Notes under the pieces: model-generated
What the model was told of the DNA's origin: nothing
Seen by the model: the letters and a program-made list of their open reading frames with translations, nothing else
Database searches by the model: none
Made by a program: the position numbers and the translations under genes
Part shown: positions 1-64,000 of the stretch, piece after piece
How the letters are laid out: each line of letters begins with the position of its first letter
How positions within the stretch are numbered: the first letter of the stretch is position 1
Assembly (NCBI RefSeq): GCF_009696675.1
Contig: NZ_VULN01000008.1
Location: 1-64,000, forward strand
Direction: 5' to 3'
DNA: 64,000 nt
Source: Acidaminococcus fermentans
GTDB taxonomy: Bacteria > Bacillota > Negativicutes > Acidaminococcales > Acidaminococcaceae

Positions 1-125
1 TATCGATGGCATGGTTTGTCTAACAAGCTTGAAGGATGTCAGAAAAGTTGATGAATCTTGTACATCGATTCGTTTTTTATGCCTGATTTTTTTAGTTTTG
101 TGTCCAATTTTTGTTGACAAGTGCA
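1..125. other. AT-rich left edge, possible insertion-sequence terminus
   Basis: No gene can be supported in the first 263 bases. The stretch around 95-125 (TGTCCAATTTTTGTTGACA) resembles, from memory, the outer ends of IS3-family elements, which often carry an outward TTGACA -35 box. Only the last bases would be inside the window and no transposase frame is recognisable, so this is a suggestion only. Confidence 0.22.
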
Positions 126-143
126 AGTGACTGCATCTTTGAT
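114..143 (+). promoter_or_regulatory. Candidate promoter of aci1
   Basis: A perfect TTGACA (114-119) is followed 18 bases later by TTTGAT (138-143), a 4/6 match to the -10 consensus. It would give a leader of about 110 bases. If the left edge is an IS end, this would be a hybrid promoter with the -35 box donated by the IS. Confidence 0.35.
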
Positions 144-214
144 TGTATGAAGTGATGTATTAGTAATGGCAATAAGAGTGCTAATTGCTGATGATCACGC
201 TCTATTGAGCCAAT

Positions 215-245
215 ACGACCCGTTGAATTTGGCGGGTCGTTCAAC
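215..245 (+). promoter_or_regulatory. Overlapping inverted repeats in the aci1 leader
   Basis: ACGACCCG (215-222) can pair with CGGGTCGT (233-240), and GTTGAA (222-227) can pair with TTCAAC (240-245). The two stems share bases at 222 and 240, so they are mutually exclusive. They end just before the ribosome binding site (GTAGGAGG, about 251-258). This may be an attenuator-like leader or an operator; no function is shown. Confidence 0.3.
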
Positions 246-263
246 AGATAGTAGGAGGTTATT

Positions 264-1118
264 ATGAAGAAATTTTGTTTTTTGTTTTTGATAATCTGTG
301 GCTTGATGGTTTTCTGCCTTCAGGATTGTCAAGCGCGGCAGAAATTAAATCTTGCTGATCTGGAAAATAAATATAACGCCGTGATTGGTGTTTACGCCGT
401 TGACATGGAGAATGGAAAAAAAATTTGCTACAAACCTGATACGCGTTTTTCCTACTGCTCGACACACAAAGTTTTTACGGCTGCAGAATTGCTAAGACAA
501 AAAAATACCTCCGATTTGAATGAAATTCGTAAGTTTTCGGCGGAAGATATTTTGTCCTACGCGCCAATCACCAAAGACCATGTTGCTGATGGCATGACGC
601 TGGCGGAAATTTGTTCGGCATCGCTCAGGTGGAGTGACAACACGGCGGCAAATTTAATTTTGCAGGAGATCGGCGGCGTGGAAAATTTCAAGGTGGCACT
701 TAAAAATATTGGCGACAAAACTACCAAACCTGCGCGAAATGAACCTGAACTTAATCTTTTCAATCCAAAAGATAATCGTGATACTAGCACGCCGAGACAG
801 ATGGTAAAAAATTTGCAAGTCTATATATTCGGCGATATTTTGAGCGACGACAAGAAAAAACTGCTGATTGATTGGATGAGCGACAATTCCATAACCGACA
901 CGCTTATCAAGGCAGAAACTCCGCAAGGTTGGAAAGTTATCGACAAGAGCGGTTCAGGCGATTATGGGGCGCGGAATGATATTGCCGTGATTTATCCGCC
1001 CAATCGCAAACCCATTGTCATGGCGATAATGTCGCGCCGCACGGAAAAAAATGCAAAATCTGACGACGCTATGATTGCGGAGGCGGCAAAACGAATTTTT
1101 GATAATTTAGTATTTTAA
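264..1118 (+). CDS. aci1: Class A beta-lactamase, ACI-1 type
   Basis: Periplasmic serine hydrolase that opens the beta-lactam ring. The 284-residue length fits class A. A Sec signal peptide covers about residues 1-24. The active site is intact: S66-T-H-K69 (SxxK), S124-D-N126 (SDN), E160-P-E-L-N164 (the Glu166/ELN omega-loop motif) and K228-S-G230 (KTG equivalent). The start is supported by GTAGGAGG seven bases upstream. It matches my memory of ACI-1, the beta-lactamase of Acidaminococcus, reported on a transposon within a prophage. The gene is AT-rich relative to the phage and faces the recombinase genes convergently, with a shared terminator between. No transposase adjoins it in the window. 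Confidence 0.95.
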   Translation: MKKFCFLFLIICGLMVFCLQDCQARQKLNLADLENKYNAVIGVYAVDMENGKKICYKPDTRFSYCSTHKVFTAAELLRQKNTSDLNEIRKFSAEDILSYAPITKDHVADGMTLAEICSASLRWSDNTAANLILQEIGGVENFKVALKNIGDKTTKPARNEPELNLFNPKDNRDTSTPRQMVKNLQVYIFGDILSDDKKKLLIDWMSDNSITDTLIKAETPQGWKVIDKSGSGDYGARNDIAVIYPPNRKPIVMAIMSRRTEKNAKSDDAMIAEAAKRIFDNLVF

Positions 1119-1261
1119 AGGGGCTTGATAGCATCGGTATTGCCGATGGGCAGAGAGGGCCATCACGCAAAAATATTTCGCCAAACATTTATATCTCACT
1201 CAAACTTCGCACACCTGAAACCCTTACTATTATATCATATTCCGATTTTCTTCATCAAAAA

Positions 1262-1304
1262 TACGGCAGAGAATCCTGCGTTTCCTCTTGGATTCTCTGC
1301 CGTA
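1262..1304. terminator. Bidirectional terminator between aci1 and the recombinases
   Basis: A perfect 15-bp stem (1262-1276 with 1290-1304) has a 13-base loop. Reading + it is followed by CCTTTTTT; reading - it is followed by TTTTTGA. It can end both aci1 and the leftward recombinase operon. Confidence 0.85.
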
Positions 1305-1319
1305 ATCCTTTTTTCCTGC

Positions 1320-2888
1320 TTATGCTCTGATTTCCGTCCCGTCCTTGAAGGTCACCCAGATATCGTCTTTGCTGTACACTGTGATGAAATCCACCAGGCT
1401 GCCCCACAGCCGGGCATCGAACTCCTTAATGAGATCCTGATTCCTAAGCTCCTTGATGAAGCTGTCCATCTGACGGCTCCGGGCCTTGCGATACTGGATG
1501 GCTTCACAGGTCTTGTCGTACTGCGTCTTCGCTGCTTCATACCGACTGACCAGTTCGTTGTAGTTCCGGTCATAATCATCCTGGTTCTGCGCGACCCTGG
1601 CGTTCTCGGCTATGAGCTGCTGTATCTTGTCGGCCAGCAGGTTCAAATCTGTGCTTATCCTGTCCCGCTCCTCTTCCAAGTCTTCTGTGTCAGTGAGCCG
1701 TTCCTTCAGCAGTGTGATGCTGTCAAGTACGTCCGCTTTGTTTTCGATGAGCTGATTGACGGCCCGGACGAAGGCTTCCTTGATATCATCCTCTGTCAGA
1801 TGTGGTGTCTTGCAATGGCTCTTGAACTTATCGTTGCATCGGTAGATGGTTCTGCGGTACTTGTCGGTCGAATGCCAGACCTTGGCCCCGTACCAGCCTC
1901 CGCACTGGCCGCACTTGATTTTGCTGGAGAAGATGGATACGCCGCTGTAACGTCCCCTGCCTTCACGCCGCCGCTTGATTTCTTCCTGTACCCAGTCGAA
2001 GACCTGCGGGCTGATGATGGCTTCGTGGTTATTTTCCACATAGTACTGCGGCACTTCCCCTTCATTCGCTTTCGTTTCTTTGGTCAGGAAGTTGACGGTG
2101 AACCGCTTCTGCAGCAGGGCATCGCCCTTGTATTTCTCATTTGTCAGGATGCTCTCTACCGTCCCCGGATACCAGCGTTTCTTTCTTGCCGGAGTTTCCA
2201 GCCCTCTGGAAGTCAGCTCCCTGGCAATGGAGTGGAAGGTATACCCGTCCAGGAACAAGCGGTAAATCAGTTTCACCGTCTTGGCCTGTTCCCGGTTGAC
2301 GACCAGATTCCCGTCCGGTCCCCGGTCATAGCCAAGGAAATGGCCGAACGGCACACACACCTTCCCGTCAGCGAATCGCTTCCGATGGCCCCAGGTGACG
2401 TTTTCCGAGATGCTCCTGCTTTCTTCCTGCGCCAGGGAACTCATGATGGTGATGAGGAGTTCGCCCTTGGCATCGAGCGTCCAGATATTTTCCTTCTCGA
2501 AATATATCTCGATGCCCTTGTCCTTGAGCTTGCGTACCGTTGTCAGGCTGTCTACGGTATTTCTGGCGAAGCGGCTGACTGATTTTGTGACGATGAGGTC
2601 GATTTTCCCATCCATGGCATCCCTGACCATCCGCTTGAAGCCATCGCGGTGACGCGTGTTGGTAGCCGAGATGCCTTCATCGGTGTAGATGCCGACAAAT
2701 TCCCAGTCATCCCGTTCCCTGATATAGTTCGTATAATAATCGACCTGTGCTTCATAGCTGCTGATCTGGTCATCATGGTCCGTGGAAACCCTGGCATAGC
2801 CCGCTACTCTCCGCTTCTTCCGGCTGTTAATCGGAGCCGCCGTATAACGGCTGATGGTGGCCGGGATGGCCCTTACTGTCTTTGCCAC
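1320..2888 (-). CDS. Large serine recombinase (distal of tandem pair)
   Basis: A 522-residue site-specific recombinase that would cut and rejoin DNA through a serine phosphodiester. Domains in order: resolvase catalytic domain with the nucleophile S35 in YARVST; the recombinase domain; a zinc ribbon (CGQCG ... C-x6-C); and a C-terminal coiled coil rich in E, K and R. The start is taken as GTG at 2888 because AAAGGAG lies just upstream; a longer frame would run far into the preceding gene. It overlaps the upstream recombinase by 16 bases, so the two are translationally coupled and may act as a pair. Integrase or excisionase of the prophage is the likely role; transposase of an aci1 element is the alternative. 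Confidence 0.9.
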   Translation of the reverse strand: MAKTVRAIPATISRYTAAPINSRKKRRVAGYARVSTDHDDQISSYEAQVDYYTNYIRERDDWEFVGIYTDEGISATNTRHRDGFKRMVRDAMDGKIDLIVTKSVSRFARNTVDSLTTVRKLKDKGIEIYFEKENIWTLDAKGELLITIMSSLAQEESRSISENVTWGHRKRFADGKVCVPFGHFLGYDRGPDGNLVVNREQAKTVKLIYRLFLDGYTFHSIARELTSRGLETPARKKRWYPGTVESILTNEKYKGDALLQKRFTVNFLTKETKANEGEVPQYYVENNHEAIISPQVFDWVQEEIKRRREGRGRYSGVSIFSSKIKCGQCGGWYGAKVWHSTDKYRRTIYRCNDKFKSHCKTPHLTEDDIKEAFVRAVNQLIENKADVLDSITLLKERLTDTEDLEEERDRISTDLNLLADKIQQLIAENARVAQNQDDYDRNYNELVSRYEAAKTQYDKTCEAIQYRKARSRQMDSFIKELRNQDLIKEFDARLWGSLVDFITVYSKDDIWVTFKDGTEIRA

Positions 2889-4552
2889 TTTTCTCCGCTC
2901 TCCTTTCTCCGTGCCTTGGGACGCCGCTTGGATGGCGTAGGCGTATAAGAAATCTCTTCTGTTCTCCCACTCTTGAAATGGACAGTCAGGCAATTTGGCT
3001 TTCCGGCTTCGATATATTCCACTTTCTCCCTAAATCTATCCTCATCAAAAGCTTTTACCCCCATGGCCTCTGCGGCCACACGCTTCAGGTCATCTTCCCG
3101 GATGCTGACCGATTCACATTTGCCGCCTTTGCTGCATCGCCAATAAACAGGCCTGTCATGCTTCGTTTTGCACCGCCGGAAAGAGGATCCGCACAAGGCG
3201 CACCGGACACGTGTCGTAAAGGCGGAGAACCGTGTTCCCTTGCCATTGGCCATGTAGTTTTTCATCCATGCCCTCTGGCGATCCTTATACTCATCGGTCC
3301 AGCAATCCTTCTTCGCCGTTGATACCCAGTGCCGGATAAGTTTCTGTCCGTTTTTCATACAGAAAACCATCACATGGTATTCTGGCACTACTATCTTTTC
3401 GACCCGGTCAAGAAACGCCTGCTCATCGAAATCATCCAGGCCTAGGACTTCTGTACTCTCCTTCACGAGGACTGCATGCGGGATACTGCCTTTTGCGCCG
3501 CAATTCCGGCCTTTCAGTTTATGGGAGCCGCAATCCCAGAATTCTTCAAAGCCCCGGTCTGTGCGGCGATTGTGCATATAACTCCGACCGCAGATGCCGC
3601 ATTTGATTTTTCCCGTGAAGCAGGTCGTGTTCAAGGACTTATTGGCCAGCGCCCCCAGTTCCTTTCGCCGCGCCATCTCCTGCTGCACGTAATCAAAGGT
3701 TTCCTTGTCGATGATAGGCTCATGCGTGTTTTCAACATAATACCTAGGAAGTTCGCCCCGGTTCTTCTTCCGCTTCTTGAGGATTGGATCCGTCACATAT
3801 TCCTTCTGGAAAAGCATATTGCCGGTATAGGTAACATTGGTCAGGACAACCCTGATGTTGGAATCCATCCAGCGGCAGCCATTCCGGGTCGTGATGCCTT
3901 CGGCTGCAAATTCCCGTTCGGTTTCAAGACGTGACTTGCCATCCAGGAAATTCTGGAATATGCGTCTGACAACAGCCGCTTCCTTGGGGACTATCACCAG
4001 GGTATCCCCTTCCCAACGATACCCGTAAACACGGAACCGCCCGTTAGGATTCCCCTGCTCAAATTGTTTCTTGATACGCCACCGGATATTTTCACTAATG
4101 GAACGGCTTTCTTCCTGGGCAAAAGATGCGAGGATGGTCATCATCAATTCCCCATCCCCGCTCATGGTATGGATATTTTCTTTCTCGAACCAGACCTCGA
4201 CGCCTTGCTCTTTCAGCTGGCGTACTGTCTGGAGGAGGTCGACCGTATTCCGGGCAAACCGCTGGATGGATTTGGTGAGGATGATGTCGATTTTGCCCGC
4301 TTCCGCATCTTCCAGCATGCGCTGAAAATCCTGCCGCTTTTTGATGCCCGTCCCGGATATGCCGTAGTCCGCATAGACACCGGCGTATTCCCAGTCTGGG
4401 TTCTTCTGGATCAGGCTGCTGTAATAGCTGACCTGTGCCGAAAGGGAATGCTGCATCCGCTCCGATTCCATGGAGACACGGGCATAGGCTGCGACTTTCT
4501 TGCGCTTCTTGATTTTAGGTATGCTTTGTTCGATTTTACGGATAGTCCGCAT
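2873..4552 (-). CDS. Large serine recombinase (proximal of tandem pair)
   Basis: A 559-residue recombinase with the catalytic S27 in YARVSM, then the recombinase domain and two separate zinc ribbons (CGICG around residue 325; CALCG around residue 450), one more than its partner. The start is ATG 4552, seven bases after AAAGGAG; a GTG 21 bases earlier has no ribosome binding site. A promoter of the AGAGTGATATAT family lies directly upstream. Gene order (HTH/zinc protein, SHOCT protein, recombinase, recombinase) is one I recall from Firmicutes prophages. Which of the two carries out integration cannot be read from the sequence. Confidence 0.9.
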   Translation of the reverse strand: MRTIRKIEQSIPKIKKRKKVAAYARVSMESERMQHSLSAQVSYYSSLIQKNPDWEYAGVYADYGISGTGIKKRQDFQRMLEDAEAGKIDIILTKSIQRFARNTVDLLQTVRQLKEQGVEVWFEKENIHTMSGDGELMMTILASFAQEESRSISENIRWRIKKQFEQGNPNGRFRVYGYRWEGDTLVIVPKEAAVVRRIFQNFLDGKSRLETEREFAAEGITTRNGCRWMDSNIRVVLTNVTYTGNMLFQKEYVTDPILKKRKKNRGELPRYYVENTHEPIIDKETFDYVQQEMARRKELGALANKSLNTTCFTGKIKCGICGRSYMHNRRTDRGFEEFWDCGSHKLKGRNCGAKGSIPHAVLVKESTEVLGLDDFDEQAFLDRVEKIVVPEYHVMVFCMKNGQKLIRHWVSTAKKDCWTDEYKDRQRAWMKNYMANGKGTRFSAFTTRVRCALCGSSFRRCKTKHDRPVYWRCSKGGKCESVSIREDDLKRVAAEAMGVKAFDEDRFREKVEYIEAGKPNCLTVHFKSGRTEEISYTPTPSKRRPKARRKESGEKWQRQ

Positions 4553-4573
4553 AAAATCAGCTCCTTTCGACAC

Positions 4574-4605
4574 TATATATCACTCTGTTTGATACAATTA
4601 GCAAG
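4574..4605 (-). promoter_or_regulatory. AGAGTGATATAT-family promoter, copy E (recombinases)
   Basis: One of five 32-base copies of CTTGCTA-N11-[CT]AGAGTGATATAT in the window. TTGCTA would be the -35 box and TGATATATA an extended -10. The other four are in the amidoligase region (31.6-34.6 kb). The -35 overlaps the stop codon of the SHOCT gene. Confidence 0.65.
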
Positions 4606-4762
4606 TGTATAAGTCGCCGGAAAAGGGCTGATATTTGAGAAGCATCTCCTGCTCGAAAGCCCGGTATTCCTTCTCGGTGATGAGTTTCTCCGCCAGCATC
4701 GTCCTCGCCATATGCATCGTCACCTGGAAGGTTGCTTCATCATGAAATGTCCTTTTATCCAT
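4598..4762 (-). CDS. Small SHOCT-like protein of the recombinase cassette
   Basis: A 54-residue protein. Its C-terminal half (LITEKEYRAFEQEMLLKY) fits the SHOCT short-domain pattern found next to recombinase pairs in many Firmicutes elements; its molecular role is not known. The start ATG 4762 is inside the end of the upstream gene (ATGGATAA overlap), with GGGGGTGG as ribosome binding site, so expression is probably coupled. It is too short to be an enzyme; a recombination directionality factor is a possible but unproven role. Confidence 0.75.
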   Translation of the reverse strand: MDKRTFHDEATFQVTMHMARTMLAEKLITEKEYRAFEQEMLLKYQPFSGDLYTC

Positions 4763-5147
4763 GGTGGCCACCCCCGAAGCGGTATTCGATATAACAGGCA
4801 TGGGAGCAGAACTTCCGATGGCTGTTGCCGTAGACGCTGAACTCTTTGCCGCAGTTCGGGCAGGTGAAAGTATAGACTGCCTTCCGCTTCACCAGCTCCA
4901 GATGGGTATTCCACCACTTGTTCCGGCAAGAATCTGAGCAGAAGCGTTTCCGTTTCCGTCCAGGATTCTGTTCAATAGGTCTGCCGCACTGTTCACAGAC
5001 TGATGCCGCCGTCTTCGCCGCCAAGTTATGACGCCTGCAAAACGACTTCACCGTATTGATGGAAATGCCGACTGCTGCCGCAATCTGCCCGTACCCTGCC
5101 CCATCCCGGCGCAGGGCGATAATTTTTTGCTTCTGTTCATCCGTCAT
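4755..5147 (-). CDS. HTH and zinc-ribbon protein heading the recombinase operon
   Basis: 130 residues. Residues about 1-42 form a Hin/sigma-like helix-turn-helix (GYGQIAAAVGISINTVKSFC). Two CxxC...CxxxC zinc-binding units follow (CEQCG...CSDSC and CPNCG...CSHAC). It probably binds DNA and may regulate or assist the recombinases encoded downstream in the same operon. ATG 5147 was chosen because AGGAGG lies eight bases upstream. The N-terminal third resembles the phage protein at 35786-36025, which suggests a common origin. Confidence 0.8.
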   Translation of the reverse strand: MTDEQKQKIIALRRDGAGYGQIAAAVGISINTVKSFCRRHNLAAKTAASVCEQCGRPIEQNPGRKRKRFCSDSCRNKWWNTHLELVKRKAVYTFTCPNCGKEFSVYGNSHRKFCSHACYIEYRFGGGHHG

Positions 5148-5186
5148 CGAGGACACCTCCTGAAAAATTTGCTTTCAGGAGTAATA

Positions 5187-5211
5187 GGACAGAACGGCTA
5201 TCGTTAAGTAC
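5187..5211 (-). promoter_or_regulatory. GTACTTAAC-N11-TGTCC element, copy 1
   Basis: Read on the - strand, GTACTTAAC and TGTCC are separated by exactly 11 bases, as in the two other copies (42998-43022 and 47491-47515). TATTAC follows TGTCC and can serve as -10. The element sits between a terminator and the HTH/zinc gene, as expected for its promoter. Confidence 0.6.
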
Positions 5212-5232
5212 TTCAAGGGCAAAAAAAAATTA

Positions 5233-5254
5233 CGGACGCCCATGTGAGCATCCG
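5233..5254. terminator. Bidirectional terminator
   Basis: CGGACGC and GCATCCG pair around an 8-base loop with one G-T pair. ATTTTTC follows on the + strand and TAATTTTTTTTT on the - strand. It isolates the recombinase operon from its surroundings. Confidence 0.7.
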
Positions 5255-5322
5255 ATTTTTCATTACTTGTACTAAACAATAAGTACTGCTGTATTGTACC
5301 TATAGTAGCCTTCGTTGCAGTG

Positions 5323-5331
5323 TGTTATAAT
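5323..5331 (+). promoter_or_regulatory. Extended -10 promoter of the glycosylase-nuclease operon
   Basis: TGTTATAAT is a perfect extended -10 (TGnTATAAT), about 68 bases before the start at 5399. No good -35 box is present. The leader contains CACACC and GGTGTG, able to pair over a 27-base loop. Confidence 0.6.
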
Positions 5332-5398
5332 TAAAGAAATTCGATATAAACACACCATAGCTTAGAAAATTTACAGACGGTGTGTACAAGGAGTTTCT

Positions 5399-6049
5399 AT
5401 GGCCGCTATCGTCACCTTGAATCAAGACAGTCCTTCTGTCCAATATTTATGCAAAAAAGATAAACGGCTTGCAAAAGTCATCAGTATGGTAGGTCCGATT
5501 TCCTATGAACCACACACTGATAATCCCTTTCCTTTTCTAATCCATGAAATCATCGAACAGATGCTGTCGGTAAAAGCCGGAGCAAAAATCTATGGACGGT
5601 TTGAAGAATTGTGTGAGGGTCAGATAACCCCGGAGGCTATCTCAAAGCTCTCCGTTGAGGAAATCAAGGCAATTGGTACTTCTACTGCCAAGGCTAACTA
5701 TATAAAAAACGCAGCTTCAGCCGTCTTGTCAGGAGAACTCGATTTTACGAAGTTCCCTGATATGACGGATGAAGCTGCGCTCAAAGAATTAGTCAGCCTT
5801 CGCGGCATTGGTACTTGGACCGCAAAGATGTATTTGATTTTCGTCCTGGACAGACAGGACATCTTGCCATTCGAAGACGTTGCTTTTTTACAAAGCTACA
5901 AATGGCTTTACAAAACAGAAGATGTGTCGAAAGCATCTATAGAAAAGAAATGTAAAAAGTGGAAGCCCTACTCCTCCATTGCTGCCCGGTTTCTTTACCG
6001 TGCTTTGGACATGGGCTATACGAAAGAAGCGTTTCACTTATATAAATGA
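5399..6049 (+). CDS. AlkA-like DNA glycosylase (HhH-GPD family)
   Basis: A 216-residue base-excision enzyme that would flip out and cleave a damaged or modified base. The helix-hairpin-helix is at residues 131-143 (LVSLRGIGTWTAK) and the likely catalytic aspartate is D160 in LPFEDVAF, in the position expected for AlkA-type enzymes. Start ATG follows AAGGAG. The gene ends 17 bases before the large nuclease-like gene and shares its promoter, so the two form an operon. In a restriction island this suggests action on modified DNA bases, for instance in invading phage; ordinary alkylation repair cannot be excluded. Confidence 0.85.
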   Translation: MAAIVTLNQDSPSVQYLCKKDKRLAKVISMVGPISYEPHTDNPFPFLIHEIIEQMLSVKAGAKIYGRFEELCEGQITPEAISKLSVEEIKAIGTSTAKANYIKNAASAVLSGELDFTKFPDMTDEAALKELVSLRGIGTWTAKMYLIFVLDRQDILPFEDVAFLQSYKWLYKTEDVSKASIEKKCKKWKPYSSIAARFLYRALDMGYTKEAFHLYK

Positions 6050-6066
6050 AGTGAGGAGATTTTGAC

Positions 6067-8109
6067 ATGAAAAAAATCTATCGAATTCATGGTGATAATA
6101 TTGTTGAATGTGAACGGATTGCTAATTTAATTTTAAATGAAGTGCATCCTCAAAATATGAAAAAGACTCTTATATCTCCTGCAACTATTTCTGAGAATAT
6201 AATTTTTTCCTATTCAGGGTTTGACTTTGAATGGGAGTTAATATTATTGCCCGGATTTAATAAAGCTGGTCGTTCTCGTTGGAAGGGAGATATATTTAAA
6301 GCATTAAGAGAAAATGGTAGTTTCTTAGATGAAACCCCTGATGCAATTATTACAGAAGTCACTAACAATAGTGAAAAAATCATATGCGCAATTGAGTTCT
6401 GTAGCGCATTACAAGCAGGTAATCAAGCTTGGCAAAGAAGTGGTCGTGCCTTTTCCACAGGAAGAACAGGATGTCCATATATCTATATCGTGGATTTTGT
6501 AAAATATGAACTCGATCCCCAAACACGAAATCGCAAAGCTTTACGATTTCCTAATGCAGCTGTCCCCTATAGCTATGTGAACTTTTCTAGAGTATCTGGA
6601 AATTTTGTTGCCCAAGTTTACGTTAAATCAGAATCATTTGATAAAGAATTCGACTCCGCGCTTAAAAATTTTGATGAAAATAACTTCGCTGAAAAAGATC
6701 TCTCTTCTTTTTTGGTGAAAACGATGGCGGGACTTGACACATCATCAGAAAGGAATTCTATACTCACTAAAAATTTTAATGTAGTTTGCTTTTTATCTGA
6801 ATCTGCAAAAGAAAATACTAATTTTACATCTTCAGATTGGAAAAAAATCCAAAAAACAGGTCAAAATGTAATTGATTATTGTATTGCAAATGCACGTTTT
6901 AATTTTCACAAAAAAATCACTAAAAAGGGCGCCCATGGCCATATACTTGAAGTTTTAAGTTTAATCGATAAACTAAGCGTTGGTTTCACATCTCGAGATC
7001 TTCCAATTGGTATCATACCCGCAAAAAATCGTATTGCTTTAGCAAATGGGATAAAAAAGATTTATCCTAATTTCAATGATGCCACTATATCTCAATTAAG
7101 CAATACTGAAAAAAATCTTGTACTATGCTTAATTAAAGGGTTTAAACCTCGTGGAGATGATAATCGGCCAGACCGAGGATTACTCCCATTAGCCGCGATG
7201 CTTTCAGATAATAAAAACGAAACATTAACAATCATTTATGGCCCATTATTATTCAATAATTATAAACTACTATTAAATCATCCTAGGCAGCTAGCAAAGG
7301 CAAATGGATTATGGAAATCAATACTTTCCTTAAGTGATTTTTTGATTTTAGATGTTCCAATTCTCTCAAATTCAGACATCAAAGATGCCGAAGAATTAAT
7401 TAGCACTTCTTCTTTAAAACAATATTATATAGGTAAAAATCATACTAATCCCAATTTGGAAAATGAAGTCTTTTCAAATTCTCCGCGTGAATATCATGAA
7501 GATGATGTTGATACAGGAATCCATTATACGTTCACAAAGGTCTTGAAAAAATACTGCTTTGAAGGAATGTGCAATCCTCCTGGTGGAGACTGGAGTGGAT
7601 TTTCAATCATTGATAATAACAAAGAAAAACGATGGTTATCTCTGCCACGCGTAAGTGAAGATGTTAATGGAAAACGCCCGGATCACATTCTTGAACTTTT
7701 TGGTGTTTTTGACAAGCCATTACTTCTAAGTATCGAATCAAAAGAAAAATCATCAGACCTAGAGCCGTCAGTAGGCATTGGGTTAATTAATTATATAAAA
7801 AGTCTAATGAGCTACATTCCAAATGTCGAACGTTCTATAAATCCAGAAGGCCCTTGGTATCGTCCTATAAAAGCGGTAGATTTCGATAAATTTAAAGTAA
7901 TCTCTGCCGCAGCTTATTTAGAGAACAATGCAGAAGAAGACGCAGTTGTGCATCGTAATAGTCAGTGCGATATGCTATTCATAATGGCTCCCAAATCAAT
8001 AGGATGGAAAATAAAAATCGTACCATTTACTATGGACGCTACAACTCTAAAAAAAAGAATGGTCGAAATTATAAATTCATCAACTGATGGAACTATAGAA
8101 ATTGAATAA
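6067..8109 (+). CDS. Large PD-(D/E)XK-like restriction protein
   Basis: A 680-residue protein that I do not recognise as a named enzyme. The C-terminal part has a good nuclease pattern: RPD at 537-539, then a strand ending in E557-S-K559. A second, weaker pattern lies near the N terminus: T-P91-D92 and AIE110 without the usual lysine two residues on. No ATPase or helicase motif is visible. It is encoded convergently with two adenine methyltransferases and so is the best candidate for the cutting subunit of a restriction-modification system. It is strongly AT-rich compared with the phage genes, which points to recent acquisition. Recognition site unknown. Confidence 0.65.
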   Translation: MKKIYRIHGDNIVECERIANLILNEVHPQNMKKTLISPATISENIIFSYSGFDFEWELILLPGFNKAGRSRWKGDIFKALRENGSFLDETPDAIITEVTNNSEKIICAIEFCSALQAGNQAWQRSGRAFSTGRTGCPYIYIVDFVKYELDPQTRNRKALRFPNAAVPYSYVNFSRVSGNFVAQVYVKSESFDKEFDSALKNFDENNFAEKDLSSFLVKTMAGLDTSSERNSILTKNFNVVCFLSESAKENTNFTSSDWKKIQKTGQNVIDYCIANARFNFHKKITKKGAHGHILEVLSLIDKLSVGFTSRDLPIGIIPAKNRIALANGIKKIYPNFNDATISQLSNTEKNLVLCLIKGFKPRGDDNRPDRGLLPLAAMLSDNKNETLTIIYGPLLFNNYKLLLNHPRQLAKANGLWKSILSLSDFLILDVPILSNSDIKDAEELISTSSLKQYYIGKNHTNPNLENEVFSNSPREYHEDDVDTGIHYTFTKVLKKYCFEGMCNPPGGDWSGFSIIDNNKEKRWLSLPRVSEDVNGKRPDHILELFGVFDKPLLLSIESKEKSSDLEPSVGIGLINYIKSLMSYIPNVERSINPEGPWYRPIKAVDFDKFKVISAAAYLENNAEEDAVVHRNSQCDMLFIMAPKSIGWKIKIVPFTMDATTLKKRMVEIINSSTDGTIEIE

Positions 8110-8148
8110 AAATAGGGGGAGATGAACCTCCCCCCTATTTTTATTCAA
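8102..8148. terminator. Bidirectional terminator between convergent R-M genes
   Basis: TTGAATAAAAATAGGGGGAG (8102-8121) pairs with CTCCCCCCTATTTTTATTCAA (8128-8148) with one bulged C. Both stop codons lie in the stem. Both flanks give T-runs, so each strand has its own terminator. Confidence 0.85.
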
Positions 8149-8954
8149 TAATTCATATATATGGATTCATACACTTGCTGCGATTCTTTATCCATAACCT
8201 TTTTAAAGCTAGAATTTCCAGAAGCAATAAATTTATGTCTTTTGTAAAGTTCTTTAGGGAGATTAACTGTATAATCAGTATCTCCGCGTTTTCCATCGAA
8301 TGAAAGCATATACTTTATTCCCCGGCTGTTTAATTTCTCTAAAAAAATCACGAATTCGTCAAAATCAATAGATTTCGTCCCATAATACCGTCCTACAGTA
8401 TGGAAATATGGCGGATCTAAATAAATAAAATCACCTGCGGTTGCACTTGCTGTAGTCGTTACATAATCGTTTGCTAGGAATAGCGTTCCTTTTATACGCT
8501 TTGACCAGTCCATAATAATTTTTTCCAGACTTTCAGGTTTAATACCTTTTCTCGTGTGATGCAATGAGTTATTAAACTCACCTTTGGCGTTAAATCGTAT
8601 AAGGCCATTGACACATGTTCGCGATAAAAACATCAAATCTTCTGGCGAATGGGTCCGGTTAAAATCATCACGAATAGAATAATACGCCTCATATCCTTCG
8701 CTCTGTAATCTATTCCAGCGCAATGTATATGCTTCAGCTAACTCTTCTGGTCTATCTTTTATTTCATTCCAAAGAGCAATCAGTGGTTCGCAAATATCGC
8801 CACAGATAGCCTTTTGTGGATGAATTGCATATAAAATTGAACCACCACCAACAAAAGGTTCGAAATAAGTATTAAATTGAGCGGGGATATTTTTTAAAAT
8901 CTCATCTGCCTGTGATCTCTTACTCCCACTCCATTTTATTACTGGTTTTATCAT
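8145..8954 (-). CDS. DNA adenine methyltransferase, D12 (Dam/DpnM) class
   Basis: A 269-residue N6-adenine methyltransferase using S-adenosylmethionine. The order of motifs is that of the alpha (D12) class: KWSGSKR near the N terminus, FEPFVGGGSI (31-40) for cofactor binding and DPPY at 180-183 for catalysis. Its start overlaps the stop of the upstream methyltransferase gene by four bases (ATGA), so both are made together. A D12 plus a second N6 enzyme is the arrangement of DpnII/MboI-type systems, which methylate GATC; the target here is not shown. Confidence 0.9.
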   Translation of the reverse strand: MIKPVIKWSGSKRSQADEILKNIPAQFNTYFEPFVGGGSILYAIHPQKAICGDICEPLIALWNEIKDRPEELAEAYTLRWNRLQSEGYEAYYSIRDDFNRTHSPEDLMFLSRTCVNGLIRFNAKGEFNNSLHHTRKGIKPESLEKIIMDWSKRIKGTLFLANDYVTTTASATAGDFIYLDPPYFHTVGRYYGTKSIDFDEFVIFLEKLNSRGIKYMLSFDGKRGDTDYTVNLPKELYKRHKFIASGNSSFKKVMDKESQQVYESIYMNY

Positions 8955-9910
8955 TTGATTTCATCTTTCTTTTCAATATTTATTTCCATATCAAATATGG
9001 ATAATTGGTCATCATCAGTCTTTTTATTATTATTTTTTCTGCTTTCTTTCTTTTTAGATGCTGCTTCTTCAGTCATCTCATTTGGATTATCAATTTTTTC
9101 TTCATTAAATTCAATATCAGCATTTTTTAACCGTTCTTCTGCTATATTAATATATTGCTTATCTATTTCAAATCCAAGATAATGTCTTTGACATTCTTTT
9201 GCAGCTACACACTCACTTCCTGCTCCTGCAAACGGAGTCATCATTATGTCCCCCACCTTTGATGACAATCGAATCATTCTTTTTATTATCTTGATAGGCT
9301 TTTGTGTAGGATGCTTTCCATATGCTAACTCTTTTCGAGCTTTGTTATTAGAAATATCCCAAACAGTACGCATCTGCTTTCCTGAACTTTTTAATTCATC
9401 TTTGCTAAAATCTCCATTTTTCGAGTAATTGTAGTTGAAATAATATTCCCTTTTCTTTGCGCCTTTATTACACCACAGGATAGTTTCGTGACTTGCTGTT
9501 AATCTGCGACCAGAAAGATTAGGAAAAGCATTTTTTTTATACCAAATAACTTCATTGATGATTTCGATTTTCAATAATTGGCAAACAACATTAATGATTC
9601 CTATGTTGTGATAAGTTCCAAAAATCCACATAGATCCTGTTGGCTTTAAAATTCTTTTCGCTTCTGTAAGCCATGCCTTAGTAAATTCAAAATAGGTTTC
9701 TAAAGTATAGTCATCCCACGACTGCATGACTTTATTCCAATTTCCACCCATACCGTCAAGTTTTACACTATTATCCCATTTCCAAGTCCCACCTTTTGAA
9801 AGATTATATGGAGGATCTGCTATTATCAAACCTACACTATCATTTGGAAGTTTTTTCATACCTTCCACGCAATCTATATCATAAATTTTATCAATATCTA
9901 ATATATTCAT
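8951..9910 (-). CDS. DNA N6/N4 methyltransferase, DpnA-like class
   Basis: 319 residues. DPPY lies at 32-35, ahead of the cofactor motif (MTPFAGAGSECVAA, about 225-238), which is the beta-class order. The C-terminal 45 residues are charged and lysine-rich and look like an added tail. The gene is second in a leftward operon with the HARE-HTH gene upstream and the D12 methylase downstream. It probably protects the same site as the D12 enzyme, on the other strand or on single-stranded DNA as DpnA does; that role is inferred. Confidence 0.88.
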   Translation of the reverse strand: MNILDIDKIYDIDCVEGMKKLPNDSVGLIIADPPYNLSKGGTWKWDNSVKLDGMGGNWNKVMQSWDDYTLETYFEFTKAWLTEAKRILKPTGSMWIFGTYHNIGIINVVCQLLKIEIINEVIWYKKNAFPNLSGRRLTASHETILWCNKGAKKREYYFNYNYSKNGDFSKDELKSSGKQMRTVWDISNNKARKELAYGKHPTQKPIKIIKRMIRLSSKVGDIMMTPFAGAGSECVAAKECQRHYLGFEIDKQYINIAEERLKNADIEFNEEKIDNPNEMTEEAASKKKESRKNNNKKTDDDQLSIFDMEINIEKKDEIK

Positions 9911-9919
9911 TTTTTCCTC

Positions 9920-10168
9920 TTAATCATTAAGATAGTATTTTGCTGGTTTTTTTGATGTTTGCTTAAAACGAACATGACTTGCGCTAGCAATATGTCTTCT
10001 AATGCTCGCATTTAATGTGTTTTCAGGTGTCTTACCCACAGAAATCAATTTTTTATCAAGTCTCATTTTTAACGCGTATTCCCAAATCTCCGGAATCGTC
10101 ATTTCACATTTTTCTTCTCGTAACACTTCTTCAATAAGATCAAGATAAGTATATCCCTTATGCGACAT
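9920..10168 (-). CDS. HARE-HTH winged-helix protein
   Basis: 82 residues matching the HARE-HTH pattern: YLDLIEEVL, then MTIPEIWEYALKMRLD and a helix with NTLNASIRRHI. This domain is known from restriction and chromatin proteins and has been proposed to read modified DNA. Start ATG 10168 has AAAGGAGA upstream; a longer frame beginning at 10213 has none. It heads the operon of the two methyltransferases, so it may regulate them or supply DNA recognition to the system. A stand-alone HARE-HTH protein is small for the family. Confidence 0.75.
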   Translation of the reverse strand: MSHKGYTYLDLIEEVLREEKCEMTIPEIWEYALKMRLDKKLISVGKTPENTLNASIRRHIASASHVRFKQTSKKPAKYYLND

Positions 10169-10342
10169 TATATTCTCCTTTGCATTCAACAGTGTGATGG
10201 TTGCTGAATACATAATGATTATGGAACATCATTGCATTCAATCGTATTCCTATTATACAAAAAACTCAGTAGCAAGGCAAGAAAACAAAAGAATTATTTA
10301 AACAAGAGCAAAAAATAGTATTTTAGGCTTTACATGGCAATG

Positions 10343-10385
10343 AAAGCCGGTATGGAACATCTCCCTGATGTCCCATACCGGCTTT
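10343..10385. terminator. Terminator at the end of the phage late operon
   Basis: A 13-bp stem (10343-10355 with 10373-10385) continues inward through five more pairs (ACATC/GATGT) after one mismatch. The flanking T-runs are short. It ends the leftward lysis/tail transcript and separates it from the AT-rich R-M island. The 174 bases between the HARE-HTH start and this stem are AT-rich, with no gene seen. Confidence 0.75.
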
Positions 10386-10387
10386 TC

Positions 10388-10660
10388 TCATGCAATCTTC
10401 TGTTTAATATCAGCTACGATGGATTTGACTGCCTGCTGCAGCAAAACGATATACAACCTGTTACGGATTTTGACCCACCAGCTCGTTGTGGTCTGGATTT
10501 CAGTTTCCAGCGGGTCGGTGAGGTTCTTCATCTGCGCTTCGACGAGCTGCTGCAGGTCATCAAGGTCGATGGCTTTGATGGCAGCTTCCGCTTCTTCCCT
10601 GGCAAAGGATACAACGGTTTCAGCTACGGCTTTCTTGATTTCTTCCCGGTTCATGATCAT
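10388..10660 (-). CDS. Small phage protein, last gene of the late operon
   Basis: A 90-residue helical protein with no recognised domain. It has an acidic and alanine-rich first half and a C-terminal segment (NRLYIVLLQQAVKSIVADI) that could be amphipathic or membrane-associated. It follows the amidase with an ATGA overlap; a second ATG six bases on is better spaced from GGAGGG. Position suggests a lysis accessory role, but nothing in the sequence proves it. Confidence 0.7.
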   Translation of the reverse strand: MIMNREEIKKAVAETVVSFAREEAEAAIKAIDLDDLQQLVEAQMKNLTDPLETEIQTTTSWWVKIRNRLYIVLLQQAVKSIVADIKQKIA

Positions 10661-11214
10661 TTCCCTCCATAAATCAAAAGTTCATAATCGGTAATACCAC
10701 GAGCTACGGCTCTGGCTATGGCGTCTTGGGAGTTTGCCAGGATTTCTTCATCGTCTGGATTGGTGATGAAAGCCAGTTCGACGAGGACAGCGGGCATGTC
10801 GGTATTGGTCAGAACGTAGAGTCCGTTGACGCCAGGGGTGGCAATCTTTACGCCACGGTCGGTCGTATCCAGAGCATCGACGAGCTGCTTCCGGATGCAG
10901 TTGGCCAGCGTGCTGCCGCGATAACTGCCCGCACAGGCCCAAGTCTCAGTGCCATTTGCCTGCTCTGCTTCAGCAGCATTACAGTGGATGGAAACGAAGA
11001 TATCGGCATCACTGCCATTCGCTGCTTCGCAGATATCGTACAGGCTGTCAGACTGGAGCAGCTCTGTTTCAACACCAGCAGCATTCAGATAACTTGCCGC
11101 AGATTGACCGACCGCCAGGGCGACGTCGCACTCGCGCAGCCCCGTTTCTTCATTTACGGCACCGGGATCAGGATTGCCATTCGGCGCATGGCCGGGATTC
11201 AGGAATACTTTCAT
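10657..11214 (-). CDS. N-acetylmuramoyl-L-alanine amidase (endolysin)
   Basis: A 185-residue zinc amidase of the Amidase_3 family that cleaves the bond between muramic acid and the stem peptide. Zinc ligands are visible as H9 (NPGH), the Glu in GLREC and the His in VSIHCN; the catalytic Glu is in VLVELAFITN. There is no separate cell-wall-binding domain and no signal peptide, so release depends on the adjacent holin. ATGA overlaps link it to the holin gene upstream and the small gene downstream. Confidence 0.93.
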   Translation of the reverse strand: MKVFLNPGHAPNGNPDPGAVNEETGLRECDVALAVGQSAASYLNAAGVETELLQSDSLYDICEAANGSDADIFVSIHCNAAEAEQANGTETWACAGSYRGSTLANCIRKQLVDALDTTDRGVKIATPGVNGLYVLTNTDMPAVLVELAFITNPDDEEILANSQDAIARAVARGITDYELLIYGGK

Positions 11215-11393
11215 TGTTTTTCTTCTCCTTTCTGGTTGACGGCGGACTTGACCGTGCCGCCAATGTAGCCGAGCAAGCCGGATGCGATGGACATGGCCAG
11301 CTCGTTGAGGTTATAAAAAATGGCCATGATCAGGGCTGTGACCAGCCCGATGATGACCAAACAATCAGGAATATTGATTTTATCGATAAGCAA
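11211..11393 (-). CDS. Holin-like small membrane protein
   Basis: 60 residues with one clear membrane segment (about 9-27) and a second weakly hydrophobic glycine-rich segment (about 32-50), then a charged tail (NQKGEEKQ). Size, topology and the ATGA overlap with the endolysin gene fit a phage holin that lets the amidase reach the wall. The family is not identified by motif. Confidence 0.75.
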   Translation of the reverse strand: MLIDKINIPDCLVIIGLVTALIMAIFYNLNELAMSIASGLLGYIGGTVKSAVNQKGEEKQ

Positions 11394-11397
11394 AAAC

Positions 11398-12570
11398 TCA
11401 CGCTCCCTTCGGGGTGACGCTTACAGCACCGTCTTTACGGACGATATCGAAATCTTCCATCGGCAGGATGCGGTCAGCTACAGACTTCCAATGGCTGTCT
11501 GCCTTATAGGCTTCCAATGCCGCCTTAGGTACAAGGACTTTCGTCTGAGATGGAATACCACGGTCACTATCTGTTCCACCCTCGACAACGAAATCAACGT
11601 TCACATTATCCAAGATGAGATATTCCAATGCGGTACAGGTAGAAAAGGTATGGTACGTATTGATAGTCGCATTGCCGACATTCCTCAGTGTATCGAAGTA
11701 GACACATTTGAGGCTCTTGCAGTATGCAAACAAGCTGTAGATGCCTTCAATGTCCCCAAAGCCGCTCATATCCGCTGATTCCAGATTGCTGTTGCCCAGG
11801 AACAGCGAGCCCAGGCTTGTGATGAGGCTTTTAGAGATACCGCTCAAATCGACATATTTTTCATCAAAACCTGTTCCCACATTATTACTTTTGGATGGGC
11901 AGAACAGGTTAAGAAGTGTATACGAATTGCGGGTAACATCCATGACGTAAATTTTGCTGTTGGCTTCGATCTGTCTCTTTGAAGTCAGTTCTACCGTCAG
12001 GCCCTGATCCTGATAGAGCTTGTTTTGCCCTAAGTAAACAGTAGTATATCCTTCCGGGACCGTGATGTCGGTCGGGATTTGAATTGCTTCCGAAGCCGTA
12101 ATGGTAACGTCACCGCAAATCAATCCATCTTCGAGCTTTCCTGACACCACAGCCTTACCGCCGATCCACCCCGCGTCGGGTGTTATCTTTGTCTTGAAAG
12201 CATACGAAATACCAAGAGTGGCTTCAGATTCCAGATTTAGTGTTTCGTTTCCGGATTTTGCAAGGGTATTTATCGTTCCCGCCACTTGCGGGGTAAAAGA
12301 AGCAGAAATGGTCTGGTGCGGCACCTGCTGGATGGTCACCTTATAAGGTGTGGCAGTAACAGTGCTGGTGCTACCGCCGCTTCCCGTATTCGTCCCTGCC
12401 GTATAATTGCCGTCTGCATCATAGAAAGTCTTGCCTTTGGCCACATCAGCCGCTTTTGCCGTCGTATCAGATACTTCACAGAAACGAGCCTTGCCGCCAC
12501 TCTTTAGCGGAATCAGGACGGCCGGCACTTCACTGTAACTGGCACCGGCAATCTTCACATCTACTTTCAT
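11398..12570 (-). CDS. Tail-fibre protein with leucine-rich (BspA-like) C terminus
   Basis: 390 residues. The N-terminal 60 residues are a phage fibre module also found in the next gene (xVKIxxxxYxEVPxVxIPL ... TTAKAADVAKGKTFYDADG). The middle is beta-rich. Residues about 210-350 carry BspA-type leucine-rich repeats (SLFAYCKSLKCVYF, TFSTCTALEYLIL), which commonly bind host surface molecules. Last fibre gene of the operon; probably a receptor-binding tip, which is inference from position and repeats. Confidence 0.75.
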   Translation of the reverse strand: MKVDVKIAGASYSEVPAVLIPLKSGGKARFCEVSDTTAKAADVAKGKTFYDADGNYTAGTNTGSGGSTSTVTATPYKVTIQQVPHQTISASFTPQVAGTINTLAKSGNETLNLESEATLGISYAFKTKITPDAGWIGGKAVVSGKLEDGLICGDVTITASEAIQIPTDITVPEGYTTVYLGQNKLYQDQGLTVELTSKRQIEANSKIYVMDVTRNSYTLLNLFCPSKSNNVGTGFDEKYVDLSGISKSLITSLGSLFLGNSNLESADMSGFGDIEGIYSLFAYCKSLKCVYFDTLRNVGNATINTYHTFSTCTALEYLILDNVNVDFVVEGGTDSDRGIPSQTKVLVPKAALEAYKADSHWKSVADRILPMEDFDIVRKDGAVSVTPKGA

Positions 12571-12582
12571 ATCTCTTCCTCC

Positions 12583-13089
12583 CTACACGACCGTCAGTAC
12601 TTTCGTCAGGCTGTCCTGGGAAACGGAAACGGTCGTCAGGCTGCCTGTCACCTTGGTGCCGTTGATATAGGCCGTCTTACCGCTGACAATCGTCCCCGCA
12701 GCCGCAGTGGCATCACTGGTATCGACCACGCTGGACTTGCCGCTGATGCCAAGGACCGTCACCCCGGACTTGATGTTGCCGCTGACGAGTTTGGCCTGTT
12801 CCTCTTTGCTAATACGCACGGAGCCGCTGCCATTATGGAAGCCGGCCGGGATGGTATAGGCACCATCGGCTTTCGCGATGCTGCCGCTGACGGCACCGTT
12901 ATTACTCATTGTCCCGGTAACAGCCCCATTTCCAAGAAAGGCCGACTTTCCGATCAGGATATCGCCGGAAGAGGCAGTAGCACCGGAGGTATCATAAAAG
13001 ACAGCAGTACCTTCTCCTTCTGCCAAAGGAATTGAAACCTGCGGCACTTCTGCATAGATAACGGAATTGATTTTTACGTTCTTCGCCAT
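12583..13089 (-). CDS. Tail-fibre module protein
   Basis: 168 residues built of repeated fibre modules. The start matches the following gene (VKINSVIYAEVPQVSIPL). Two copies of a DTSxATAxxGxxxxGKxA unit occur, near residues 33 and 125. Between them is a YTIPAGFHNGSGSV / NIKSGVTVLGISGK unit common in Firmicutes phage tails. No enzymatic domain. It likely forms a rigid part of the fibre or a chaperone-like partner of the leucine-rich fibre encoded next. Confidence 0.75.
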   Translation of the reverse strand: MAKNVKINSVIYAEVPQVSIPLAEGEGTAVFYDTSGATASSGDILIGKSAFLGNGAVTGTMSNNGAVSGSIAKADGAYTIPAGFHNGSGSVRISKEEQAKLVSGNIKSGVTVLGISGKSSVVDTSDATAAAGTIVSGKTAYINGTKVTGSLTTVSVSQDSLTKVLTVV

Positions 13090-13102
13090 GTTGATTGCTC
13101 CT

Positions 13103-13315
13103 TTACTCGACTTTTAACTCATAACCGTTGAAACTGATTCTGCCATAATTCGACGGAATGGCAGCCACCGTCACCTTCGAAAGAGCCGCATACCCGACAT
13201 CTGCTGTGATGACCTGTTCCTGAGCTTCTGGGGTGACACATTTTTCCTGAAAGGCAGAAGAGGGTGTCTGCGGCATAGAAAGGATGCCGACCAGGGTATT
13301 CCGTTCATGTGCCAT
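13103..13315 (-). CDS. Small tail/baseplate accessory protein
   Basis: 70 residues. The C-terminal 45 residues (TPEAQEQVITADVGYAALSKVTV...YGRISF) are a unit that recurs as a module in larger phage tail proteins of Firmicutes. Here it stands alone. It overlaps the preceding gene by 11 bases. Structural, function not known. Confidence 0.7.
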   Translation of the reverse strand: MAHERNTLVGILSMPQTPSSAFQEKCVTPEAQEQVITADVGYAALSKVTVAAIPSNYGRISFNGYELKVE

Positions 13316-13670
13316 GCCCCATCACGCTCCTTTCCAGGAAAAAGTCTCTGGCCGGGATAAAGGTATCGGTATAACCGTTCTTCCGCATAAGTTTCATCTC
13401 ATAGACGTAACGGCCACAGGCCAGCAGCTGTGTATCTTCCGGCAAAAACTGCAGTACGCAGCGTTCTTGCTCCTGCCGGATGCCTTGTCCCAGTGTTTTT
13501 GTGAGAACGGGTTCCTTATCCGTAATGAAGCGTTTCAACGTAAATGTCAACCGGTCGCCATCGTCCAGGATAAAGACGCTGCCCGTCACCCGGTCCCGGA
13601 TGGTCAGGTCGAATTCTGCCGAATCGCCCCTCGTCAGGTGGATCCGGTTCTTTACTACAAAAAAGCTCAT
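13305..13670 (-). CDS. Baseplate/fibre N-terminal (BppU-like) protein
   Basis: 121 residues from ATG 13670 (a GTG nine bases earlier overlaps the previous stop and is also possible). It begins with a beta-sandwich pattern seen in upper-baseplate proteins (RIHLTRGDSAEFDLTI, then DRLTFTLKR, YEMKL). Such domains attach fibres to the baseplate. Here the domain is a separate small protein. Part of the leftward fibre operon. Confidence 0.65.
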   Translation of the reverse strand: MSFFVVKNRIHLTRGDSAEFDLTIRDRVTGSVFILDDGDRLTFTLKRFITDKEPVLTKTLGQGIRQEQERCVLQFLPEDTQLLACGRYVYEMKLMRKNGYTDTFIPARDFFLERSVMGHGT

Positions 13671-13675
13671 CCTCC

Positions 13676-13939
13676 TCACCCCTGTTCATGCTGGCGCTGC
13701 TCCATCACATCCAGACGGTGATGGGCATGTTCTGCCGATTCTTCCACACGGGACAGCCGCTCGGCCATCTTCTGCCGCTTCGCTTCCGTATCCGTCAGCT
13801 GTCGGCGCAGTTCAACGATGCAGTCCCGAAGGCCCCGCACCGATTCATTGAGCGGCTTGATGACGCTGAAATTGAAGATGATGCCACAGAGCATCAGGAC
13901 GGAAACCAGGGAGCCTGCTACCTGCATCCATTCCATCAT
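13676..13939 (-). CDS. Membrane-anchored coiled-coil protein
   Basis: 87 residues from ATG 13939 (AGGAGG eight bases upstream). One N-terminal membrane segment (about 6-26) is followed by a long charged coiled coil (residues about 35-80, ELRRQLTDTEAKRQ). It resembles XhlA-type lysis helpers of PBSX-like phages in size and layout but has the membrane segment at the other end. Lysis or tail-assembly accessory; unproven. Confidence 0.65.
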   Translation of the reverse strand: MMEWMQVAGSLVSVLMLCGIIFNFSVIKPLNESVRGLRDCIVELRRQLTDTEAKRQKMAERLSRVEESAEHAHHRLDVMEQRQHEQG

Positions 13940-13951
13940 GATTCTCACCTC

Positions 13952-14935
13952 CTAACCTGTTCGCTGGAACATGTAGACCACCAGCGATGGCTGCATGTTG
14001 TTGTGAGCCTGGCCCCCGCCTGTCCGGGAAAGGCTGTGGGAATGATTGCCGTCCCAGGAGGTATGGCCATCCACCTGGTTGCCATGCCAGCAGCCGTCCC
14101 CATAGCCGACAGCGACGGGAGCATCGTTGCCTTCACAGGCATCCCACTGAAAATTACGGGGCAAGGCACCACAGGACCAGTGGTTATGGCCACCGGCATT
14201 CCCTACACTGTGATCATGGGGCGGTGCTTCCTGGAGGCTAAGAGTGTGCTTCTCTTCACCCAGCTTATCGCCGGCTTTATACATGGTCCCGCTGTCAGCA
14301 GCCCCCGCACCAATCAGGCAGCGGCCCATGGCAAACGCCACCCAGGTGGTTCCCGGCCAGTACGTTGCCGGATTCCTGCCGTCTACGGAAATATAGACAG
14401 AGCCTGTTGGGAAGGGGCAGGCCTGGATTTTGGCCACGGCTTCTTCATCCATATCAGCATAAGTGACCTTGCCCCATGCACCGTTGCTGTGCAGGACGGT
14501 GTTCATCCTGCCTGCTGCTGGTGCTGGCACGACACCACTCTGGCCAGCTGTCTTTTCGCCGCAGCCCGTAAAATCAGGTAAGGTAATATCCCGGGTGCCG
14601 TCAAAGAGGATCCGGTGAATCCTGCGTCCTGTCTGCAGCTTCGTCGCAGTAGCGGCATTGCCGCTGATGCCATTGGCATGAGCCTTGGTATCGGTCAGGT
14701 GCGCATTGATGTCCGCCGCCGTCGCCGAGATGCGTTCATAAAGCCGCGCATCATTACTGACGAGCTGCGAGACCGTCCGATTCTGTTGGTTAAAGACAAC
14801 TGGATCTTCGGCTAGATACTGTGGAAAGCACACATCGTAATCAAGACTGTTTTCCACGGCTTCGCTTGGCCGCACTTCCTGCCCGGCACGGTCCGGGAAG
14901 TCAGCGGACCATTTCTCTTTACTGTATTCATCCAT
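13952..14935 (-). CDS. Tail fibre with collar domain
   Basis: 327 residues. The N-terminal part attaches to the baseplate; the middle has ISGNAATATKLQTGRRI, typical of fibre shafts. The C-terminal 130 residues form a collar-like domain with many His, Gly and Trp residues (GGHNHWSCG, DGNHSHS), suggestive of metal-binding fibre tips. The last residues (VVYMFQRTG) resemble fibre ends. It overlaps the preceding baseplate gene by eight bases. Confidence 0.85.
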   Translation of the reverse strand: MDEYSKEKWSADFPDRAGQEVRPSEAVENSLDYDVCFPQYLAEDPVVFNQQNRTVSQLVSNDARLYERISATAADINAHLTDTKAHANGISGNAATATKLQTGRRIHRILFDGTRDITLPDFTGCGEKTAGQSGVVPAPAAGRMNTVLHSNGAWGKVTYADMDEEAVAKIQACPFPTGSVYISVDGRNPATYWPGTTWVAFAMGRCLIGAGAADSGTMYKAGDKLGEEKHTLSLQEAPPHDHSVGNAGGHNHWSCGALPRNFQWDACEGNDAPVAVGYGDGCWHGNQVDGHTSWDGNHSHSLSRTGGGQAHNNMQPSLVVYMFQRTG

Positions 14936-15494
14936 TTGTCGTCACTCCTTCCCTGGATACGACGGTCGCCGTCGAGAAGGTGGCTTCCCCGTTCCAGTAA
15001 ATCTTGCCATTCCAGGAATAGCCAAGATAAATGGCATAACCCAGATGGGCCGGTTTATAGATATTGAGCTGCGTGATGAGTTTCTGTAAGGTCGCCGTAT
15101 CTTTATCGTTCATGATGCAGTAGACCTTAAAGTAATATTCTTCATTGACTTCCTCGATGTGACCCACACTGTAGAGGTTGACGATGGATTCCATAAAAGC
15201 CTTCGTCGACACATCTGTGTGCTGTAGCTTGAAGAGGATGCGCTGGCGGCGGAATTCATCGGTTTCACCATCGCTTGCCCGGATGCCGAGGAACGATTCA
15301 AAGAGCGGCAACGCCCAGGTGGCCGTACTGACGAAGAAGTTATCCGCCAGGTCCTGCAAGGTTACACGGATGCGGTCATGCTCCTTGTTGCAGGTTTCTG
15401 CCGCGCGGCGAAACATCGGGTCCCGGGATAAGAAATGCGGCAAATACTTCAGGATATCCATCCGGCTCTGCCGCATCCAGTCATTGGCTGACAA
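14928..15494 (-). CDS. Baseplate wedge protein, DUF2313/YmfQ family
   Basis: 188 residues, resembling XkdT-adjacent proteins of PBSX and gpI-type proteins of P2. Pattern: LKYLPHFLSRDPMFRRA near the start, SFLGIRASDGETDEFRRQRI in the middle. It links the J-like wedge to the fibres. The start is taken as TTG 15494, which overlaps the end of the J-like gene and has AGGTGG upstream; the first ATG (15476) has no ribosome binding site. Confidence 0.85.
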   Translation of the reverse strand: MSANDWMRQSRMDILKYLPHFLSRDPMFRRAAETCNKEHDRIRVTLQDLADNFFVSTATWALPLFESFLGIRASDGETDEFRRQRILFKLQHTDVSTKAFMESIVNLYSVGHIEEVNEEYYFKVYCIMNDKDTATLQKLITQLNIYKPAHLGYAIYLGYSWNGKIYWNGEATFSTATVVSREGVTTNG

Positions 15495-16548
15495 GGTTCA
15501 GCACCACCTTTCCCGCAACTGGAATCTGCTCGTTTGTCAGTTCCACGTTGGCCGCTTTCCCGTTGAGCTTCAATTCCTTATAGTCCGTAATGCCGCTGAT
15601 GGAAAGAAGGAGCTTTCCCATCTGGGCCAGACTGACATAAGAAAGCGTGAAACCTGTCTGTTTGAGATAAGTCATCATGGCGGCCTTCACGGCATCCGGA
15701 TTGGCCGTACCATAGACATCTGCCGTAAGGTCAATGGAAAGTGGCGCCGGCGAAACGACAGTCACGGTTGCCCCAATGGGCCGCTGGCTTTCAATGTAGT
15801 CGTAGACTTCTTGGATTAATTCTTGGGAAGCCGACTCATTTTCTGCCGTGACGATGATTACCTTCACCGTACCATTGCCTTGCCAGAGCGGGATGACCTT
15901 GCAATTCCCGACGCCATCGACAGACATGGCCCAGTCACGGTAGTGATTGGCATTGCCCGAGGTGATGGGCTGGCGCACCCGGAAAAGCAGCCGGGCGAGG
16001 AGTGCCGCATCCGTTTCTTCATCCGCCCCATCGGTACATTTCTTATGGTTGATGACTGACGCTACATTGGGGATGGAATACGGAATTTCAGTAATCGTCC
16101 CTTCTGCCACATTGCCCACCGTGCCGGCATCGGCCGCTTCCACAGGAATGGTGATTTCTGTGGTATCCGCAGGGATCGTAGCGGACTCCAGAGTGTAAAA
16201 GCGCCGACCGTCCTTCGTCTGAAAGAGGCTGCTACGGATGATGTACGCACCGGCCATGCCCGTCACGGTCACTTCGCCTTTCGCCTTGACGGCCTTCTTG
16301 CGATCGACGCCAAACTCCGCTGCCCGCAAGGTCAGGTAATCACCCCAGGACGTTTCGGCAAAAGCCGCATCGCGCAGCATGGCCATCTCGGCATAGTTGC
16401 TTTCAAACTCTACGGCATTGGCGTCAATCAGGTCGCGGGCAAAGGTGCCTTCAATAGTACTCTGCTCTTTTTCTGCGATGGTGTGCAGGGTCTGTGCCAT
16501 ACGGCTTTCAATCACATCTTTTGTCTGTGCATCAAATAAATTACTCAT
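15481..16548 (-). CDS. Baseplate J-like protein
   Basis: 355 residues, the size of P2 gpJ/XkdT proteins that form the baseplate wedge. Typical features are a helical N terminus (SRMAQTLHTIAEKEQSTIEGTFARDLI) and a repeated beta core (GAYIIRSSLFQT, AEGTITEIPYSIPNVASV). A four-base ATGA overlap joins it to the DUF2634 gene. Confidence 0.92.
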   Translation of the reverse strand: MSNLFDAQTKDVIESRMAQTLHTIAEKEQSTIEGTFARDLIDANAVEFESNYAEMAMLRDAAFAETSWGDYLTLRAAEFGVDRKKAVKAKGEVTVTGMAGAYIIRSSLFQTKDGRRFYTLESATIPADTTEITIPVEAADAGTVGNVAEGTITEIPYSIPNVASVINHKKCTDGADEETDAALLARLLFRVRQPITSGNANHYRDWAMSVDGVGNCKVIPLWQGNGTVKVIIVTAENESASQELIQEVYDYIESQRPIGATVTVVSPAPLSIDLTADVYGTANPDAVKAAMMTYLKQTGFTLSYVSLAQMGKLLLSISGITDYKELKLNGKAANVELTNEQIPVAGKVVLNLVSQ

Positions 16549-17000
16549 GCCTCGCTCCTTCCTGCCGTTACGGTCAGCGATTCTTCGCTGTAGATACTCG
16601 TCACATCGACCGTGATGATAAGGTCATCGTATTCCCGTTTCTCCACATCGATATGGTTGATACGGACAATATAAGGATTGATTAGCAGCCCTTCACGAAT
16701 GTTTTGTGAAATCTGGTCCGCCGTATAACGGCTGTTCGGTGCCCTGCCCTGGTACGGCTCGATAGTAATGCCGTAGCTGTCATCATACGCTAAGTAGCGA
16801 TACCGTTCGGTAAGAATCGCTTTATAAATCCAGACCTTGAGGGCTTCATTTTCCGTCACCATCAGGTTCTGGCCTTTTTCGTCATAACGGAAACACTGCT
16901 TTTCAAAGTCATAGCCGTATTCTACGAAAAGAGGCAGCGATTCATTGGAATTCGCTGCCTGGGTACTATTCATTGCTACAAAAGGATTAGCCATGGCCAT
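16545..17000 (-). CDS. Baseplate protein, DUF2634/XkdS-like
   Basis: 151 residues. LKVWIYKAILTERYRYLAY and the acidic C-terminal beta part fit DUF2634/XkdS proteins of contractile tails, related to gp25-like wedge subunits. The exact start is uncertain: ATG 17000 or 16994 follow GAGG by four or ten bases. It overlaps the DUF2577 gene. Confidence 0.82.
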   Translation of the reverse strand: MAMANPFVAMNSTQAANSNESLPLFVEYGYDFEKQCFRYDEKGQNLMVTENEALKVWIYKAILTERYRYLAYDDSYGITIEPYQGRAPNSRYTADQISQNIREGLLINPYIVRINHIDVEKREYDDLIITVDVTSIYSEESLTVTAGRSEA

Positions 17001-17406
17001 CAATCCTCACAATCTCGTCTAAAATAATGTACTGCTGAATCCTGCCGTTAATGAGCATGGGCATGATGGCCACGTACATGCCGGGCTTCAGGGTATCCGT
17101 GTAAATGACGGAATCGGTATAGTCATTATCGATGTCATGGTTATGGGACTGATAAGCCGCATCCCCACTGCCACCGGCTCGGTTCTGTGTCGCTGACACC
17201 AGATGGCCTTTAGCCGTGCGGCCATACCCTGCCAGGAGATAATGGGAAATCCACAGCTCCTCTTTCGTTAAAATGATGCCGTTGTAACGGACCTTGATAT
17301 CTGGCGGCGAGGACAGAATCTGTCCAATCTGGATATCCGGGCTGTTGCTGCTACGGCTCACCTGCTCCATCAGATTCAGCAGGCCGATATATGGATTCTT
17401 CTGCAC
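16987..17406 (-). CDS. Baseplate/tail protein, DUF2577 (XkdR-like)
   Basis: 139 residues from GTG 17406, which follows AAGGGGGTGA; the open frame extends further upstream but only as an out-of-frame shadow of the preceding gene. DPDIQIGQ-like and SHYLL segments, and the position between XkdQ-like and XkdS-like genes, fit DUF2577. The middle holds a His/Asp-rich loop (SHNHDIDNDY). Structural role in the baseplate. Confidence 0.82.
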   Translation of the reverse strand: MQKNPYIGLLNLMEQVSRSSNSPDIQIGQILSSPPDIKVRYNGIILTKEELWISHYLLAGYGRTAKGHLVSATQNRAGGSGDAAYQSHNHDIDNDYTDSVIYTDTLKPGMYVAIMPMLINGRIQQYIILDEIVRIDGHG

Positions 17407-17410
17407 ACGC

Positions 17411-18943
17411 TCACCCCCTTGAGGTCTTGATAATCGTTGCCGGATAATAATCGCCGCCCATGTCGATACTGCCTTCATAATGATGGAAGCAGCCATAGAC
17501 ATTGGAGCTGTTGCCCCAGCAGCCACCGCTGCCATCGTAGACCACGACATGCCAGTTCGGGTCCGGCTTACTGTAGCGGTTGTACATGATGATGTCGCCC
17601 TTTTCGAGCTGTGATGGATCATAAGGAATGGCCAGACCCTGTGCTTCTGCATCGGCCCGCAGCTGATCGCAGCCTTTGACGCCATTGTTATATTCCTGCG
17701 CTGCAAAAGGTGAATAGCCCGCCGCGGCAATGGTCGCCCGGTCTACACAGCCTTCCGAGCCATAGGGCGACACGGTGCCGTCGAAGTTTGCCATACACCC
17801 ATCGACCACACTGCTGCCAGCAATACTCCCTCCTAACGAAGCCGCCTGGGCAGACGTCTTCGTTTCTGCCGGCGGTACATAGTCCGGATTGGCATTGTAC
17901 GAAGCACTGTCCAGTTCCTTTTTCTGCTCATCCAGCAGCTTATGGAAGACCAAGTGCAGTTCCATCAGGTGTTTATTGCCTTCGATCTTATGGCTGTCTG
18001 ACTTGATGAAGAACTGGCCTTTAAGCTGTTCTTCCTGGACCGAGACAGAAAAACCGGCGATGCACTGGATATGACCGATGGCCCGGATGGACATGTCATG
18101 GGCGACGGTCTTTAGCATGGCCCGCGCCTGCGAGGCATCATCCTGCTTCGGGTCCGCTTTGCAAATAGCCTGGATGAGACCGAAGCGGTCAATATCCGTC
18201 TGATTGGGCAGCTCCCCTTTCGTCTGCCCGGCACTGTCGACAACGATGACTTTAGAAACCATGTCTTCGACCGATTCAGAAACAGAAGCGCCCGTCAGAT
18301 TCGTCACATCGCTAATCAGGAAATCTTCCACTACCTGGTCGTTCATACAGACCACGTTGAGCTTCCCCTCTGTCATGTAGATGTGGTAGCCCTTCTGGTC
18401 TTGGGCAGACTGATAGGATAATGCCTGCTTGATGGCTTCTGTAGCCGAGATGTCATCAGCAATGAAATTACAGATGACAGATAAATCCGGGATGGTCCCG
18501 GCAGGAATGGAGAAATCATTGATGGTCTGACGGATGGCATCGGCCACTGTAACGTTCGTATACTTCTTGGTAATGCGGGATTTGGCCAGATAGACGATAT
18601 TGTCGAAGGCTGTAAAATGCATCACGGAAGAGCCGCTTTCCCGGCTGCGGCCAAAAATGCGTCCCTGGAAGAGATGGAAGGTTTGCTGCGAGGTATCGTC
18701 GATGCATTGCAGCAGTACTTCATCTCCCAGCTCCAGTTCCGGATTCTGCCAGGCTTTGTCCCGCGTCGTATAGGCCAGGTCGAATTCCAACTTGCGGCCG
18801 GCCTGCTCGACATCGCCGGACCAGGTTGCGGAAATCAACCAACCTGTAAGATCTGTATTCTCCGGCTGGTTGTTTTCCGCAGGTTGTGTGGACGCAGTAT
18901 TCTCTTTTTTATTGATTTTTTGTAACTGGAACATTTTCATCAT
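17411..18943 (-). CDS. XkdQ-like baseplate hub with C-terminal peptidase domain
   Basis: 510 residues. The first 350 residues are the XkdQ/gpD-type hub (GWLISATWSGDVEQAGRKLEF, ITKKYTNVTVADAI). After a linker rich in Ala and Ser, residues about 395-508 carry a papain-like peptidoglycan hydrolase: the cysteine in SEGCVDRA, the histidine in NWHVVVYDG and a following Asn/Ser segment (CWGNSS). It would locally open the cell wall during injection. The ribosome binding site favours ATG 18934; it overlaps the XkdP-like gene. Confidence 0.85.
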   Translation of the reverse strand: MMKMFQLQKINKKENTASTQPAENNQPENTDLTGWLISATWSGDVEQAGRKLEFDLAYTTRDKAWQNPELELGDEVLLQCIDDTSQQTFHLFQGRIFGRSRESGSSVMHFTAFDNIVYLAKSRITKKYTNVTVADAIRQTINDFSIPAGTIPDLSVICNFIADDISATEAIKQALSYQSAQDQKGYHIYMTEGKLNVVCMNDQVVEDFLISDVTNLTGASVSESVEDMVSKVIVVDSAGQTKGELPNQTDIDRFGLIQAICKADPKQDDASQARAMLKTVAHDMSIRAIGHIQCIAGFSVSVQEEQLKGQFFIKSDSHKIEGNKHLMELHLVFHKLLDEQKKELDSASYNANPDYVPPAETKTSAQAASLGGSIAGSSVVDGCMANFDGTVSPYGSEGCVDRATIAAAGYSPFAAQEYNNGVKGCDQLRADAEAQGLAIPYDPSQLEKGDIIMYNRYSKPDPNWHVVVYDGSGGCWGNSSNVYGCFHHYEGSIDMGGDYYPATIIKTSRG

Positions 18944-19643
18944 TCCTTTTGATGTTCATCGTTGTCAGGCGGATGATATCCCCTGTCGACAGACCGCCGT
19001 TACGGACGATGCTGCGATAAATCTGGAACTTCGAGAACTGCTCATTATTGAGCGTCACCGATTTTCCCACGGCCCGGCCGATGACGTTCCCAATGCTGTC
19101 CCCGGGATAATAAGTAATGTTTTTCTTCATCTTCGACCAGAACGATTCCGGCCGCTTCTTCAGTCCTGTCGTGGCATCGGTCTTCCCTGTCTCCGGTGCT
19201 GTGACGTAGCGGTACTCTGTCAGGCCCAGCTCGTAATAGACATCGCCGCTTCCGTCCTTTTCGCCAAACTTGAAGGATGAAATCAGACAGGGCATAGAAA
19301 GCGGCGTATCCGACACCGTCAGCTGACAGACGCTGTCGCCGGTACGCATCGTTTCCAGTTGGGCAATGTACGTATAAGGCGCCAGCCCCATCATGGCAAA
19401 GGGATAATCCTGGGCCGGGAAAAAGCCGGAGAGGGTCAATGTCTTGAGACCCGTCTTCCCTTTCATCAGATAATCGCCGAAGTTGTTAATGTTCACCGTG
19501 CCGTGATTCGTATTGACCGCAACCATCAGTTCCGAAGGCAGGACGGGAAAGACTACGGTTGCCGTATCCGAGGAAAGGGAAATGGTAATAGAAGACGCTA
19601 CCAGGCCGATGGCGTTCAACAGAGATGCTAAAAATGAACTCAT
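18909..19643 (-). CDS. XkdP-like tail/baseplate protein
   Basis: 244 residues. The N-terminal half (VVFPVLPSELMVAVNTNHGTVN) is the XkdP/gp53-type domain. The C-terminal part (PGDSIGNVIGRAVG...NGGLSTGDIIRL) is a degenerate LysM-like module, usual in this family. It connects the tube, tape measure and hub. ATG overlaps the tape-measure stop by one base (TGATG). Confidence 0.85.
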   Translation of the reverse strand: MSSFLASLLNAIGLVASSITISLSSDTATVVFPVLPSELMVAVNTNHGTVNINNFGDYLMKGKTGLKTLTLSGFFPAQDYPFAMMGLAPYTYIAQLETMRTGDSVCQLTVSDTPLSMPCLISSFKFGEKDGSGDVYYELGLTEYRYVTAPETGKTDATTGLKKRPESFWSKMKKNITYYPGDSIGNVIGRAVGKSVTLNNEQFSKFQIYRSIVRNGGLSTGDIIRLTTMNIKRNDENVPVTKNQ

Positions 19644-21763
19644 CAGAGGGTCGCTCCTTTCATGCGGTTCATGCCGTACAGTCTCATTTTTTCGACGAGC
19701 TTTTCAGCGACGGCATCGATATCCTGCTCGCTGCGAACATTCATGGTATCGATGCGGATCGTAATACCGCCGCTGCCGGCGTTCATGGCCTGGCGGATAC
19801 TTTCATCATGGGGTACAACCGTGCTGCCATTGGGCAGATGGACCAGTTCTCCGCGCCGGTCTTCGTTGATGACGGCAAAACCGCCACGGAAATTCTCGAC
19901 ACCGCTTTCGAAGTGGCTGATGCTGGGGATATCAAAACCCACATGGGTCGGTGCGCCGCCAGTCAGGGATGGGATATCGATGGACAGACCGTTGATGCTG
20001 GAAATCAGGCCATTCACCTGGTCGATGACCCAGTTCACACCATTGCGGAAGGTATCCTTGATGCCTTCCCAGATGTTCGAGGCCGTTTGGCTGATAGCAT
20101 TCATAGCGCTGTCCCAGGCCGAGCTGATCCAGTTCATCCCGGCATCGACGGCTTCCGACACAGCCTGGATAGCTTGTTCGATGTACTGCGACACCGTATC
20201 CCAGTTACTCCATAAGAGATACAAGGCGGCAATAATCGCGGCAATGATGATAATGATAGGATTGGCCATGGCCGCAGCGCCTACGGCACGGATGATGGTG
20301 ATTATCATACGGCCGGCGGTAAGGAAAGTGCTGCCCATACCCTTGGCCACAATGGCAATGCCCCGGCAGACCGGAATGAGTCCTTTGAACTGCGTCGAGA
20401 GGTATTTCGAGACACTGCCGGCTTTACTGATGCCAGTAGCGATGGAGTTGAAAGTACCAAAAGCCCTGCCGCCGACCGTCAGGATACGGCCCAGGGTCGA
20501 GCCGAAAAGCTGAAAGGTCACGATGCCAAACGCCACCTGGCCAATGAGCGTTTTCTGTTCCGGTGTCAGTGTCCGGAACCAGGCAGCCAGTTCCTTGACG
20601 CGCATCGACATGGCCTTGAAATACGGCGTAAAAGATACCGCCAAATCCATGCCGGCATTCTTCAGCTGGTTCATGGCAATCTGCATCTGTTCGGACGGCG
20701 TCAGCATCTTTTCATAGGCTTCCCGGGTCATGCCGGCAGATTTCGCCATCTGGTCCATGACCTTGTCGAAGTCCCCGGTCCCTTTCCCTGTCAGGACCAG
20801 GACGCTGTTCAAGGCTTCCACGGAACCAAAGAGCTGTGCCATCTGCTGGGCATCGCCGCCAGTCGCCCTTTTTACTTCATCAAGGAATTTCACCCAGCCC
20901 ACACTCTTGAGGTGCGCGGCATTGAATTCGACGCCCAGGGACTGGGCCAGTTTTGCTGCCTCGGACGAAGGCTTCAGGATATTGCTGTATGCCGCCTTCA
21001 GGCCAGTAACGGCTTCACTGGTACGGATACCATTCTTCGTAAGGACGGCGATGGAACCAAACAGTTCCTGGGTACTGACATTGAGCTGTGCGGCAATGGG
21101 GATGACGTTGCCCATGGCTTCAGCCATTTCACCAAAGGAAGTCTTGCCGAAGTTCTGGGCAAGGAGCATCTGGTCCGTGATGGCGGACGCTTCTTCTGCT
21201 GATTTCCCATAGGCATTGAGGACCGTCGTGACCCCGTTGACGGCGGTCGTCGTATCCGTAAAGCCGGCCTTGGCGGCAATCGTCATGTCTTTAACGAAAC
21301 TTACCGCATGGGCCGCATCGACACCAGCCGAAATGGCCTGGTAGACGGATTCCGAAAGGTCGGCTACCCCTGCGCCCGTCTCATCACTGACGGCACGGAT
21401 TTCGTTGCTGATTTTCTGCATGGAAACGACTGTCGTATCGACAAGGGTCGAAATCTTGGCGATGCCGTTGGCAAAATCGCTGTGAAGTTTGAAACCCGCC
21501 GTCGCTGCTGCCAGGATAGGTGCCGACAGCAGAGCCATCTTGTCGGACAGACCGGAAATCTTGCTGCCCGTCTGCTCGATGCTCTTGGCCGTCCGTTTCT
21601 GGATGCGTTCATGTTCCGTCAGCTTATCCGAAAAGCCGCTGACCGATTGTCTCGCCGCTGCCATCTGGGTTTTCATGGAACCCAGGCTGGCATTGACGCT
21701 CTTCACAGTCGGCGTAAACAAGTCCCTCAATCGGATGGCGGCATCGATGACGTTATTGGCCAT
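19643..21763 (-). CDS. Tail tape measure protein
   Basis: 706 residues; sets tail length. The N-terminal 300 residues match the TP901-type core (AISAGVDAAHAVSFVKDM, LAQNFGKTSFGEMAEAMGNV, TGLKAAYSNILKPS). Hydrophobic segments lie at about 455-510 (ANPIIIIIAAIIAALYLLW), the expected membrane-penetrating part. At about one residue per 1.5 Angstrom the tail would be about 100 nm, a family rule of thumb. It is separated from the tail chaperone by an inserted + strand gene. Confidence 0.95.
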   Translation of the reverse strand: MANNVIDAAIRLRDLFTPTVKSVNASLGSMKTQMAAARQSVSGFSDKLTEHERIQKRTAKSIEQTGSKISGLSDKMALLSAPILAAATAGFKLHSDFANGIAKISTLVDTTVVSMQKISNEIRAVSDETGAGVADLSESVYQAISAGVDAAHAVSFVKDMTIAAKAGFTDTTTAVNGVTTVLNAYGKSAEEASAITDQMLLAQNFGKTSFGEMAEAMGNVIPIAAQLNVSTQELFGSIAVLTKNGIRTSEAVTGLKAAYSNILKPSSEAAKLAQSLGVEFNAAHLKSVGWVKFLDEVKRATGGDAQQMAQLFGSVEALNSVLVLTGKGTGDFDKVMDQMAKSAGMTREAYEKMLTPSEQMQIAMNQLKNAGMDLAVSFTPYFKAMSMRVKELAAWFRTLTPEQKTLIGQVAFGIVTFQLFGSTLGRILTVGGRAFGTFNSIATGISKAGSVSKYLSTQFKGLIPVCRGIAIVAKGMGSTFLTAGRMIITIIRAVGAAAMANPIIIIIAAIIAALYLLWSNWDTVSQYIEQAIQAVSEAVDAGMNWISSAWDSAMNAISQTASNIWEGIKDTFRNGVNWVIDQVNGLISSINGLSIDIPSLTGGAPTHVGFDIPSISHFESGVENFRGGFAVINEDRRGELVHLPNGSTVVPHDESIRQAMNAGSGGITIRIDTMNVRSEQDIDAVAEKLVEKMRLYGMNRMKGATL

Positions 21764-21862
21764 GCTGTTTCACCTCTCTTTCCATCCCGACAGCCTATGC
21801 CAGGATCATCTAGCGATGGTTTTTCCTGTCGCCTTGCAAGCGACCTGTTTCAAAGAATTTTT

Positions 21863-21871
21863 TGTTATAAT
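21863..21871 (+). promoter_or_regulatory. Extended -10 promoter of the moron
   Basis: TGTTATAAT is a perfect extended -10 about 60 bases before ATG 21932, facing against the surrounding late genes. No clear -35. Confidence 0.65.
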
Positions 21872-21931
21872 GAAGATAAATAGTGAAAAGGCTGATACGC
21901 CATAGAAGAAATGATTATGGAGGCGGGCATC

Positions 21932-22336
21932 ATGAAATCTAAAAAGGTAGGGAAAGCTTTTCTTAATCATATTGCCTGTATAGAAAAGCTGATTTTTACA
22001 GATGGCGGCTTTTTTGACGGGTATAGAACGACAACGGTACAATTTGAGGGTGACCAGGTAGTGTATGAGGTCAAGCACTCACTTTCACCTGCTCCGTCTT
22101 TTCCTGAGATTGATTTAGATAAAAGCGAATTTATTGCAAAGCTTCAGTCGCTCCATCTTGAAGATTGGGATAGGGAATATGTAAATTCGGGTATCCTCGA
22201 TGGAGAGCAATGGAAACTGACCATCCGGTTTTCAGATAAGAAGCGGCCACTGAAGATTTACGGAGACAATGCTTACCCACCGAACTTTAAAGAATTCCAG
22301 AAGTTAATGAAATCAGAAGACGTACTGCCGGAGTAA
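21932..22336 (+). CDS. Putative moron in the tail operon, unknown function
   Basis: 134 residues; start ATG 21932 is eight bases after GGAGG. It is a soluble alpha/beta protein: GKAFLNHIACIEKLIF, a beta meander with FEGDQVVYEVKH, then WKLTIRFSDKKRPLKIYG and AYPPNFKEFQKLM. I cannot assign a family. It lies opposite to all tail genes, between chaperone and tape measure, with its own promoter and terminator. That is the classic layout of a moron, a gene expressed in the lysogen. Superinfection exclusion or an immunity function is possible. Confidence 0.75.
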   Translation: MKSKKVGKAFLNHIACIEKLIFTDGGFFDGYRTTTVQFEGDQVVYEVKHSLSPAPSFPEIDLDKSEFIAKLQSLHLEDWDREYVNSGILDGEQWKLTIRFSDKKRPLKIYGDNAYPPNFKEFQKLMKSEDVLPE

Positions 22337-22376
22337 ATGCTTTCACAAGAAATCGTAATGTAAGAACTATGAAGCA

Positions 22377-22405
22377 GGAACTTCACATCAGTGGAGTTCC
22401 TTTTT
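22377..22405 (+). terminator. Terminator of the moron
   Basis: A 10-bp stem (22377-22386 with 22391-22400, one G-T pair) with loop ATCA is followed by TTTTTC. It overlaps the last codons of the frameshifted tail chaperone on the other strand. Confidence 0.8.
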
Positions 22406-22556
22406 CATTGCGTTCTTCCATCTCATACCGGACAAAAGCGTACAGTATCTGCCGTTCACCATAGCCGCATTGCAGGACCGCTGACGGCAGCAGGTGATGG
22501 TCCCGGAATAAGAGATACATCGCCTGCACCTCGCCATCGGTCCGGATCAGTTTTTT
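22383..22556 (-). CDS. Frameshift extension of the tail assembly chaperone (gpGT-like)
   Basis: The zero-frame chaperone ends GTA AAA AAC TGA. The heptamer A AAA AAC (22556-22550) is a canonical -1 slippery site in the right phase. After a -1 slip the frame continues 55 codons from CTG (22550) to TGA (22385-22383): LIRTDGEVQAMYLLFRD..., ending in RYEMEERNEKGTPLM. This makes the longer chaperone needed for tail assembly, as known for gpG/gpGT of lambda and other tailed phages. The extension has no start or ribosome binding site of its own. The frame was checked by hand translation. Confidence 0.85.
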   Translation of the reverse strand, partial: KKLIRTDGEVQAMYLLFRDHHLLPSAVLQCGYGERQILYAFVRYEMEERNEKGTPLM

Positions 22557-22963
22557 ACGGCTTGATCCACCTTGTCCTGTGTGGTATAACCGTTGAGTTC
22601 GGTAATCTGTGCAGTGAGATCTGCGATTTCGCCAGCCAGGAAGAGTTTCCGAATAATGTCTGCCGGAATAGCGGCACCGAATTTTTCTAAGAGGTCTTTG
22701 TTCTTAAGGTCCGGGTCGGCGATACCCGCCAGGAGCGTCTGGGTCTGCATCTTGTAAAGGTCGATGTTTTCTGCACTGCCGTTTGTGAAATCGACGGCCA
22801 TCTTCTGAATATCGGCGTAGCGTTCCGGGTCAATGGCCTGCAGTGTCACGATGAAATCAAAGCCCAGGAGCTTACTCAATCGTTCCATTTTTACTTTTTT
22901 CGTCGGTTTATTCGCCAGTTTATTGGCGATGTCTGCTTTCAGCAGTTTGTCTACCATATTCAT
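22547..22963 (-). CDS. Tail assembly chaperone, XkdN-like (short form)
   Basis: 138 residues from ATG 22963 (AGGAGG eight bases upstream); ATG 22969 is too close to the ribosome binding site. Pattern: KKVKMERLSKLLGFDFIVTLQAIDPERYADIQ, typical of XkdN-type phage chaperones that coat the tape measure before tube assembly. Two products are expected: this one, and a frameshifted form ending at 22383. It lies directly after the tube gene. Confidence 0.9.
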   Translation of the reverse strand: MNMVDKLLKADIANKLANKPTKKVKMERLSKLLGFDFIVTLQAIDPERYADIQKMAVDFTNGSAENIDLYKMQTQTLLAGIADPDLKNKDLLEKFGAAIPADIIRKLFLAGEIADLTAQITELNGYTTQDKVDQAVKN

Positions 22964-22976
22964 GTGCATGTCCTCC

Positions 22977-23405
22977 TTATGCTAAATCCAACAGGTCCCA
23001 GTCAGAGAAAGTAAAGCTGTAGCTTTCTTCGCCCATCTTATCGACTTCCCAGTCGGCCAGAATGAGGCTGTCGAAGGTGGCGTCCTTAATGACGATGCGT
23101 TCGCTGCCGATGGCATCTTTATCGTCAAGGACGGAAACAATGGTCACGACGGTCTGTTTGCCCGCCTTGATGTTATCGTTCATCTTCTTGATCATGTAGC
23201 TCGAGACTTTATGGAGCTTCAGCTGTCCTTTGCAGTCGTAGCCCGTGACCTTGTAGCCCTTGCCCACATGACGAAGCATCTTCACTTCTTCCTTGGTCAA
23301 GGTGACTTCGGCCTTGAAAGCCGTGGCTTCGGCCATCAGATCACCGTCGATATAGAGGTCGGCATACTTGCCGTTCATTACCCGTTTGGCTTCCATGCTG
23401 TTCAC
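22977..23405 (-). CDS. Tail tube protein, XkdM-like
   Basis: 142 residues, the size of the XkdM family whose hexamer rings stack into the inner tube. The features seen are NGKYADLYIDGDLMAE, KMLRHVGKGYKVTGYDCKGQLK and SFTFSDWDLLD. GTG 23405 is the likely start, with AGGAGG nine bases upstream; the next ATG is 18 bases away from that site. It sits between sheath and chaperone genes, as in PBSX. Confidence 0.92.
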   Translation of the reverse strand: MNSMEAKRVMNGKYADLYIDGDLMAEATAFKAEVTLTKEEVKMLRHVGKGYKVTGYDCKGQLKLHKVSSYMIKKMNDNIKAGKQTVVTIVSVLDDKDAIGSERIVIKDATFDSLILADWEVDKMGEESYSFTFSDWDLLDLA

Positions 23406-23419
23406 TGTACTTCACCTCC

Positions 23420-24502
23420 TCAGATATTGACGGCAATCGTGACATCTTCCATGGCATCCAGGAGCGAAGCATCTACAGAAATAAAGACATTACTGCCGAT
23501 GTTGGCCAGTTTGATGTCCATTTCCGACATATCCGCCAGTTCCTCTTTCGTATACTTGCCATTGGATTCCAGCCAGATTTTCGTAGATTCTACATCGATA
23601 TAAGCGGTGTTCTGACCCTGTTCTAACAAGCCCTCCTGGGCCAGCTGGTCCAGATAGCCCTGAACCGCCGTCACCAACAAACAGCGATTGGCATAGCTGT
23701 TCGAATACTTGCCAAGGTAATGGTCCTGGGCGGTCGTGCGGATATCGTCGTACATCATATCCATCAAATCGACAAGCTTGATTTTCTGGAATGATACCCC
23801 TTTGCCCTGGACGGTCGTGACCAGAGAGTTGATGCCGCGGCCCAGCTTGACCTTTTCCCCGTCAAAGAAGAAGAACAGTTTGCCGGCATCCGTCATGGTA
23901 TCCATTTCTTCCTTCGTCCATACGTCGCAGCCAATGACTTCCGGCAGCGGTGCGTAGGTGCAGGCAATGGTCATGGGCGTTCCCGCGATGACGCCTGCGA
24001 TGCGCCCGCAATACTGGGCAGTCGTGTAGGTCTTCGCTTTCGTGCGGATGACCTTGTTGACGAAGTTGATGACGCCTTCCGTATCCGCCGTGCAGTCCGG
24101 CAGGACTGCCTTGATGCGCTTGTTCTTATTTGTCCGCATCCCCTTGATCCAGGTCGCAATCGTGTCGATGTGGTTTTCTTCGATGTCCGGGATGACCAGA
24201 TAATCGAAGCGCTTGTTTTCGATGGTCTTCAGGATATCGGTATAATCTTCTGCGTCCTTACTGATGATTTCGGCGATGACTTTCTTCGGGCTGTTCACAT
24301 AGCCGCGGAGGGTCAGCTCCAGCTGCTCACGGTTGCTGTCCGAGAGTTCTTTGGGGATGTCATCCGCCGTATACAGGTTCACTTCCGTCTGGGACGGCAG
24401 TGTCTCTTCTTTCAGAATCAGAAGGACAATACCGCGTTCACTGCGTTCGATGGCACTGATGCCTTTTTCTTTGAACGCGATATTGATGGATGGCATTTTC
24501 AT
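23420..24502 (-). CDS. Contractile tail sheath protein, XkdK-like
   Basis: 360 residues. FKEKGISAIERSERGIVLLIL at the N terminus and the C-terminal part with YSNSYANRCLLVTAVQGYLDQLAQEG are typical of sheath proteins. The sheath contracts to drive the tube through the envelope. It makes the phage a myovirus-type particle. Good ribosome binding site (GGAAAGGAG). Confidence 0.93.
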   Translation of the reverse strand: MKMPSINIAFKEKGISAIERSERGIVLLILKEETLPSQTEVNLYTADDIPKELSDSNREQLELTLRGYVNSPKKVIAEIISKDAEDYTDILKTIENKRFDYLVIPDIEENHIDTIATWIKGMRTNKNKRIKAVLPDCTADTEGVINFVNKVIRTKAKTYTTAQYCGRIAGVIAGTPMTIACTYAPLPEVIGCDVWTKEEMDTMTDAGKLFFFFDGEKVKLGRGINSLVTTVQGKGVSFQKIKLVDLMDMMYDDIRTTAQDHYLGKYSNSYANRCLLVTAVQGYLDQLAQEGLLEQGQNTAYIDVESTKIWLESNGKYTKEELADMSEMDIKLANIGSNVFISVDASLLDAMEDVTIAVNI

Positions 24503-24505
24503 GGG

Positions 24506-24946
24506 TTACGTCTCCTTTCCCTGGTACCGCTGATGCAATACCTTCATAATTTCTGCCGTTTCTGCTTTTTCCTGGGCGTCATAGTACTGGAAGGTCAGTG
24601 TCAGGCGCCCGCCGTCATTGTCCGTTCCCATCAGCTCCTCACTCATAGAAACGACAGGAAGATAGCGGTCACTGACTTTCAGCCCGTCCCGGAACAAATC
24701 TTCCGCAGCAAAAAGCACGGCGTAGATAGCCGTGCTTTTTTCCTGCTTCTTCGGCAGATAGGTAATGTAGAGGTCCGTATCCCGGTAGACCTCGTTTTCT
24801 TTCTGCGGCGTCGCCACCGTCATCGTTTTCAGGAAAAAAGCCGGCGGCGCAAAGCCTTCCTTGACTTCCTGCAGATGGACGGGATACGGGAACCGCTCTT
24901 TGAGTTTCTGCTGCACTGCCTGCAGGATATCGATGTCATGGATCAT
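24506..24946 (-). CDS. Tail terminator/completion protein
   Basis: 146 residues. Pattern IDILQAVQQKLKERFPYPVHLQE ... PAFFLKTM ... TLTFQYYD fits the DUF6838-type terminators that cap the tube at the head end. Position between the gp10-like and sheath genes agrees. It overlaps the upstream gene by four bases (ATGA). Confidence 0.8.
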   Translation of the reverse strand: MIHDIDILQAVQQKLKERFPYPVHLQEVKEGFAPPAFFLKTMTVATPQKENEVYRDTDLYITYLPKKQEKSTAIYAVLFAAEDLFRDGLKVSDRYLPVVSMSEELMGTDNDGGRLTLTFQYYDAQEKAETAEIMKVLHQRYQGKET

Positions 24947-25362
24947 GTGCCGCCTGCTTTCTTAAGGAGCTTTTTCGTGAGTTTCTCCAGTCCCGGATGC
25001 AGGTCACTGGCTTCGAACTGCTTGACCGATTTTTCCGTATAGTGCTGGCCTTCATAGTAGCCCACGGTCCTGCCGCCAGGCGTTTTCTTCACATGTCCGT
25101 TGTTCAAGAGGTGATGGACGGGATGTGTATTGTGCAGCTCATAGACCAGTTCGGAACCGTTGTAGCCTTCCACTTTATGCTTCCAGCCTTTCTTCAGCTT
25201 TCCTGTACTGCCTTCGGGGGTATTTTTCACGCACTCCTTCTTGAGCTTGTTGCCGATGGTAATCAGGCCCTTTTCGGCAGTCCCCGGGAAATCATCGACG
25301 GCAACCAGCAGTTTGGAAGACAGCTCCTCCAGGCCAGTCATGTCAAAGTCGCCTTTACTCAT
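24943..25362 (-). CDS. HK97 gp10-like head-tail protein
   Basis: 139 residues. GLEELSSKLLVAVDDFPGTAEKGL and the VYELHNTHPVHHLLNNGH motif are those of HK97 gp10-family tail completion proteins. ATGA overlap with the stop of the joining-protein gene. It helps to join head and tail. Confidence 0.88.
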   Translation of the reverse strand: MSKGDFDMTGLEELSSKLLVAVDDFPGTAEKGLITIGNKLKKECVKNTPEGSTGKLKKGWKHKVEGYNGSELVYELHNTHPVHHLLNNGHVKKTPGGRTVGYYEGQHYTEKSVKQFEASDLHPGLEKLTKKLLKKAGGT

Positions 25363-25691
25363 GTATCCGTCCCCCTTATTTCTTCCGTACAGTACAGCTC
25401 CAGTGCTTCATGGCGCATGTATGGGTCTACGATGGTGTCGATGTCGTAGAGGTGGTCCTGGTACTTCACTTTCATGTCGTGCGTAATATGCGGACGCCAG
25501 CGGATGGTGATCAGGGTGTACTCGGTATCCGCCTTACGTTCCAGTTCATAGAACACTTTGCCCCGGGCCGGCTTGATGGACGCCCAGCAGCGGCAGATGA
25601 CTGCATCGACCTGGGTATCGAAGCCGTATTCATCGGTCATGGCCTTTTTGCCCAAGATTTCGATGCGCTTATTCAAGAGTCCCGTCTTCAT
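25359..25691 (-). CDS. Head-tail joining (head closure) protein
   Basis: 110 residues. Start ATG 25691 follows AAGGAGGTGTGCC; an upstream frame to 25748 lies within the preceding gene and was discarded. LLNKRIEILGKK, CWASIKPARGKVFYE and WRPHITHDMKVKYQDHLYDI match the SPP1 gp16/phage head-tail joining fold. It closes the connector after packaging. Confidence 0.88.
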   Translation of the reverse strand: MKTGLLNKRIEILGKKAMTDEYGFDTQVDAVICRCWASIKPARGKVFYELERKADTEYTLITIRWRPHITHDMKVKYQDHLYDIDTIVDPYMRHEALELYCTEEIRGTDT

Positions 25692-25702
25692 GGCACACCT
25701 CC

Positions 25703-25984
25703 TTAAAATGCGCTGCGGCGTACCCCGAAAAGAAGCCAGCGCAGGCACTTCAAAAGGCCTGCGTAGTCCGCTTCCTCCCGGTGTTCATACAAAAAAGCCG
25801 CGGCGTAGAGAATCGCTTCGTGGAAAACCACGGGATTCTCTTCGGCATCGGCTTCCTCGCAGCGGGATATATCCAGGCAGAGCGCCTGGGCTGTTTCCAG
25901 GGAAGACTGGATGACCTCGTCGTTCGAGGTGTCACCCTCGTCAATCCGCAGGTATTCCCTGGCTTCTTCCAGCGTCACAATCAT
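25703..25984 (-). CDS. Head-tail connector (gp6-like)
   Basis: 93 residues, all-helical. VTLEEAREYLRIDEGDTSNDEVIQ is the hallmark N terminus of gp6-like phage connector proteins, which form a ring below the portal. It lies between capsid and joining-protein genes with a few bases on each side. Confidence 0.9.
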   Translation of the reverse strand: MIVTLEEAREYLRIDEGDTSNDEVIQSSLETAQALCLDISRCEEADAEENPVVFHEAILYAAAFLYEHREEADYAGLLKCLRWLLFGVRRSAF

Positions 25985-25987
25985 GGC

Positions 25988-27178
25988 TTATCCCTTCGCT
26001 TTCATCTCCAAGGCCTTGACCGCTTCCTTGAGCATCAGCATACCGTCCACGCGCTGGCTGGCGAGGAAGCCAATCTGGCCGTTCGCAGCATACAGTTCAT
26101 TGAGACGCTTAAAGGAGCGGTATTCACGGTCCGCAATCCAGTAATAACTGAAGTCCCCGAAGAGTATGGGCCGGTTGCCCGCCACCAGTTCCGGTGCAAA
26201 GGAAGTGCAGTAGCAGGGACGGTTCAGGATGGTGTCCGGCGTACCTGCCGTGACAGACGGCTGCCAGATGTAGTTGCCGTTGTTATCTTTCACTTTGCGC
26301 AGGGCCTTGATGGTTGCATCGTTCAGGAGCCAGACAGCCTTGCGGCGATACGGGATGCGCAGGGAATGATAGAGGTCGATGACGTCGTCAAAGGTGATGG
26401 AAGCGGTCGTGACCGTAACCCCCACTTCGGCAGACGGGAAGACGCCGGTCGGCTTATTCTTGCCATCGCCAGTCAGGAAGGCTTCTTCTTCCTTCGTACC
26501 GATGCGGCGGGCGAATTCGCCAGCAATGTAGCTTTCCAAGTCGAAAACGCTGTCGTTCAGCAGTTCTTCGGAGACACGAATGGCCGTACCCAGCTTGTAG
26601 GCACCGATGGACTGCTGGCCGAAGGTATCCTGGCTGTCCGGGTAGAGTCCGTTCTCTTCCATCCAGGCCGCTTCCCCATGGCCCGTCACGACGGGAATCT
26701 TGCGGTCGCCGCTGGTGTGGATGACCGTCGCCAGACTGCGGAAGAAGTTTTCTTCCTGCAGCTTGTCGATGAGCTGATGTTCAAATTCGTCCGGCACCAG
26801 ATAGCCGCCATCGGCATCGGTCCCTACGCTCAGGGCGTTCTGTACATCGATGAAGTTCTTATGGCGGATGCTGTCCCAGAAGGCCTTACGGTAGGTATCG
26901 GACGCCCGGCCCTTCTTTTCCGCTCCGCCCTGGCCTGCACCAGGGAATTCGGTAATCGGTGTCGTAGTTGGCTGGGCAAGCTGGGCATCGAGCTGCTGCT
27001 GGCGTTCCATGCGGTCGATCTCTTTGCCGAGGTTCACCACATCCTCTTCCATCTTGTCGTAGCGGGCTGCATCTTCCGCAGACACCATGCCGTTTTCATC
27101 ACGGACCGTGTCCAGAAAGGCCTTGGCTGCATCCCACAAATTCTTACGTTTTTCACGCAGTGCTAAAATCGTATCCAT
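25988..27178 (-). CDS. HK97-fold major capsid protein
   Basis: 396 residues. The first about 100 residues are a charged coiled coil (ALREKRKNLWDAAKAFLD, KEIDRMERQQQLDAQ), acting as scaffold delta domain that the adjacent ClpP-like protease would remove. The rest is HK97 fold, with LVPDEFEHQLIDKLQEENFFRSLA and TAIRVSEELLNDSVFDLESYIA. Forms the head shell. AGGAGG precedes the ATG. Confidence 0.95.
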   Translation of the reverse strand: MDTILALREKRKNLWDAAKAFLDTVRDENGMVSAEDAARYDKMEEDVVNLGKEIDRMERQQQLDAQLAQPTTTPITEFPGAGQGGAEKKGRASDTYRKAFWDSIRHKNFIDVQNALSVGTDADGGYLVPDEFEHQLIDKLQEENFFRSLATVIHTSGDRKIPVVTGHGEAAWMEENGLYPDSQDTFGQQSIGAYKLGTAIRVSEELLNDSVFDLESYIAGEFARRIGTKEEEAFLTGDGKNKPTGVFPSAEVGVTVTTASITFDDVIDLYHSLRIPYRRKAVWLLNDATIKALRKVKDNNGNYIWQPSVTAGTPDTILNRPCYCTSFAPELVAGNRPILFGDFSYYWIADREYRSFKRLNELYAANGQIGFLASQRVDGMLMLKEAVKALEMKAKG

Positions 27179-27189
27179 TGTTGTCCTCC

Positions 27190-27897
27190 TTAATGAATGA
27201 GCAATGCCAGCCGTTTTTCTAAGGAAGCGGCTGGCACTTTATGAATCGGTTCATGGGGTTTCAGTTTTTGTACCAACGAATTGGTAACAGTGACCGGCGT
27301 ATAAATCATGGCTTCCGGCTGCTTTCCATCGTCCTTCTTCTGGTCGAACAGGATTTCATCCGCAAAGCCAAGTTCTACCGCCTTTTTCGCATTGAGCCAG
27401 GTCTCGTCATCCATCATGTGAGAAATCTTCGTACGGGCCAGGCCGCTCTTGATTTCGTAAGCATTGATGATGCTTTCCTTGACTTCGCTCAGCATGCCGA
27501 TGGTCTTTTCCATCTCTGCCTGGTCGCCATAAGCCAGGGTCGCCGGATTGTGGATCATCAGCATGGCCACCGGCGACATACAGACCTTGGTCCCGGCCAT
27601 GGCGATGACGGAAGCTGCCGATGCCGCCAGGCCGTCGATTTTGACGGTGACGTTGCCCGGATAATCCATGAGCAGGTTATAGATCTGTGCAGCCGCGAAG
27701 CAATCCCCGCCCGGGCTGTTAATCCAGAGCGTGATGTCACCACTTCCCGCGTTCAGTTCATCCTTGAACGCCTTCGGCGTCACCTCATCGCCCCACCAGG
27801 TTTCGTCAGAAATCTGTCCGTCCAGGTAGAGTGTGCGCTCACTGCCGAAGGCATCCGGCGCTTCGTTCGTCACCCACTTCCAAAATTTATGTTTCAT
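27190..27897 (-). CDS. ClpP-like prohead maturation protease
   Basis: 235 residues from ATG 27897 (AGGGAGA upstream). The ClpP-type catalytic residues are visible: S96 in GLAASAAS and H116 in LMIHNPA, and an Asp in GFADEI about 175 is a candidate third member. INSPGGD (60-66) forms the oxyanion strand. It would cut the capsid delta domain and the portal tail during maturation. It overlaps the end of the portal gene by 11 bases. Confidence 0.93.
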   Translation of the reverse strand: MKHKFWKWVTNEAPDAFGSERTLYLDGQISDETWWGDEVTPKAFKDELNAGSGDITLWINSPGGDCFAAAQIYNLLMDYPGNVTVKIDGLAASAASVIAMAGTKVCMSPVAMLMIHNPATLAYGDQAEMEKTIGMLSEVKESIINAYEIKSGLARTKISHMMDDETWLNAKKAVELGFADEILFDQKKDDGKQPEAMIYTPVTVTNSLVQKLKPHEPIHKVPAASLEKRLALLIH

Positions 27898-29143
27898 TCG
27901 TGTCTCCCTTCTGGGCAAAAGCCCCGGCATCCTTGAGTTTCGTCATGCTGCCGTTCACAAGATACAGATTGCCACCTTCTTCATCCGGTACCGGGTTCAT
28001 GTCTTCCATTTCCCGGATATCGTTGGCAGACAGCCAGCCATTCTGCCGGCCGATGCTGTAGCCGGTCATGCGGCTCTCATAATCGCCGCGCATCAGGCCG
28101 TTGACATTGAACTTGAGGAAATACTGCTTCTTCTCTTCTGGCAGGAACAGGGCTTTCTGCATGGCCTGTTCCCAGCGGATGACCCAGGGGTCCAGGGTAT
28201 ATTTCACAAATTCCATGGACTGCTGCTCTATATTATTGAAAGAACTTTTCTCCAGGTCCCCTATCATGTGCGGCGGGATGCGGTAGAGCCTTGCGATTTC
28301 ATTGAGCTGGAACTTCCGCGTTTCCAAAAACTGTGCTTCTTCCGGCGGGATACCGATCTGCTGGTACTTCATCCCTTCTTCCAGCACAGCTACCTTATGG
28401 GCATTGGCACTCCCTTGATAGACAGCGTTCCAGGAATCCCGGACTTTCGCCGGGTCCTTGAGGACGCCCGGATGCTCTAACACACCGCTTGGGCTGGCAC
28501 CGTTGGCAAAGAAGGAGGCGCCATATTCTTCACAGGCCATAGTCATGCCTACGGCATTCCGTGCCATGGCAATGGGCGAATAACCGACCAGGCCGTCAAA
28601 GCCAAGGCCTGGGATGTGCAGCACTTCGTCTTTCCGAAGCGGCACCTGGCCATAGGGTTTGATGGCCGGATTCTCGTCGGTGGTCTTGGTGTAGATGTAA
28701 TAAATCTGGCCGCTTTCATCACGGCAGACTGTCATCTTATCCGGCCTGAGCGGATATAAGCCCTGTACCCTTCCTAACCTGTCTCGGATAATCTGGGCAT
28801 AGGCATTACCCCAAATCAGCAGATGACTCATCAGGGTTTCCCGGAAGATAAATGATGTCATCTCCGGATTCGGCTCATCATGCAGGATATGGTAAAGCGG
28901 ATGGTCATAGACCCTTTCTTTGCCGCCCGCTGTGTAGCGGTAGAGCTGCAGCGGCAGTGCCGCCAGCGTTTCCGACAGGATGCGGACACAGGCGTAGACC
29001 GCCGTCGTCTGCATGGCCGTGAACTCATTGACGTTCTTGCCGCTGGTGGACGGCCCGAAGAGATAGCGGAAATCCGTGCCGATGTAATAATCCCGCGGTT
29101 TGTCCCTTGTCCGGAACAGTTTCGAAAAGAATGGGATGTGCAT
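27887..29143 (-). CDS. HK97-type portal protein
   Basis: 418 residues, usual for the family. VYACVRILSETLAALPLQLY, HPLYHILHDEPNPEMTSF and LYRIPPHMIGDLEKSSFNNIE are signature segments. Twelve copies would form the DNA gate at the head vertex and dock the terminase. Good ribosome binding site (GGAAGGAG). Confidence 0.96.
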   Translation of the reverse strand: MHIPFFSKLFRTRDKPRDYYIGTDFRYLFGPSTSGKNVNEFTAMQTTAVYACVRILSETLAALPLQLYRYTAGGKERVYDHPLYHILHDEPNPEMTSFIFRETLMSHLLIWGNAYAQIIRDRLGRVQGLYPLRPDKMTVCRDESGQIYYIYTKTTDENPAIKPYGQVPLRKDEVLHIPGLGFDGLVGYSPIAMARNAVGMTMACEEYGASFFANGASPSGVLEHPGVLKDPAKVRDSWNAVYQGSANAHKVAVLEEGMKYQQIGIPPEEAQFLETRKFQLNEIARLYRIPPHMIGDLEKSSFNNIEQQSMEFVKYTLDPWVIRWEQAMQKALFLPEEKKQYFLKFNVNGLMRGDYESRMTGYSIGRQNGWLSANDIREMEDMNPVPDEEGGNLYLVNGSMTKLKDAGAFAQKGDTNET

Positions 29144-29158
29144 AGAAGTCTCCTTCCG

Positions 29159-30760
29159 TTAAAACGAAATGACGCCCCGTTCGTCATAGACGCTGCCGCT
29201 GCCTGTCCCGTTACGGATGCAGCGGTCGAGGGCCATGATGCAGGCTACGATGCCGTCGATCTTTTCGACGGATTTTTCTTTGTCCGGCTTGATGTTCCCC
29301 GCCGGGTCCTGGCGCATGACCACGTTCCCGGCCATCCACTTGAGGACAGGATTGCCGCCATGGATGATGTTCCCTTCCATCAGAAGCTTGAACAGTTCCT
29401 TTGAAGGAGGCGACATATCCTTGAAGCCCTGGCCAAAGGGCACCATGGTGAAGCCCATGTCTTCCAGATTCTGCACCATCTGGGTGGCGTTCCAGCGGTC
29501 ATAGGCGATTTCCCGGATATTGTAGGTTTCCCCCAGCTGTTCGATGAATTTCTCGATGAATCCGTAGTGGATGACGTTCCCTTCGGTGGCCTGGATGAAG
29601 CCCTGTTTCTGCCAGACGTCATAAAGCACATGGTCGCGCCGGCAGCGCAGTTCCAGGGTGTCTTCCGGTAGCCAGAAAAACGGCAGCAGGACATATTTCT
29701 CATCCTCCGTCCGTGGCGGGAAGGCCAGGACCAGGGCCGTGATATCCGAAGTGCTGGATAAGTCCAGGCCGGCATAACACATCCTCCCCCGAAGGGCATC
29801 GCGGTCGATAGGGAGATTGCCCTTGTCGTAGACCTGCTCCGGAATCCAGCGGATGCTGGCACTGGTCCAGATGTTGAGCCGCAGCTGCTTGAACACATTT
29901 TCTTCGGCAGGATTCTCGACAGCGTTCTGATACGCTTCCCGGACACGGTCGATCTGGATGGTGTGGCCAAGGGAAGGATTCGCTTTGTACCAGTTGGCTT
30001 CATCCGTCCAGTCCGCTTCCCCTTCCAGACCATAGACAACAGGGTAAAAGGTGTAGTCTTTCTTCCGTCCTGCCATCAGGTCAAGGGCTTTCGTGTGCAG
30101 TTCATAGCAGATGCTGTTCTTATCGTTGCCCGCCGTCGTGATGATGAAGAAGAGCGGCTGTTCCCGGGCATCGCCGGACCCTTTCGTCAGGACATCGTAG
30201 AGCTTTCGGTTTGGCTGCGCATGGATTTCGTCGAAGACCAGCCCCGACACATTCAGGCCGTGCTTGGTCCCCGTTTCCGCAGACAGCACCTGGTAAAAGC
30301 CGGCATTGCGGTAGTTGATGATGCGCTTCCCTGCCGTCCGGATCTTAGAGCGGCGCATCAGGGCGGGACTCATTTCAACCATCTGACGGGCCACATCAAA
30401 GACAATGGACGCCTGGTTCCGGTCGCAGGCGGCACCATACACTTCGGCGCTCGGTTCGTTATCGGCATACAGCAGGTAAAGAGCGATGGCTGCTGCCAGC
30501 TCTGACTTCCCGTTCTTCTTTGGAATCTCTATATAAGCCGTCAGGAACTGCCGCTTCCCGTTTTCCTTGACGATGCCGAAGAGATCACGCACAATCTGTT
30601 CCTGCCACGGCAGGAGCAGGAACGGTTGTCCGGCCCATTTGCCTTTTGTATGACAGAGATTCTCGATGAAAGCAACCGCCCTGTCGGCCTTGTCCTTGTC
30701 GTAATGGGAATCCGGCAGCATGAACGCTGACGGCCTATATACAAACGCCAAACCACTCAC
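29159..30760 (-). CDS. Terminase large subunit
   Basis: 533 residues. The motor domain has a Walker A-like loop at 79-86 (IPKKNGKS) and Walker B at 173-180 (GLVFDEIH). The nuclease half has Asp residues in YAGLDLSSTSDI and the C-terminal VEKIDGIVA. It packages DNA and cuts it at genome ends. The ribosome binding site AAGGGGG best suits a TTG at 30751, giving three residues fewer than GTG 30760. Confidence 0.95.
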   Translation of the reverse strand: MSGLAFVYRPSAFMLPDSHYDKDKADRAVAFIENLCHTKGKWAGQPFLLLPWQEQIVRDLFGIVKENGKRQFLTAYIEIPKKNGKSELAAAIALYLLYADNEPSAEVYGAACDRNQASIVFDVARQMVEMSPALMRRSKIRTAGKRIINYRNAGFYQVLSAETGTKHGLNVSGLVFDEIHAQPNRKLYDVLTKGSGDAREQPLFFIITTAGNDKNSICYELHTKALDLMAGRKKDYTFYPVVYGLEGEADWTDEANWYKANPSLGHTIQIDRVREAYQNAVENPAEENVFKQLRLNIWTSASIRWIPEQVYDKGNLPIDRDALRGRMCYAGLDLSSTSDITALVLAFPPRTEDEKYVLLPFFWLPEDTLELRCRRDHVLYDVWQKQGFIQATEGNVIHYGFIEKFIEQLGETYNIREIAYDRWNATQMVQNLEDMGFTMVPFGQGFKDMSPPSKELFKLLMEGNIIHGGNPVLKWMAGNVVMRQDPAGNIKPDKEKSVEKIDGIVACIMALDRCIRNGTGSGSVYDERGVISF

Positions 30761-31227
30761 CCCCTTAAAATCAATTCCATTTCATCCACTCCCCGTTCAC
30801 TGCCCGTGTCTTCTCCAATCATGCGGCTCCGGGCAGACGGCGTCAGGCCGAACTGCTCGCAGAACTTCAGCATGATCTTGAGGTTCGTCTGGGCGATGGA
30901 CACCTGCGGCACCTGCTGCAGGTAGCCGTTCGGTGTCCGCACCATGTCGCCGTGCTGGGTAATGAATTCTTCAGCGCCTTTCCAGCGGGCGTAGGCCTGA
31001 CAGTAGCCTGCAAAGGCCGCACGGTCGATTTCGGTCAGCATCCCCATCTCGGCGAGAACTTTTCCCAGCCGCTTCCATTCTTTCTTGGCGTCGTCTTCCA
31101 GCCACTCCGGGCAGCGCGGCAGTTTGCCCTTGGGCATGGGTTCTTTCTTATTGAGCGGCCGATGGCCGGGATTGCCCTCCAGCACTTTGAGGGCTGTCGG
31201 CTTCGGCTTCCTTCCTCGTACTGCCAA
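30757..31227 (-). CDS. Terminase small subunit, P27 family
   Basis: 156 residues. GRKPKPTALKVLEGNPGHRPLN at the N terminus is the P27 signature; the C-terminal part holds PNGYLQQVPQVSIAQTNLKIM. It recognises the packaging site and recruits the large subunit. Start TTG 31227 was chosen because AGGAGG lies just upstream, while the frame before it has no start with a binding site. It ends with a TGA overlapping the next start. Confidence 0.92.
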   Translation of the reverse strand: MAVRGRKPKPTALKVLEGNPGHRPLNKKEPMPKGKLPRCPEWLEDDAKKEWKRLGKVLAEMGMLTEIDRAAFAGYCQAYARWKGAEEFITQHGDMVRTPNGYLQQVPQVSIAQTNLKIMLKFCEQFGLTPSARSRMIGEDTGSERGVDEMELILRG

Positions 31228-31285
31228 GCCATACACCTCCTTTCTGTAATAAAAAACAGCCCCGCAGGGCTGTCTGTGTGTTAAG

Positions 31286-31591
31286 TTAGAAATCTTCCAG
31301 TTCATCCGCTACGCTTTCCAGCCAGGGGCCGACTTCTTCGAGACTGCTAAATTCGGCTCTGGGAAAACCGTAAGGGCTGTCCATGGTGCCATCCCCAAAT
31401 GCTGTAAGCCAGAGGCTTTCGTCGGTAATGATGTACTTCCCAAGGTAATGGAAAAGGTAAGCAGTGTCATCCAGGTACTCCAGAGCTTCTTTCGCCTTTT
31501 CGGAAAGGTCTTCCGGCCAATCCATCGCTACTGCGGTGGCTCCGTATACTCCGTCCAGGTTCTGTTTGTCGATTGCGTTCAAGTTTTTCAT
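31286..31591 (-). CDS. Small phage protein with its own promoter
   Basis: 101 residues, acidic, no recognised domain: WPEDLSEKAKEALEYLDDTAYLFHYLG and SPYGFPRAEFSSLEEVGPWLESV. An AGAGTGATATAT-family promoter lies 57 bases upstream (31648-31679). It lies between the packaging genes and the amidoligase cassette and belongs with the latter by promoter type. Function unknown. Confidence 0.7.
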   Translation of the reverse strand: MKNLNAIDKQNLDGVYGATAVAMDWPEDLSEKAKEALEYLDDTAYLFHYLGKYIITDESLWLTAFGDGTMDSPYGFPRAEFSSLEEVGPWLESVADELEDF

Positions 31592-31647
31592 GTTCTTTCC
31601 TCGCTTTCATGTGCTTTTCCTTTGGGGGTGTTCCCCTTTGGCATGTA

Positions 31648-31679
31648 TATATATCACTCTAAAGGCACATAATAGCAAG
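31648..31679 (-). promoter_or_regulatory. AGAGTGATATAT-family promoter, copy A
   Basis: On the - strand CTTGCTA-N11-TAGAGTGATATATA, upstream of the 101-residue gene. Same spacing as the four other copies. Confidence 0.7.
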
Positions 31680-31764
31680 CTTTATATTGAGGATTTATGC
31701 ATTTTATTAGGAATCTGGATGAGAAAAGAGGGCTGATTCCCAGCCCTCTTTCGGTACCTGCTTC

Positions 31765-31944
31765 TTAGCGGAAGCTGATGTTCAGCATCCCTGTTCCCAT
31801 CCACCAGCTGTTTTCGACCCATGGATCTTCTCTAAAAATCTGCTTTGCTTCTTTAATTTTTCTTTCCATTTCTTCTTTGCCGAACTGTTCGCAGGCGGCT
31901 TTCTTGCTGATTTTCTTTCCATCCAAGGTAATGATTGTTCTCAT
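31765..31944 (-). CDS. Small phage protein, 59 residues
   Basis: Read from ATG 31944 to TAA 31765: starts MRTIITLDGKKISKKAACEQ and ends GTGMLNISFR. The C-terminal half is helical and charged (EEMERKIKEAKQIFRED), then Trp-rich. It is preceded by its own promoter copy (31998-32029). No family recognised; such small proteins often accompany phage amidoligase cassettes. Confidence 0.65.
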   Translation of the reverse strand: MRTIITLDGKKISKKAACEQFGKEEMERKIKEAKQIFREDPWVENSWWMGTGMLNISFR

Positions 31945-31997
31945 CGTTGTTTCCCCGCTTTCTTATGCTTTGCGTGTTTTCCCTTTCGGTATGTATA

Positions 31998-32029
31998 TAT
32001 ATATCACTCTAAATGCATAATATAGCAAG
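31998..32029 (-). promoter_or_regulatory. AGAGTGATATAT-family promoter, copy B
   Basis: CTTGCTA-N11-TAGAGTGATATATATATA on the - strand, 54 bases before ATG 31944. The extended -10 is TGATATATA. Confidence 0.7.
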
Positions 32030-32043
32030 TTATTTCTGATGGA

Positions 32044-32652
32044 TTATTTGAGGATTTTCCATTCATCAACACCCGGCACCAGACCGAGACTGCAGCCTGT
32101 ATCCCAGGCCACATGGATGGTCCCCAGGTCGTCGATGTACTGTACCGTCCCTTCCGTCCCTGGGGCCGGCGCTTGCGGGTCTTCCATGTAGATCAACTTC
32201 ACCCGCATCCCCGCCATACGTTCTTTACTGATGGCCAGGGCGTTTTTCAGAATGGTGCGGTCAAAGCCGAACTTCTGGTAGTCCCGGTCCATCTGCTCAT
32301 AATACCAAGGGAATGGCATACCACAGTGGCGGTCTTCATGCATGATGTAGACCAGCCCTGTAATCGTCCCATCTTTCATCTGCACTTCGATGTCCTTCTT
32401 GTAGTAGAACGTCGGGAAACCTTCGTAACGGTCCAGCCGCTTCTCGTCGGCTTTGGAAATCGTCCAGACGGTGACAGGGACTCTGCTTTGTTCCTTGGAC
32501 TCGATGGTGGCGTAGCAGCCTGTCAGCGAGCCTTTGAAAAGCAGCTCGTAGCCTTGAATGAATCCTGTCCCCGTAAGGACTGCATCGCGGCACCGTACGG
32601 CCATCTGCCGCTCGTCCATATTGCTTCCGTAAGCGATATAGTATTTCTTCAT
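32044..32652 (-). CDS. Gamma-glutamylcyclotransferase-like (AIG2) protein with DUF4314 tail
   Basis: 202 residues from ATG 32652 (AAAGGA eight bases upstream). N-terminal AIG2/GGCT fold: YYIAYGSNMDERQM, the glycine-rich substrate loop, and YEGFPTFYYKKD. C-terminal about 60 residues match DUF4314 (RVKLIYMEDPQAPAPGTEG...GTIHVAWDTG). GGCT enzymes cleave gamma-glutamyl amides to pyroglutamate. Next to an amidoligase gene, this may form or remove an amide-linked tag. Such pairing has been described for phage amidoligase operons; the substrate is unknown. Confidence 0.82.
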   Translation of the reverse strand: MKKYYIAYGSNMDERQMAVRCRDAVLTGTGFIQGYELLFKGSLTGCYATIESKEQSRVPVTVWTISKADEKRLDRYEGFPTFYYKKDIEVQMKDGTITGLVYIMHEDRHCGMPFPWYYEQMDRDYQKFGFDRTILKNALAISKERMAGMRVKLIYMEDPQAPAPGTEGTVQYIDDLGTIHVAWDTGCSLGLVPGVDEWKILK

Positions 32653-32666
32653 GTTGCTCATCCTTT

Positions 32667-32738
32667 CTGAAGGGAATGTCCTTCTACCCCCTTAAGGGCA
32701 GCCAAGGCTGCCCTGTATGCAGTTATCGTTCCCTTCAG
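32667..32738 (-). promoter_or_regulatory. Nested hairpins between the amidoligase and GGCT genes
   Basis: Outer stem CTGAAGGGAA (32667-32676) with TTCCCTTCAG (32729-32738). Inner stem AGGGCAGCC (32695-32703) with GGCTGCCCT (32706-32714). Neither has a T-run, so a processing site or translation control of the next gene is as likely as termination. The ribosome binding site of the GGCT gene starts right after it. Confidence 0.5.
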
Positions 32739-33634
32739 GCGGCTGCGTGTCTCCATGCGGCGTTGCCCGTCAGATTCTTCAAAAGGTGGTGGCGGCAGGT
32801 CTTGAACTCGTCACCGATCAGGCCAAGGCGGAGCATCCAGCAGCGGAAGGCGTATTTTTCATTGTCTGTTTCCGTTTTCCGTGCCGAGGCTTTCTTCTGG
32901 GTCAGCGCCTGATGGGTCATGGCAAGGCAGAACTGGATGTAGGCTTTGATTTCGCCGGCGTGGAGGGTGCCGTTGAAAAGGCGGAACTCGACGGTCCCCT
33001 TGGTGAAGGTGGCGTGGAGGTTCAGGCCGTGGTAGCGGCTGCTGTTGTAATGCATGTTCCGTCCGCAGGGGGCTTCCATGTACCAGAGGTCTGCGAATTT
33101 CGCCATCGTCGCCGGCCGTTTCTTGTTGAGTTCCTTGAGGAACCGTTCGTTGGTCTTGCGGCAGTAGCGGTGTTCCCTGCCCGGGTCGATGCTCAGTGCG
33201 CGGTAAATCAGGTCTTCCTTGCTGTAAAAGACGTTCACCAGATTCCGCAGGGTCTTCGGCGTGAACCGTTCCGCTCCCACATGGATGTGGATGCCGCAAG
33301 AGCTGTTGGCGAAGGCGCCGGCTCTGCGCAGGGTGCGGATGAGTTCCTGCAGGCTCGGGATGTCGTCGTAGGAAAGGATGGGGCTGACCACTTCGGTGCG
33401 GTAGTTCGTCGTTGCTTCAACGGTGCGTCCGCCGACCTTCTTTTCGGGATACAGGCTGGAGTCGTTCATGGCTTTCCATTTCCGTCCCTGTCCGTCTTCT
33501 GCGATGTAGGTATCGTAGGCGCCGCCTTCGTGGTATTTGCGTTCCGTCCCGAAGAAGGTGGCCATCAGGCTGGCCGCCTTGCTGCGGGTGATTCCTGTCA
33601 TTTCGATTTCGATGCCAAAGTGTTGTGTTTTCAT
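32735..33634 (-). CDS. Amidoligase (Amidoligase_2 family)
   Basis: 299 residues. It starts with FGIEIEMTG, the acidic metal-binding strand of GCS/glutamine-synthetase-like ligases. Further conserved parts are NSSCGIHIHVG and GTVEFRLFNGTLHAGEI. Such enzymes use ATP to make amide bonds between acids and amines. In phages they sit beside GGCT proteins, as here, and may modify peptides or proteins. The C-terminal 43 residues resemble the end of the neighbour at 33741-34514. It has its own promoter (33681-33712). Confidence 0.85.
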   Translation of the reverse strand: MKTQHFGIEIEMTGITRSKAASLMATFFGTERKYHEGGAYDTYIAEDGQGRKWKAMNDSSLYPEKKVGGRTVEATTNYRTEVVSPILSYDDIPSLQELIRTLRRAGAFANSSCGIHIHVGAERFTPKTLRNLVNVFYSKEDLIYRALSIDPGREHRYCRKTNERFLKELNKKRPATMAKFADLWYMEAPCGRNMHYNSSRYHGLNLHATFTKGTVEFRLFNGTLHAGEIKAYIQFCLAMTHQALTQKKASARKTETDNEKYAFRCWMLRLGLIGDEFKTCRHHLLKNLTGNAAWRHAAA

Positions 33635-33680
33635 AATTATCTCTGTCCTTTCTATGTGTGCGTGTGTCCTTTCGGTACAC

Positions 33681-33712
33681 TATATATCACTCTAAAGGCA
33701 CACAATAGCAAG
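33681..33712 (-). promoter_or_regulatory. AGAGTGATATAT-family promoter, copy C
   Basis: CTTGCTA-N11-TAGAGTGATATATA on the - strand, 47 bases before the amidoligase start. Confidence 0.72.
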
Positions 33713-33740
33713 TCATTTTGAGAATAATTATGGATTAATT

Positions 33741-34514
33741 TTACCGATTCCGGTGTGCTTTCACCCGCTCTGCATGACGCTTTGCTGCTTCTTCCGTGCG
33801 GAAAGCACTCCAGCCGTTGAGTGCCTTCATCAGGGCCATGCGGGATTCATGGCTGGCTTTGGTCCCCATGCCGATGCGCAGGAGCCAGCTCCTGAAGTAG
33901 TACTTTTCATTTTCCGGTTTCTTCACCGCAGGCTGTACCCGCTTTGCCTTGCGGGCCGCGCTGATCAGGAAGGCGAAGAGTTCCACCATGGCCCGGTTCT
34001 TTACGGTGTTCCCCGTGTCGGCAAAGCAGAAGGTCACCGATTCTTCATTCAGACGGATGCCCTTATTGCCATTCTGGCAGGCACCGTACACCTTGAAGAA
34101 GGAAGCGGCGTCGGTCAGTGTAGCTTCTTTCAGGGCCGTTACGCAGTCTTCGGTAATCTGGAAGTTCTCAGAGCCTGCAGCGCGGTTCAGCAGGTACTGC
34201 TGGGCGCTTAGGGTGAAGATCAGGCTGCGGAGGTGGATGCCATCCATCCCGTCAATGGGCACACTGACTTCGATGGTTTCCGTTTCGGTGTCTGCTTCCG
34301 GTTCCACCAGCCCTTCCTCTTCGAGGAAGCGGCGCAGGGCCTGCTGCGTCTTTTCGTTGTCGCATTCGATTTCTCCGCTTCGGAGGATGCGGAAGCCGCG
34401 GCCTTCAAAGGCGAAGGTCGGGGTCCCTGCGTAATGCAGCTTTTCGTTATGGTTGAAGGGAATCAGGCGTTTCGCCAGTTCCTTGCGGTCGTCCAGATTG
34501 GTTTTGATGGTCAT
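33741..34514 (-). CDS. Amidoligase-cassette partner protein
   Basis: 257 residues from ATG 34514 (AGGAGG upstream); the open frame to 34667 lies across the promoter and was discarded. The N-terminal half has GTPTFAFEGRGFRILRSGEI and an acidic linker (EPEADTETETIEVSVPIDG). The C-terminal end (ENEKYYFRSWLLRIGMG...AFR) parallels the amidoligase end (DNEKYAFRCWMLRLGLIG...AWR). I do not recognise a catalytic domain. It may be the substrate or a partner of the ligase; this is inference. Confidence 0.7.
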   Translation of the reverse strand: MTIKTNLDDRKELAKRLIPFNHNEKLHYAGTPTFAFEGRGFRILRSGEIECDNEKTQQALRRFLEEEGLVEPEADTETETIEVSVPIDGMDGIHLRSLIFTLSAQQYLLNRAAGSENFQITEDCVTALKEATLTDAASFFKVYGACQNGNKGIRLNEESVTFCFADTGNTVKNRAMVELFAFLISAARKAKRVQPAVKKPENEKYYFRSWLLRIGMGTKASHESRMALMKALNGWSAFRTEEAAKRHAERVKAHRNR

Positions 34515-34543
34515 AGGTATGTACCTCCTTTTTTTTGTTAGTA

Positions 34544-34575
34544 CATATATCACTCTGAACGCCGATAATAGCAAG
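34544..34575 (-). promoter_or_regulatory. AGAGTGATATAT-family promoter, copy D
   Basis: CTTGCTA-N11-CAGAGTGATATATG on the - strand, 30 bases before ATG 34514. Confidence 0.7.
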
Positions 34576-34599
34576 TTATTTCTGCATCTTTTTGAGAAA

Positions 34600-35850
34600 T
34601 TAATCATCTGCTTCCGGCACAATATCGCCGTAGGGAATTTTCTCATCCCCGCGCAGTACAAACACACCTGCGTCCCCGCATTCGCTGATGTATCGCTTTA
34701 CAATGACATCGACGAACTTCTCATCAAGCTCGATACCGTAACAGATGCGATTCGTCTGCTGGCAGGCCATGAGCGTCGAACCGGAGCCGAGGAACGGGTC
34801 CAGGATGATGCAGTGGCTCATGGACGAATTCTGTATGGGGTACGCCATCAAGGCGATGGGCTTCATGGTCGGATGCTCTTTGCTGGCTTTCGGCCTGTCG
34901 TATTCCCAGATGGTCGTCTGCTTGCGGTCGGAATACCATTGATGCCTGCCGTTCAGCTTCCAGCCAAAAAGACACGGCTCATGCTGCCATTGGTACGGGC
35001 TGCGCCCCAGCACCAGGGCGTTCTTCTTCCAGATGCAGCAGCCGGACAGGTAAAAGCCTGCGTCCTTGAATGCCTTGCGGAAGTTCAATCCCTGGGTATC
35101 GGCGTGGAACACATAGATGGAAGCATCCTGCTCCATGTTCTGTTCCATATTGACAAAAGCCGCAAAGAGGAACTGGTAGAACTTATCGTCCGGCATATTG
35201 TCGTTCTTGATCTTGCCGGCTGTTTCTTCCACATCGACGTTATAGGGCGGGTCCGTCAGCACCATGTTGGCTTTCTTCCCGGCCATCAGCCGTTCATAAG
35301 TCTCCGGCAGTGTGGCATCGCCGCAGATGACGCGGTGGTCACCCAGGAGCCAGATATCTCCTTCCCTGGCAACAGTCGGCTTTTCCAGTTCTCCGTCGAC
35401 GTCGAAGTCATCTTCCTTGATTTTCTTGTTGTACACTTTCGAGAAGAGCTGCTCGACTTCCGGTGCTTCAAAGCCTGTCAGGTCGACGTTGAAGTCGACG
35501 CTCTGCAAATCGACGATAAGGTCGGCCAGGAGCTGTTCGTTCCAGGCACCCGTGATTTTATTGAGCGCGATGTTGAGTGCCTTGACCTTGTGTTCATCCT
35601 CGATATGAACGACGACACACTGGACTTCTTCGTAGCCCAGGTTCTTCAGCACCGTCAGTCGCTGATGTCCGCCGATGACCGTCATGTCGTAGTTGACGAT
35701 GATGGGTTCCACATAGCCGAACTCCTCGATGGACTTCTTGATTTTCTCGTATTCCTTGTCGCCGGGCTTCAGCTGTTTCCTGGGGTTATAGGCTGCCGGC
35801 TTCAGTGAACCGATGGGCAGCATCTTCCATTCCATATCCGATGTCTTCAC
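34600..35850 (-). CDS. ParB-like domain fused to DNA methyltransferase
   Basis: 416 residues. Residues about 10-105 are a ParB/sulfiredoxin-type domain (PAAYNPRK, IGGHQR at 59-64). Residues about 165-405 are an N6/N4 methyltransferase with DPPY at 200-203 and the cofactor motif LDPFLGSGST near 365. It probably methylates phage DNA against host restriction. GTG 35850 is used as start because AGGAG lies seven bases before it. It overlaps the preceding HTH gene by 65 bases. Confidence 0.9.
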   Translation of the reverse strand: MKTSDMEWKMLPIGSLKPAAYNPRKQLKPGDKEYEKIKKSIEEFGYVEPIIVNYDMTVIGGHQRLTVLKNLGYEEVQCVVVHIEDEHKVKALNIALNKITGAWNEQLLADLIVDLQSVDFNVDLTGFEAPEVEQLFSKVYNKKIKEDDFDVDGELEKPTVAREGDIWLLGDHRVICGDATLPETYERLMAGKKANMVLTDPPYNVDVEETAGKIKNDNMPDDKFYQFLFAAFVNMEQNMEQDASIYVFHADTQGLNFRKAFKDAGFYLSGCCIWKKNALVLGRSPYQWQHEPCLFGWKLNGRHQWYSDRKQTTIWEYDRPKASKEHPTMKPIALMAYPIQNSSMSHCIILDPFLGSGSTLMACQQTNRICYGIELDEKFVDVIVKRYISECGDAGVFVLRGDEKIPYGDIVPEADD

Positions 35851-36025
35851 ACGCTTGCTCCTCTCTGAAGGCAGCTGCTACCGCCCGGCCGTAACCGGCG
35901 AGGTGGTGCCACCTGCAATAATTCCGTACGCTGTCCCGTGACAGCTTGGTCTTCCTGGCGATGGCCTTATAGCCCATTCCCTGTTTTCGCAGGCTTTCAA
36001 TCTGCCGCCGTTGGCAGTCATTCAT
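35786..36025 (-). CDS. Small helix-turn-helix protein
   Basis: 79 residues. The first 45 hold a resolvase/sigma-type helix-turn-helix (GYKAIARKTKLSRDSVRNYC). They resemble the start of the HTH/zinc protein at 4755-5147 but have no zinc ribbon. AAAGGAG precedes ATG 36025. The 65-base overlap with the methyltransferase gene is long, so its last 20 residues are poorly constrained. Likely DNA-binding regulator. Confidence 0.72.
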   Translation of the reverse strand: MNDCQRRQIESLRKQGMGYKAIARKTKLSRDSVRNYCRWHHLAGYGRAVAAAFREEQACEDIGYGMEDAAHRFTEAGSL

Positions 36026-36089
36026 ACGCGGCTCCTTTCACACAACAAAAAAGCCCCGGGCCAATCGGCCTAGAGCAAAGAATTCAATT

Positions 36090-36210
36090 TTAGATGCCGG
36101 GTATCCCCCCTTATGAATTTCGCGTTTTTTCACGTTTGAGGGGGCGGCGGTCATGGGCAGAAGGGTCACAGAGATTTGCATCCCCCCAGCCCCATTGGTC
36201 TTTTTGAGAC
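36090..36210. other. Candidate cos/packaging region
   Basis: No gene is seen from 36026 to 36278. The stretch has G-runs on both strands (CCCCCC near 36106 and 36182; GAGGGGGCGGCGG near 36143), ACGCGAAATTC on the - strand, and a position next to an HNH nuclease gene. It resembles the sequences I remember next to HNH/terminase modules of HK97-like Firmicutes phages. The terminase genes are 5 kb away, separated by the amidoligase cassette. Confidence 0.35.
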
Positions 36211-36278
36211 GCTGATGCTTGTTTCCGTCAGTTGCTCAATGATAAACTATAAGTAAATGATGATAAGGAGTTGGTACT

Positions 36279-36677
36279 ATGCTGGCAAACCGGAAAAGGA
36301 TTCACCTGTTCGCCGCTGTATGGCTGAGTCGTTTCAAAAGACATTCCTGCCAACCGAGTAATTTCTTTCTCAATGATTTTGAACATTGGTTTGGTGAGGA
36401 ATGCCGTTTACTTGGATTTGAAATGGATTGCAGCAAAAGGTACGAACAGAGGATAACGGAAGAACGCCTGAAGTCTGATAACAATGCCACTGACTTAAAT
36501 CTCATTCCTAATATATACAATTGGGAAACCCTGGGGTCTGGCTTGATCTCCCAATGGCGTTATCTAACACATTGGGAAATGGGGCCCTTGGAAAAGGTCA
36601 TGCCAGAATACCTTCCATGGTTCATTCTCATGCTGGAGCAACTCTACAAAAGCTCAGCGCCCAAAAAAGAAAGCTAA
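36279..36677 (+). CDS. Putative moron beside the packaging region
   Basis: 132 residues on the strand opposite to the phage genes. AAGGAG precedes the ATG, and TATAAG at 36248-36253 may be its -10. No family is named, but SGLISQWRYLTHWEMG...WFILMLEQLY looks like a conserved protein core rather than random sequence. Its stop overlaps the HNH stop by two bases and no terminator lies between. Expression in the lysogen is possible. Confidence 0.6.
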   Translation: MLANRKRIHLFAAVWLSRFKRHSCQPSNFFLNDFEHWFGEECRLLGFEMDCSKRYEQRITEERLKSDNNATDLNLIPNIYNWETLGSGLISQWRYLTHWEMGPLEKVMPEYLPWFILMLEQLYKSSAPKKES

Positions 36678-37033
36678 TATTTATATTCGACGTTCCGGTC
36701 TTCCGTCATCGTCTTATGGTCATGGCAGCTCTTGCAAAGGGGCTGCCAGTTCTTTTCATCCCAGAACAGCTTGGCATCGCCGCGATGCGGTTTGATGTGG
36801 TCCACAACCGTCGCAGGGACGAGGCGTCCCTTTGCCTTGCAGCGGACGCACCAAGGATGACGTTTCAGATAGAACTTCCTGGCTTTCTGCCATTCCCGTC
36901 CGTAACCGCGCGTCTCTGCACTGGCCCGGTCGCCCTGGCACTGCCGTTCGTGTTCGTCACAATATTTTCTTCCATAGGGTACCAGCCTGGGGCAGCCCGG
37001 ATACTTACAGGGCGTCTTCGGTCTTCTTGGCAT
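36674..37033 (-). CDS. HNH endonuclease
   Basis: 119 residues from ATG 37033. An N-terminal zinc knuckle (CKYPGC...YCDEH) is followed by the HNH motif VVDHIKPHRGD...NWQPLCKSCHDHKT with a CxxC pair. HNH proteins next to terminase genes help to cut DNA at cos in HK97-like phages. Here the gene lies beside the candidate cos region, which supports that role. Confidence 0.9.
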   Translation of the reverse strand: MPRRPKTPCKYPGCPRLVPYGRKYCDEHERQCQGDRASAETRGYGREWQKARKFYLKRHPWCVRCKAKGRLVPATVVDHIKPHRGDAKLFWDEKNWQPLCKSCHDHKTMTEDRNVEYKY

Positions 37034-37052
37034 CTTCATCATCTCCGGCATC

Positions 37053-37087
37053 AAAAAAGGACCGATGGCATTTCGCCACGGTCCTTT
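37053..37087 (-). terminator. Terminator of the early operon
   Basis: AAAGGACCG (37056-37064) pairs with CGGTCCTTT (37079-37087), extended by TGGC/GCCA after a bulge. On the - strand it ends in TTTTTT. It separates the early operon from the HNH and late genes. Confidence 0.8.
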
Positions 37088-37144
37088 ATCCTTTTCTTGG
37101 TGATTCTATCATATCACACAGATGGGACTGTAAACAAGAGAAAC

Positions 37145-37615
37145 CTACTGCAACTTCGTGCAATCCGGCTGATTAATTTCTGTCAGATCAAGGTGTGACA
37201 GGGCATCCCGATGGATCTGGTACACACGGCGGGGCTGCAGCTTCATTTTCTCTGCAATCTCCGGCCAGTCTTTAAAGGCCAGGTATCGCAGTTCCAATAC
37301 GATTCTTTCTTTGGGGTCATCCAGCTTGCGGATTGCTTTCATGATGCTGCCTTTGATGTCCACTAAGCGGTCGATGGTTTCGTCCACCTCTTTTTCCAGG
37401 TCCACGAACCGGATGATCACGTTTTCCATCCGCTTGGGGTCCGGCGTACCACTGGGCGGTGTTTCACTAAAGGTATTATTCACCTTGCAGGCCAGATGCC
37501 GCAAGGCCGTCACATGCTCCAATTTGCTATCGATTTCCATGTTGATGTAACGTGCCCGTTCTAAAAATTCTCTTACTTCCATCTGTTTATCTGCTCCTTC
37601 TCTTTCCTCTTTCAT
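37145..37615 (-). CDS. Sigma-like late regulator, DUF1492/ArpU-type
   Basis: 156 residues from ATG 37615. The N-terminal half is a coiled coil (FLERARYINMEIDSKLEHV). The C-terminal half is a sigma region 4-like helix-turn-helix (DPKERIVLELRYLAFKDWPEIAEKMKLQPRRVYQIH). Proteins of this type end the early operon of Firmicutes phages and turn on late genes. It is therefore a candidate activator of the repeated phage promoters reported here. Confidence 0.82.
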   Translation of the reverse strand: MKEEREGADKQMEVREFLERARYINMEIDSKLEHVTALRHLACKVNNTFSETPPSGTPDPKRMENVIIRFVDLEKEVDETIDRLVDIKGSIMKAIRKLDDPKERIVLELRYLAFKDWPEIAEKMKLQPRRVYQIHRDALSHLDLTEINQPDCTKLQ

Positions 37616-37629
37616 AGTATACCCCCATT

Positions 37630-38989
37630 TCACACATTCGTCATTTTCAAGTCCGCTTGAACGGCATCAATCAAAGCCGCCTGGGTTCCGTCCTTCTGCT
37701 CCAGCACCTTCAGGATGCGTTCGTCGATGGTGCCTTTGGCCACGATGTGCTGGACGACGACAGTCTGATCCGTCTGCCCCTGCCGCCAAAGCCGGGCCAC
37801 CGTCTGCTGATACAGCTCTAGGCTCCAGGTCAGGGTGAACCAGATCAGGATGGAACCGCCGCGCTGCAGGTTGAGTCCATGGCCGGCTGAGGCGGGATGG
37901 ATGAGGGCCACTGGGATTTTCCCCGCGTTCCAATCGGCAAAGTCCTTCGAAGACTTCAGCTCCCGGGCCTTCATCCGCTTCTGGATGCGTTCCTTATCAT
38001 GCTTGAACCAATATGCCACTAGGACCGGTTTTCCGTTCGCACTTTCCACCAGATCTTCCAGGGCATCCAGCTTCCGGTCATGGATGGTCACGATGCCTTT
38101 GTCATCGGTATAGATAGCCCCGCTGGCAATCTGGCAGAGTTTCAGCGTGAGGGAAGCGGCATTGGCAGCGGTGACCTCGCCACTCGGCAGTTCCAGGACG
38201 AGGGACTTCTTTAACTCCTCGTACCGCTTCCTTTCCTCATCACTGAGATGGACTTCCTTGGTTACGCTCACGAGTTCCGGCATCTTCAAGTAGTCCCGGG
38301 CTTTCATCGATACGGTAATGTCCGAAATTTGATGATAGATGGCATCCGCCGCACCCGGAAGCGGCTTATACGAATAAACAATGGGGCCGTTGTACCGGTC
38401 CGGTTTGAAGTACTGGTTCCGGTACTGGCTGATGAACCGTCCCAGCCGTTCGCCCATATCCAGGAGCCGGAATTCGGCCCAGAGGTCCATCAGCCCGTTC
38501 CCGGTCGGTGTCCCGGTAAGCCCTACGATGCGTTTCACCTTCGGCCGCATGGCCTTCATGGCTTTGAAGCGTTTGGACTGGTGGTTCTTGAAACTCGACA
38601 GCTCATCCAGTACGACCATGTCAAAAGACAGCTTGCAGTGTTCATAGAGCCAGACCAGGTTCTCCCGGTTCACGATATAGATATCAGCCTGTTTCTGCAA
38701 GGCCCGCCACCGTTCTGCCACGCTGCCGACCACAACGGAACAGGTCAGGTCTTTCAGGTGATCCCATTTCCGGATTTCTTCCGGCCATGTATCCCTGGCA
38801 ACCCGCAGTGGCGCTACGACCAGTACCCGCTTCACTTCAAAGGTATCATACATGAGGTCACGGATGGCCGTCAGCGTCGTCACCGTTTTGCCCTCAGCCA
38901 AGGCCCATATCAAGAAAGACTGCAGCGATTTTATGTTGCTTGATATAGTCAATGGCATATTCCTGGTAGTCATGTGGTATGAACCTCAT
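37630..38989 (-). pseudogene. SNF2-type helicase, frameshifted in motif I
   Basis: The expected start is ATG 38989 (ATGA overlap with the VRR-NUC stop). That frame reads MRFIPHDYQEYAIDYI...AAVFLDMGLG and stops at TGA. The remaining helicase continues in another frame from GKTVTTLTAI with DEAD-like LDELSSFKNH, motif III (GLTGTPTGNG) and a full C-terminal helicase domain (RLWRQGQTDQ). Seven extra bases (GGCTGAG), or one extra base, at about 38894-38900 explain it. An open frame of 447 residues from ATG 38973 has the wrong N terminus and no motif I. A functional product would need a +1 frameshift. Confidence 0.8.
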
Positions 38990-39294
38990 TTGGCATCACC
39001 CCCTTTCCCATCAGGTGTGTGGGCGATAGTTTCCAGCACTTCGGGAATCGTCTCAATGGCATCCAGGACGAATACCTGGTAGCCCAGCCGCCGCAGCATG
39101 GCATGACGCTTCAGTTGCAATGGCCGCGGCTTTTGCCCCGGCGCCTTCACTTCCACAAAGCCCATCTTCCCATCAGCCAATAAGACTAAGCGGTCCGGCA
39201 TACCGGCAAATGACGGCGAAACAAACTTCACTGCCTTACCGCCAGCCTTCTCCGTTTCCATCACCAGATGGTGTTCGATTGCTTTTTCCCGCAT
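38986..39294 (-). CDS. VRR-NUC nuclease
   Basis: 102 residues from ATG 39294 (AAGGTG upstream). EHHLVMETEKAGGKAVKF, then GMPDRLVLL and FVEVKAPGQKP form the VRR-NUC version of the PD-(D/E)XK active site (D, E-x-K). It is a stand-alone phage nuclease usually encoded with an SNF2 helicase, as here, and probably acts on replication or recombination junctions. Confidence 0.93.
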   Translation of the reverse strand: MREKAIEHHLVMETEKAGGKAVKFVSPSFAGMPDRLVLLADGKMGFVEVKAPGQKPRPLQLKRHAMLRRLGYQVFVLDAIETIPEVLETIAHTPDGKGGDAK

Positions 39295-39316
39295 ATTTAT
39301 CACCTTTTCTTTATAG

Positions 39317-39422
39317 GGGTGCAGGTCGGTGAAGGTCGTTTCATAAACTCCTCTTAAAGACATTTTTTCTATTTTTCAGCCCTAAAGGGGGTTTATATAT
39401 TGACCTGCACCGACCTGCACCC
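39317..39422. repeat. Long inverted repeat with direct repeats, possible replication origin
   Basis: GGGTGCAGGTCGGTG (39317-39331) and CACCGACCTGCACCC (39408-39422) are perfect 15-base inverted repeats 76 bases apart. The right arm includes two tandem GACCTGCACC units. The interval is AT-rich. It follows the VapE primase-helicase gene, a usual place for a phage origin. Function not shown. Confidence 0.5.
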
Positions 39423-39432
39423 TTCACTTTTT

Positions 39433-41676
39433 TTACAGGAAATCTGTAACTTTCAGCTTCAGTCCATAAATGAAATACCCGGCTTTCCGCTTACGCCTGT
39501 CGAACCCGGCTTTCTCTAATGCTCCGTAAAAATCCGTCGTGCTGCGGGTATACTCGTTCATCTGCTGGCAATATGCCCGGTAGGCCGTATAAAGCTCCCC
39601 GGACTTCTCGCTGAAAGCGGCATCTTCTTCACAGCAGTCATCCAGGAAGTGCCGAAGCCAGTCATTCTGCCCGCGATATTCATTGATGGCAGATGCGACA
39701 CATTCGGGCGTATCCAGGTGATAATTTTTGGCAATGACCCTCTCCGCCCCTTCGATGATCCACTGCAGGATGGCAGGGCCGGCTTTCTCCACCAGGTAAT
39801 CTGCGTAATTCTTGATGTCGCTCTTTCCTTCGAACTGGGCCTTGAAAGGCATGACGATAAGCCGCCGCCACGTCCCTTCATCATTGGCGCCTACCCTGGG
39901 CAGGTGGTTCGTATAGAGGACCAGCGTATGTGTCGGTACGAACTTGAAAGGATCCTTATACTTCTTTTCACCACTCACCTCATCGGTCGAGCAGAGCTGT
40001 TTCAGGATGGACGTAGAGAGCCGGACGCCTTCTTCCATTTCAGCAGCAATGATCATACGCTTCCCTTTCAGCTCTGCCATTTCCGGACGGACGTTTCGTT
40101 TGCAGCCTGCCGTCAGGGCATCAGCAGAGATGCCGCCGCAGTAGCTGCCGAGGACCCGGGCCAGGGAGTTCCAGTAGGTCGATTTGCCGTTGCGGCCATC
40201 GCCATAGGCGATGACCAGAGCTTCTACATAGACTTTGCCGATGGCCATAAGGCCGCTGATTTCCTGGGCGTAGTCGATGAGCACCGTATCGCCGGTAAAG
40301 AACTGCTGGACGGCCTGTTCCCAGATATCTTTTCCTTCGCTGCCCGGGTCGACAGAAGTACATTTCGTGATGAAATCCGTCGCTTGGTGTTCCTGCCGTC
40401 CCCGCATCCCCTTCCGCAGATCATATGTATAAGATGGGGTGTTCAGCAGAAACTCATCTGCGTCCAGTGCCTGGATGGGCATCTGGACCATGGGCTTCAG
40501 TGCCTGCAGAGCCGACAGGATATAGCGCATATCGCGGCGCTTCAGGACAAACTTCCGGTACGCTTCTGCGGCAAGGTAGGCGGCGTAGGCTTTGGCCTGT
40601 GCTGGCCCAATCATCTTTTCCAGCGTCCGTCCTCCCTTACGGATGATGTCTTCCGAAATCCCTGTCCTGGCTAATTCTTTCAAAGCCTGCTCGGACTGTT
40701 CATTGGCATCGGCGAGCTGCAAATCCAGGAATTCTTCTGCTGCACCGACCGCTGCCTGCCGCGATTCTTCCCAGCAGATGCCGTCATAGCGGATGAAATC
40801 CGTGCTGTCGGTATAGCGCAGTTCATTGCCGTATTCCCTGGCGATGACCTTTGCCTGGCCGATATCCGAGTAATCTTCCGGCCGCAGGGAGTCCCGGGTG
40901 CCGAAGTCGTTGTTGTATTCATCCGGGCTGACGTAGCCGTCCTGTTGGGCGATGCGCTTGCCGAAACGCACAGCACTGTTCCAGATGGTGTTCAGTTCGG
41001 CATCGGGAAGCGGCGGGTCGCACTTTTCCGCTTCGTCGAGGAAAATCTGGTACGCCTTCTCCGTCGCTCCATAACGTTTGATGACGCGGCCGGCAAAACG
41101 GCTCATGGTGCTGTTCCGGCGTCCGGCCGGGATGCTGCGCGACTCGGTATCTCCCACTTTGAGTACCTGGTCGATTGTCACCTCTCCGTCCTGCCACAAC
41201 ACTTTCTCGACGGGACAGCCATAGATGAACCGGGCCGCATCGAGAGCCGCTTCATCGAAGAAGGGATAGGCACGATGGATTGCCCGTTTCAGTTCCGTAT
41301 AGTGCTGTTCATCCGTGATATCGGGAATCCCGAAATAAGCATGGAAGCGTGGTCTGGCACACTTCCCTTCCTTGGGTTTCATGTGATTCCTTGATGGCAC
41401 GACGGCAACCGAGACGTTCGGCAGCATGGCCAGGAGCTTTTCCATGGAAATCCAGTCAGCAGGATTCTCCGAGTGGGTGTTGTCACAATCCATGACCAGG
41501 ACGTCGGCAGAGAGAAAATTTTCCCGCTTCCGATAATAATCTTTGAAGGCCACGCAGACATGGTCAAAGGCTGCTGTCTCCTTCAGGTCTTCTGCGCGGC
41601 AGATGTTCTGCTGCCTGGGATAGCGGCAGTTTGCTTCCACGCCAGCAAAATCTGACCTATAAAGTGTAAAATCCAT
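39433..41676 (-). CDS. Primase-helicase, VapE/P4-type
   Basis: 747 residues. The N-terminal part looks like an archaeo-eukaryotic primase (VLVMDCDNTHSENPADW, RPRFHAYFGIPD). The C-terminal part is a D5/P4-type SF3 helicase with Walker A GDGRNGKST near residue 500 and sensor strands (KGKRMIIAAEMEEG, LVLYTNHLPRV). It would prime and unwind phage DNA at the origin. It is downstream of the polymerase and next to a 15-base inverted repeat. Confidence 0.92.
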   Translation of the reverse strand: MDFTLYRSDFAGVEANCRYPRQQNICRAEDLKETAAFDHVCVAFKDYYRKRENFLSADVLVMDCDNTHSENPADWISMEKLLAMLPNVSVAVVPSRNHMKPKEGKCARPRFHAYFGIPDITDEQHYTELKRAIHRAYPFFDEAALDAARFIYGCPVEKVLWQDGEVTIDQVLKVGDTESRSIPAGRRNSTMSRFAGRVIKRYGATEKAYQIFLDEAEKCDPPLPDAELNTIWNSAVRFGKRIAQQDGYVSPDEYNNDFGTRDSLRPEDYSDIGQAKVIAREYGNELRYTDSTDFIRYDGICWEESRQAAVGAAEEFLDLQLADANEQSEQALKELARTGISEDIIRKGGRTLEKMIGPAQAKAYAAYLAAEAYRKFVLKRRDMRYILSALQALKPMVQMPIQALDADEFLLNTPSYTYDLRKGMRGRQEHQATDFITKCTSVDPGSEGKDIWEQAVQQFFTGDTVLIDYAQEISGLMAIGKVYVEALVIAYGDGRNGKSTYWNSLARVLGSYCGGISADALTAGCKRNVRPEMAELKGKRMIIAAEMEEGVRLSTSILKQLCSTDEVSGEKKYKDPFKFVPTHTLVLYTNHLPRVGANDEGTWRRLIVMPFKAQFEGKSDIKNYADYLVEKAGPAILQWIIEGAERVIAKNYHLDTPECVASAINEYRGQNDWLRHFLDDCCEEDAAFSEKSGELYTAYRAYCQQMNEYTRSTTDFYGALEKAGFDRRKRKAGYFIYGLKLKVTDFL

Positions 41677-42075
41677 TTATTTCACCTCGTTAATATACCG
41701 AATTGGCTTTCCTTTTCTTTGGGCGTACTGGATCTCTTTTTCCATTCCCGCCGAAATCACATCGCCAAATACCCAAAGTTCGACGCAGCGGGATAATAGG
41801 GCGATATCCATAAAGAGCGCCAGTTCCCATTCCGATTCTTCATCGAGGAACTGTGGCAGATATAGATGCGGTGCCAGAGGGATACATCCCTGGTCTACTG
41901 TATAGCGGCAATAGGTACAGGCTTTCCGGATATTTTCTTCCACATCACCGGCATAGGGCGAACAAACGTATACAACCGGCATGAACGGGAACCTTTGGGG
42001 TTCCACGTTCCTGATTGCCTGATACGCCGTCGGGTCCGGATAGTACTCTGCATTACGTTTCGGATTTCTTTCCAT
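41677..42075 (-). CDS. DUF4406/DUF7768-like nucleotide-processing protein
   Basis: 132 residues from ATG 42075; an upstream extension is a shadow of the preceding gene. VYVCSPYAGDVEENIRKA and GCIPLAPHLYLPQFLDE and ELWVFGDVISAGMEKEIQYA fit the nucleoside 2-deoxyribosyltransferase-like fold of DUF4406/DUF7768. A role in nucleotide metabolism during phage replication is inferred; no substrate is known. Confidence 0.8.
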   Translation of the reverse strand: MERNPKRNAEYYPDPTAYQAIRNVEPQRFPFMPVVYVCSPYAGDVEENIRKACTYCRYTVDQGCIPLAPHLYLPQFLDEESEWELALFMDIALLSRCVELWVFGDVISAGMEKEIQYAQRKGKPIRYINEVK

Positions 42076-42274
42076 GCAGTTCCATCCACCCCTCCGCACA
42101 TTCATCGCACAATACTGCCGTCCCCACCAAATCGGCGTCCCCGTCTGACAGGACATCCTGCAGGTCGACAGGTACTTCCCTGCCGCAGACCGGGCAGCGG
42201 CAGAAGACGTTTTCATCATTGATTTCGACCGTCACATCGACACCATCCTTAAGTGCTTCTTTTACGTAAAACAT
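42053..42274 (-). CDS. Small zinc-ribbon phage protein
   Basis: 73 residues. FCRCPVCGREV and LCDECAEGW form a four-cysteine zinc-ribbon. The rest is acidic. It overlaps the DUF4406-like start. Probably a nucleic-acid or protein adaptor in the early operon; not recognised further. Confidence 0.75.
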   Translation of the reverse strand: MFYVKEALKDGVDVTVEINDENVFCRCPVCGREVPVDLQDVLSDGDADLVGTAVLCDECAEGWMELHGKKSET

Positions 42275-42277
42275 GTG

Positions 42278-42940
42278 TCATACCTCCAATTCAGTCTTGT
42301 AATATGCCATTAGCAGCTGTTTCCGCTGCTGGAAATCCGGGCAGGAATACAGAAGGCCGTAGTCCAGGTGCTGCAATCGGTCCAGTGCATGAATCTGTTT
42401 TGCTGTCAGGTACGGCCGGATACTCTGCCCCTTTTCGATTCCGTTGGCCAGCCGGAACTGTTTAGCTGACATTCCCAGGACGATGCGGTTCAGCATGTCG
42501 GCTTCATTGCTGAAGTGATATGCCTTTGGGCTTTCATGCAGCCGGCAGATCATCTCGGTCAGCATCGGGAATTCCTGCCGGGCAGATAGGAGTGACCGGA
42601 CACATTGTTCCATCTCGTTGAAGCGCTAAATGTAGAGTTCCTTGAAGTGCATCGCCTTCGGTCCTGTATAGCCCATGACCAGCATAGTGAAGCCATCGCG
42701 AGTCAGAAGGTAACGTGGCAGTTTTCTTCCTCTGGCATCACGATATGTATTGCCCTCAAAATTGAGTGCAATGAATTCTGGGCTTAATCCAGAATTGGAT
42801 GCGGTGATTCGTCCGATATCACGCAGAACGTTGTAATGCTGCTTTTCAAAAGTCGCTGCGACAAACAGACTGTCAACCCTAGCCACACCTCCCTGATCTG
42901 CAAACACGCCGAACTCATCTTCCGGAACCAAAAACTTCAT
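42278..42940 (-). pseudogene. Rha-family regulator split by in-frame amber codon
   Basis: The first 104 codons (ATG 42940 to TAG 42626) encode the Rha N domain (FVAATFEKQHYNVLRDI, SPEFIALNFEGNTYRD, LTRDGFTMLVMGYTG). The frame then continues after TAG, without shift, as RFNEMEQC...SNEADMLNRIVLGMSAKQFR up to 42278, the usual Rha C terminus. Replacing TAG by Gln gives the consensus FKELYI-Q-RFNEME. So this is one gene with a CAG to TAG change. Part two could restart at ATG 42613 but lacks a good ribosome binding site. Rha proteins interfere with host and phage development. Confidence 0.82.
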
Positions 42941-42997
42941 AGCGAATCCCGCCTTTCGTAAAATAAATGTCCGAGGAAATTTCCTCTGATAGTGAAA

Positions 42998-43022
42998 GGA
43001 CAGGAACCGCTATGTTAAGTAC
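42998..43022 (-). promoter_or_regulatory. GTACTTAAC-N11-TGTCC element, copy 2 (rha)
   Basis: Same 25-base layout as copies 1 and 3, 58 bases before the rha start. TTTCAC follows TGTCC. No terminator separates it from the polymerase gene upstream. Confidence 0.6.
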
Positions 43023-43029
43023 CGGGAAA

Positions 43030-45018
43030 TCAATCTTTTTTATAAAAATTACATTCATAGCCGTCAGCCCGTAACAAAAGCCCATCTGCCCAGGGCGGTG
43101 TCCGGCCCATCTGCTCACAGATGGCAGCCACGCTGGTGTCTTTCGGGCACTCGATAATCAGTTCATCATGGACATGACCCACGATGGCACAGCAGCGCAA
43201 GGTCTGCATGGCATAGCAGAGGATATCCCGGCTGATGGCCTGGACGATGTTCTCTACGAACTTCGGTCCATAACTTTCCAGCCGTTCCCATTTCTTCGTG
43301 GCTCCGATGCCTTCATAGGTGACGGATTCGCCGCCGAATCTGTTCTGGCCGATTTTCGGTTTGACATAGGAAAGCCGGCGACCACTCGGCAGCCGGATGA
43401 ACAGCATCCCGCTCTGCCAAAGGAAATGGATGCCTTGGGCCATCTGCGGTATGTGTGTCTTGATGACCTGTTTCACACAGCGGTCGACGTCCCACCAGAA
43501 CTGAACGATGTGAGGATTCGCCGAGCGCCAGGAATCGACCAGGGGCTGCAGTTCTTCTTCGGCAAGGCCCATGTCAAGCGCACCCATTGCTTTCAAAGCA
43601 CCGACTGAGCCCCCATATCCAAGGGCCAGTTCTGCAATCTTGCCTTTCTGGCGCAGATGCCCGTTGACGCCATGTTTGACGACCGGGACGCCGAACATCG
43701 AACTGGCTGATGCACAATAGATATCCCCGTTCTGGGCAAAGACATCTGAACGCCAGGTTTCCTGGGCCAGCCACGAAAGGACGCGGGCTTCGATGGCCGA
43801 GAAATCCGATACGACAAATTTCAGTTCGTTCCTCGGGACAAAGGCAGTACGGATGAGCTGAGATAAGACATCCGGCACCGAATCATAGAGGAGCGTCAGG
43901 GCTTCGTAGTTTCCCTGCCGCACCAGCGCCCTGGCTTCTGCGAGGTCGGGCATATGGTTCTGAGGAAGATTCTGCAATTGGATATGGCGGCCGGCAAAAC
44001 GCCCGGTCCGGTTGGCACCATAGAACTGGAACATGCCGTGCGCCCGGCCGTCCTCGCAACAAGTCATTTCCATAGCCTGGTATTTCTTCACGGACGATTT
44101 CGCCAGCTGTTGACGCAGCAGCAACACAGAGCGAAGCGGTTCCTTGGCTGTTTTCAAAAGCTCCTGCACCTGCTTCTTGCCAAGAGAATCCGTTTCCATC
44201 CCCTGCTCCGCCAGCCAGGAACGCATCTGCAGCACAGAGTTCGGATTTTCCAGCCCGGTCTTTTCTTTCAAAACCGCCATCAGATGTTCCCGAGATACTG
44301 CATCCATGGCCACGGCCTGCTGCACCAGTTCCTTATCGATAGCGATGCCCCGATCGTTGATTTCCTGGTCGATATGATATTCATCCCAGACCTGTTCAGG
44401 CACCGGATAATGGTGGAGCCGCTGCTGGATGGCCATCTCCACCTCCACATCCCGCTTGTTGTAGGATTTAAACATTGTCCATTTTTCTAGTGCGTGAAGC
44501 GGCAGATTCCGTCTCCTGCCGCCATTGGCCTTCGTCGGTTTACAGGGAACACAGAAATAGCGGATGAGGTCTTTGCCTTCTTTCATCTTCTGGCTGTCCA
44601 ACTGCAGGACTGCCCCCGCCCCTTCCAGGGAAAGCGGCAGTCCCATGTAGGCCGACCAGATCATGGAGCATTTCCACCCGGCCGGATTCAGGAAACGCGC
44701 ACACTCCCGGGTAAGCGGATGATGGTCGTGGAAAGGGTCCACACTCCTGCCAAGGTTAAGCAGATACCGTGACAGGCAGACCCGTTCGAAGCTGGCATTG
44801 AACGCCCATTTGGTGACGGACTCATCCGTCAGGGCGTCCAGGATATCTTCGGGGATAGTTTCTCCTTTGGCAAGGTCGATGACCTGTACTTCGCCACCAT
44901 CGACGGCATAGCCAAAAAGCAGGATTTCAAATGCCGGTGATTCGGCGTATTTGTACACGCCACACTTGGCCAGATTAACGTCACTGAAGGTTTCGATGTC
45001 GATGCTAATAGTTTGCAT
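43030..45018 (-). CDS. Phage DNA polymerase, family A
   Basis: 662 residues from ATG 45018 (GAGGTG upstream). The 3'-5' exonuclease begins with ISIDIETFSDVNL and continues with KWAFNASFERV. The polymerase half has motif A (VVSDFSAIEARVLSWLA), motif B region (RQKGKIAELALGYGG) and motif C (VGHVHDELI). There is no 5' nuclease domain, usual for phage enzymes of this class. The main replicase in the DUF2800-DUF2815-polymerase module. Confidence 0.95.
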   Translation of the reverse strand: MQTISIDIETFSDVNLAKCGVYKYAESPAFEILLFGYAVDGGEVQVIDLAKGETIPEDILDALTDESVTKWAFNASFERVCLSRYLLNLGRSVDPFHDHHPLTRECARFLNPAGWKCSMIWSAYMGLPLSLEGAGAVLQLDSQKMKEGKDLIRYFCVPCKPTKANGGRRRNLPLHALEKWTMFKSYNKRDVEVEMAIQQRLHHYPVPEQVWDEYHIDQEINDRGIAIDKELVQQAVAMDAVSREHLMAVLKEKTGLENPNSVLQMRSWLAEQGMETDSLGKKQVQELLKTAKEPLRSVLLLRQQLAKSSVKKYQAMEMTCCEDGRAHGMFQFYGANRTGRFAGRHIQLQNLPQNHMPDLAEARALVRQGNYEALTLLYDSVPDVLSQLIRTAFVPRNELKFVVSDFSAIEARVLSWLAQETWRSDVFAQNGDIYCASASSMFGVPVVKHGVNGHLRQKGKIAELALGYGGSVGALKAMGALDMGLAEEELQPLVDSWRSANPHIVQFWWDVDRCVKQVIKTHIPQMAQGIHFLWQSGMLFIRLPSGRRLSYVKPKIGQNRFGGESVTYEGIGATKKWERLESYGPKFVENIVQAISRDILCYAMQTLRCCAIVGHVHDELIIECPKDTSVAAICEQMGRTPPWADGLLLRADGYECNFYKKD

Positions 45019-45078
45019 ATTTTTCACCTCGATAAAAACGGCGAGGCACAAGGCCCCGCCGCCACTATTTACCAATAC

Positions 45079-45267
45079 TTATTTCCTAAAGGATTCCATC
45101 TGTCTGCGGTGATATGCTTCTTCCCGTTCATCCCGGTGGCGGGCCATTTCTTCATCCCGCTGGTCCTTTTTAAGATCCGTATAAATCAGGGCTACGAAGA
45201 ATCCGCCGGCGCACAGTGCCACCAGGCAATACAATACTTCCAGAATCATTTTCAGTGTCGTTTCCAT
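45079..45267 (-). CDS. Small membrane protein of the replication module
   Basis: 62 residues with one membrane span (about 7-29) and a highly charged C-terminal tail (KKDQRDEEMARHRDEREEAYHRRQ). No family recognised. It lies between DUF2815 and polymerase genes with short gaps; it might anchor a replication factor to the membrane. Confidence 0.65.
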   Translation of the reverse strand: METTLKMILEVLYCLVALCAGGFFVALIYTDLKKDQRDEEMARHRDEREEAYHRRQMESFRK

Positions 45268-45280
45268 TATGAATCACTCC

Positions 45281-45847
45281 TTACGCCAGAAAATCATCAT
45301 CGGCAGCTGTCGCAAAATCATCTTCTGCACGCGGTTTGCCGCCGAGAGGTTCCCCATCACGGATTTTCTGCAGGTTGTTCAGACCGCAGGCGATGCCTTT
45401 GTTGCCGTTGCTGTTGAAAGCATAGAAACTGATAGAAGCGCGGCCATACACACCGGAGTAGACTTCCGAACGTTCAATGATGTGCTGGCAGTCGGCGTCG
45501 ACGATGCCCGGCTTCGTAGCAGAGTTGGCATTAATAAAATAACTGTCTTTATAAGCATCATCGCCCGGGCGTTCCAGGTCGCCGTCGCGCAGCGGGGTCT
45601 TGATGGCTTCGAGAGCCGGTACGACGCGGCCATTACCCTTGAGCTTGCCTTCGCCTTCTTCGTAGGCGGCTCTGATAGCAGCTTCGATTTTCTTGACGGT
45701 CTTCGTATCAGACTTCGGGATGATCAGGCTGACACTGTATTTCGGCGTACCGCCGTTGATGGATTTCGGTTCCCAAACGTTGGCGTAAGACCAGCGCGTA
45801 TTGACCCCGGTGATTACCTTGCACGGATTGACGTAGTTGTTAGACAT
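45281..45847 (-). CDS. DUF2815 protein, probable ssDNA-binding protein
   Basis: 188 residues from ATG 45847 (AAGGAGG upstream). TGVNTRWSYANVWEPKSINGG, VSLIIPKSDTKTVKKI and the acidic Asp-rich C terminus (DDFATAADDDFLA) match DUF2815, regarded as a phage single-strand DNA-binding protein. Located between DUF2800 and polymerase genes as usual. Confidence 0.88.
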   Translation of the reverse strand: MSNNYVNPCKVITGVNTRWSYANVWEPKSINGGTPKYSVSLIIPKSDTKTVKKIEAAIRAAYEEGEGKLKGNGRVVPALEAIKTPLRDGDLERPGDDAYKDSYFINANSATKPGIVDADCQHIIERSEVYSGVYGRASISFYAFNSNGNKGIACGLNNLQKIRDGEPLGGKPRAEDDFATAADDDFLA

Positions 45848-45860
45848 AATAGTTTCCTCC

Positions 45861-46988
45861 TTAATTTGCATCATTAAAATCATCAGCCGCTGTATGCATC
45901 GCCGGACGTTTGTCCGATTCCGGTACTAGGACCGGCTTGCCTTGCGGCTTTTCGACTAAGTTTGACAGCAGTTCTTCGAACCGTTTCTTCCCGAGCTGTT
46001 TTGTCATGGCTGTGATGCCGAGCAGCTTCTTTTCATAAGGGTCGAATCCTGCTTTTTCCACGGCTGCCGCTACCGCTTCTTCGTTCACATAGCGGCGGTT
46101 AGAGCGGCCTTCGACGAGTTTCCACCCTTCCCACTGCTTGCCTGACAGAGCCTGCTGCAATGCATATTCCTTGATATCTCCGGCCCAGTTGACCAGTTCA
46201 TCGGCCCTCTCCAAGACGGCTTCGATTTCTTCATCCTGGAGCGTGGACGGAACGGCGAAATCGTACCGGGCCAGTTCCAGGTTGTACTCGGCCCGCTTGC
46301 GGCAGGTCGCCTTGATTTTGCAGAAACGGCAATGGTCGCCGGCGTTATATTCGCCCTCCCCTTTCGCCGCCAGTTCTGCCGTCGGCTTGAGTACCGTTTC
46401 GGCCCAGTGGAGCAGTTCGTTCTTGTCCAGACAATAGGTGCTGACGTTGTCACGGCGCGGCTGGAAGATGGTCATCGATACATGGTTGATATCGTAGATG
46501 CCGTCAAAGAGCTGGAGCGCCCCCAATGCGTAACACATCATCTGACTGTTCTTCTCAGCATCGACGAGGACGCCAAGGCCGTGTTTATAATCGATGATGG
46601 TCAACGTATCGTCGGCTACGATGACACAGTCGCCGGTACCGAAACCACCCGGTACCCACTTAGAAAAGTCCAGCCGCTGCTCGATCAGGACCAGCGGGTC
46701 TTTGCAGACAGCTTTGGCAGCTTCGACCTGCTCCATCACGAACTCCGTGTACTCGGTTGCGCATTCGTCCATTTCTTCATCGAAGAAAGTGAGTCCCTTC
46801 GTCGGATCTGCCGCATCACGGCCCAGCGCCGACAGCACCTTATACTCACAGAGACTGTGGGCATCGGTACCCTGCAAGGCAAACTCGCTGGGCGTATCCG
46901 GATAATTGGCGCATTCCTGCGCAGACGGCGGGCAGGCCAGCCAGCGATAACTGGAGGAAGCGGAAAGGACCGCGTGTTTAGTCGGCAT
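45861..46988 (-). CDS. DUF2800 protein, Cas4/RecB-like nuclease
   Basis: 375 residues. HAVLSASSSYRWLACPPSA at the N terminus, GTGDCVIVADDTLTIIDYKHG (the D...D-x-K nuclease core) and a Cys cluster (CRFCKIKATC) that may bind an iron-sulphur cluster as in Cas4. A likely recombination exonuclease working with the DUF2815 protein. It overlaps the previous gene's end. Confidence 0.88.
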   Translation of the reverse strand: MPTKHAVLSASSSYRWLACPPSAQECANYPDTPSEFALQGTDAHSLCEYKVLSALGRDAADPTKGLTFFDEEMDECATEYTEFVMEQVEAAKAVCKDPLVLIEQRLDFSKWVPGGFGTGDCVIVADDTLTIIDYKHGLGVLVDAEKNSQMMCYALGALQLFDGIYDINHVSMTIFQPRRDNVSTYCLDKNELLHWAETVLKPTAELAAKGEGEYNAGDHCRFCKIKATCRKRAEYNLELARYDFAVPSTLQDEEIEAVLERADELVNWAGDIKEYALQQALSGKQWEGWKLVEGRSNRRYVNEEAVAAAVEKAGFDPYEKKLLGITAMTKQLGKKRFEELLSNLVEKPQGKPVLVPESDKRPAMHTAADDFNDAN

Positions 46989-47286
46989 GGCCCATCGCCT
47001 CCAGTTCTTCCATCAAGGCCGGATACTTGGTCGCATCGACACCGGAAAGCTTATCGGCACCGAACTTCTGGATGAGCTGTCGTACTTCGTCCGTGTGTCC
47101 CTGGCGTGCCTTATCGGCAGCCACTCTGCGGACATCTTCCAGGGACAGCTTCTTCTCCGGTTTCTTTTCTTCCTCGGCAGCAGGTACTTCTTCCTTTTTC
47201 TCCATCAGGGCATCGGCCATACGGAGAAGTGCCTTCCCGAAATCGGACAGTCCTGCCGCCAATTTCTGCAATTCATCGTTTGTCAT
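46978..47286 (-). CDS. Small early phage protein
   Basis: 102 residues. A helical N terminus, an acidic-lysine linker (KKEEVPAAEEEKKPEKK), then LSLEDVRRVAADKARQGHTDEVRQLIQKFGADKLSGVD, a unit commonly seen upstream of DUF2800 genes. Its biochemical role is not known. Confidence 0.75.
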   Translation of the reverse strand: MTNDELQKLAAGLSDFGKALLRMADALMEKKEEVPAAEEEKKPEKKLSLEDVRRVAADKARQGHTDEVRQLIQKFGADKLSGVDATKYPALMEELEAMGHAD

Positions 47287-47440
47287 TCAGGTTGACTCCT
47301 TTCGCTTTTCGTTGACCATTCAAAATCTGAAGATGTCTGGCGATGCTGTTCGTGGTGACACTGATGGCCATCAGCACATCGGCCAGTTCCTGGTCCAGTC
47401 TTTGCTGCACCAGATTTTCAGGCATTCGGACGTAGTTCAT
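47273..47440 (-). CDS. Small early phage protein, first of operon
   Basis: 55 residues from ATG 47440 (AAGGAGG upstream). MNYVRMPENLVQQRLDQELADVL and a basic C-terminal end. It follows promoter element copy 3. Overlaps the next gene by 14 bases. Unknown function. Confidence 0.65.
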   Translation of the reverse strand: MNYVRMPENLVQQRLDQELADVLMAISVTTNSIARHLQILNGQRKAKGVNLNDKR

Positions 47441-47490
47441 ATTTTTCTCCTCCTTCCTGAAGGTTTCTTCTTTGCCCTTCACCAGTAGTA

Positions 47491-47515
47491 GGACAACTGC
47501 GTCATCGTTAAGTAC
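47491..47515 (-). promoter_or_regulatory. GTACTTAAC-N11-TGTCC element, copy 3 (replication operon)
   Basis: Same layout as copies 1 and 2; TACTAC follows TGTCC. It is placed after a terminator and 51 bases before ATG 47440, as expected for the promoter of the replication operon. Confidence 0.62.
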
Positions 47516-47529
47516 CGATTTTCCAAAAA

Positions 47530-47560
47530 AAATCCGGCCGCTTTTTTCACGGCCGGATTT
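47530..47560 (-). terminator. Terminator after the sigma-like gene
   Basis: AAATCCGGCCG (47530-47540) with CGGCCGGATTT (47550-47560), an 11-bp stem. On the - strand it runs into eight T residues. Confidence 0.85.
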
Positions 47561-47569
47561 CCTACCTAC

Positions 47570-48070
47570 TTAGCGATAGTCTTTAAGACGGTCCTGCAAC
47601 AATGCAAAGAGCTTGTGCTTGCGCTTATTCACCGCTTTCTGGCTCAGCCCGACTGACTCCCCGACCGCCGCTTCGCTGAAGCCGTCGGCAATCATCGTCA
47701 GGATGGTCCGGTCGATGTCTTGCAGTGCAGCCAGTTCTCGCCGGAGAGCCATCAACCGTTCTTTCTTCAGAATTGACTCCTCTAAATCAAAGTCGTCGGG
47801 TACTTCCAGCTCGTAGTCATCCCGCACTTTGTCCGCCGATACTTCATCGGCACCATGCCGCTGCTGGCGCTTATCTTCCCGCCAGAGCGGACGCATGTAT
47901 TCACGATACTGTTCTTCAGTTGCCGGAATCAGGACAGTACGAACCTTACGGCAGCCGATTTTTGACCAGCGGACTTCACAGTCCTTGTATTCCTCGGTGA
48001 TGACGGTTTCTGGAGTGCGTTCCAGAGGAATGTAGTATTGCTTCTGTTTGTTTGTCTGTAGATTGGCCAT
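47570..48070 (-). CDS. Sigma-factor-like early phage regulator
   Basis: 166 residues from ATG 48070 (GGAGATC upstream). The N-terminal 80 residues hold conserved aromatic patches (YYIPLERTPETVITEEYKD, EEQYREYMRPLW). The C-terminal 60 residues are sigma region 4-like (LAALQDIDRTILTMIADGFSEAAVGESVGLSQKAVNKRKHK). It is the first early gene after the repressor and could drive the next operon, including the three GTACTTAAC elements. Not tested. Confidence 0.82.
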   Translation of the reverse strand: MANLQTNKQKQYYIPLERTPETVITEEYKDCEVRWSKIGCRKVRTVLIPATEEQYREYMRPLWREDKRQQRHGADEVSADKVRDDYELEVPDDFDLEESILKKERLMALRRELAALQDIDRTILTMIADGFSEAAVGESVGLSQKAVNKRKHKLFALLQDRLKDYR

Positions 48071-48455
48071 GCGCGATCTCCTTCGCATAATGCGAAGCGA
48101 GAATCCACGCAGGCAGCCTGTCGAAATTGACCATAAGATGCATCCTCGCTTCTATGGCCAACCATCCCAGTAGGCTGACGTGATTAACTTTCCAGACCGT
48201 CTCTCGGCTCTGGGCACACCCGCGTCCGGGAGTGAACGTTGAGACGGAAATTTCATTCAAATGTCTTTATAAGCTCATCTATTTCCCCAAGGTATGATAA
48301 AATATAAGTAATTCATGGTGTTTCCTTGGTTGTCCAGATGCTTGCTCATTGGTTCTGCCTTAATTCTAGCAATTCCCTCTCGTCAAAAATCGGACTGGAT
48401 GGACAGCCTCGGACAATTTCGGACAGCATCAATCGGTTAAAGGGAGGTATATGAT
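48071..48455. promoter_or_regulatory. Early control region with phased GGACA repeats
   Basis: No convincing gene is seen. A palindrome CTTCGCATAATGCGAAG (48081-48097) overlaps the AAGGAG of the sigma-like gene and could mask it. AT-rich TATGATAAAATATAAG lies near 48292. Four GGAC units at 48392, 48401, 48411 and 48421 are spaced by one helix turn, just before the start of the + strand gene at 48456; they look like an operator array. Confidence 0.45.
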
Positions 48456-49292
48456 TTGAACTTTTCAGAATTTGCAACCGGGTTGTTTCCTTTTTGCTCT
48501 GGTCACCTAGGCAAAGAACAATACTTTAATGAAATTATTGGAAATTTTATTCAGGATTCCGCCATGGATTCATGTCCGATTCTTGAGAAGAAGCCTGACA
48601 CTAAATATCGTTATTTAAGCGGCAAACGTGTTATTCCACTTAAAGAGGCTAAATACATTTATAATCATCGTGATAAGAAAAAATTTTCCCAATGGATTGC
48701 AACTCAAACCGATGAATTTGATTCATATGACGGTGTAGTAGGCTGGTTAAAAAGCAATGGTATAAATGATACTTATGCAGACGATGCTTGTGCCGATTTA
48801 TTCGAGCAGATTTTATGTGATATTGTTTCTTCATCAAAAAATAAGCGCTCTCTTAAACCACCAATATCAAAGCTATTATCAGGCAGAGACTTAGAGCATC
48901 TTGATAAATTTATGAACGATTTTAACGAAATTCTGAAATTTTGTATTAGCACAGATCCTACAATTGAACCTATGCCACTTGAACTTCCAACACAATTCGA
49001 TATGTTATATGAAATGTGGAAATATAGAGATACCGATTTTAAAAATGCGAAGCTCAATTCACTAAAATATGATATTATTAATAATCTCTACGATTATTTT
49101 TCTTATTGGGGACTTTTGATGTCATATGATACAGTTAGCGGCTATTGTGTATATAAAAAGCCACTTTATCCAAGAAGTGAAGAAGTTAAAAAATCCCATC
49201 AAAAAAAGATGCTTGCTTTTAGAAAGATATTTGCTAATTTGCATGAAAATCTATGTGAATTCGTTAATAATGCCGATTTGCCGATACAATAA
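48456..49292 (+). CDS. Putative moron in the immunity region
   Basis: 278 residues from TTG 48456, with GGGAGG eight bases upstream. AT-rich, soluble and helical. Segments: YRYLSGKRVIPLKEAKYIYNH, DEFDSYDGVVGWLKSNGIND, ADDACADLFEQILCDIV. The middle reads like the small domain seen in some phage-defence and three-component proteins, but I cannot assign it. It is convergent with the repressor operon and outside the leftward early operon, so it may be expressed in the lysogen, for example as an exclusion function. Confidence 0.7.
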   Translation: MNFSEFATGLFPFCSGHLGKEQYFNEIIGNFIQDSAMDSCPILEKKPDTKYRYLSGKRVIPLKEAKYIYNHRDKKKFSQWIATQTDEFDSYDGVVGWLKSNGINDTYADDACADLFEQILCDIVSSSKNKRSLKPPISKLLSGRDLEHLDKFMNDFNEILKFCISTDPTIEPMPLELPTQFDMLYEMWKYRDTDFKNAKLNSLKYDIINNLYDYFSYWGLLMSYDTVSGYCVYKKPLYPRSEEVKKSHQKKMLAFRKIFANLHENLCEFVNNADLPIQ

Positions 49293-49297
49293 AAAAA

Positions 49298-49336
49298 GAG
49301 CTATCTACATGACCTTTCAGTCAATATAGATAGCTC
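49298..49336. terminator. Terminator between + strand gene and repressor operon
   Basis: GAGCTATCTA (49298-49307) with TAGATAGCTC (49327-49336). On the - strand it ends in TTTTTTT. It can also stop the + strand transcript. Confidence 0.8.
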
Positions 49337-49387
49337 CATTTTACAGCTCCGCATAAAACACATCGGGCTATTGAGGTAACTTCTACT

Positions 49388-49588
49388 TTATCTTAGTAAG
49401 CTTATATCTTTTGCTGCATCCACCTGGGATACAACATCTTCCCAAGGGATCTGCACAAGTTTTCTTTGACTAGTCTTAATTTCGAGTATGACTTTATCTC
49501 CTTCAACGATAGCATCAAAAACTCGTTGTCCATTAAGAGTTGTATCGTGCAAATTTCTAATCTGTTTCCTAATTTTCACCATATACAC
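49388..49588 (-). CDS. Small protein of the repressor operon
   Basis: 66 residues, no family recognised: QIRNLHDTTLNGQRVFDAIVEGDKVILEIK. Mostly beta strands with charged ends. It follows the repressor gene by 11 bases and ends before a terminator, so both are one transcript. Could be an immunity accessory or antitoxin-like factor; no evidence. Confidence 0.65.
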   Translation of the reverse strand: MYMVKIRKQIRNLHDTTLNGQRVFDAIVEGDKVILEIKTSQRKLVQIPWEDVVSQVDAAKDISLLR

Positions 49589-49599
49589 TGCCTCCTCTT

Positions 49600-50403
49600 T
49601 TAAAATGGAATTTCTTCATCAAACTGTTGTGGCGGATCATCCTCATTTTCACCTTTCATGAAAGAATCAATGATATACCTGAATTCCTGCTTTACTTTTG
49701 GATGCTTTGTATTTTCAGCCACTGCTGCATAAAGGTTGTTAATGAACTCTGCCAGTTTGGAATCGCCATGATCACTGCACAGATATTGCGGTTCTTGTCC
49801 CGGTATGCTCATCCATATCTCTTTTGCAAAGACCTCCGAGTCATTGGTACGATACACACTCTTAGAAATATTCATGAGGTGCAAGTAGGCTCCATTCTTT
49901 AACCTCAATTCGAAACAATCCCCATGAATCGAAGTATGAACACCGAACGAATTTGAAACAAATACGACTCTTGAAACCTCTTCCGGGTACTCGCTCTCTC
50001 CCTCTTCATAGAAACGATGAAAATCAAATAATGGATGATTTGTAATACCATTCTGATCCGTTTCCATGTTGTTTAAACTTTCTGCCGAAACTCTTTCCCA
50101 GGCTAACAAATCATGAACTGTATCATGTTCCAACTTTTTCAAAAATGATATTAAATATCGTTCCGTCGGTGTGAGCGAAGATATATCCACTTTCAAAAGA
50201 GTATCGATACTAACATGGAGTACTTTTGCTATATTCATAATGAAATCAATACCTGGCCGACTTCCACCGTCCTTGCTAGTTCTAGATATATATCCGGCGC
50301 TGACACCTGCATCACTTTCAACCTCACCAATTTTCCGGTTCTCACTTTTTATTAAGAAGTCAACATTGTCAAACAGTACCTTAGGATTGAACTGTTCCGT
50401 CAT
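49600..50403 (-). CDS. XRE-family phage repressor
   Basis: 267 residues from ATG 50403 (AGGAGG ten bases upstream). N-terminal helix-turn-helix: LIKSENRKIGEVESDAGVSAGYISRTSKDG...GIDFIMNIAKVLHVSIDTLL. The C-terminal part (about 110-240) has no visible LexA-type peptidase site and is acidic. It probably keeps the lytic operons off. It has a strong promoter of its own. Confidence 0.85.
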   Translation of the reverse strand: MTEQFNPKVLFDNVDFLIKSENRKIGEVESDAGVSAGYISRTSKDGGSRPGIDFIMNIAKVLHVSIDTLLKVDISSLTPTERYLISFLKKLEHDTVHDLLAWERVSAESLNNMETDQNGITNHPLFDFHRFYEEGESEYPEEVSRVVFVSNSFGVHTSIHGDCFELRLKNGAYLHLMNISKSVYRTNDSEVFAKEIWMSIPGQEPQYLCSDHGDSKLAEFINNLYAAVAENTKHPKVKQEFRYIIDSFMKGENEDDPPQQFDEEIPF

Positions 50404-50433
50404 ATCTATCATTCCTCCTTTGATTATATGTAA

Positions 50434-50462
50434 ATAATATCATGTTTTTACCTATACGTCAA
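50434..50462 (-). promoter_or_regulatory. Promoter of the repressor gene
   Basis: On the - strand TTGACG (50462-50457), 17 bases, TATTAT (50439-50434): five of six matches in both boxes. Confidence 0.8.
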
Positions 50463-50548
50463 TATTTTAAAAAAGTTGATTTATAGGCCAATTATTCCGC
50501 AGTTCTGGTATCTTATTGAACTTAAGGATTTTCCCAGCGGTCATCCTT

Positions 50549-50586
50549 TACGGCAGTAACGATAAAAAGCTATCGTTACTGCCGTA
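50549..50586. repeat. Perfect 16-bp inverted repeat near the right prophage end
   Basis: TACGGCAGTAACGATA (50549-50564) and TATCGTTACTGCCGTA (50571-50586) with a 6-base loop. T-rich DNA follows on the + strand only. It could be a + strand terminator shielding phage and host, or a recombination-related site. The rest of 50404-50705 holds only the repressor promoter and a small GC stem with T7 near 50650. Confidence 0.6.
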
Positions 50587-50705
50587 TTCTTATTGCCGTC
50601 TTTTTCTTCGCCTTTGCCTTAAGGCCACTCCCCTATTTCCAGGCACAAAAAAAGCCGGCCATCTGCCGACGTTTGCCAAGCCCCCGCTATATATGGACTT
50701 TTCCA

Positions 50706-51305
50706 CTATGCACACCGTCCCCAATATTGTATCAATCCCAAGCATCTTTGCTCACAGATTACATCTTCCGGGTTGGGCGTCACCAGGTCCACCATCATAC
50801 GGATGATATGCCGGGGCGTACGGAACTGACCATTGGTCCCGGCAGTAGCGATTTTGGACAACAGGTATTCATAGAGATCTCCCCGGATATCGCTGTCCTT
50901 CCAATCGATTTCGTCCATGGCCGTAACAATCTGTTCCAACAGTTGGGGTGTGGGAATCTTGAAAATGGCATCGGCCATGTATTTGGAATAGGCACTTTCT
51001 TCATCCCCGTGAAGTCCCTTGATAAAAGGAAATACCTGTTCCTGGACAATTTTATACATTTCTTCAGCAGGATAGTTTTTAAATTGGGACCACCGGCACA
51101 GCTGATGAGTTTCATCGAAGATACTGTTATAAGGAATTCCCAGCATCAGGCTGCTGGAACTTTTTTCGTTGTCCACCACATCCAGTTCCCGGATGAACAT
51201 CAGGTACGTAATCTGTTCGATCACATCCAGCGGATTGGTAATTCCACCGGTCCAAAACATTTGCCAAAGACGGTCTACTTTATTTTTCAGTTCACCAGTA
51301 ATCAC
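50706..51305 (-). pseudogene. hsdM: Type I methyltransferase HsdM, truncated by the prophage
   Basis: About 184 residues of genuine HsdM N terminus (VITGELKNKVDRLWQMFWTGGI, DVIEQITYLMFIREL, TAGTNGQFRTPRHIIRMMVDL), then about 15 foreign residues to TAG. Full-length HsdM is near 500 residues; the missing part includes the cofactor and NPPF motifs. GTG 51305 follows AAGGGG. No hsdS or hsdR is seen in the window. The lysogen should lack this methylase, and excision could restore it. Confidence 0.85.
50745..50757. other. Right prophage-host junction (attR candidate)
   Basis: Reading hsdM on the - strand, homology runs through NPEDVIC and should continue DPACGTGG. Instead it becomes EQRCLGLIQYW and stops. 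The break is therefore near 50751-50753. Without the left junction the core repeat cannot be named. Confidence 0.55.
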
Positions 51306-51356
51306 AGCCAGCACCCCTTGTACGGATTATTCATTCAAGCAAAGCATCATGAAGCC

Positions 51357-51365
51357 ATTATATCA
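51357..51365 (-). promoter_or_regulatory. Extended -10 promoter of hsdM
   Basis: TGATATAAT on the - strand, about 50 bases before GTG 51305. A TTGACA lies farther upstream but is too distant. Confidence 0.55.
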
Positions 51366-51487
51366 TACTTTTCAGTTTTCCTCTTCTCAAGGAAGCAGGT
51401 CATTTGTGTCAACAGGTTCTCGTTGAAACCTTTATCACAGTATAGTTATCCATTCATATCCGAAAGTGAAGCGTGCTGCATGACCTC

Positions 51488-51540
51488 CGGCCAAACCCAT
51501 CCACCGTCCTGTGGACGGTCCCCCTTCCCTTTCAGGGAAG
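51488..51540. repeat. Dual-hairpin intergenic repeat, divergent copy
   Basis: ACCGTCCTGTGGACGGT followed by CCCCC and a CCTTCCC/GGGAAGG stem. It has the same layout as the copies at 61443-61512 and 63291-63360. The remaining bases from 51306 to 51941 hold the hsdM promoter, AT-rich repeats of ACTATA near 51620-51650, and the element below. Confidence 0.6.
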
Positions 51541-51649
51541 GACTTCAACGTGGTATGCCTGCTTATGCCCCCATGGTATGTAGAGCTTTGTCTTTTTGAT
51601 CTTTTTTTCTCTTATTAAACTATATTATATTAATCTATACTATACTAAT

Positions 51650-51860
51650 CTATGCCGCCATCTGACGGACATCCTGGATACCCGTTGGTATGCCATTGGT
51701 TGCCCGGGGAAACGGACCCCCGTGCAGGCGGGCGGCTCTGGCGATATTTTGCCTTCGGCAAAAATCTTGAACCGCCCCTACGGCGGTGGGCGTGGCATAG
51801 GATGAAAATCGGACCGCACGACTGTACCGGCTGGCACCAACGCAACTGTCTTTACATCCT
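51650..51860. repeat. GC-rich intergenic stretch, likely interspersed repeat
   Basis: No gene fits. The stretch has small hairpins (TTTTGCCTTCGGCAAAA near 51757) and GGCGG/CCGCC blocks. It resembles non-coding repeats common in gut anaerobes. Only one copy is in the window, so this is tentative. Confidence 0.35.
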
Positions 51861-51888
51861 TGCCCTTCCATGTAAACTGTGGGATAAT
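51860..51888 (+). promoter_or_regulatory. Promoter of the EAL-domain gene
   Basis: TTGCCC (51860-51865), 17 bases, GATAAT (51883-51888), 54 bases before the ATG. Confidence 0.6.
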
Positions 51889-51941
51889 TAATAGAGTGAA
51901 AAAAAGAAGCAAAACAGCACTGGAAACAAGGAGATGGCACT

Positions 51942-54284
51942 ATGGTAGCAGCAGACTGTATGGGAAAGTACATTCTCCAGCACTTGGAGGAGGCACTGGA
52001 AAACCACTGGGTCCAGGTGTATTATCAGCCGGTGATCCGTACCCTTACAGGGGATCTGTGCGGTCTGGAGGCCCTGGCCCGATGGGTGGACCCCCAGTCG
52101 GGAATCCTTTCCCCGGCCACCTTCATCCCGGTGCTGGAAGAGGCCCGGCAGATCCACCGGCTGGATGCTTATATGCTGGAAGAAGTGTGCCGCACCATCC
52201 GCCAGCGGCTGGATGCCAACCTTCCCATCATCCCGGTTTCCTTCAACCTGTCCCGGTATGATTTCTCCAGCCTGGATGTTTTTTCCCTGGTGGAAGATAC
52301 CCGGCAGAAATACAACATTCCCCGGGATTTCCTCCATGTGGAGATTACGGAAAGCGTCCTGGCCCAGAATGCGGGAGAGGTGCATCAGGAAGTGGACCGG
52401 CTCCGGGCTGAAGGCTACGAGGTGTGGCTGGATGATTTCGGCAGCGGCTTCTCTTCTCTCAACATCCTGAAGGACTTCCAGCTGGATCTGATCAAGCTGG
52501 ACATGGGCTTCCTCCGGAATTTTACGGAAAAGTCCCGGACCATTGTTTCTTCAGCCATTACCATGGCCAAGCGTCTGAGGCTCAAGACCCTGGTGGAAGG
52601 GGTGGAAACCCGGGAACAGGCGGACTTTTTGGCCTCCATCGGCTGCGGACGGCAGCAGGGCTTCTACTATGGAAAGCCCCAGCCTCTGAAGGATACCCTG
52701 GCTTTGATGGAACAGGAAAAACGGGTGGTGGAACCCCGGAAGTGGTGCCACTATTATGACCGGGCCAGCGGCGAAATCCACGAAACGAACAGTCCCCTGG
52801 CTCTTTTTGGCATGGATGAAAAAGGGGCCATCCGTTATCTTTATACCAATGGGGCTTATGACAATGCCATCCGCCACATGGGCTATACCCTCCAGGAGAT
52901 CCAATACAATCTGAATCATCCGGAAAACAGGGATGCCCTCCGCACCTACCTGTTCTGTGTGGAACGGTCCCGGACCACGCACCGACCGGAATCCTATGTC
53001 TACATCGACGGCGGAGATTACGTGCTGGTCCGGCTCCAGGTGGTCTGTGAGATGAACGGCCATCTGCTGATCACCACCACCCTCACCAACGTTTCCCAAA
53101 GCAACGCCCAGATCCGCCAGAACAAAATGGATGCCAATCTCCGGTATCTGTACAGCATGTTCGATGATGTGAACCTGGTGGATTTGAAAAAAAATACCAT
53201 TGAGATGCTTTATGCCAACAACAACTCCAGCCATGTGTCCAGTCCCCGGAAGTTCCAGGATATCCGGACGGCCTTGAAGGATTTTGCCCGGAAGAGGATA
53301 TTCGAGGAAGACCAGGCGACTTATCTGGCCTTCACGGACCCGGACACCGTGCTGGCCCGCATCCAGAAAAGCCCCACCGGAAGGATTTCCCAGCTGTTCC
53401 GGTGCCGGAACAGCACGGGCAACTACACCTGGCGGGAATGTATGGCCATCCAGCTGACCCATGGGGACAGTTCCCAGATCAAATATTTCTGGAAGGACCG
53501 GAACCGCCGTTTTCGGGGGGCCAGCCAGGCCTTTCTGGACCATTACGGCTTCCAGTCTGAAAAAGAGATTATCGGGAAAACCGATGAGGACATGAACTGG
53601 CACCGGGATAATATCCCCTACCGACAGGATGAACTGGATGTCCTGCAAAAGGGAATCACTGTTAAAGACGTGCCGGGAGAATGTATCGTAAAAGGCCAGC
53701 TCCATCCCATTACCTGCAGCAAATGGCCCCTGTACTGGAACGGGCAGATCATCGGGCTTATGGGATATTTTCTGGATATGGAGAAACTGAACCGAAAGCT
53801 GCGTCACGAACTCCCCACACCCTATGATGATGTAATATCCGGTCTGCGGAACCGGCAGGGATTCCTGGAAGACCTGATCCACTGCCAGGAAGATACAGAA
53901 GGAGAGGCCCGCCTCTATTGTCTGATTTTACTGGAAAGCTGTTTTGACAACTATCTGAAAAAAAGCTACGAACCGGCTCTGCTCCAGGATCTGATCCGGA
54001 AAGAGGCTCAGATTATCCAGAACCTGGCTGGCAAAGATTCCGCCATTTCCCGGCTCTACAATTCCACCTTTGCCATTATCCGCCGGGAAGCCAACCCGGA
54101 AGAATCGGAAGCCCTGGCCCGGAAGATCCAGAAACGGCTCCAGGCCATCCACCAGGTCAACGGGAACCCGGTAACGGTAACTTTCCGCTGGAGCATCGTC
54201 CATTCCACCGATCCTCTGCTGAAGAAAAAAATCGGTCCCAGCCAGATCTATCGGCTGGTGCTGAAGAAGTTGAGGGAAGAATAA
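51942..54284 (+). CDS. EAL-PAS-degenerate GGDEF signalling protein
   Basis: 780 residues, cytoplasmic. The EAL domain comes first (about 8-255): E43-A-L, N102, E134, D164-D165 (DDFGSGFSS) and K185 are all present, so c-di-GMP hydrolysis is likely. The middle is PAS-like (YFWKDRNRRFRGASQAFLDHYGF). The C-terminal part starts like a GGDEF domain (DVISGLRNRQGFLEDL) but has no GGDEF motif and is probably sensory. This order is the reverse of the usual GGDEF-EAL. No membrane segment is seen. Good ribosome binding site (AAGGAG). Confidence 0.9.
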   Translation: MVAADCMGKYILQHLEEALENHWVQVYYQPVIRTLTGDLCGLEALARWVDPQSGILSPATFIPVLEEARQIHRLDAYMLEEVCRTIRQRLDANLPIIPVSFNLSRYDFSSLDVFSLVEDTRQKYNIPRDFLHVEITESVLAQNAGEVHQEVDRLRAEGYEVWLDDFGSGFSSLNILKDFQLDLIKLDMGFLRNFTEKSRTIVSSAITMAKRLRLKTLVEGVETREQADFLASIGCGRQQGFYYGKPQPLKDTLALMEQEKRVVEPRKWCHYYDRASGEIHETNSPLALFGMDEKGAIRYLYTNGAYDNAIRHMGYTLQEIQYNLNHPENRDALRTYLFCVERSRTTHRPESYVYIDGGDYVLVRLQVVCEMNGHLLITTTLTNVSQSNAQIRQNKMDANLRYLYSMFDDVNLVDLKKNTIEMLYANNNSSHVSSPRKFQDIRTALKDFARKRIFEEDQATYLAFTDPDTVLARIQKSPTGRISQLFRCRNSTGNYTWRECMAIQLTHGDSSQIKYFWKDRNRRFRGASQAFLDHYGFQSEKEIIGKTDEDMNWHRDNIPYRQDELDVLQKGITVKDVPGECIVKGQLHPITCSKWPLYWNGQIIGLMGYFLDMEKLNRKLRHELPTPYDDVISGLRNRQGFLEDLIHCQEDTEGEARLYCLILLESCFDNYLKKSYEPALLQDLIRKEAQIIQNLAGKDSAISRLYNSTFAIIRREANPEESEALARKIQKRLQAIHQVNGNPVTVTFRWSIVHSTDPLLKKKIGPSQIYRLVLKKLREE

Positions 54285-54324
54285 AAGGGACTGCTGCACG
54301 CAACGTGCAGCAGTCCCTTTTATT
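54280..54324. terminator. Bidirectional 21-bp terminator
   Basis: AATAAAAGGGACTGCTGCACG pairs perfectly with its complement over a 3-base loop. It serves both the EAL gene and the TIGR04076 gene, whose stop codon is in the stem. Confidence 0.9.
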
Positions 54325-54589
54325 CTTCCACCACTTCCGCCTTGAACACCATAATGGTATCCGCATCGCTGCAGCAGAACTCGGCGGTGCCTTTAGGCTG
54401 GCCGGGGATCTGGCCTCCGTACCGGAGAATGTCGATGTAGGGAAAGGCACAATGCATGGCCATGGGGCAGATTTTGCCCCGGTCTTCGTCGAAATCGAAG
54501 ACCTCCCCCACATGATGGCCCCGGTGGCAGCCCATCTTCCCCCGCCGGTCGGTAACGGTGATCCGGATCTTCGGTCTGCGTCCAGCCAT
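54320..54589 (-). CDS. TIGR04076 family small protein
   Basis: 89 residues. CHRGHHVGEVFDF, ICPMAMHCAFPYI, LRYGGQIPG and a late FCCSDADT fit TIGR04076, a small family with conserved Cys and His of unknown function, perhaps metal-binding. It is 10 bases downstream of the cupin gene, in one operon. Confidence 0.8.
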   Translation of the reverse strand: MAGRRPKIRITVTDRRGKMGCHRGHHVGEVFDFDEDRGKICPMAMHCAFPYIDILRYGGQIPGQPKGTAEFCCSDADTIMVFKAEVVEE

Positions 54590-54599
54590 GGCTTTCTCC

Positions 54600-55250
54600 C
54601 TATTCCAGGGTCAGCAGCAGAGCCATTTTAAAGGGCTTTTCTGCCTTCACCCAATGGAGCCCGTTTTTGGCGAACCGGAACTGTTCCCCCGCTTTCAGTG
54701 TATGGGCCTTTCCTTCGTAACCGATGATCCCTTCCCCGTCCAGGGCAAAGATCAGGGCATCCCCGGGGGCCGCATGTTCACTGAGACCGGTGCCGGCGTC
54801 AAAAGCCATGACCACGAATTTCATCTTTTCATTGTGGACCACATCCATATTCACGATCCGGCCTTCCTGATAGGGCAGCAATTCTGCCAGTTTGAATGCT
54901 TTGCCTGCTTCCACTGCTTTGTTCATGATATCCTCCTTCTGAATCTCTACTTCCACATACACCGTATCCACTTCTGCGCTCATGCCCACAGGGACTCCTG
55001 TAGGAGTCAGGATGCTCTGACCCGGTTCCAGCACCGTGCCTGCCAGGGCTCCGGTGAGCTGGAGCCGGCCTTCCTGGACCAGGAGCAGTTTGTAATAGGG
55101 ATAGATCTCCCCGCTGATGTCCGTCCCAGCCCCCAGAGAAAAGACCCACACCGGGTTCCGTCCTCCGGCGATCTGCTGGGAAACCGTGCACCCGGCCACC
55201 GGCTGATGGGTCCGGCCCAGAGAAAACACCTGTCCCGCCGTCAGTTTCAT
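54600..55250 (-). CDS. Double-cupin protein
   Basis: 216 residues from ATG 55250. Two cupin barrels, about 20-110 (PYYKLLLVQEGRLQLTG) and 130-214 (LSEHAAPGDALIFALDGEG, LKAGEQFRFAKNGLHWVKA). The second has His ligands for a metal. These proteins often bind small ligands or regulate. Substrate not known. Confidence 0.82.
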   Translation of the reverse strand: MKLTAGQVFSLGRTHQPVAGCTVSQQIAGGRNPVWVFSLGAGTDISGEIYPYYKLLLVQEGRLQLTGALAGTVLEPGQSILTPTGVPVGMSAEVDTVYVEVEIQKEDIMNKAVEAGKAFKLAELLPYQEGRIVNMDVVHNEKMKFVVMAFDAGTGLSEHAAPGDALIFALDGEGIIGYEGKAHTLKAGEQFRFAKNGLHWVKAEKPFKMALLLTLE

Positions 55251-55325
55251 GGGTACCACCTGCTTTCCTTTTGTTGGTTGTATTGTAACATGGGAAAAAG
55301 GGAAAGTACGTTGGTGAGACAACGG

Positions 55326-55364
55326 AAAAGGGGTGTTGCACGTTATGTTCAACACCCCCCTTTT
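55326..55364. terminator. Terminator after the MATE gene
   Basis: AAAAGGGGTGTTG pairs with CAACACCCC plus CCTTTT over a loop containing CACGTTATGTT. T-runs lie on both sides. It shares the GTGTTGCACG core with the terminator at 54280-54324. Confidence 0.7.
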
Positions 55365-56732
55365 TTATTCCTCCCCCTCCGGCAGCTTCTGGAAGAACTT
55401 CCGGATCAGCACAACTGCCAGGAGGAAGCCGCAGAAATCGGAAACGCTCTGGCTCCATTCCAGGCCGGTGATCCCCAGAGCCCTGGGCAGCACCAGCAGA
55501 GTGGGAATCAGGAACAGACCGCTGCGTCCGGCGGCCACCAGCATGGCTCCGGCGGTTTTCCGGGTGGTCTGGAGACACATGTTGGTTAAAATGGTGAGAG
55601 GCACCAGGAAGAAGGTAAGGGCCTGGCACCGTAAGGTACGGGACCCGATGGCAATCACCAGGGGATCATCCCGGAACTGTTCCAGAATGGGTACCGCCCA
55701 CACAATGGCAGCGGCAGCGGCTATGAGAGCGAACAGGGTGCCGCTTTTCACCGCAAACCAGAAGCCTTCCCGGAGCCGGCGGTACTTTTTGGCTCCGTAG
55801 CTGAACCCGCACACCGGCTGGAAACCCTGGCCGAAGCCGATGATCACGGAGGCCGCAAAGAAACTGAGCCGGGTGACGATGGACATAGCCGCAATAGCTG
55901 CATCCCCGAAGGCCCCGGCCGCCACATTGAGGAAAATGGTGGACAGGCTCTGGGTGCCCTGGCGGATCAGGGACGGAGCCCCGCCGGCGATGATTTCCTT
56001 CAGGATGGGCCAGGATGGATGCATGTTCTTCAGCCGGATGGGGATGTTGGCCCCCTGCCGGGTCATGAAAAGGAGGATGCAGAAACTGACAAACTGGCTG
56101 AGGATGGTGGCATAGGCTGCCCCGGCCACCCCCAGATGGAACTGGAAGATAAAGAGAGGATCCAGGAACACGTTGAGGAATCCTCCGATGGTGATCCCCA
56201 CCATGGCAAAGGCGGCGCTGCCCTGGAACCGGAGATGGTTGTTCATCACCAGGCTGGACATCATTACGGGCGCCCCCACCAGGATCACGCTCATGTACTG
56301 GACTGCATAGGGCAGGATGGTAGGGGTGGAACCGATAAGGGTAGCCAGCTGGGGAGCGAACAGGTTCCCCACCACTGCAATCAGAAGGCCGCAGAGAAAC
56401 ACGTACAGGAAGCTGGTGGAAGCCATGGTTTCCGCCTCCGGCCGGCGTCTGGCCCCCAGGAGCCGGGAGATGCTGTTGCCGGAGCCGATGCCGAAAAAGA
56501 AGGCAATGGCATGGATGATGGCCATGGTGGCAAAGGTGACCCCCACCGCTGCAGTGGAGGCGGTATCGATTTTGCTGACGAAATAAGTGTCCGCCATATT
56601 GTAGAAGCTGGTGCACATCATGCTGATAATGGAGGGCAGGGCCAGGGAAGCAATCAAAGGCTTCACCGGGGCCTCCAGCATCTTCTGGTACTTTCTGGCT
56701 TCTTTGGAAGGCTGAGGTGCTGTATCTGACAT
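55365..56732 (-). CDS. MATE family efflux transporter
   Basis: 455 residues with about 12 membrane segments. Signature parts: LALPSIISMMCTSFYNMADTYFVSKIDTA, GSGNSISRLLGARR, and FGQGFQPVCGFSYGAKKYRRLREG. It would export drugs or organic cations in exchange for Na+ or H+. Monocistronic, with an extended -10 promoter and an inverted repeat over the -35 region. Confidence 0.92.
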   Translation of the reverse strand: MSDTAPQPSKEARKYQKMLEAPVKPLIASLALPSIISMMCTSFYNMADTYFVSKIDTASTAAVGVTFATMAIIHAIAFFFGIGSGNSISRLLGARRRPEAETMASTSFLYVFLCGLLIAVVGNLFAPQLATLIGSTPTILPYAVQYMSVILVGAPVMMSSLVMNNHLRFQGSAAFAMVGITIGGFLNVFLDPLFIFQFHLGVAGAAYATILSQFVSFCILLFMTRQGANIPIRLKNMHPSWPILKEIIAGGAPSLIRQGTQSLSTIFLNVAAGAFGDAAIAAMSIVTRLSFFAASVIIGFGQGFQPVCGFSYGAKKYRRLREGFWFAVKSGTLFALIAAAAAIVWAVPILEQFRDDPLVIAIGSRTLRCQALTFFLVPLTILTNMCLQTTRKTAGAMLVAAGRSGLFLIPTLLVLPRALGITGLEWSQSVSDFCGFLLAVVLIRKFFQKLPEGEE

Positions 56733-56780
56733 AAGAAAACCGCCAATCTGTCCGGACTGGGCTGGACAAGTATTTTTTCT

Positions 56781-56789
56781 ATTATACCA
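56781..56789 (-). promoter_or_regulatory. Extended -10 promoter of the MATE gene
   Basis: TGGTATAAT on the - strand, about 50 bases before the start of the MATE gene. Confidence 0.7.
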
Positions 56790-56791
56790 TA

Positions 56792-56821
56792 AAGGAGCTG
56801 TTGCATGAGCAACAGCTCCTT
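56792..56821. repeat. 13-bp inverted repeat over the MATE -35 region
   Basis: AAGGAGCTGTTGC (56792-56804), ATGA, GCAACAGCTCCTT (56809-56821). It may terminate the upstream gldA transcript or be an operator for the exporter. It shares the TGTTGC core with other hairpins in this part. GTCAATGG is repeated to its right (56822-56844). Confidence 0.6.
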
Positions 56822-56856
56822 GTCAATGGTCAATTGTCAATGGCCGATGGAGGCTC

Positions 56857-57936
56857 TTATTTCCCCAGGGCATCTGCCTGGATGATGGCGGCATAGAGCT
56901 GATCTTCGGTTACGTCGGCCACCATGTTGTGGATGCTTTCTCCGGGCACACAGGCAGCTCTGGCAATCTGCCGGATCTGTTCATCGGTGGTGATGCCCAG
57001 TTCGGCCAGGGTGGTGGGCAGGCCTACTTCTTTGCAGAAGCCCTGGACATCCCGGAATTCATCCTCTTCCACCCCTTCCAGCACCAGCTGGACCAGGGTA
57101 CCGAAAGCCACACAGTTTCCGTGAGGAGCGCTGTGACCGCCCAGGGAGGTGATCCCGTTGTAGAAGGAATGGGCACAGGCCAGCCCGCCGTTGTCCGCCC
57201 CCACCCCGGACAGGTACACATTGGTCTCGATGATGGCATCCAGGGCCGGGGTCACCACCTGGTGTTCCACGGCGGTTTTGGCCTGGGCCCCGTAGTTCCG
57301 GAGGTTTTCGTAGCACAGTTCACACAGGGCCATGGCGGACCGGGTGATCCCGCCGTTTTCCAGGCTGGGCGCATCGGTCCGATAGCAGGCCCGGGCTTCA
57401 AAATAGGTCCCCAGGGCATCCCCCATGCCGGCCACCAGGAACTTCACCGGTGCATGGGCGATGATATAACTATCCACCAGCACCCCGTCCGGATTGTTGG
57501 GATAGAACAGGTAGCTGTTGAAGGAACCGTCGTCGTTATAAATCACGGACAGCCCGGTGCAGGGAGCATCAGTGGCTACCACTGTGGGAATGATCACCAC
57601 CCGTTTTCCTTCGTAATGAGCCGTGGCTTTGGCGGTATCGATGGCGGACCCGCCGCCGACCCCTACCACCACATCGATGTTTTCCGCCCGGACCATTTTC
57701 CGGAACTTGTCGATTTCCCCTACACTGGAGATGCCTCCGAACACTTCGTAGTGCCGGTGGGTATCGCTGGTGCCGAAGCTTTCTTCCAGTTTGTTATGGC
57801 AGGTCCGGTGGCCGCTCCGGCTGCAGATGAACAGCCAGTTCTTCCCCAGATCCTTGAAATAATCGTAGAATTCCTTCAGGGCTCCACTCCCCTGTACATA
57901 TTTCAGCGGTGCACGCATGAGACGCAGTCTTGCCAT
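56857..57936 (-). CDS. gldA: Glycerol dehydrogenase, iron-type ADH family
   Basis: 359 residues from ATG 57936 (AAAGGAGG upstream). NAD loop VGVGGGSAIDTAK (about 92-104); metal ligands in GMGDALGTYFEA, ACAHSFYNG and SAPHGNCVAFGT. It would oxidise glycerol to dihydroxyacetone or run in reverse. Other polyol dehydrogenases of the same family are possible. Monocistronic, divergent from the tct operon. Confidence 0.85.
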   Translation of the reverse strand: MARLRLMRAPLKYVQGSGALKEFYDYFKDLGKNWLFICSRSGHRTCHNKLEESFGTSDTHRHYEVFGGISSVGEIDKFRKMVRAENIDVVVGVGGGSAIDTAKATAHYEGKRVVIIPTVVATDAPCTGLSVIYNDDGSFNSYLFYPNNPDGVLVDSYIIAHAPVKFLVAGMGDALGTYFEARACYRTDAPSLENGGITRSAMALCELCYENLRNYGAQAKTAVEHQVVTPALDAIIETNVYLSGVGADNGGLACAHSFYNGITSLGGHSAPHGNCVAFGTLVQLVLEGVEEDEFRDVQGFCKEVGLPTTLAELGITTDEQIRQIARAACVPGESIHNMVADVTEDQLYAAIIQADALGK

Positions 57937-58015
57937 AGTGAGTTCCTCCTTTGTACTGAAAATCTCTCTCAACCAGAGAAATCGTGTCCTTTGGAGACAG
58001 ATTTTTGTTTATTGT

Positions 58016-58024
58016 ATTATACCA
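58016..58024 (-). promoter_or_regulatory. Promoter of gldA
   Basis: TGGTATAAT on the - strand, with TTGTTA 18 bases upstream of the hexamer. Confidence 0.7.
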
Positions 58025-58144
58025 TAAAAGATAAGTTTTTAACAATAATTATTGATTCTTTAAAAGATAAACAAAACGGTTTTCTATAAGTTTTATGCCT
58101 TGCGTGTTTTTTCCAAAAATTCAGTAGGCGAACGTTCCAAAATA

Positions 58145-58153
58145 TGTTACAAT
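58145..58153 (+). promoter_or_regulatory. Extended -10 promoter of the tct operon
   Basis: TGTTACAAT is an extended -10, 56 bases before ATG 58209. No strong -35. Confidence 0.5.
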
Positions 58154-58208
58154 AGTTTTACAGAGTTTTTACATTTTTACAAAGTCTTTATAAAGGAGGA
58201 AGATTTGT

Positions 58209-59204
58209 ATGAAACTCAAAAAGTGGCTGGCTGCGTCCGCCATCTGTGCCCTGGCCCTGGCTGTTGGTGCCTGCGGGGGCAAGAAAGCTCAGAAAGCGTC
58301 CGGTGAATGGAAACCCAACAAGGACATCAAGGTCATTGTAGCCTACAAGGCAGGGTCCGGCACGGATACCGGTGCCCGGGTACTCTGCAAGGATGCGGAA
58401 AAATTCGTAGGCAAGACCCTGATCATCGAAAACAAACCCGGCGCTGACGGAAAGATCGGCTGGACGGAACTGTCAAAAGCCAAACCGGACGGCTACACCA
58501 TCGGCTTCATCAACCTGCCCACCTACACCACCCTGGCTCTGGCCAAGAATGCTTCCTTCGATGACAAGAGCATCGTTCCCATCTGCAACCATCTGAAGGA
58601 AACCGGGGTTGTGGTAGTCCGGAAGGACAGCCAGTTCAACAGCCTGAAAGATCTGGTGGAATATGCCAAAGCCCATCCGGGCGAACTGAAGGCTTCCACC
58701 AACGGGGTACAGGCTTCCAACCACACGGCAGCCCAGCTGCTGTCCACCACCGCCAAGTTCAAATACAATGCGGTGCCTTACGGCGGTACTGCTGACCAGC
58801 TGCTGGCCCTGCGCCAGGGCGAAGTGGACTTCTCCTGCGCCAAACTGGGGGATGTGGAACCTCTGATCCGGGGCAGCAACGCAGCCCTGAAACTGTTGGG
58901 CGTATTCTCTGAAAAACGCCTGGACAACTACAAAGATGTGCCCACCCTGGGTGAACTGGGCTACTACAACAAGTGGTACGGCTCCGCCCGTGCTCTGGTG
59001 GCTCCCAAAGGCACTCCGGAAAACATCATCAAATTCTATGAAAATGCCTTTAAGATGACCATGACCGATGAACAGACCATCCGTGACCACAAGAACGCCG
59101 GTCTGGAACTCCACTACATGGACAGCAAGGAACTGGGCAAACTGATCCAGGAACAGATGACCTTCTGCAAAGACGTGGTCAGCAAACTGTACCAGGACGC
59201 CTGA
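58209..59204 (+). CDS. tctC: Tripartite tricarboxylate transporter binding lipoprotein TctC
   Basis: 331 residues. Lipoprotein signal with C21 (LAVGAC-GG). The mature part has the TctC pattern: DIKVIVAYKAGSGTDTGAR, GKTLIIENKPGADGKIGWTELSKAKPDGYT, ASNHTAAQL, GYYNKWYGSARALVAPKGTPENI. It captures citrate or another carboxylate and hands it to TctAB. First gene of tctCBA, with AAGGAGG before the ATG. Confidence 0.93.
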   Translation: MKLKKWLAASAICALALAVGACGGKKAQKASGEWKPNKDIKVIVAYKAGSGTDTGARVLCKDAEKFVGKTLIIENKPGADGKIGWTELSKAKPDGYTIGFINLPTYTTLALAKNASFDDKSIVPICNHLKETGVVVVRKDSQFNSLKDLVEYAKAHPGELKASTNGVQASNHTAAQLLSTTAKFKYNAVPYGGTADQLLALRQGEVDFSCAKLGDVEPLIRGSNAALKLLGVFSEKRLDNYKDVPTLGELGYYNKWYGSARALVAPKGTPENIIKFYENAFKMTMTDEQTIRDHKNAGLELHYMDSKELGKLIQEQMTFCKDVVSKLYQDA

Positions 59205-59226
59205 ATGACACAAGCGGAATAAATCG

Positions 59227-59255
59227 GGGGCTGCCAGGGTGCAGCCCCTCTTTTG
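59227..59255 (+). terminator. Attenuating hairpin between tctC and tctB
   Basis: GGGGCTGC (59227-59234) and GCAGCCCC (59241-59248), then TCTTTTG. It would allow more binding protein than membrane protein to be made. Confidence 0.6.
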
Positions 59256-59268
59256 AGGGGAAACCATT

Positions 59269-59727
59269 ATGAAAAAATCGGAACTCAGTGTAGTGATCTT
59301 CATGCTGGGATTCTGTGCCTTCTTCTTTTACGAGACACTGCAACTGCCTCCGGCGGCACAGAGCTATCCCAAATTCGTCATCGGCCTGTTGGCCGTGCTG
59401 ACTCTCATGCAGCTGGTGAAGATGGCCTGCAGCTGCCACGGCCATTTCACCATTGTCAACGATCTGCCGGAAGTGTGGACCCATTTCCTGCCCAGGCAGT
59501 TCTTCACCTTCCTGATTGCCTCCATCCTTTTCTTTGTGCTGATGGTGCTGATCGGATTTTATCCTTCTGCTATTTTATATCTCCTGTTCATGCTGCACTT
59601 TTTCCACATTGAAAAGAAGTATATGGCCATCACCCTGGTGGTGCTCATGGCCCTGATCTATATTGTCTTCAGCGAATTCCTGTCCGTGCCTCTGCCGGAC
59701 GGCCTGCTGCTGGAAGAACTGCTCTAG
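59269..59727 (+). CDS. tctB: Tripartite tricarboxylate transporter small subunit TctB
   Basis: 152 residues with four membrane segments (about 5-22, 35-52, 80-100, 115-135). LSVVIFMLGFCAFFFYETLQLPPAAQSYPKFVIGLL at the start and a C-terminal LPDGLLLEEL are family features. Works with TctA in Na+-driven carboxylate uptake. Confidence 0.88.
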   Translation: MKKSELSVVIFMLGFCAFFFYETLQLPPAAQSYPKFVIGLLAVLTLMQLVKMACSCHGHFTIVNDLPEVWTHFLPRQFFTFLIASILFFVLMVLIGFYPSAILYLLFMLHFFHIEKKYMAITLVVLMALIYIVFSEFLSVPLPDGLLLEELL

Positions 59728-59745
59728 GAAAGGGAGGATGAAAGA

Positions 59746-61296
59746 ATGGAAAATCAATACGCATTGATGGCCATGGGGTTCATCAACGCCCTTTCGCCTA
59801 TAAATATCGTCATTATGATCGCCAGCGTGACCATGGGGATCGTCATCGGGTGCATGCCCGGGCTTTCGGCGGCCATGGGGGTGGCCCTGCTGCTGCCCCT
59901 GACCTTTGGGATGGAACCTTCCGCCGGGCTGATCATGCTGGGAGGCATCTACTGCGGGGCCATTTTCGGGGGCTCCATTTCCGCCATCCTGATCCACACC
60001 CCCGGTACACCGGCATCGGCGGCCACAGCCATCGACGGGTATGCCATGACTTTAAAGGGCAAGGCCGGGAAAGCCCTGGCCACTGCCTGTATCGCTTCTT
60101 TCTGGGGCGGACTGTTAAGCTGCATTTCCTTGTATTTCTTTGCTCCCATGCTGGCCAAACTGGCCATGGAATTCGGCAGTCCGGAATACTTCTGGCTGAG
60201 CCTCTTCGGCCTCACCATCATCGCCGGGATCAACACGGATTCCATGATCCTGGGGCTCATGTCCGGGGCCTTCGGGCTGGTTCTCTCCACCATCGGCATG
60301 GACCCCATGCAGGGGGTAGAACGGTTCATGTTCGGCCAGGATTCTCTCTATAACGGCATCAACATCACCTGTGCCCTGATTGGTCTCTTTTCCATGAGCC
60401 AGGCCTTTATCCTGGCGGAAAAAGCCATTGTGAAACGGGCCAAAGCCGCCAAGTTCAGTGACCGGATCATGCTGACCCTGAAGGAAATGAAACAGATCAC
60501 CCCCACGGTGCTCCGGAGCTGGATCATCGGGAACATCATCGGCATCCTGCCCGGAGCCGGGGCTTCCATTGCCTGTTTTTTAGGCTACAACGAAGCCAAA
60601 CGGTTCTCCAAACATCCGGAAGAATTCGGCAAGGGCTCCATTGAAGGGATTGCCGGGTCGGAAGCGGCCAACAACGCAGTAACCGGCGGTTCCCTGATTC
60701 CCACACTGACTCTGGGGATTCCCGGGGAAAGCGTTACCGCCGTGCTTATGGGCGGGCTGATCATCCACGGGCTCCAGCCGGGACCGGAACTCTTTACAAA
60801 GTATGCTCCCATGACGTATACTTTCTTTGGCGGATTCGTGGTCATCCAGTTCTTCATGCTGCTGATCGGCCTTTTGGGCTGCCGTCTGTTCGCCAAGATT
60901 GCCCGGGTGTCCGATGCCATCCTGATTCCCAGCATCTTCGTGCTGTGCGTGGTGGGTTCTTTTGCCATCAACAACAGTGCCTTTGATGTGAAGGTGATGT
61001 TTGTGTTCGGGGTCATCGGGTATCTCATGCGGAAATGCAACATGAACACCGCTGCGGTTGTGCTGGCTCTGATTTTGGGGCCTTTGGGCGAAAAAGGACT
61101 GCGCCGGAGCCTGAGCCTTTCCGGCGGGGATACCAGCATCCTGCTGTCCACCAACATCTGCAAGATCCTGCTGGCCCTGTGCCTGCTGTCCCTGCTCTCT
61201 CCCTTTGTGATGAAGTTCTTCAAGAAGGAAAAGAAAGCGGACGAAGCGGCCCTCGCGGCAGAAGACAAGGAAATAGACGAAGCAGACAAAAAATAA
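59746..61296 (+). CDS. tctA: Tripartite tricarboxylate transporter large subunit TctA
   Basis: 516 residues, about 12 membrane segments. Conserved loops: GIVIGCMPGLSAAMGVALLLPLTFGM and GIIMLPGAGASIACFLGYNEAKR-like GILPGAGASIACFLGYNEAKR, and GIAGSEAANNAVTGGSLIPTLTLGIPGES. It forms the transport channel. The C-terminal end is lysine- and glutamate-rich. Starts 18 bases after tctB. Confidence 0.93.
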   Translation: MENQYALMAMGFINALSPINIVIMIASVTMGIVIGCMPGLSAAMGVALLLPLTFGMEPSAGLIMLGGIYCGAIFGGSISAILIHTPGTPASAATAIDGYAMTLKGKAGKALATACIASFWGGLLSCISLYFFAPMLAKLAMEFGSPEYFWLSLFGLTIIAGINTDSMILGLMSGAFGLVLSTIGMDPMQGVERFMFGQDSLYNGINITCALIGLFSMSQAFILAEKAIVKRAKAAKFSDRIMLTLKEMKQITPTVLRSWIIGNIIGILPGAGASIACFLGYNEAKRFSKHPEEFGKGSIEGIAGSEAANNAVTGGSLIPTLTLGIPGESVTAVLMGGLIIHGLQPGPELFTKYAPMTYTFFGGFVVIQFFMLLIGLLGCRLFAKIARVSDAILIPSIFVLCVVGSFAINNSAFDVKVMFVFGVIGYLMRKCNMNTAAVVLALILGPLGEKGLRRSLSLSGGDTSILLSTNICKILLALCLLSLLSPFVMKFFKKEKKADEAALAAEDKEIDEADKK

Positions 61297-61364
61297 TAAA
61301 CGGAATGGAACAAGTGCCTTCTCACATCAAAAGACCCCTTGCGATGGAAGACGGACGGATTAAA

Positions 61365-61389
61365 GGGGGTGCTGCGCTGCAGCACCCCC
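61365..61389 (+). terminator. Hairpin after tctA
   Basis: GGGGGTGCTGC and GCAGCACCCCC form an 11-bp stem with loop GCT. The following TGTCAATTC is a poor T-run, so it may act as an mRNA end stabiliser. Belongs to the TGYTGC hairpin group. Confidence 0.55.
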
Positions 61390-61442
61390 TGTCAATTCTC
61401 AACGGTAAAAGGAAGGAACCCGGCAGCGGGTTCCAGTAAATG

Positions 61443-61512
61443 GAAACGCAGCCTGCGGCTGCTAACCCACCACCAGCCTGACGGCTGGTCCCCCGCCCTT
61501 GAAAAGGGCGGA
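61443..61512. repeat. Dual-hairpin intergenic repeat, copy 1
   Basis: Contains TAACCCACCACCAGCC and onward, 38 bases identical to copy 2 (63291-63360), with CCAGCC/GGCTGG and CCCTT/AAGGG stems. It ends 27 bases before ATG 61539. Confidence 0.8.
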
Positions 61513-61538
61513 TAATGGGTATGTGAGGAGGTCTTTTT

Positions 61539-61814
61539 ATGGAAGAAACCCGTGTGGCGATTTTGGGAATCATTGTAGAGGATCCGGATGCGGTGGAGGA
61601 CCTGAACTCCATCCTTCATGACTTTGGTCCCTATGTAATCGGGCGGATGGGGATTCCCTACCATGCCCGGAACATCCACATCATCAGCGTGGTGGTGGAT
61701 GCCCCTCAGGACATTATCAGCAACCTGTCCGGCCGGATCGGGAAGCTGCCGGGGGTGTCCTCCAAGACAGCCTATGCCAAGGTCACTTCCGGCCACGAGA
61801 ACCATGAAGGGTAA
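61539..61814 (+). CDS. TM1266-type iron-only hydrogenase system regulator
   Basis: 91 residues with an ACT/NikR-C-like fold: VAILGIIVEDPDAVEDLNSILHDFGPYVIGRMGIPY and ISVVVDAPQDIISNLSGRIGKLPGV. The family usually accompanies [FeFe]-hydrogenase maturation genes; none is seen here. Its end overlaps the permease start by 11 bases, so it is translated with the ABC importer. Confidence 0.88.
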   Translation: MEETRVAILGIIVEDPDAVEDLNSILHDFGPYVIGRMGIPYHARNIHIISVVVDAPQDIISNLSGRIGKLPGVSSKTAYAKVTSGHENHEG

Positions 61815-62547
61815 GATCCGGTTGGTCCTGCCCTTTGTGCTGGTGTTCCTGCTGTGGGCCTGGGCATCGGCAGAAGGGATCTGGAGCAGCTACATCCTCC
61901 CCTCTCCCGGCCAGGTGTGGGACACCTTTCTCCACATGGTCCGGAACGGGGAGCTGGTCCGGCACATCCTGATCAGCCTCCGGCGGATCCTTACCGGGTT
62001 CTTCTGGGCCTTTCTGGCCAGCTGCCTTCTGGCCAGCCTGAACCTGCTGTTTCCCCGGCTCCGGGCCTGCTACGGAGGGCTCCTGGAAGTGTTCCGCCAT
62101 GTACCGCCCCTGTCCCTGATTCCCCTGCTGATCCTCTGGTTCGGCATCGGGGAACTGCCCAAGACCATCATCATCGTGCTGGCTTCCTTCTTCCCCATGT
62201 ACCTGAACATGGACGACGGGTTCCGCCGGTGTGACCGGAAGCTGCTGGAAGTGGGCCAAATGCTGGGGTTCTCTCCCTGGAAGGCCCTGTGGAAGATCCG
62301 GCTGCCAGCGGCCCTGCCCGGGATCCTCACCGGACTCCGGGTGGGCATGGGCTACAGCCTCCGGGCCATTATCGGGGCGGAAATGATAGCTGCCGACAGC
62401 GGACTGGGGTATCTGATCCTGGACGCCCAGGCCATGAGCCGCAGCGACAAAGTGTTCATCGGCATCCTGACCATCGGAGCCCTGGGCCTTTTGCTGGATG
62501 GGATCTTTGCGGCAGTGGAAAGGAGGCTGCTCCGTTGGATGCGCTGA
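61804..62547 (+). CDS. ABC transporter permease (SsuC/TauC/ThiX-like)
   Basis: 247 residues from ATG 61804, six membrane segments. LPSPGQVWDTFLHMV near the N terminus is typical; the EAA loop is about EVGQMLGFSPWKALWKIRLPAALPGILTGLRVGMG. Moves an organic anion or vitamin precursor across the membrane. The start lies inside the preceding gene. Confidence 0.88.
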   Translation: MKGKIRLVLPFVLVFLLWAWASAEGIWSSYILPSPGQVWDTFLHMVRNGELVRHILISLRRILTGFFWAFLASCLLASLNLLFPRLRACYGGLLEVFRHVPPLSLIPLLILWFGIGELPKTIIIVLASFFPMYLNMDDGFRRCDRKLLEVGQMLGFSPWKALWKIRLPAALPGILTGLRVGMGYSLRAIIGAEMIAADSGLGYLILDAQAMSRSDKVFIGILTIGALGLLLDGIFAAVERRLLRWMR

Positions 62548-63287
62548 AGCTGGACCATATTACCAAAACCTATGGTGCCCGGGTGGTGCTCCGGGACCTT
62601 TCCCTGGCTCTTTCGCTCCGGGAATGTACGGTGATCCTGGGGAAAAGCGGCTGCGGGAAGACCACCCTGCTGCGCATCCTGGCGGGGCTGGAAACGCCGG
62701 ATGCCGGCACTGTGGAAAAACCGGCCGGGCTGAAACTGGGCATGATGTTCCAGGAGGCCCGGCTGTTCCCCTGGCTCACCTGCCGGGAAAACATCGCCCT
62801 GGGACTGCCCAAAGGGGCGGACCCGGGAGAAACGGACCACTGGCTGGACCTGGTCCAGCTGACGGATGCAGCGGGCCAGTACCCGGCCCAGCTGTCCGGA
62901 GGCATGCAGCAGCGGGCCTCCCTGGCCCGGACCCTGGCCATGCACAGCAGCCTGATCCTCATGGACGAACCCTTTGCGGCCCTGGATTACTTTACCCGGG
63001 GCCAGCTCCAGCAGGAACTCCGGTCCATGGTGGAAAAGCTTTCCATGGGAGTGGTGCTGGTGACCCACAATGTGGACGAGGCCCTGACCCTGGGGGACCG
63101 GCTTCTGATCTTGAAAGAAGGCCGGATTGCCCAGGAACAGTACCTGCCCCCGGGCCAACGGGACCTGCTTTCCCCGGGGCTGATCGAAGCGAAAAAAAAG
63201 CTGCTGGAGGGGCTGCTGCAGCCCGGCAGCGGCCCGTTAAACGGTCAACGACTGAAAGAAGGAACCTGCTCCAGCCGGTTCCTTTGA
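62535..63287 (+). CDS. ABC transporter ATP-binding protein
   Basis: 250 residues from TTG 62535 (AGGAGG eight bases upstream). Walker A GKSGCGKTT (about 36-44), Q-loop MMFQEARLFPW, signature LSGGMQQR, Walker B LILMDEP and the H-switch VTHNVDEA. It powers the adjacent permease. The start overlaps the permease end by 13 bases. Confidence 0.92.
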   Translation: MDALKLDHITKTYGARVVLRDLSLALSLRECTVILGKSGCGKTTLLRILAGLETPDAGTVEKPAGLKLGMMFQEARLFPWLTCRENIALGLPKGADPGETDHWLDLVQLTDAAGQYPAQLSGGMQQRASLARTLAMHSSLILMDEPFAALDYFTRGQLQQELRSMVEKLSMGVVLVTHNVDEALTLGDRLLILKEGRIAQEQYLPPGQRDLLSPGLIEAKKKLLEGLLQPGSGPLNGQRLKEGTCSSRFL

Positions 63288-63290
63288 AGA

Positions 63291-63360
63291 GAAACGCCGC
63301 TGAAGCGGCTAACCCACCACCAGCCTGACGGCTGGTCCCCCGCCCTTGTCGAGGGCGGAT
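63291..63360. repeat. Dual-hairpin intergenic repeat, copy 2
   Basis: 38 bases are identical to copy 1, with the outer stem CGCTGAAGCGG-like and the second stem CCCTTGTCGAGGG. Also like copy 1, a GGAACC/GGTTCC hairpin lies upstream (63261-63282). It ends 30 bases before ATG 63390. Confidence 0.8.
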
Positions 63361-63389
63361 ATCCCCTGAGACGAAAGGATCTGTTACAA

Positions 63390-64000
63390 ATGTCATTGAA
63401 GAAAAAACTCTCTGTTGCTCTTGCCTGCTGTCTGGTGGCAGTGGGAGCCCTGGCTGCCGGGTGCGGCAGCGGCAAATCCGCCCAGAAGGCGGCTCCCAAA
63501 ATGGACAAGGTGAGCATCACCTATGTCCAGGCACCCCTGAACATCCCTTCCATTGTGGAAAAGGCCAACCAGAGCTTTGAGAAGAAGTTCAAGGAAAAGA
63601 ACATCACCGCCTCCTACTCCACCATCACTTCCGGAGCGGATCAGACGGCTGCCCTGGCCAGCGGGGACATCCAGTTCCTGAACTGTGTGGGCGGTTCTTC
63701 CGTGCTCCTCAGCGCTGCCAACGGCAACGACATCAAGATCATCAGCCTGTACTCCCAGGCTCCCAAGGCCTTCAAGCTGTTCTCCAAGGACGGCAGCATC
63801 CAAAGTGCCGCTGACCTGAAGGGCAAGACCATTGCCGGGCCCAAGGGCACCATCCTCCACGAACTGCTGGCCGCTTATCTCCAGCAGGCCGGGCTTTCCA
63901 TGAACGATGTGAAGTTCGTTTCCATGGGCCTTCCTGCCGCCGCTTCCGCCCTGGAAAACGGCAGTGCTGACTGTGCTCTCCTGGCCGGTCCTCTGGCCTA
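63390..64000 (+). CDS. ABC importer substrate-binding lipoprotein (partial)
   Basis: At least 203 residues, cut by the window end. Lipoprotein signal MSLKKKLSVALACCLVAVGA ending in AAG-C25. The mature part fits NMT1/TauA-type binding proteins: ITYVQAPLNIPSIVEKANQSFEKKF, ITSGADQTAALASGDIQFLNC, LKGKTIAGPKGTILHELLAAYL. It should feed the permease/ATPase pair upstream. AAAGGA lies about 11 bases before the ATG. Confidence 0.88.
   Translation, partial: MSLKKKLSVALACCLVAVGALAAGCGSGKSAQKAAPKMDKVSITYVQAPLNIPSIVEKANQSFEKKFKEKNITASYSTITSGADQTAALASGDIQFLNCVGGSSVLLSAANGNDIKIISLYSQAPKAFKLFSKDGSIQSAADLKGKTIAGPKGTILHELLAAYLQQAGLSMNDVKFVSMGLPAAASALENGSADCALLAGPLA

What the first reader, a model, noticed from the sequence alone, without database searches (positions are those of the whole stretch)
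5399..10168. Prophage-borne restriction island with glycosylase, double-nuclease-like protein, two methylases and HARE-HTH
An AT-rich block between integrase cassette and lysis genes holds two convergent operons: AlkA-like glycosylase plus a 680-residue PD-(D/E)XK-like protein, and HARE-HTH plus two adenine methyltransferases. Two methylases of D12 and beta class are known from DpnII-type systems. A base-excising glycosylase co-transcribed with the cutter, and a HARE-HTH reader beside the methylases, is not a combination I know. It might sense or excise modified bases of invading phages. Glycosylase-based defence has precedent (for example Brig1).
Basis: partly seen in the sequence, partly recalled or inferred. 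Interest (0 to 1): 0.72.

Follow-up and report, generated by a model that had tools for sequence, protein, structure and literature searches.

The report
Prophage BsmI-type system with travelling glycosylase
A prophage carries a restriction-modification system related to the known enzyme BsmI, next to a DNA-repair-like base-removing enzyme whose family turns out to travel in phages with at least ten unrelated kinds of restriction system, which suggests an overlooked helper of restriction.

Summary
The five genes are real. The 680-aa protein is a full-length homologue of the known type IIS enzyme BsmI (47% identity, both active sites conserved). The two methylases match the two halves of one type II methylase model. 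This core occurs in all related BsmI loci read, mostly without glycosylase or HARE-HTH, so it is ordinary. Empty prophage sites define the island as 5213-10342.

The glycosylase is the surprise. It belongs to one clade (SH-aLRT 99) of small AlkA-fold enzymes, nearly all in phages or prophages. They sit beside at least ten different type II restriction-enzyme families, with m5C or m6A methylases: 22 of 24 independent loci with enough flank have a methylase within 6 kb. Controls: 0 of 22 ordinary AlkA loci and 1 of 33 phage amidase loci (itself a glycosylase locus). In sister prophages the glycosylase (93-95% identical) is kept while the R-M cassette downstream is swapped. It is under purifying selection and has no PHROGs family; I found no paper on it.

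Its substrate is unknown. It usually lies in the restriction operon, so I favour an auxiliary that excises non-canonical bases of incoming DNA; repair of R-M-caused lesions is a close rival. Orphan copies, and close R-M systems without it, show it is accessory.

The parts
5213..10342 (.). whole inserted island; the prophages in L148 and L150 lack it and join sequence homologous to 5212 and 10343 within about 10 bases
5399..6049 (+). AlkA-fold HhH-GPD DNA glycosylase (GLY), 216 aa; catalytic Asp160; constant part of the slot in sister prophages
6047..10342 (.). segment replaced by other R-M cassettes in sister prophages L032/L076 and L077
6067..8109 (+). BsmI-family type IIS restriction endonuclease, 680 aa, sites P91-D92..E110 and P538-D539..E557-S-K559
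8114..8135 (.). two-way intrinsic-terminator-like stem between the convergent operons
   Evidence: consensus scan
8145..8954 (-). D12 class N6-adenine methyltransferase; matches the C-terminal half of the 626-aa model PDLC03302
8951..9910 (-). beta-class (CcrM-like) amino-methyltransferase; matches the N-terminal half of PDLC03302
9920..10213 (-). HARE-HTH small protein, probable regulator of the methylase operon

Best explanation
Shown: the island is a complete BsmI-type IIS R-M system plugged into an accessory slot of a temperate phage, beside a glycosylase from a phage-borne clade of AlkA-fold enzymes that recurs with unrelated type II R-M systems. Inferred: the endonuclease cuts both strands of an asymmetric site (GAATGC in BsmI), the two methylases each protect one strand, and HARE-HTH regulates the methylase operon. 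Inferred and least certain: the glycosylase is an auxiliary of the restriction arm. It is usually co-directional with the restriction enzyme and in many relatives lies behind a small Cro/C1-type regulator. It would remove non-canonical (alkylated or hypermodified) bases from incoming DNA that the endonuclease cannot cut, leaving abasic sites, and it must spare the m5C and m6A of the resident methylases.
For: BsmI: E 9e-184, 47% identity over the whole length, both PD-(D/E)XK motifs. The methylases match the two halves of one type II methylase model. The methylase-REase core is present in the related BsmI loci read. Glycosylase: one clade of 27, support 99. A methylase lies within 6 kb in 22 of 24 independent loci, against 0/22 AlkA controls (Fisher 4e-11) and 1/33 phage amidase loci. 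Ten PADLOC type II REase families occur beside it, with m5C and m6A methylases. Cassette swap ending at the glycosylase stop codon; empty sites. dN/dS 0.05-0.12 in the informative pairs. Catalytic Asp and aromatic pocket conserved; model pLDDT 91, best match B. halodurans 3-methyladenine glycosylase, TM 0.88. In about 15 loci the next gene on the same strand is the REase or an unassigned ORF in its place. It accompanies systems of either methylation chemistry, so it is not tied to one methylation product.
Against: No substrate evidence. L018 has an REase very close to that of L004 but no glycosylase, and L147 has another R-M system in the same slot without one, so it is not needed for restriction. 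Orphan chromosomal copies exist: L078, L080. The pocket keeps residues of alkylation-repair enzymes. Some loci also carry Vsr (L039, L114) or an Ogg-type glycosylase (L035, L037), which fits a repair theme.
Confidence: 0.45

Rival explanations
1. Repair helper. R-M systems damage their own host: methylases may put methyl groups on ring nitrogens (1-methyladenine, 3-methylcytosine). The AlkA-fold glycosylase, like Deinococcus AlkA2 (own knowledge), would remove these in hosts without AlkB. This would be a Vsr-like role with another lesion.
For: Closest folds are B. halodurans and Deinococcus 3-methyladenine glycosylases; W140, M144, D160 and Y191 are shared with AlkA controls. None of ten genomes that carry the glycosylase has an AlkB match, and the host has only two other HhH-GPD proteins. 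Works for m5C and m6A systems alike. Vsr and Ogg-type genes share some loci. Orphans, and outside relatives beside ada/ogt.
Against: It sits in the restriction operon rather than the methylase operon in most convergent loci. No locus was recognised as a solitary methylase without restriction-like genes, although some partners are unassigned. It is almost confined to phages.
Confidence: 0.35
2. Passenger or recombination anchor: the glycosylase is a phage gene that happens to flank an R-M hot spot and offers homology for cassette exchange.
For: The swap border lies exactly at the end of the glycosylase gene in sister prophages. The slot can be empty or hold an R-M system without it.
Against: The same clade sits beside R-M genes in many unrelated phages with other flanks. 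REase family PDLC03473 pairs with non-sister glycosylases (AU p 2e-11). Empty sites lack both glycosylase and R-M. Strong purifying selection and conserved catalytic residues.
Confidence: 0.1
3. The glycosylase is itself a sequence-specific restriction enzyme, of PabI style, blocked by the resident methylases.
For: Restriction glycosylases exist (PMC4357717, PMC10273834), and this gene often lies between a C-like regulator and the REase gene.
Against: Different fold from PabI (HALFPIPE); the same glycosylase type goes with methylases of different specificity and chemistry; an ordinary REase is already present.
Confidence: 0.04

Closest known systems
BsmI R-M system (PDB 9f38, 9ezd, 9ez5, 9ez7; PADLOC PDLC03434 and PDLC03302)
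   Same: Full-length REase homology, two active sites, beta plus D12 methylase pair
   Different: Methylases are two genes, where the PADLOC model is one 626-aa chain; glycosylase and HARE-HTH added; specificity not tested
Small AlkA-type 3-methyladenine glycosylases (B. halodurans 2h56, Deinococcus AlkA2 2yg8, S. pombe Mag1 3s6i)
   Same: Fold, HhH-GPD motif, catalytic Asp, pocket aromatics
   Different: Separate clade with its own near-invariant residues (e.g. M55, C72, K143, C185, R197, D204) and mostly a FHLFK-type tail; linked to R-M genes instead of repair genes
Brig1 and Brig3 anti-phage glycosylases
   Same: Stand-alone glycosylase genes in a defence setting; Brig1 homologues are sometimes near restriction genes
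   Different: Those are uracil-DNA-glycosylase superfamily; this is HhH-GPD
Vsr repair endonuclease and Mig-type mismatch glycosylase linked to m5C R-M systems
   Same: DNA-repair enzyme carried as an R-M accessory
   Different: Those correct T:G from m5C; this one goes with m6A as well as m5C systems and coexists with Vsr in two loci
R.PabI restriction glycosylase
   Same: Base excision within an R-M system
   Different: Other fold; there the glycosylase is the restriction enzyme itself

Membership tests
BsmI-type IIS R-M | REase homologous to BsmI over its length | tested here: met
   E 9e-184, residues 3-655, 47% identity
BsmI-type IIS R-M | two PD-(D/E)XK catalytic sites | tested here: met
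   both motifs identical to BsmI in the alignment; the E of SIESK is V in entry 9ezd
BsmI-type IIS R-M | two adenine methylase domains, one for each strand | tested here: met
   the two genes match the two halves of PDLC03302, with DPPY motifs; strand assignment not tested
BsmI-type IIS R-M | recognition of GAATGC | not testable with these tools
   no site avoidance seen in the window, 19 observed against 20.1 expected, which decides nothing
AlkA / HhH-GPD glycosylase | HhH-GPD domain with catalytic Asp and fold | tested here: met
   Pfam 3e-15; D160 invariant; TM 0.88 to 2h56
AlkA / HhH-GPD glycosylase | excises alkylated bases | not testable with these tools
   needs an enzyme assay
Brig family | uracil-DNA-glycosylase superfamily fold | tested here: not met
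   fold and Pfam are HhH-GPD; Brig1 and Brig3 are UDG superfamily
PabI restriction glycosylase | HALFPIPE fold and role as the only restriction enzyme | tested here: not met
   HhH-GPD fold; a BsmI homologue is present
Vsr / Mig R-M repair accessory | linked to m5C methylases and acting on T:G | tested here: not met
   window methylases are D12 and beta class; Vsr is a separate gene in L039 and L114. T:G activity itself not testable
DpnII-type | DpnII-like REase | tested here: not met
   the REase is BsmI-type
HARE-HTH | Pfam PF05066 above the curated cut-off | tested here: met
   38.3 against 25.9 bits
HARE-HTH | reads modified DNA | not testable with these tools
   suggested in the literature, not experimentally settled (PMC11037411)

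The most novel reading that the evidence does not exclude
Temperate phages carry a two-layer restriction module: an exchangeable type II enzyme that cuts unmodified DNA, and a constant, co-regulated AlkA-fold glycosylase that destroys DNA with modified bases. It would be a third fold used for base-excision immunity, besides UDG (Brig) and HALFPIPE (PabI).
Probability: 0.33. Interest if true: 0.82.

Novelty: new variant of a known kind. Interest (0 to 1): 0.62.

Why it matters
R-M systems are among the most studied defences, yet a glycosylase family that follows at least ten unrelated restriction-enzyme families in phages has no PHROGs family and no dedicated PADLOC or NCBIfam model, and I found no paper on it. 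Whichever role holds, it is testable at once: either base-excision immunity is built into ordinary R-M systems, or R-M systems cause a DNA lesion common enough to need a dedicated repair enzyme. The gene also serves as a marker to find unknown restriction enzymes in the neighbouring slot.

Tried and rejected
DpnII-type: rejected because the REase is BsmI-type. Novel five-gene system: rejected because most BsmI loci lack glycosylase and HARE-HTH. Glycosylase as repair of m5C deamination: rejected as a general role because the window has m6A-type methylases and Vsr coexists in two loci. GAATGC avoidance in the window: none, 19 against 20.1. Single-sequence pattern scans for the REase found nothing; the two-row alignment did. 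The BsmI-type REase was not found in the phage collection and was found on one Leptotrichia plasmid. No dedicated BsmI structure paper turned up. The window and L003/L004 glycosylases do not form an exclusive clade (AU p 7e-5), but a five-row clade with L076/L077 is not rejected (p 0.19), so one or two origins of the glycosylase-BsmI pairing stay open. dN/dS was not usable for saturated pairs, nor for L034, whose gene appears frameshifted; the near-identical pair L076/L077 gave 0.56 on very few changes. The beta-clamp-like look of the FHLFK tail is only an idea.
Full report
**What is there.** The five genes exist as described in a block of 32-34% G+C inside DNA of about 50-55%. To the right lie endolysin, tail and baseplate genes, so the host element is a prophage. 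To the left lie two large serine recombinases and a beta-lactamase that passes the ACI-family cut-off.

**The restriction system is BsmI-type.** The 680-residue protein has no Pfam match but matches BsmI in the PDB at E 9e-184 and 47% identity over residues 3-655, and the PADLOC type II REase PDLC03434. Both catalytic motifs are conserved: P91-D92..E110 and P538-D539..E557-S-K559. The BsmI entry 9ezd differs at the second Glu. The beta and D12 methylases match residues 2-276 and 359-626 of one 626-aa methylase model. In related loci the same REase and methylase genes recur, in Clostridia, Negativicutes, Synergistales, Bacteroidales, an Aeromonadales MAG, a Leptotrichia plasmid and one viral contig, mostly with no glycosylase. 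HARE-HTH was found only in the window, L004 and L018, with a truncated piece at the contig end of L003. Several other loci have a 74-76 aa XRE-type protein between the methylase genes. So the nuclease-methylase core is ordinary, and HARE-HTH most likely takes a regulator's place (inference).

**Borders of the island.** Prophages in two other genomes (L148, L150) lack the island: homology to the window stops at 5212 and resumes at 10343 within about 10 bases. The insert therefore carries glycosylase and R-M together, 5213-10342.

**A natural swap.** Three other records (L032; L076 = G128; L077 = G194, the two genomes being of another family in the same class) share the window's left side at about 95% DNA identity up to base 6046-6051, the end of the glycosylase gene. 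They then lose all similarity until 10343. In place of the BsmI cassette they carry an EcoT38I-like REase (PDLC03473; PDB 7e8r, E 2e-49) with an m5C methylase, or a PDLC03480 REase with an m5C methylase. A fourth (L147) has in the same slot an N6/N4 methylase and an unassigned 214-aa gene, without glycosylase. The slot is an R-M hot spot, and the glycosylase is its frequent but not obligatory constant part.

**The glycosylase clade.** A profile search of 250 genomes of the class showed a wide score gap between this subfamily (260-405 bits for intact copies) and ordinary AlkA (at most about 157 bits). A search of 380 genomes of the class gave 8 strong copies. Scans of viral contigs and phage records added about 19 more. 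The 27 placed in a tree form one clade apart from 24 other AlkA-type sequences (SH-aLRT 99). After removing duplicates and contig ends, 22 of 24 loci have a methylase within 6 kb. The two others are orphan chromosomal copies (L078, L080; L078 is on a short contig). With the same profiles, 0 of 22 scored AlkA loci have one, and 1 of 33 phage amidase loci, which is itself a glycosylase locus (Fisher 4e-11 and 2e-12). One locus (L043) was added by PADLOC and Pfam after the profiles missed its methylase, and many amidase loci have a short flank on one side.

The neighbouring REases fall in ten PADLOC families: PDLC03434, 03402, 03473, 03480, 03470, 03525, 03564, 03489, 03526, 03475. The last is next to a broken glycosylase copy (L083). 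Further loci have unassigned ORFs in the same place. The methylases are m5C in most, m6A or N6/N4 in others. One REase family (PDLC03473) pairs with glycosylases that are not sisters (AU p 2e-11). A more distant AlkA relative sits beside a SacI-family R-M system on an Aeromonas plasmid, which looks like a separate recruitment.

**Function of the glycosylase.** The AlphaFold2 model (pLDDT 91) matches B. halodurans and Deinococcus 3-methyladenine glycosylases, TM 0.88 and 0.81. W140, M144, D160 and Y191 are shared with ordinary AlkA relatives, while about 15 positions are nearly invariant only in this clade. dN/dS is 0.05-0.12 in the informative close pairs, so the protein is constrained. Most members lie directly before the REase gene on the same strand, many behind a small Cro/C1-type regulator. 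That position, the spread over m5C and m6A systems and the near confinement to phages favour a role with restriction, such as attack on DNA with non-canonical bases. The AlkA-like pocket, the absence of AlkB in ten carriers, the orphans, and the neighbouring Vsr (L039, L114) and Ogg-type genes (L035, L037) favour repair of R-M-caused lesions. I weigh these about 0.45 to 0.35. No computation here decides it.

**Comparison with the known.** Brig1 and Brig3 excise modified phage bases but are UDG superfamily (PMC11078745, PMC13160076). PabI is a restriction glycosylase with another fold (PMC4357717, PMC10273834). Vsr and Mig are m5C-linked repair accessories (own knowledge; Vsr seen). No paper found in the held library describes an AlkA-type accessory of type II systems, and the protein has no PHROGs family.

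**Limits.** The controls are one class of genomes plus a few plasmid and phage records, and one phage gene. The loci found depend on peptide patterns. Host names are withheld; kinship with a Phascolarctobacterium-like genome is inferred from matching hits. Recognition sequence, methylation and all activities are untested.

Noticed in passing
window 264-1118 with 1320-4573: Class A beta-lactamase above the NCBIfam blaACI cut-off beside two large serine recombinases; the same block is about 95% identical in genomes of another family of the class.
   Followed up: partly
L147:7201-8923: Same prophage slot holds a different R-M-like set (71 aa, N6/N4 methylase PDLC03215, unassigned 214 aa) without glycosylase.
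   Followed up: partly
L035:7774-8586 and L037:9309-10136: A second glycosylase, Ogg-type (OGG_N plus HhH-GPD), lies beside the m5C methylase in two of the glycosylase loci.
   Followed up: partly
L039:5008-5451 and L114:6655-7086: Vsr mismatch endonuclease in the same locus as the AlkA-like glycosylase and m5C methylases.
   Followed up: yes
L026/L037 (368-369 aa), L042 (347 aa), L040 (313 aa), L041 (496 aa): Unassigned proteins in the restriction-enzyme position next to the glycosylase; candidate new REases.
   Followed up: partly
L031 (Aeromonas caviae plasmid pKAM339_3) 2798-5561: D12 methylase, SacI-family REase and a distant AlkA-like glycosylase in a row near a carbapenemase gene; apparently an independent R-M-glycosylase pairing.
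   Followed up: partly
glycosylase C-terminus, window 6032-6046: Core members end in a conserved FHL(F/Y)K tail that loosely resembles a sliding-clamp binding motif.
   Followed up: no
L013 and L014: Nearly identical BsmI loci in genomes labelled Synergistales and Clostridia, pointing to recent transfer or binning error.
   Followed up: no
window 48001-51000: A second AT-rich stretch (36-42% G+C), not examined.
   Followed up: no
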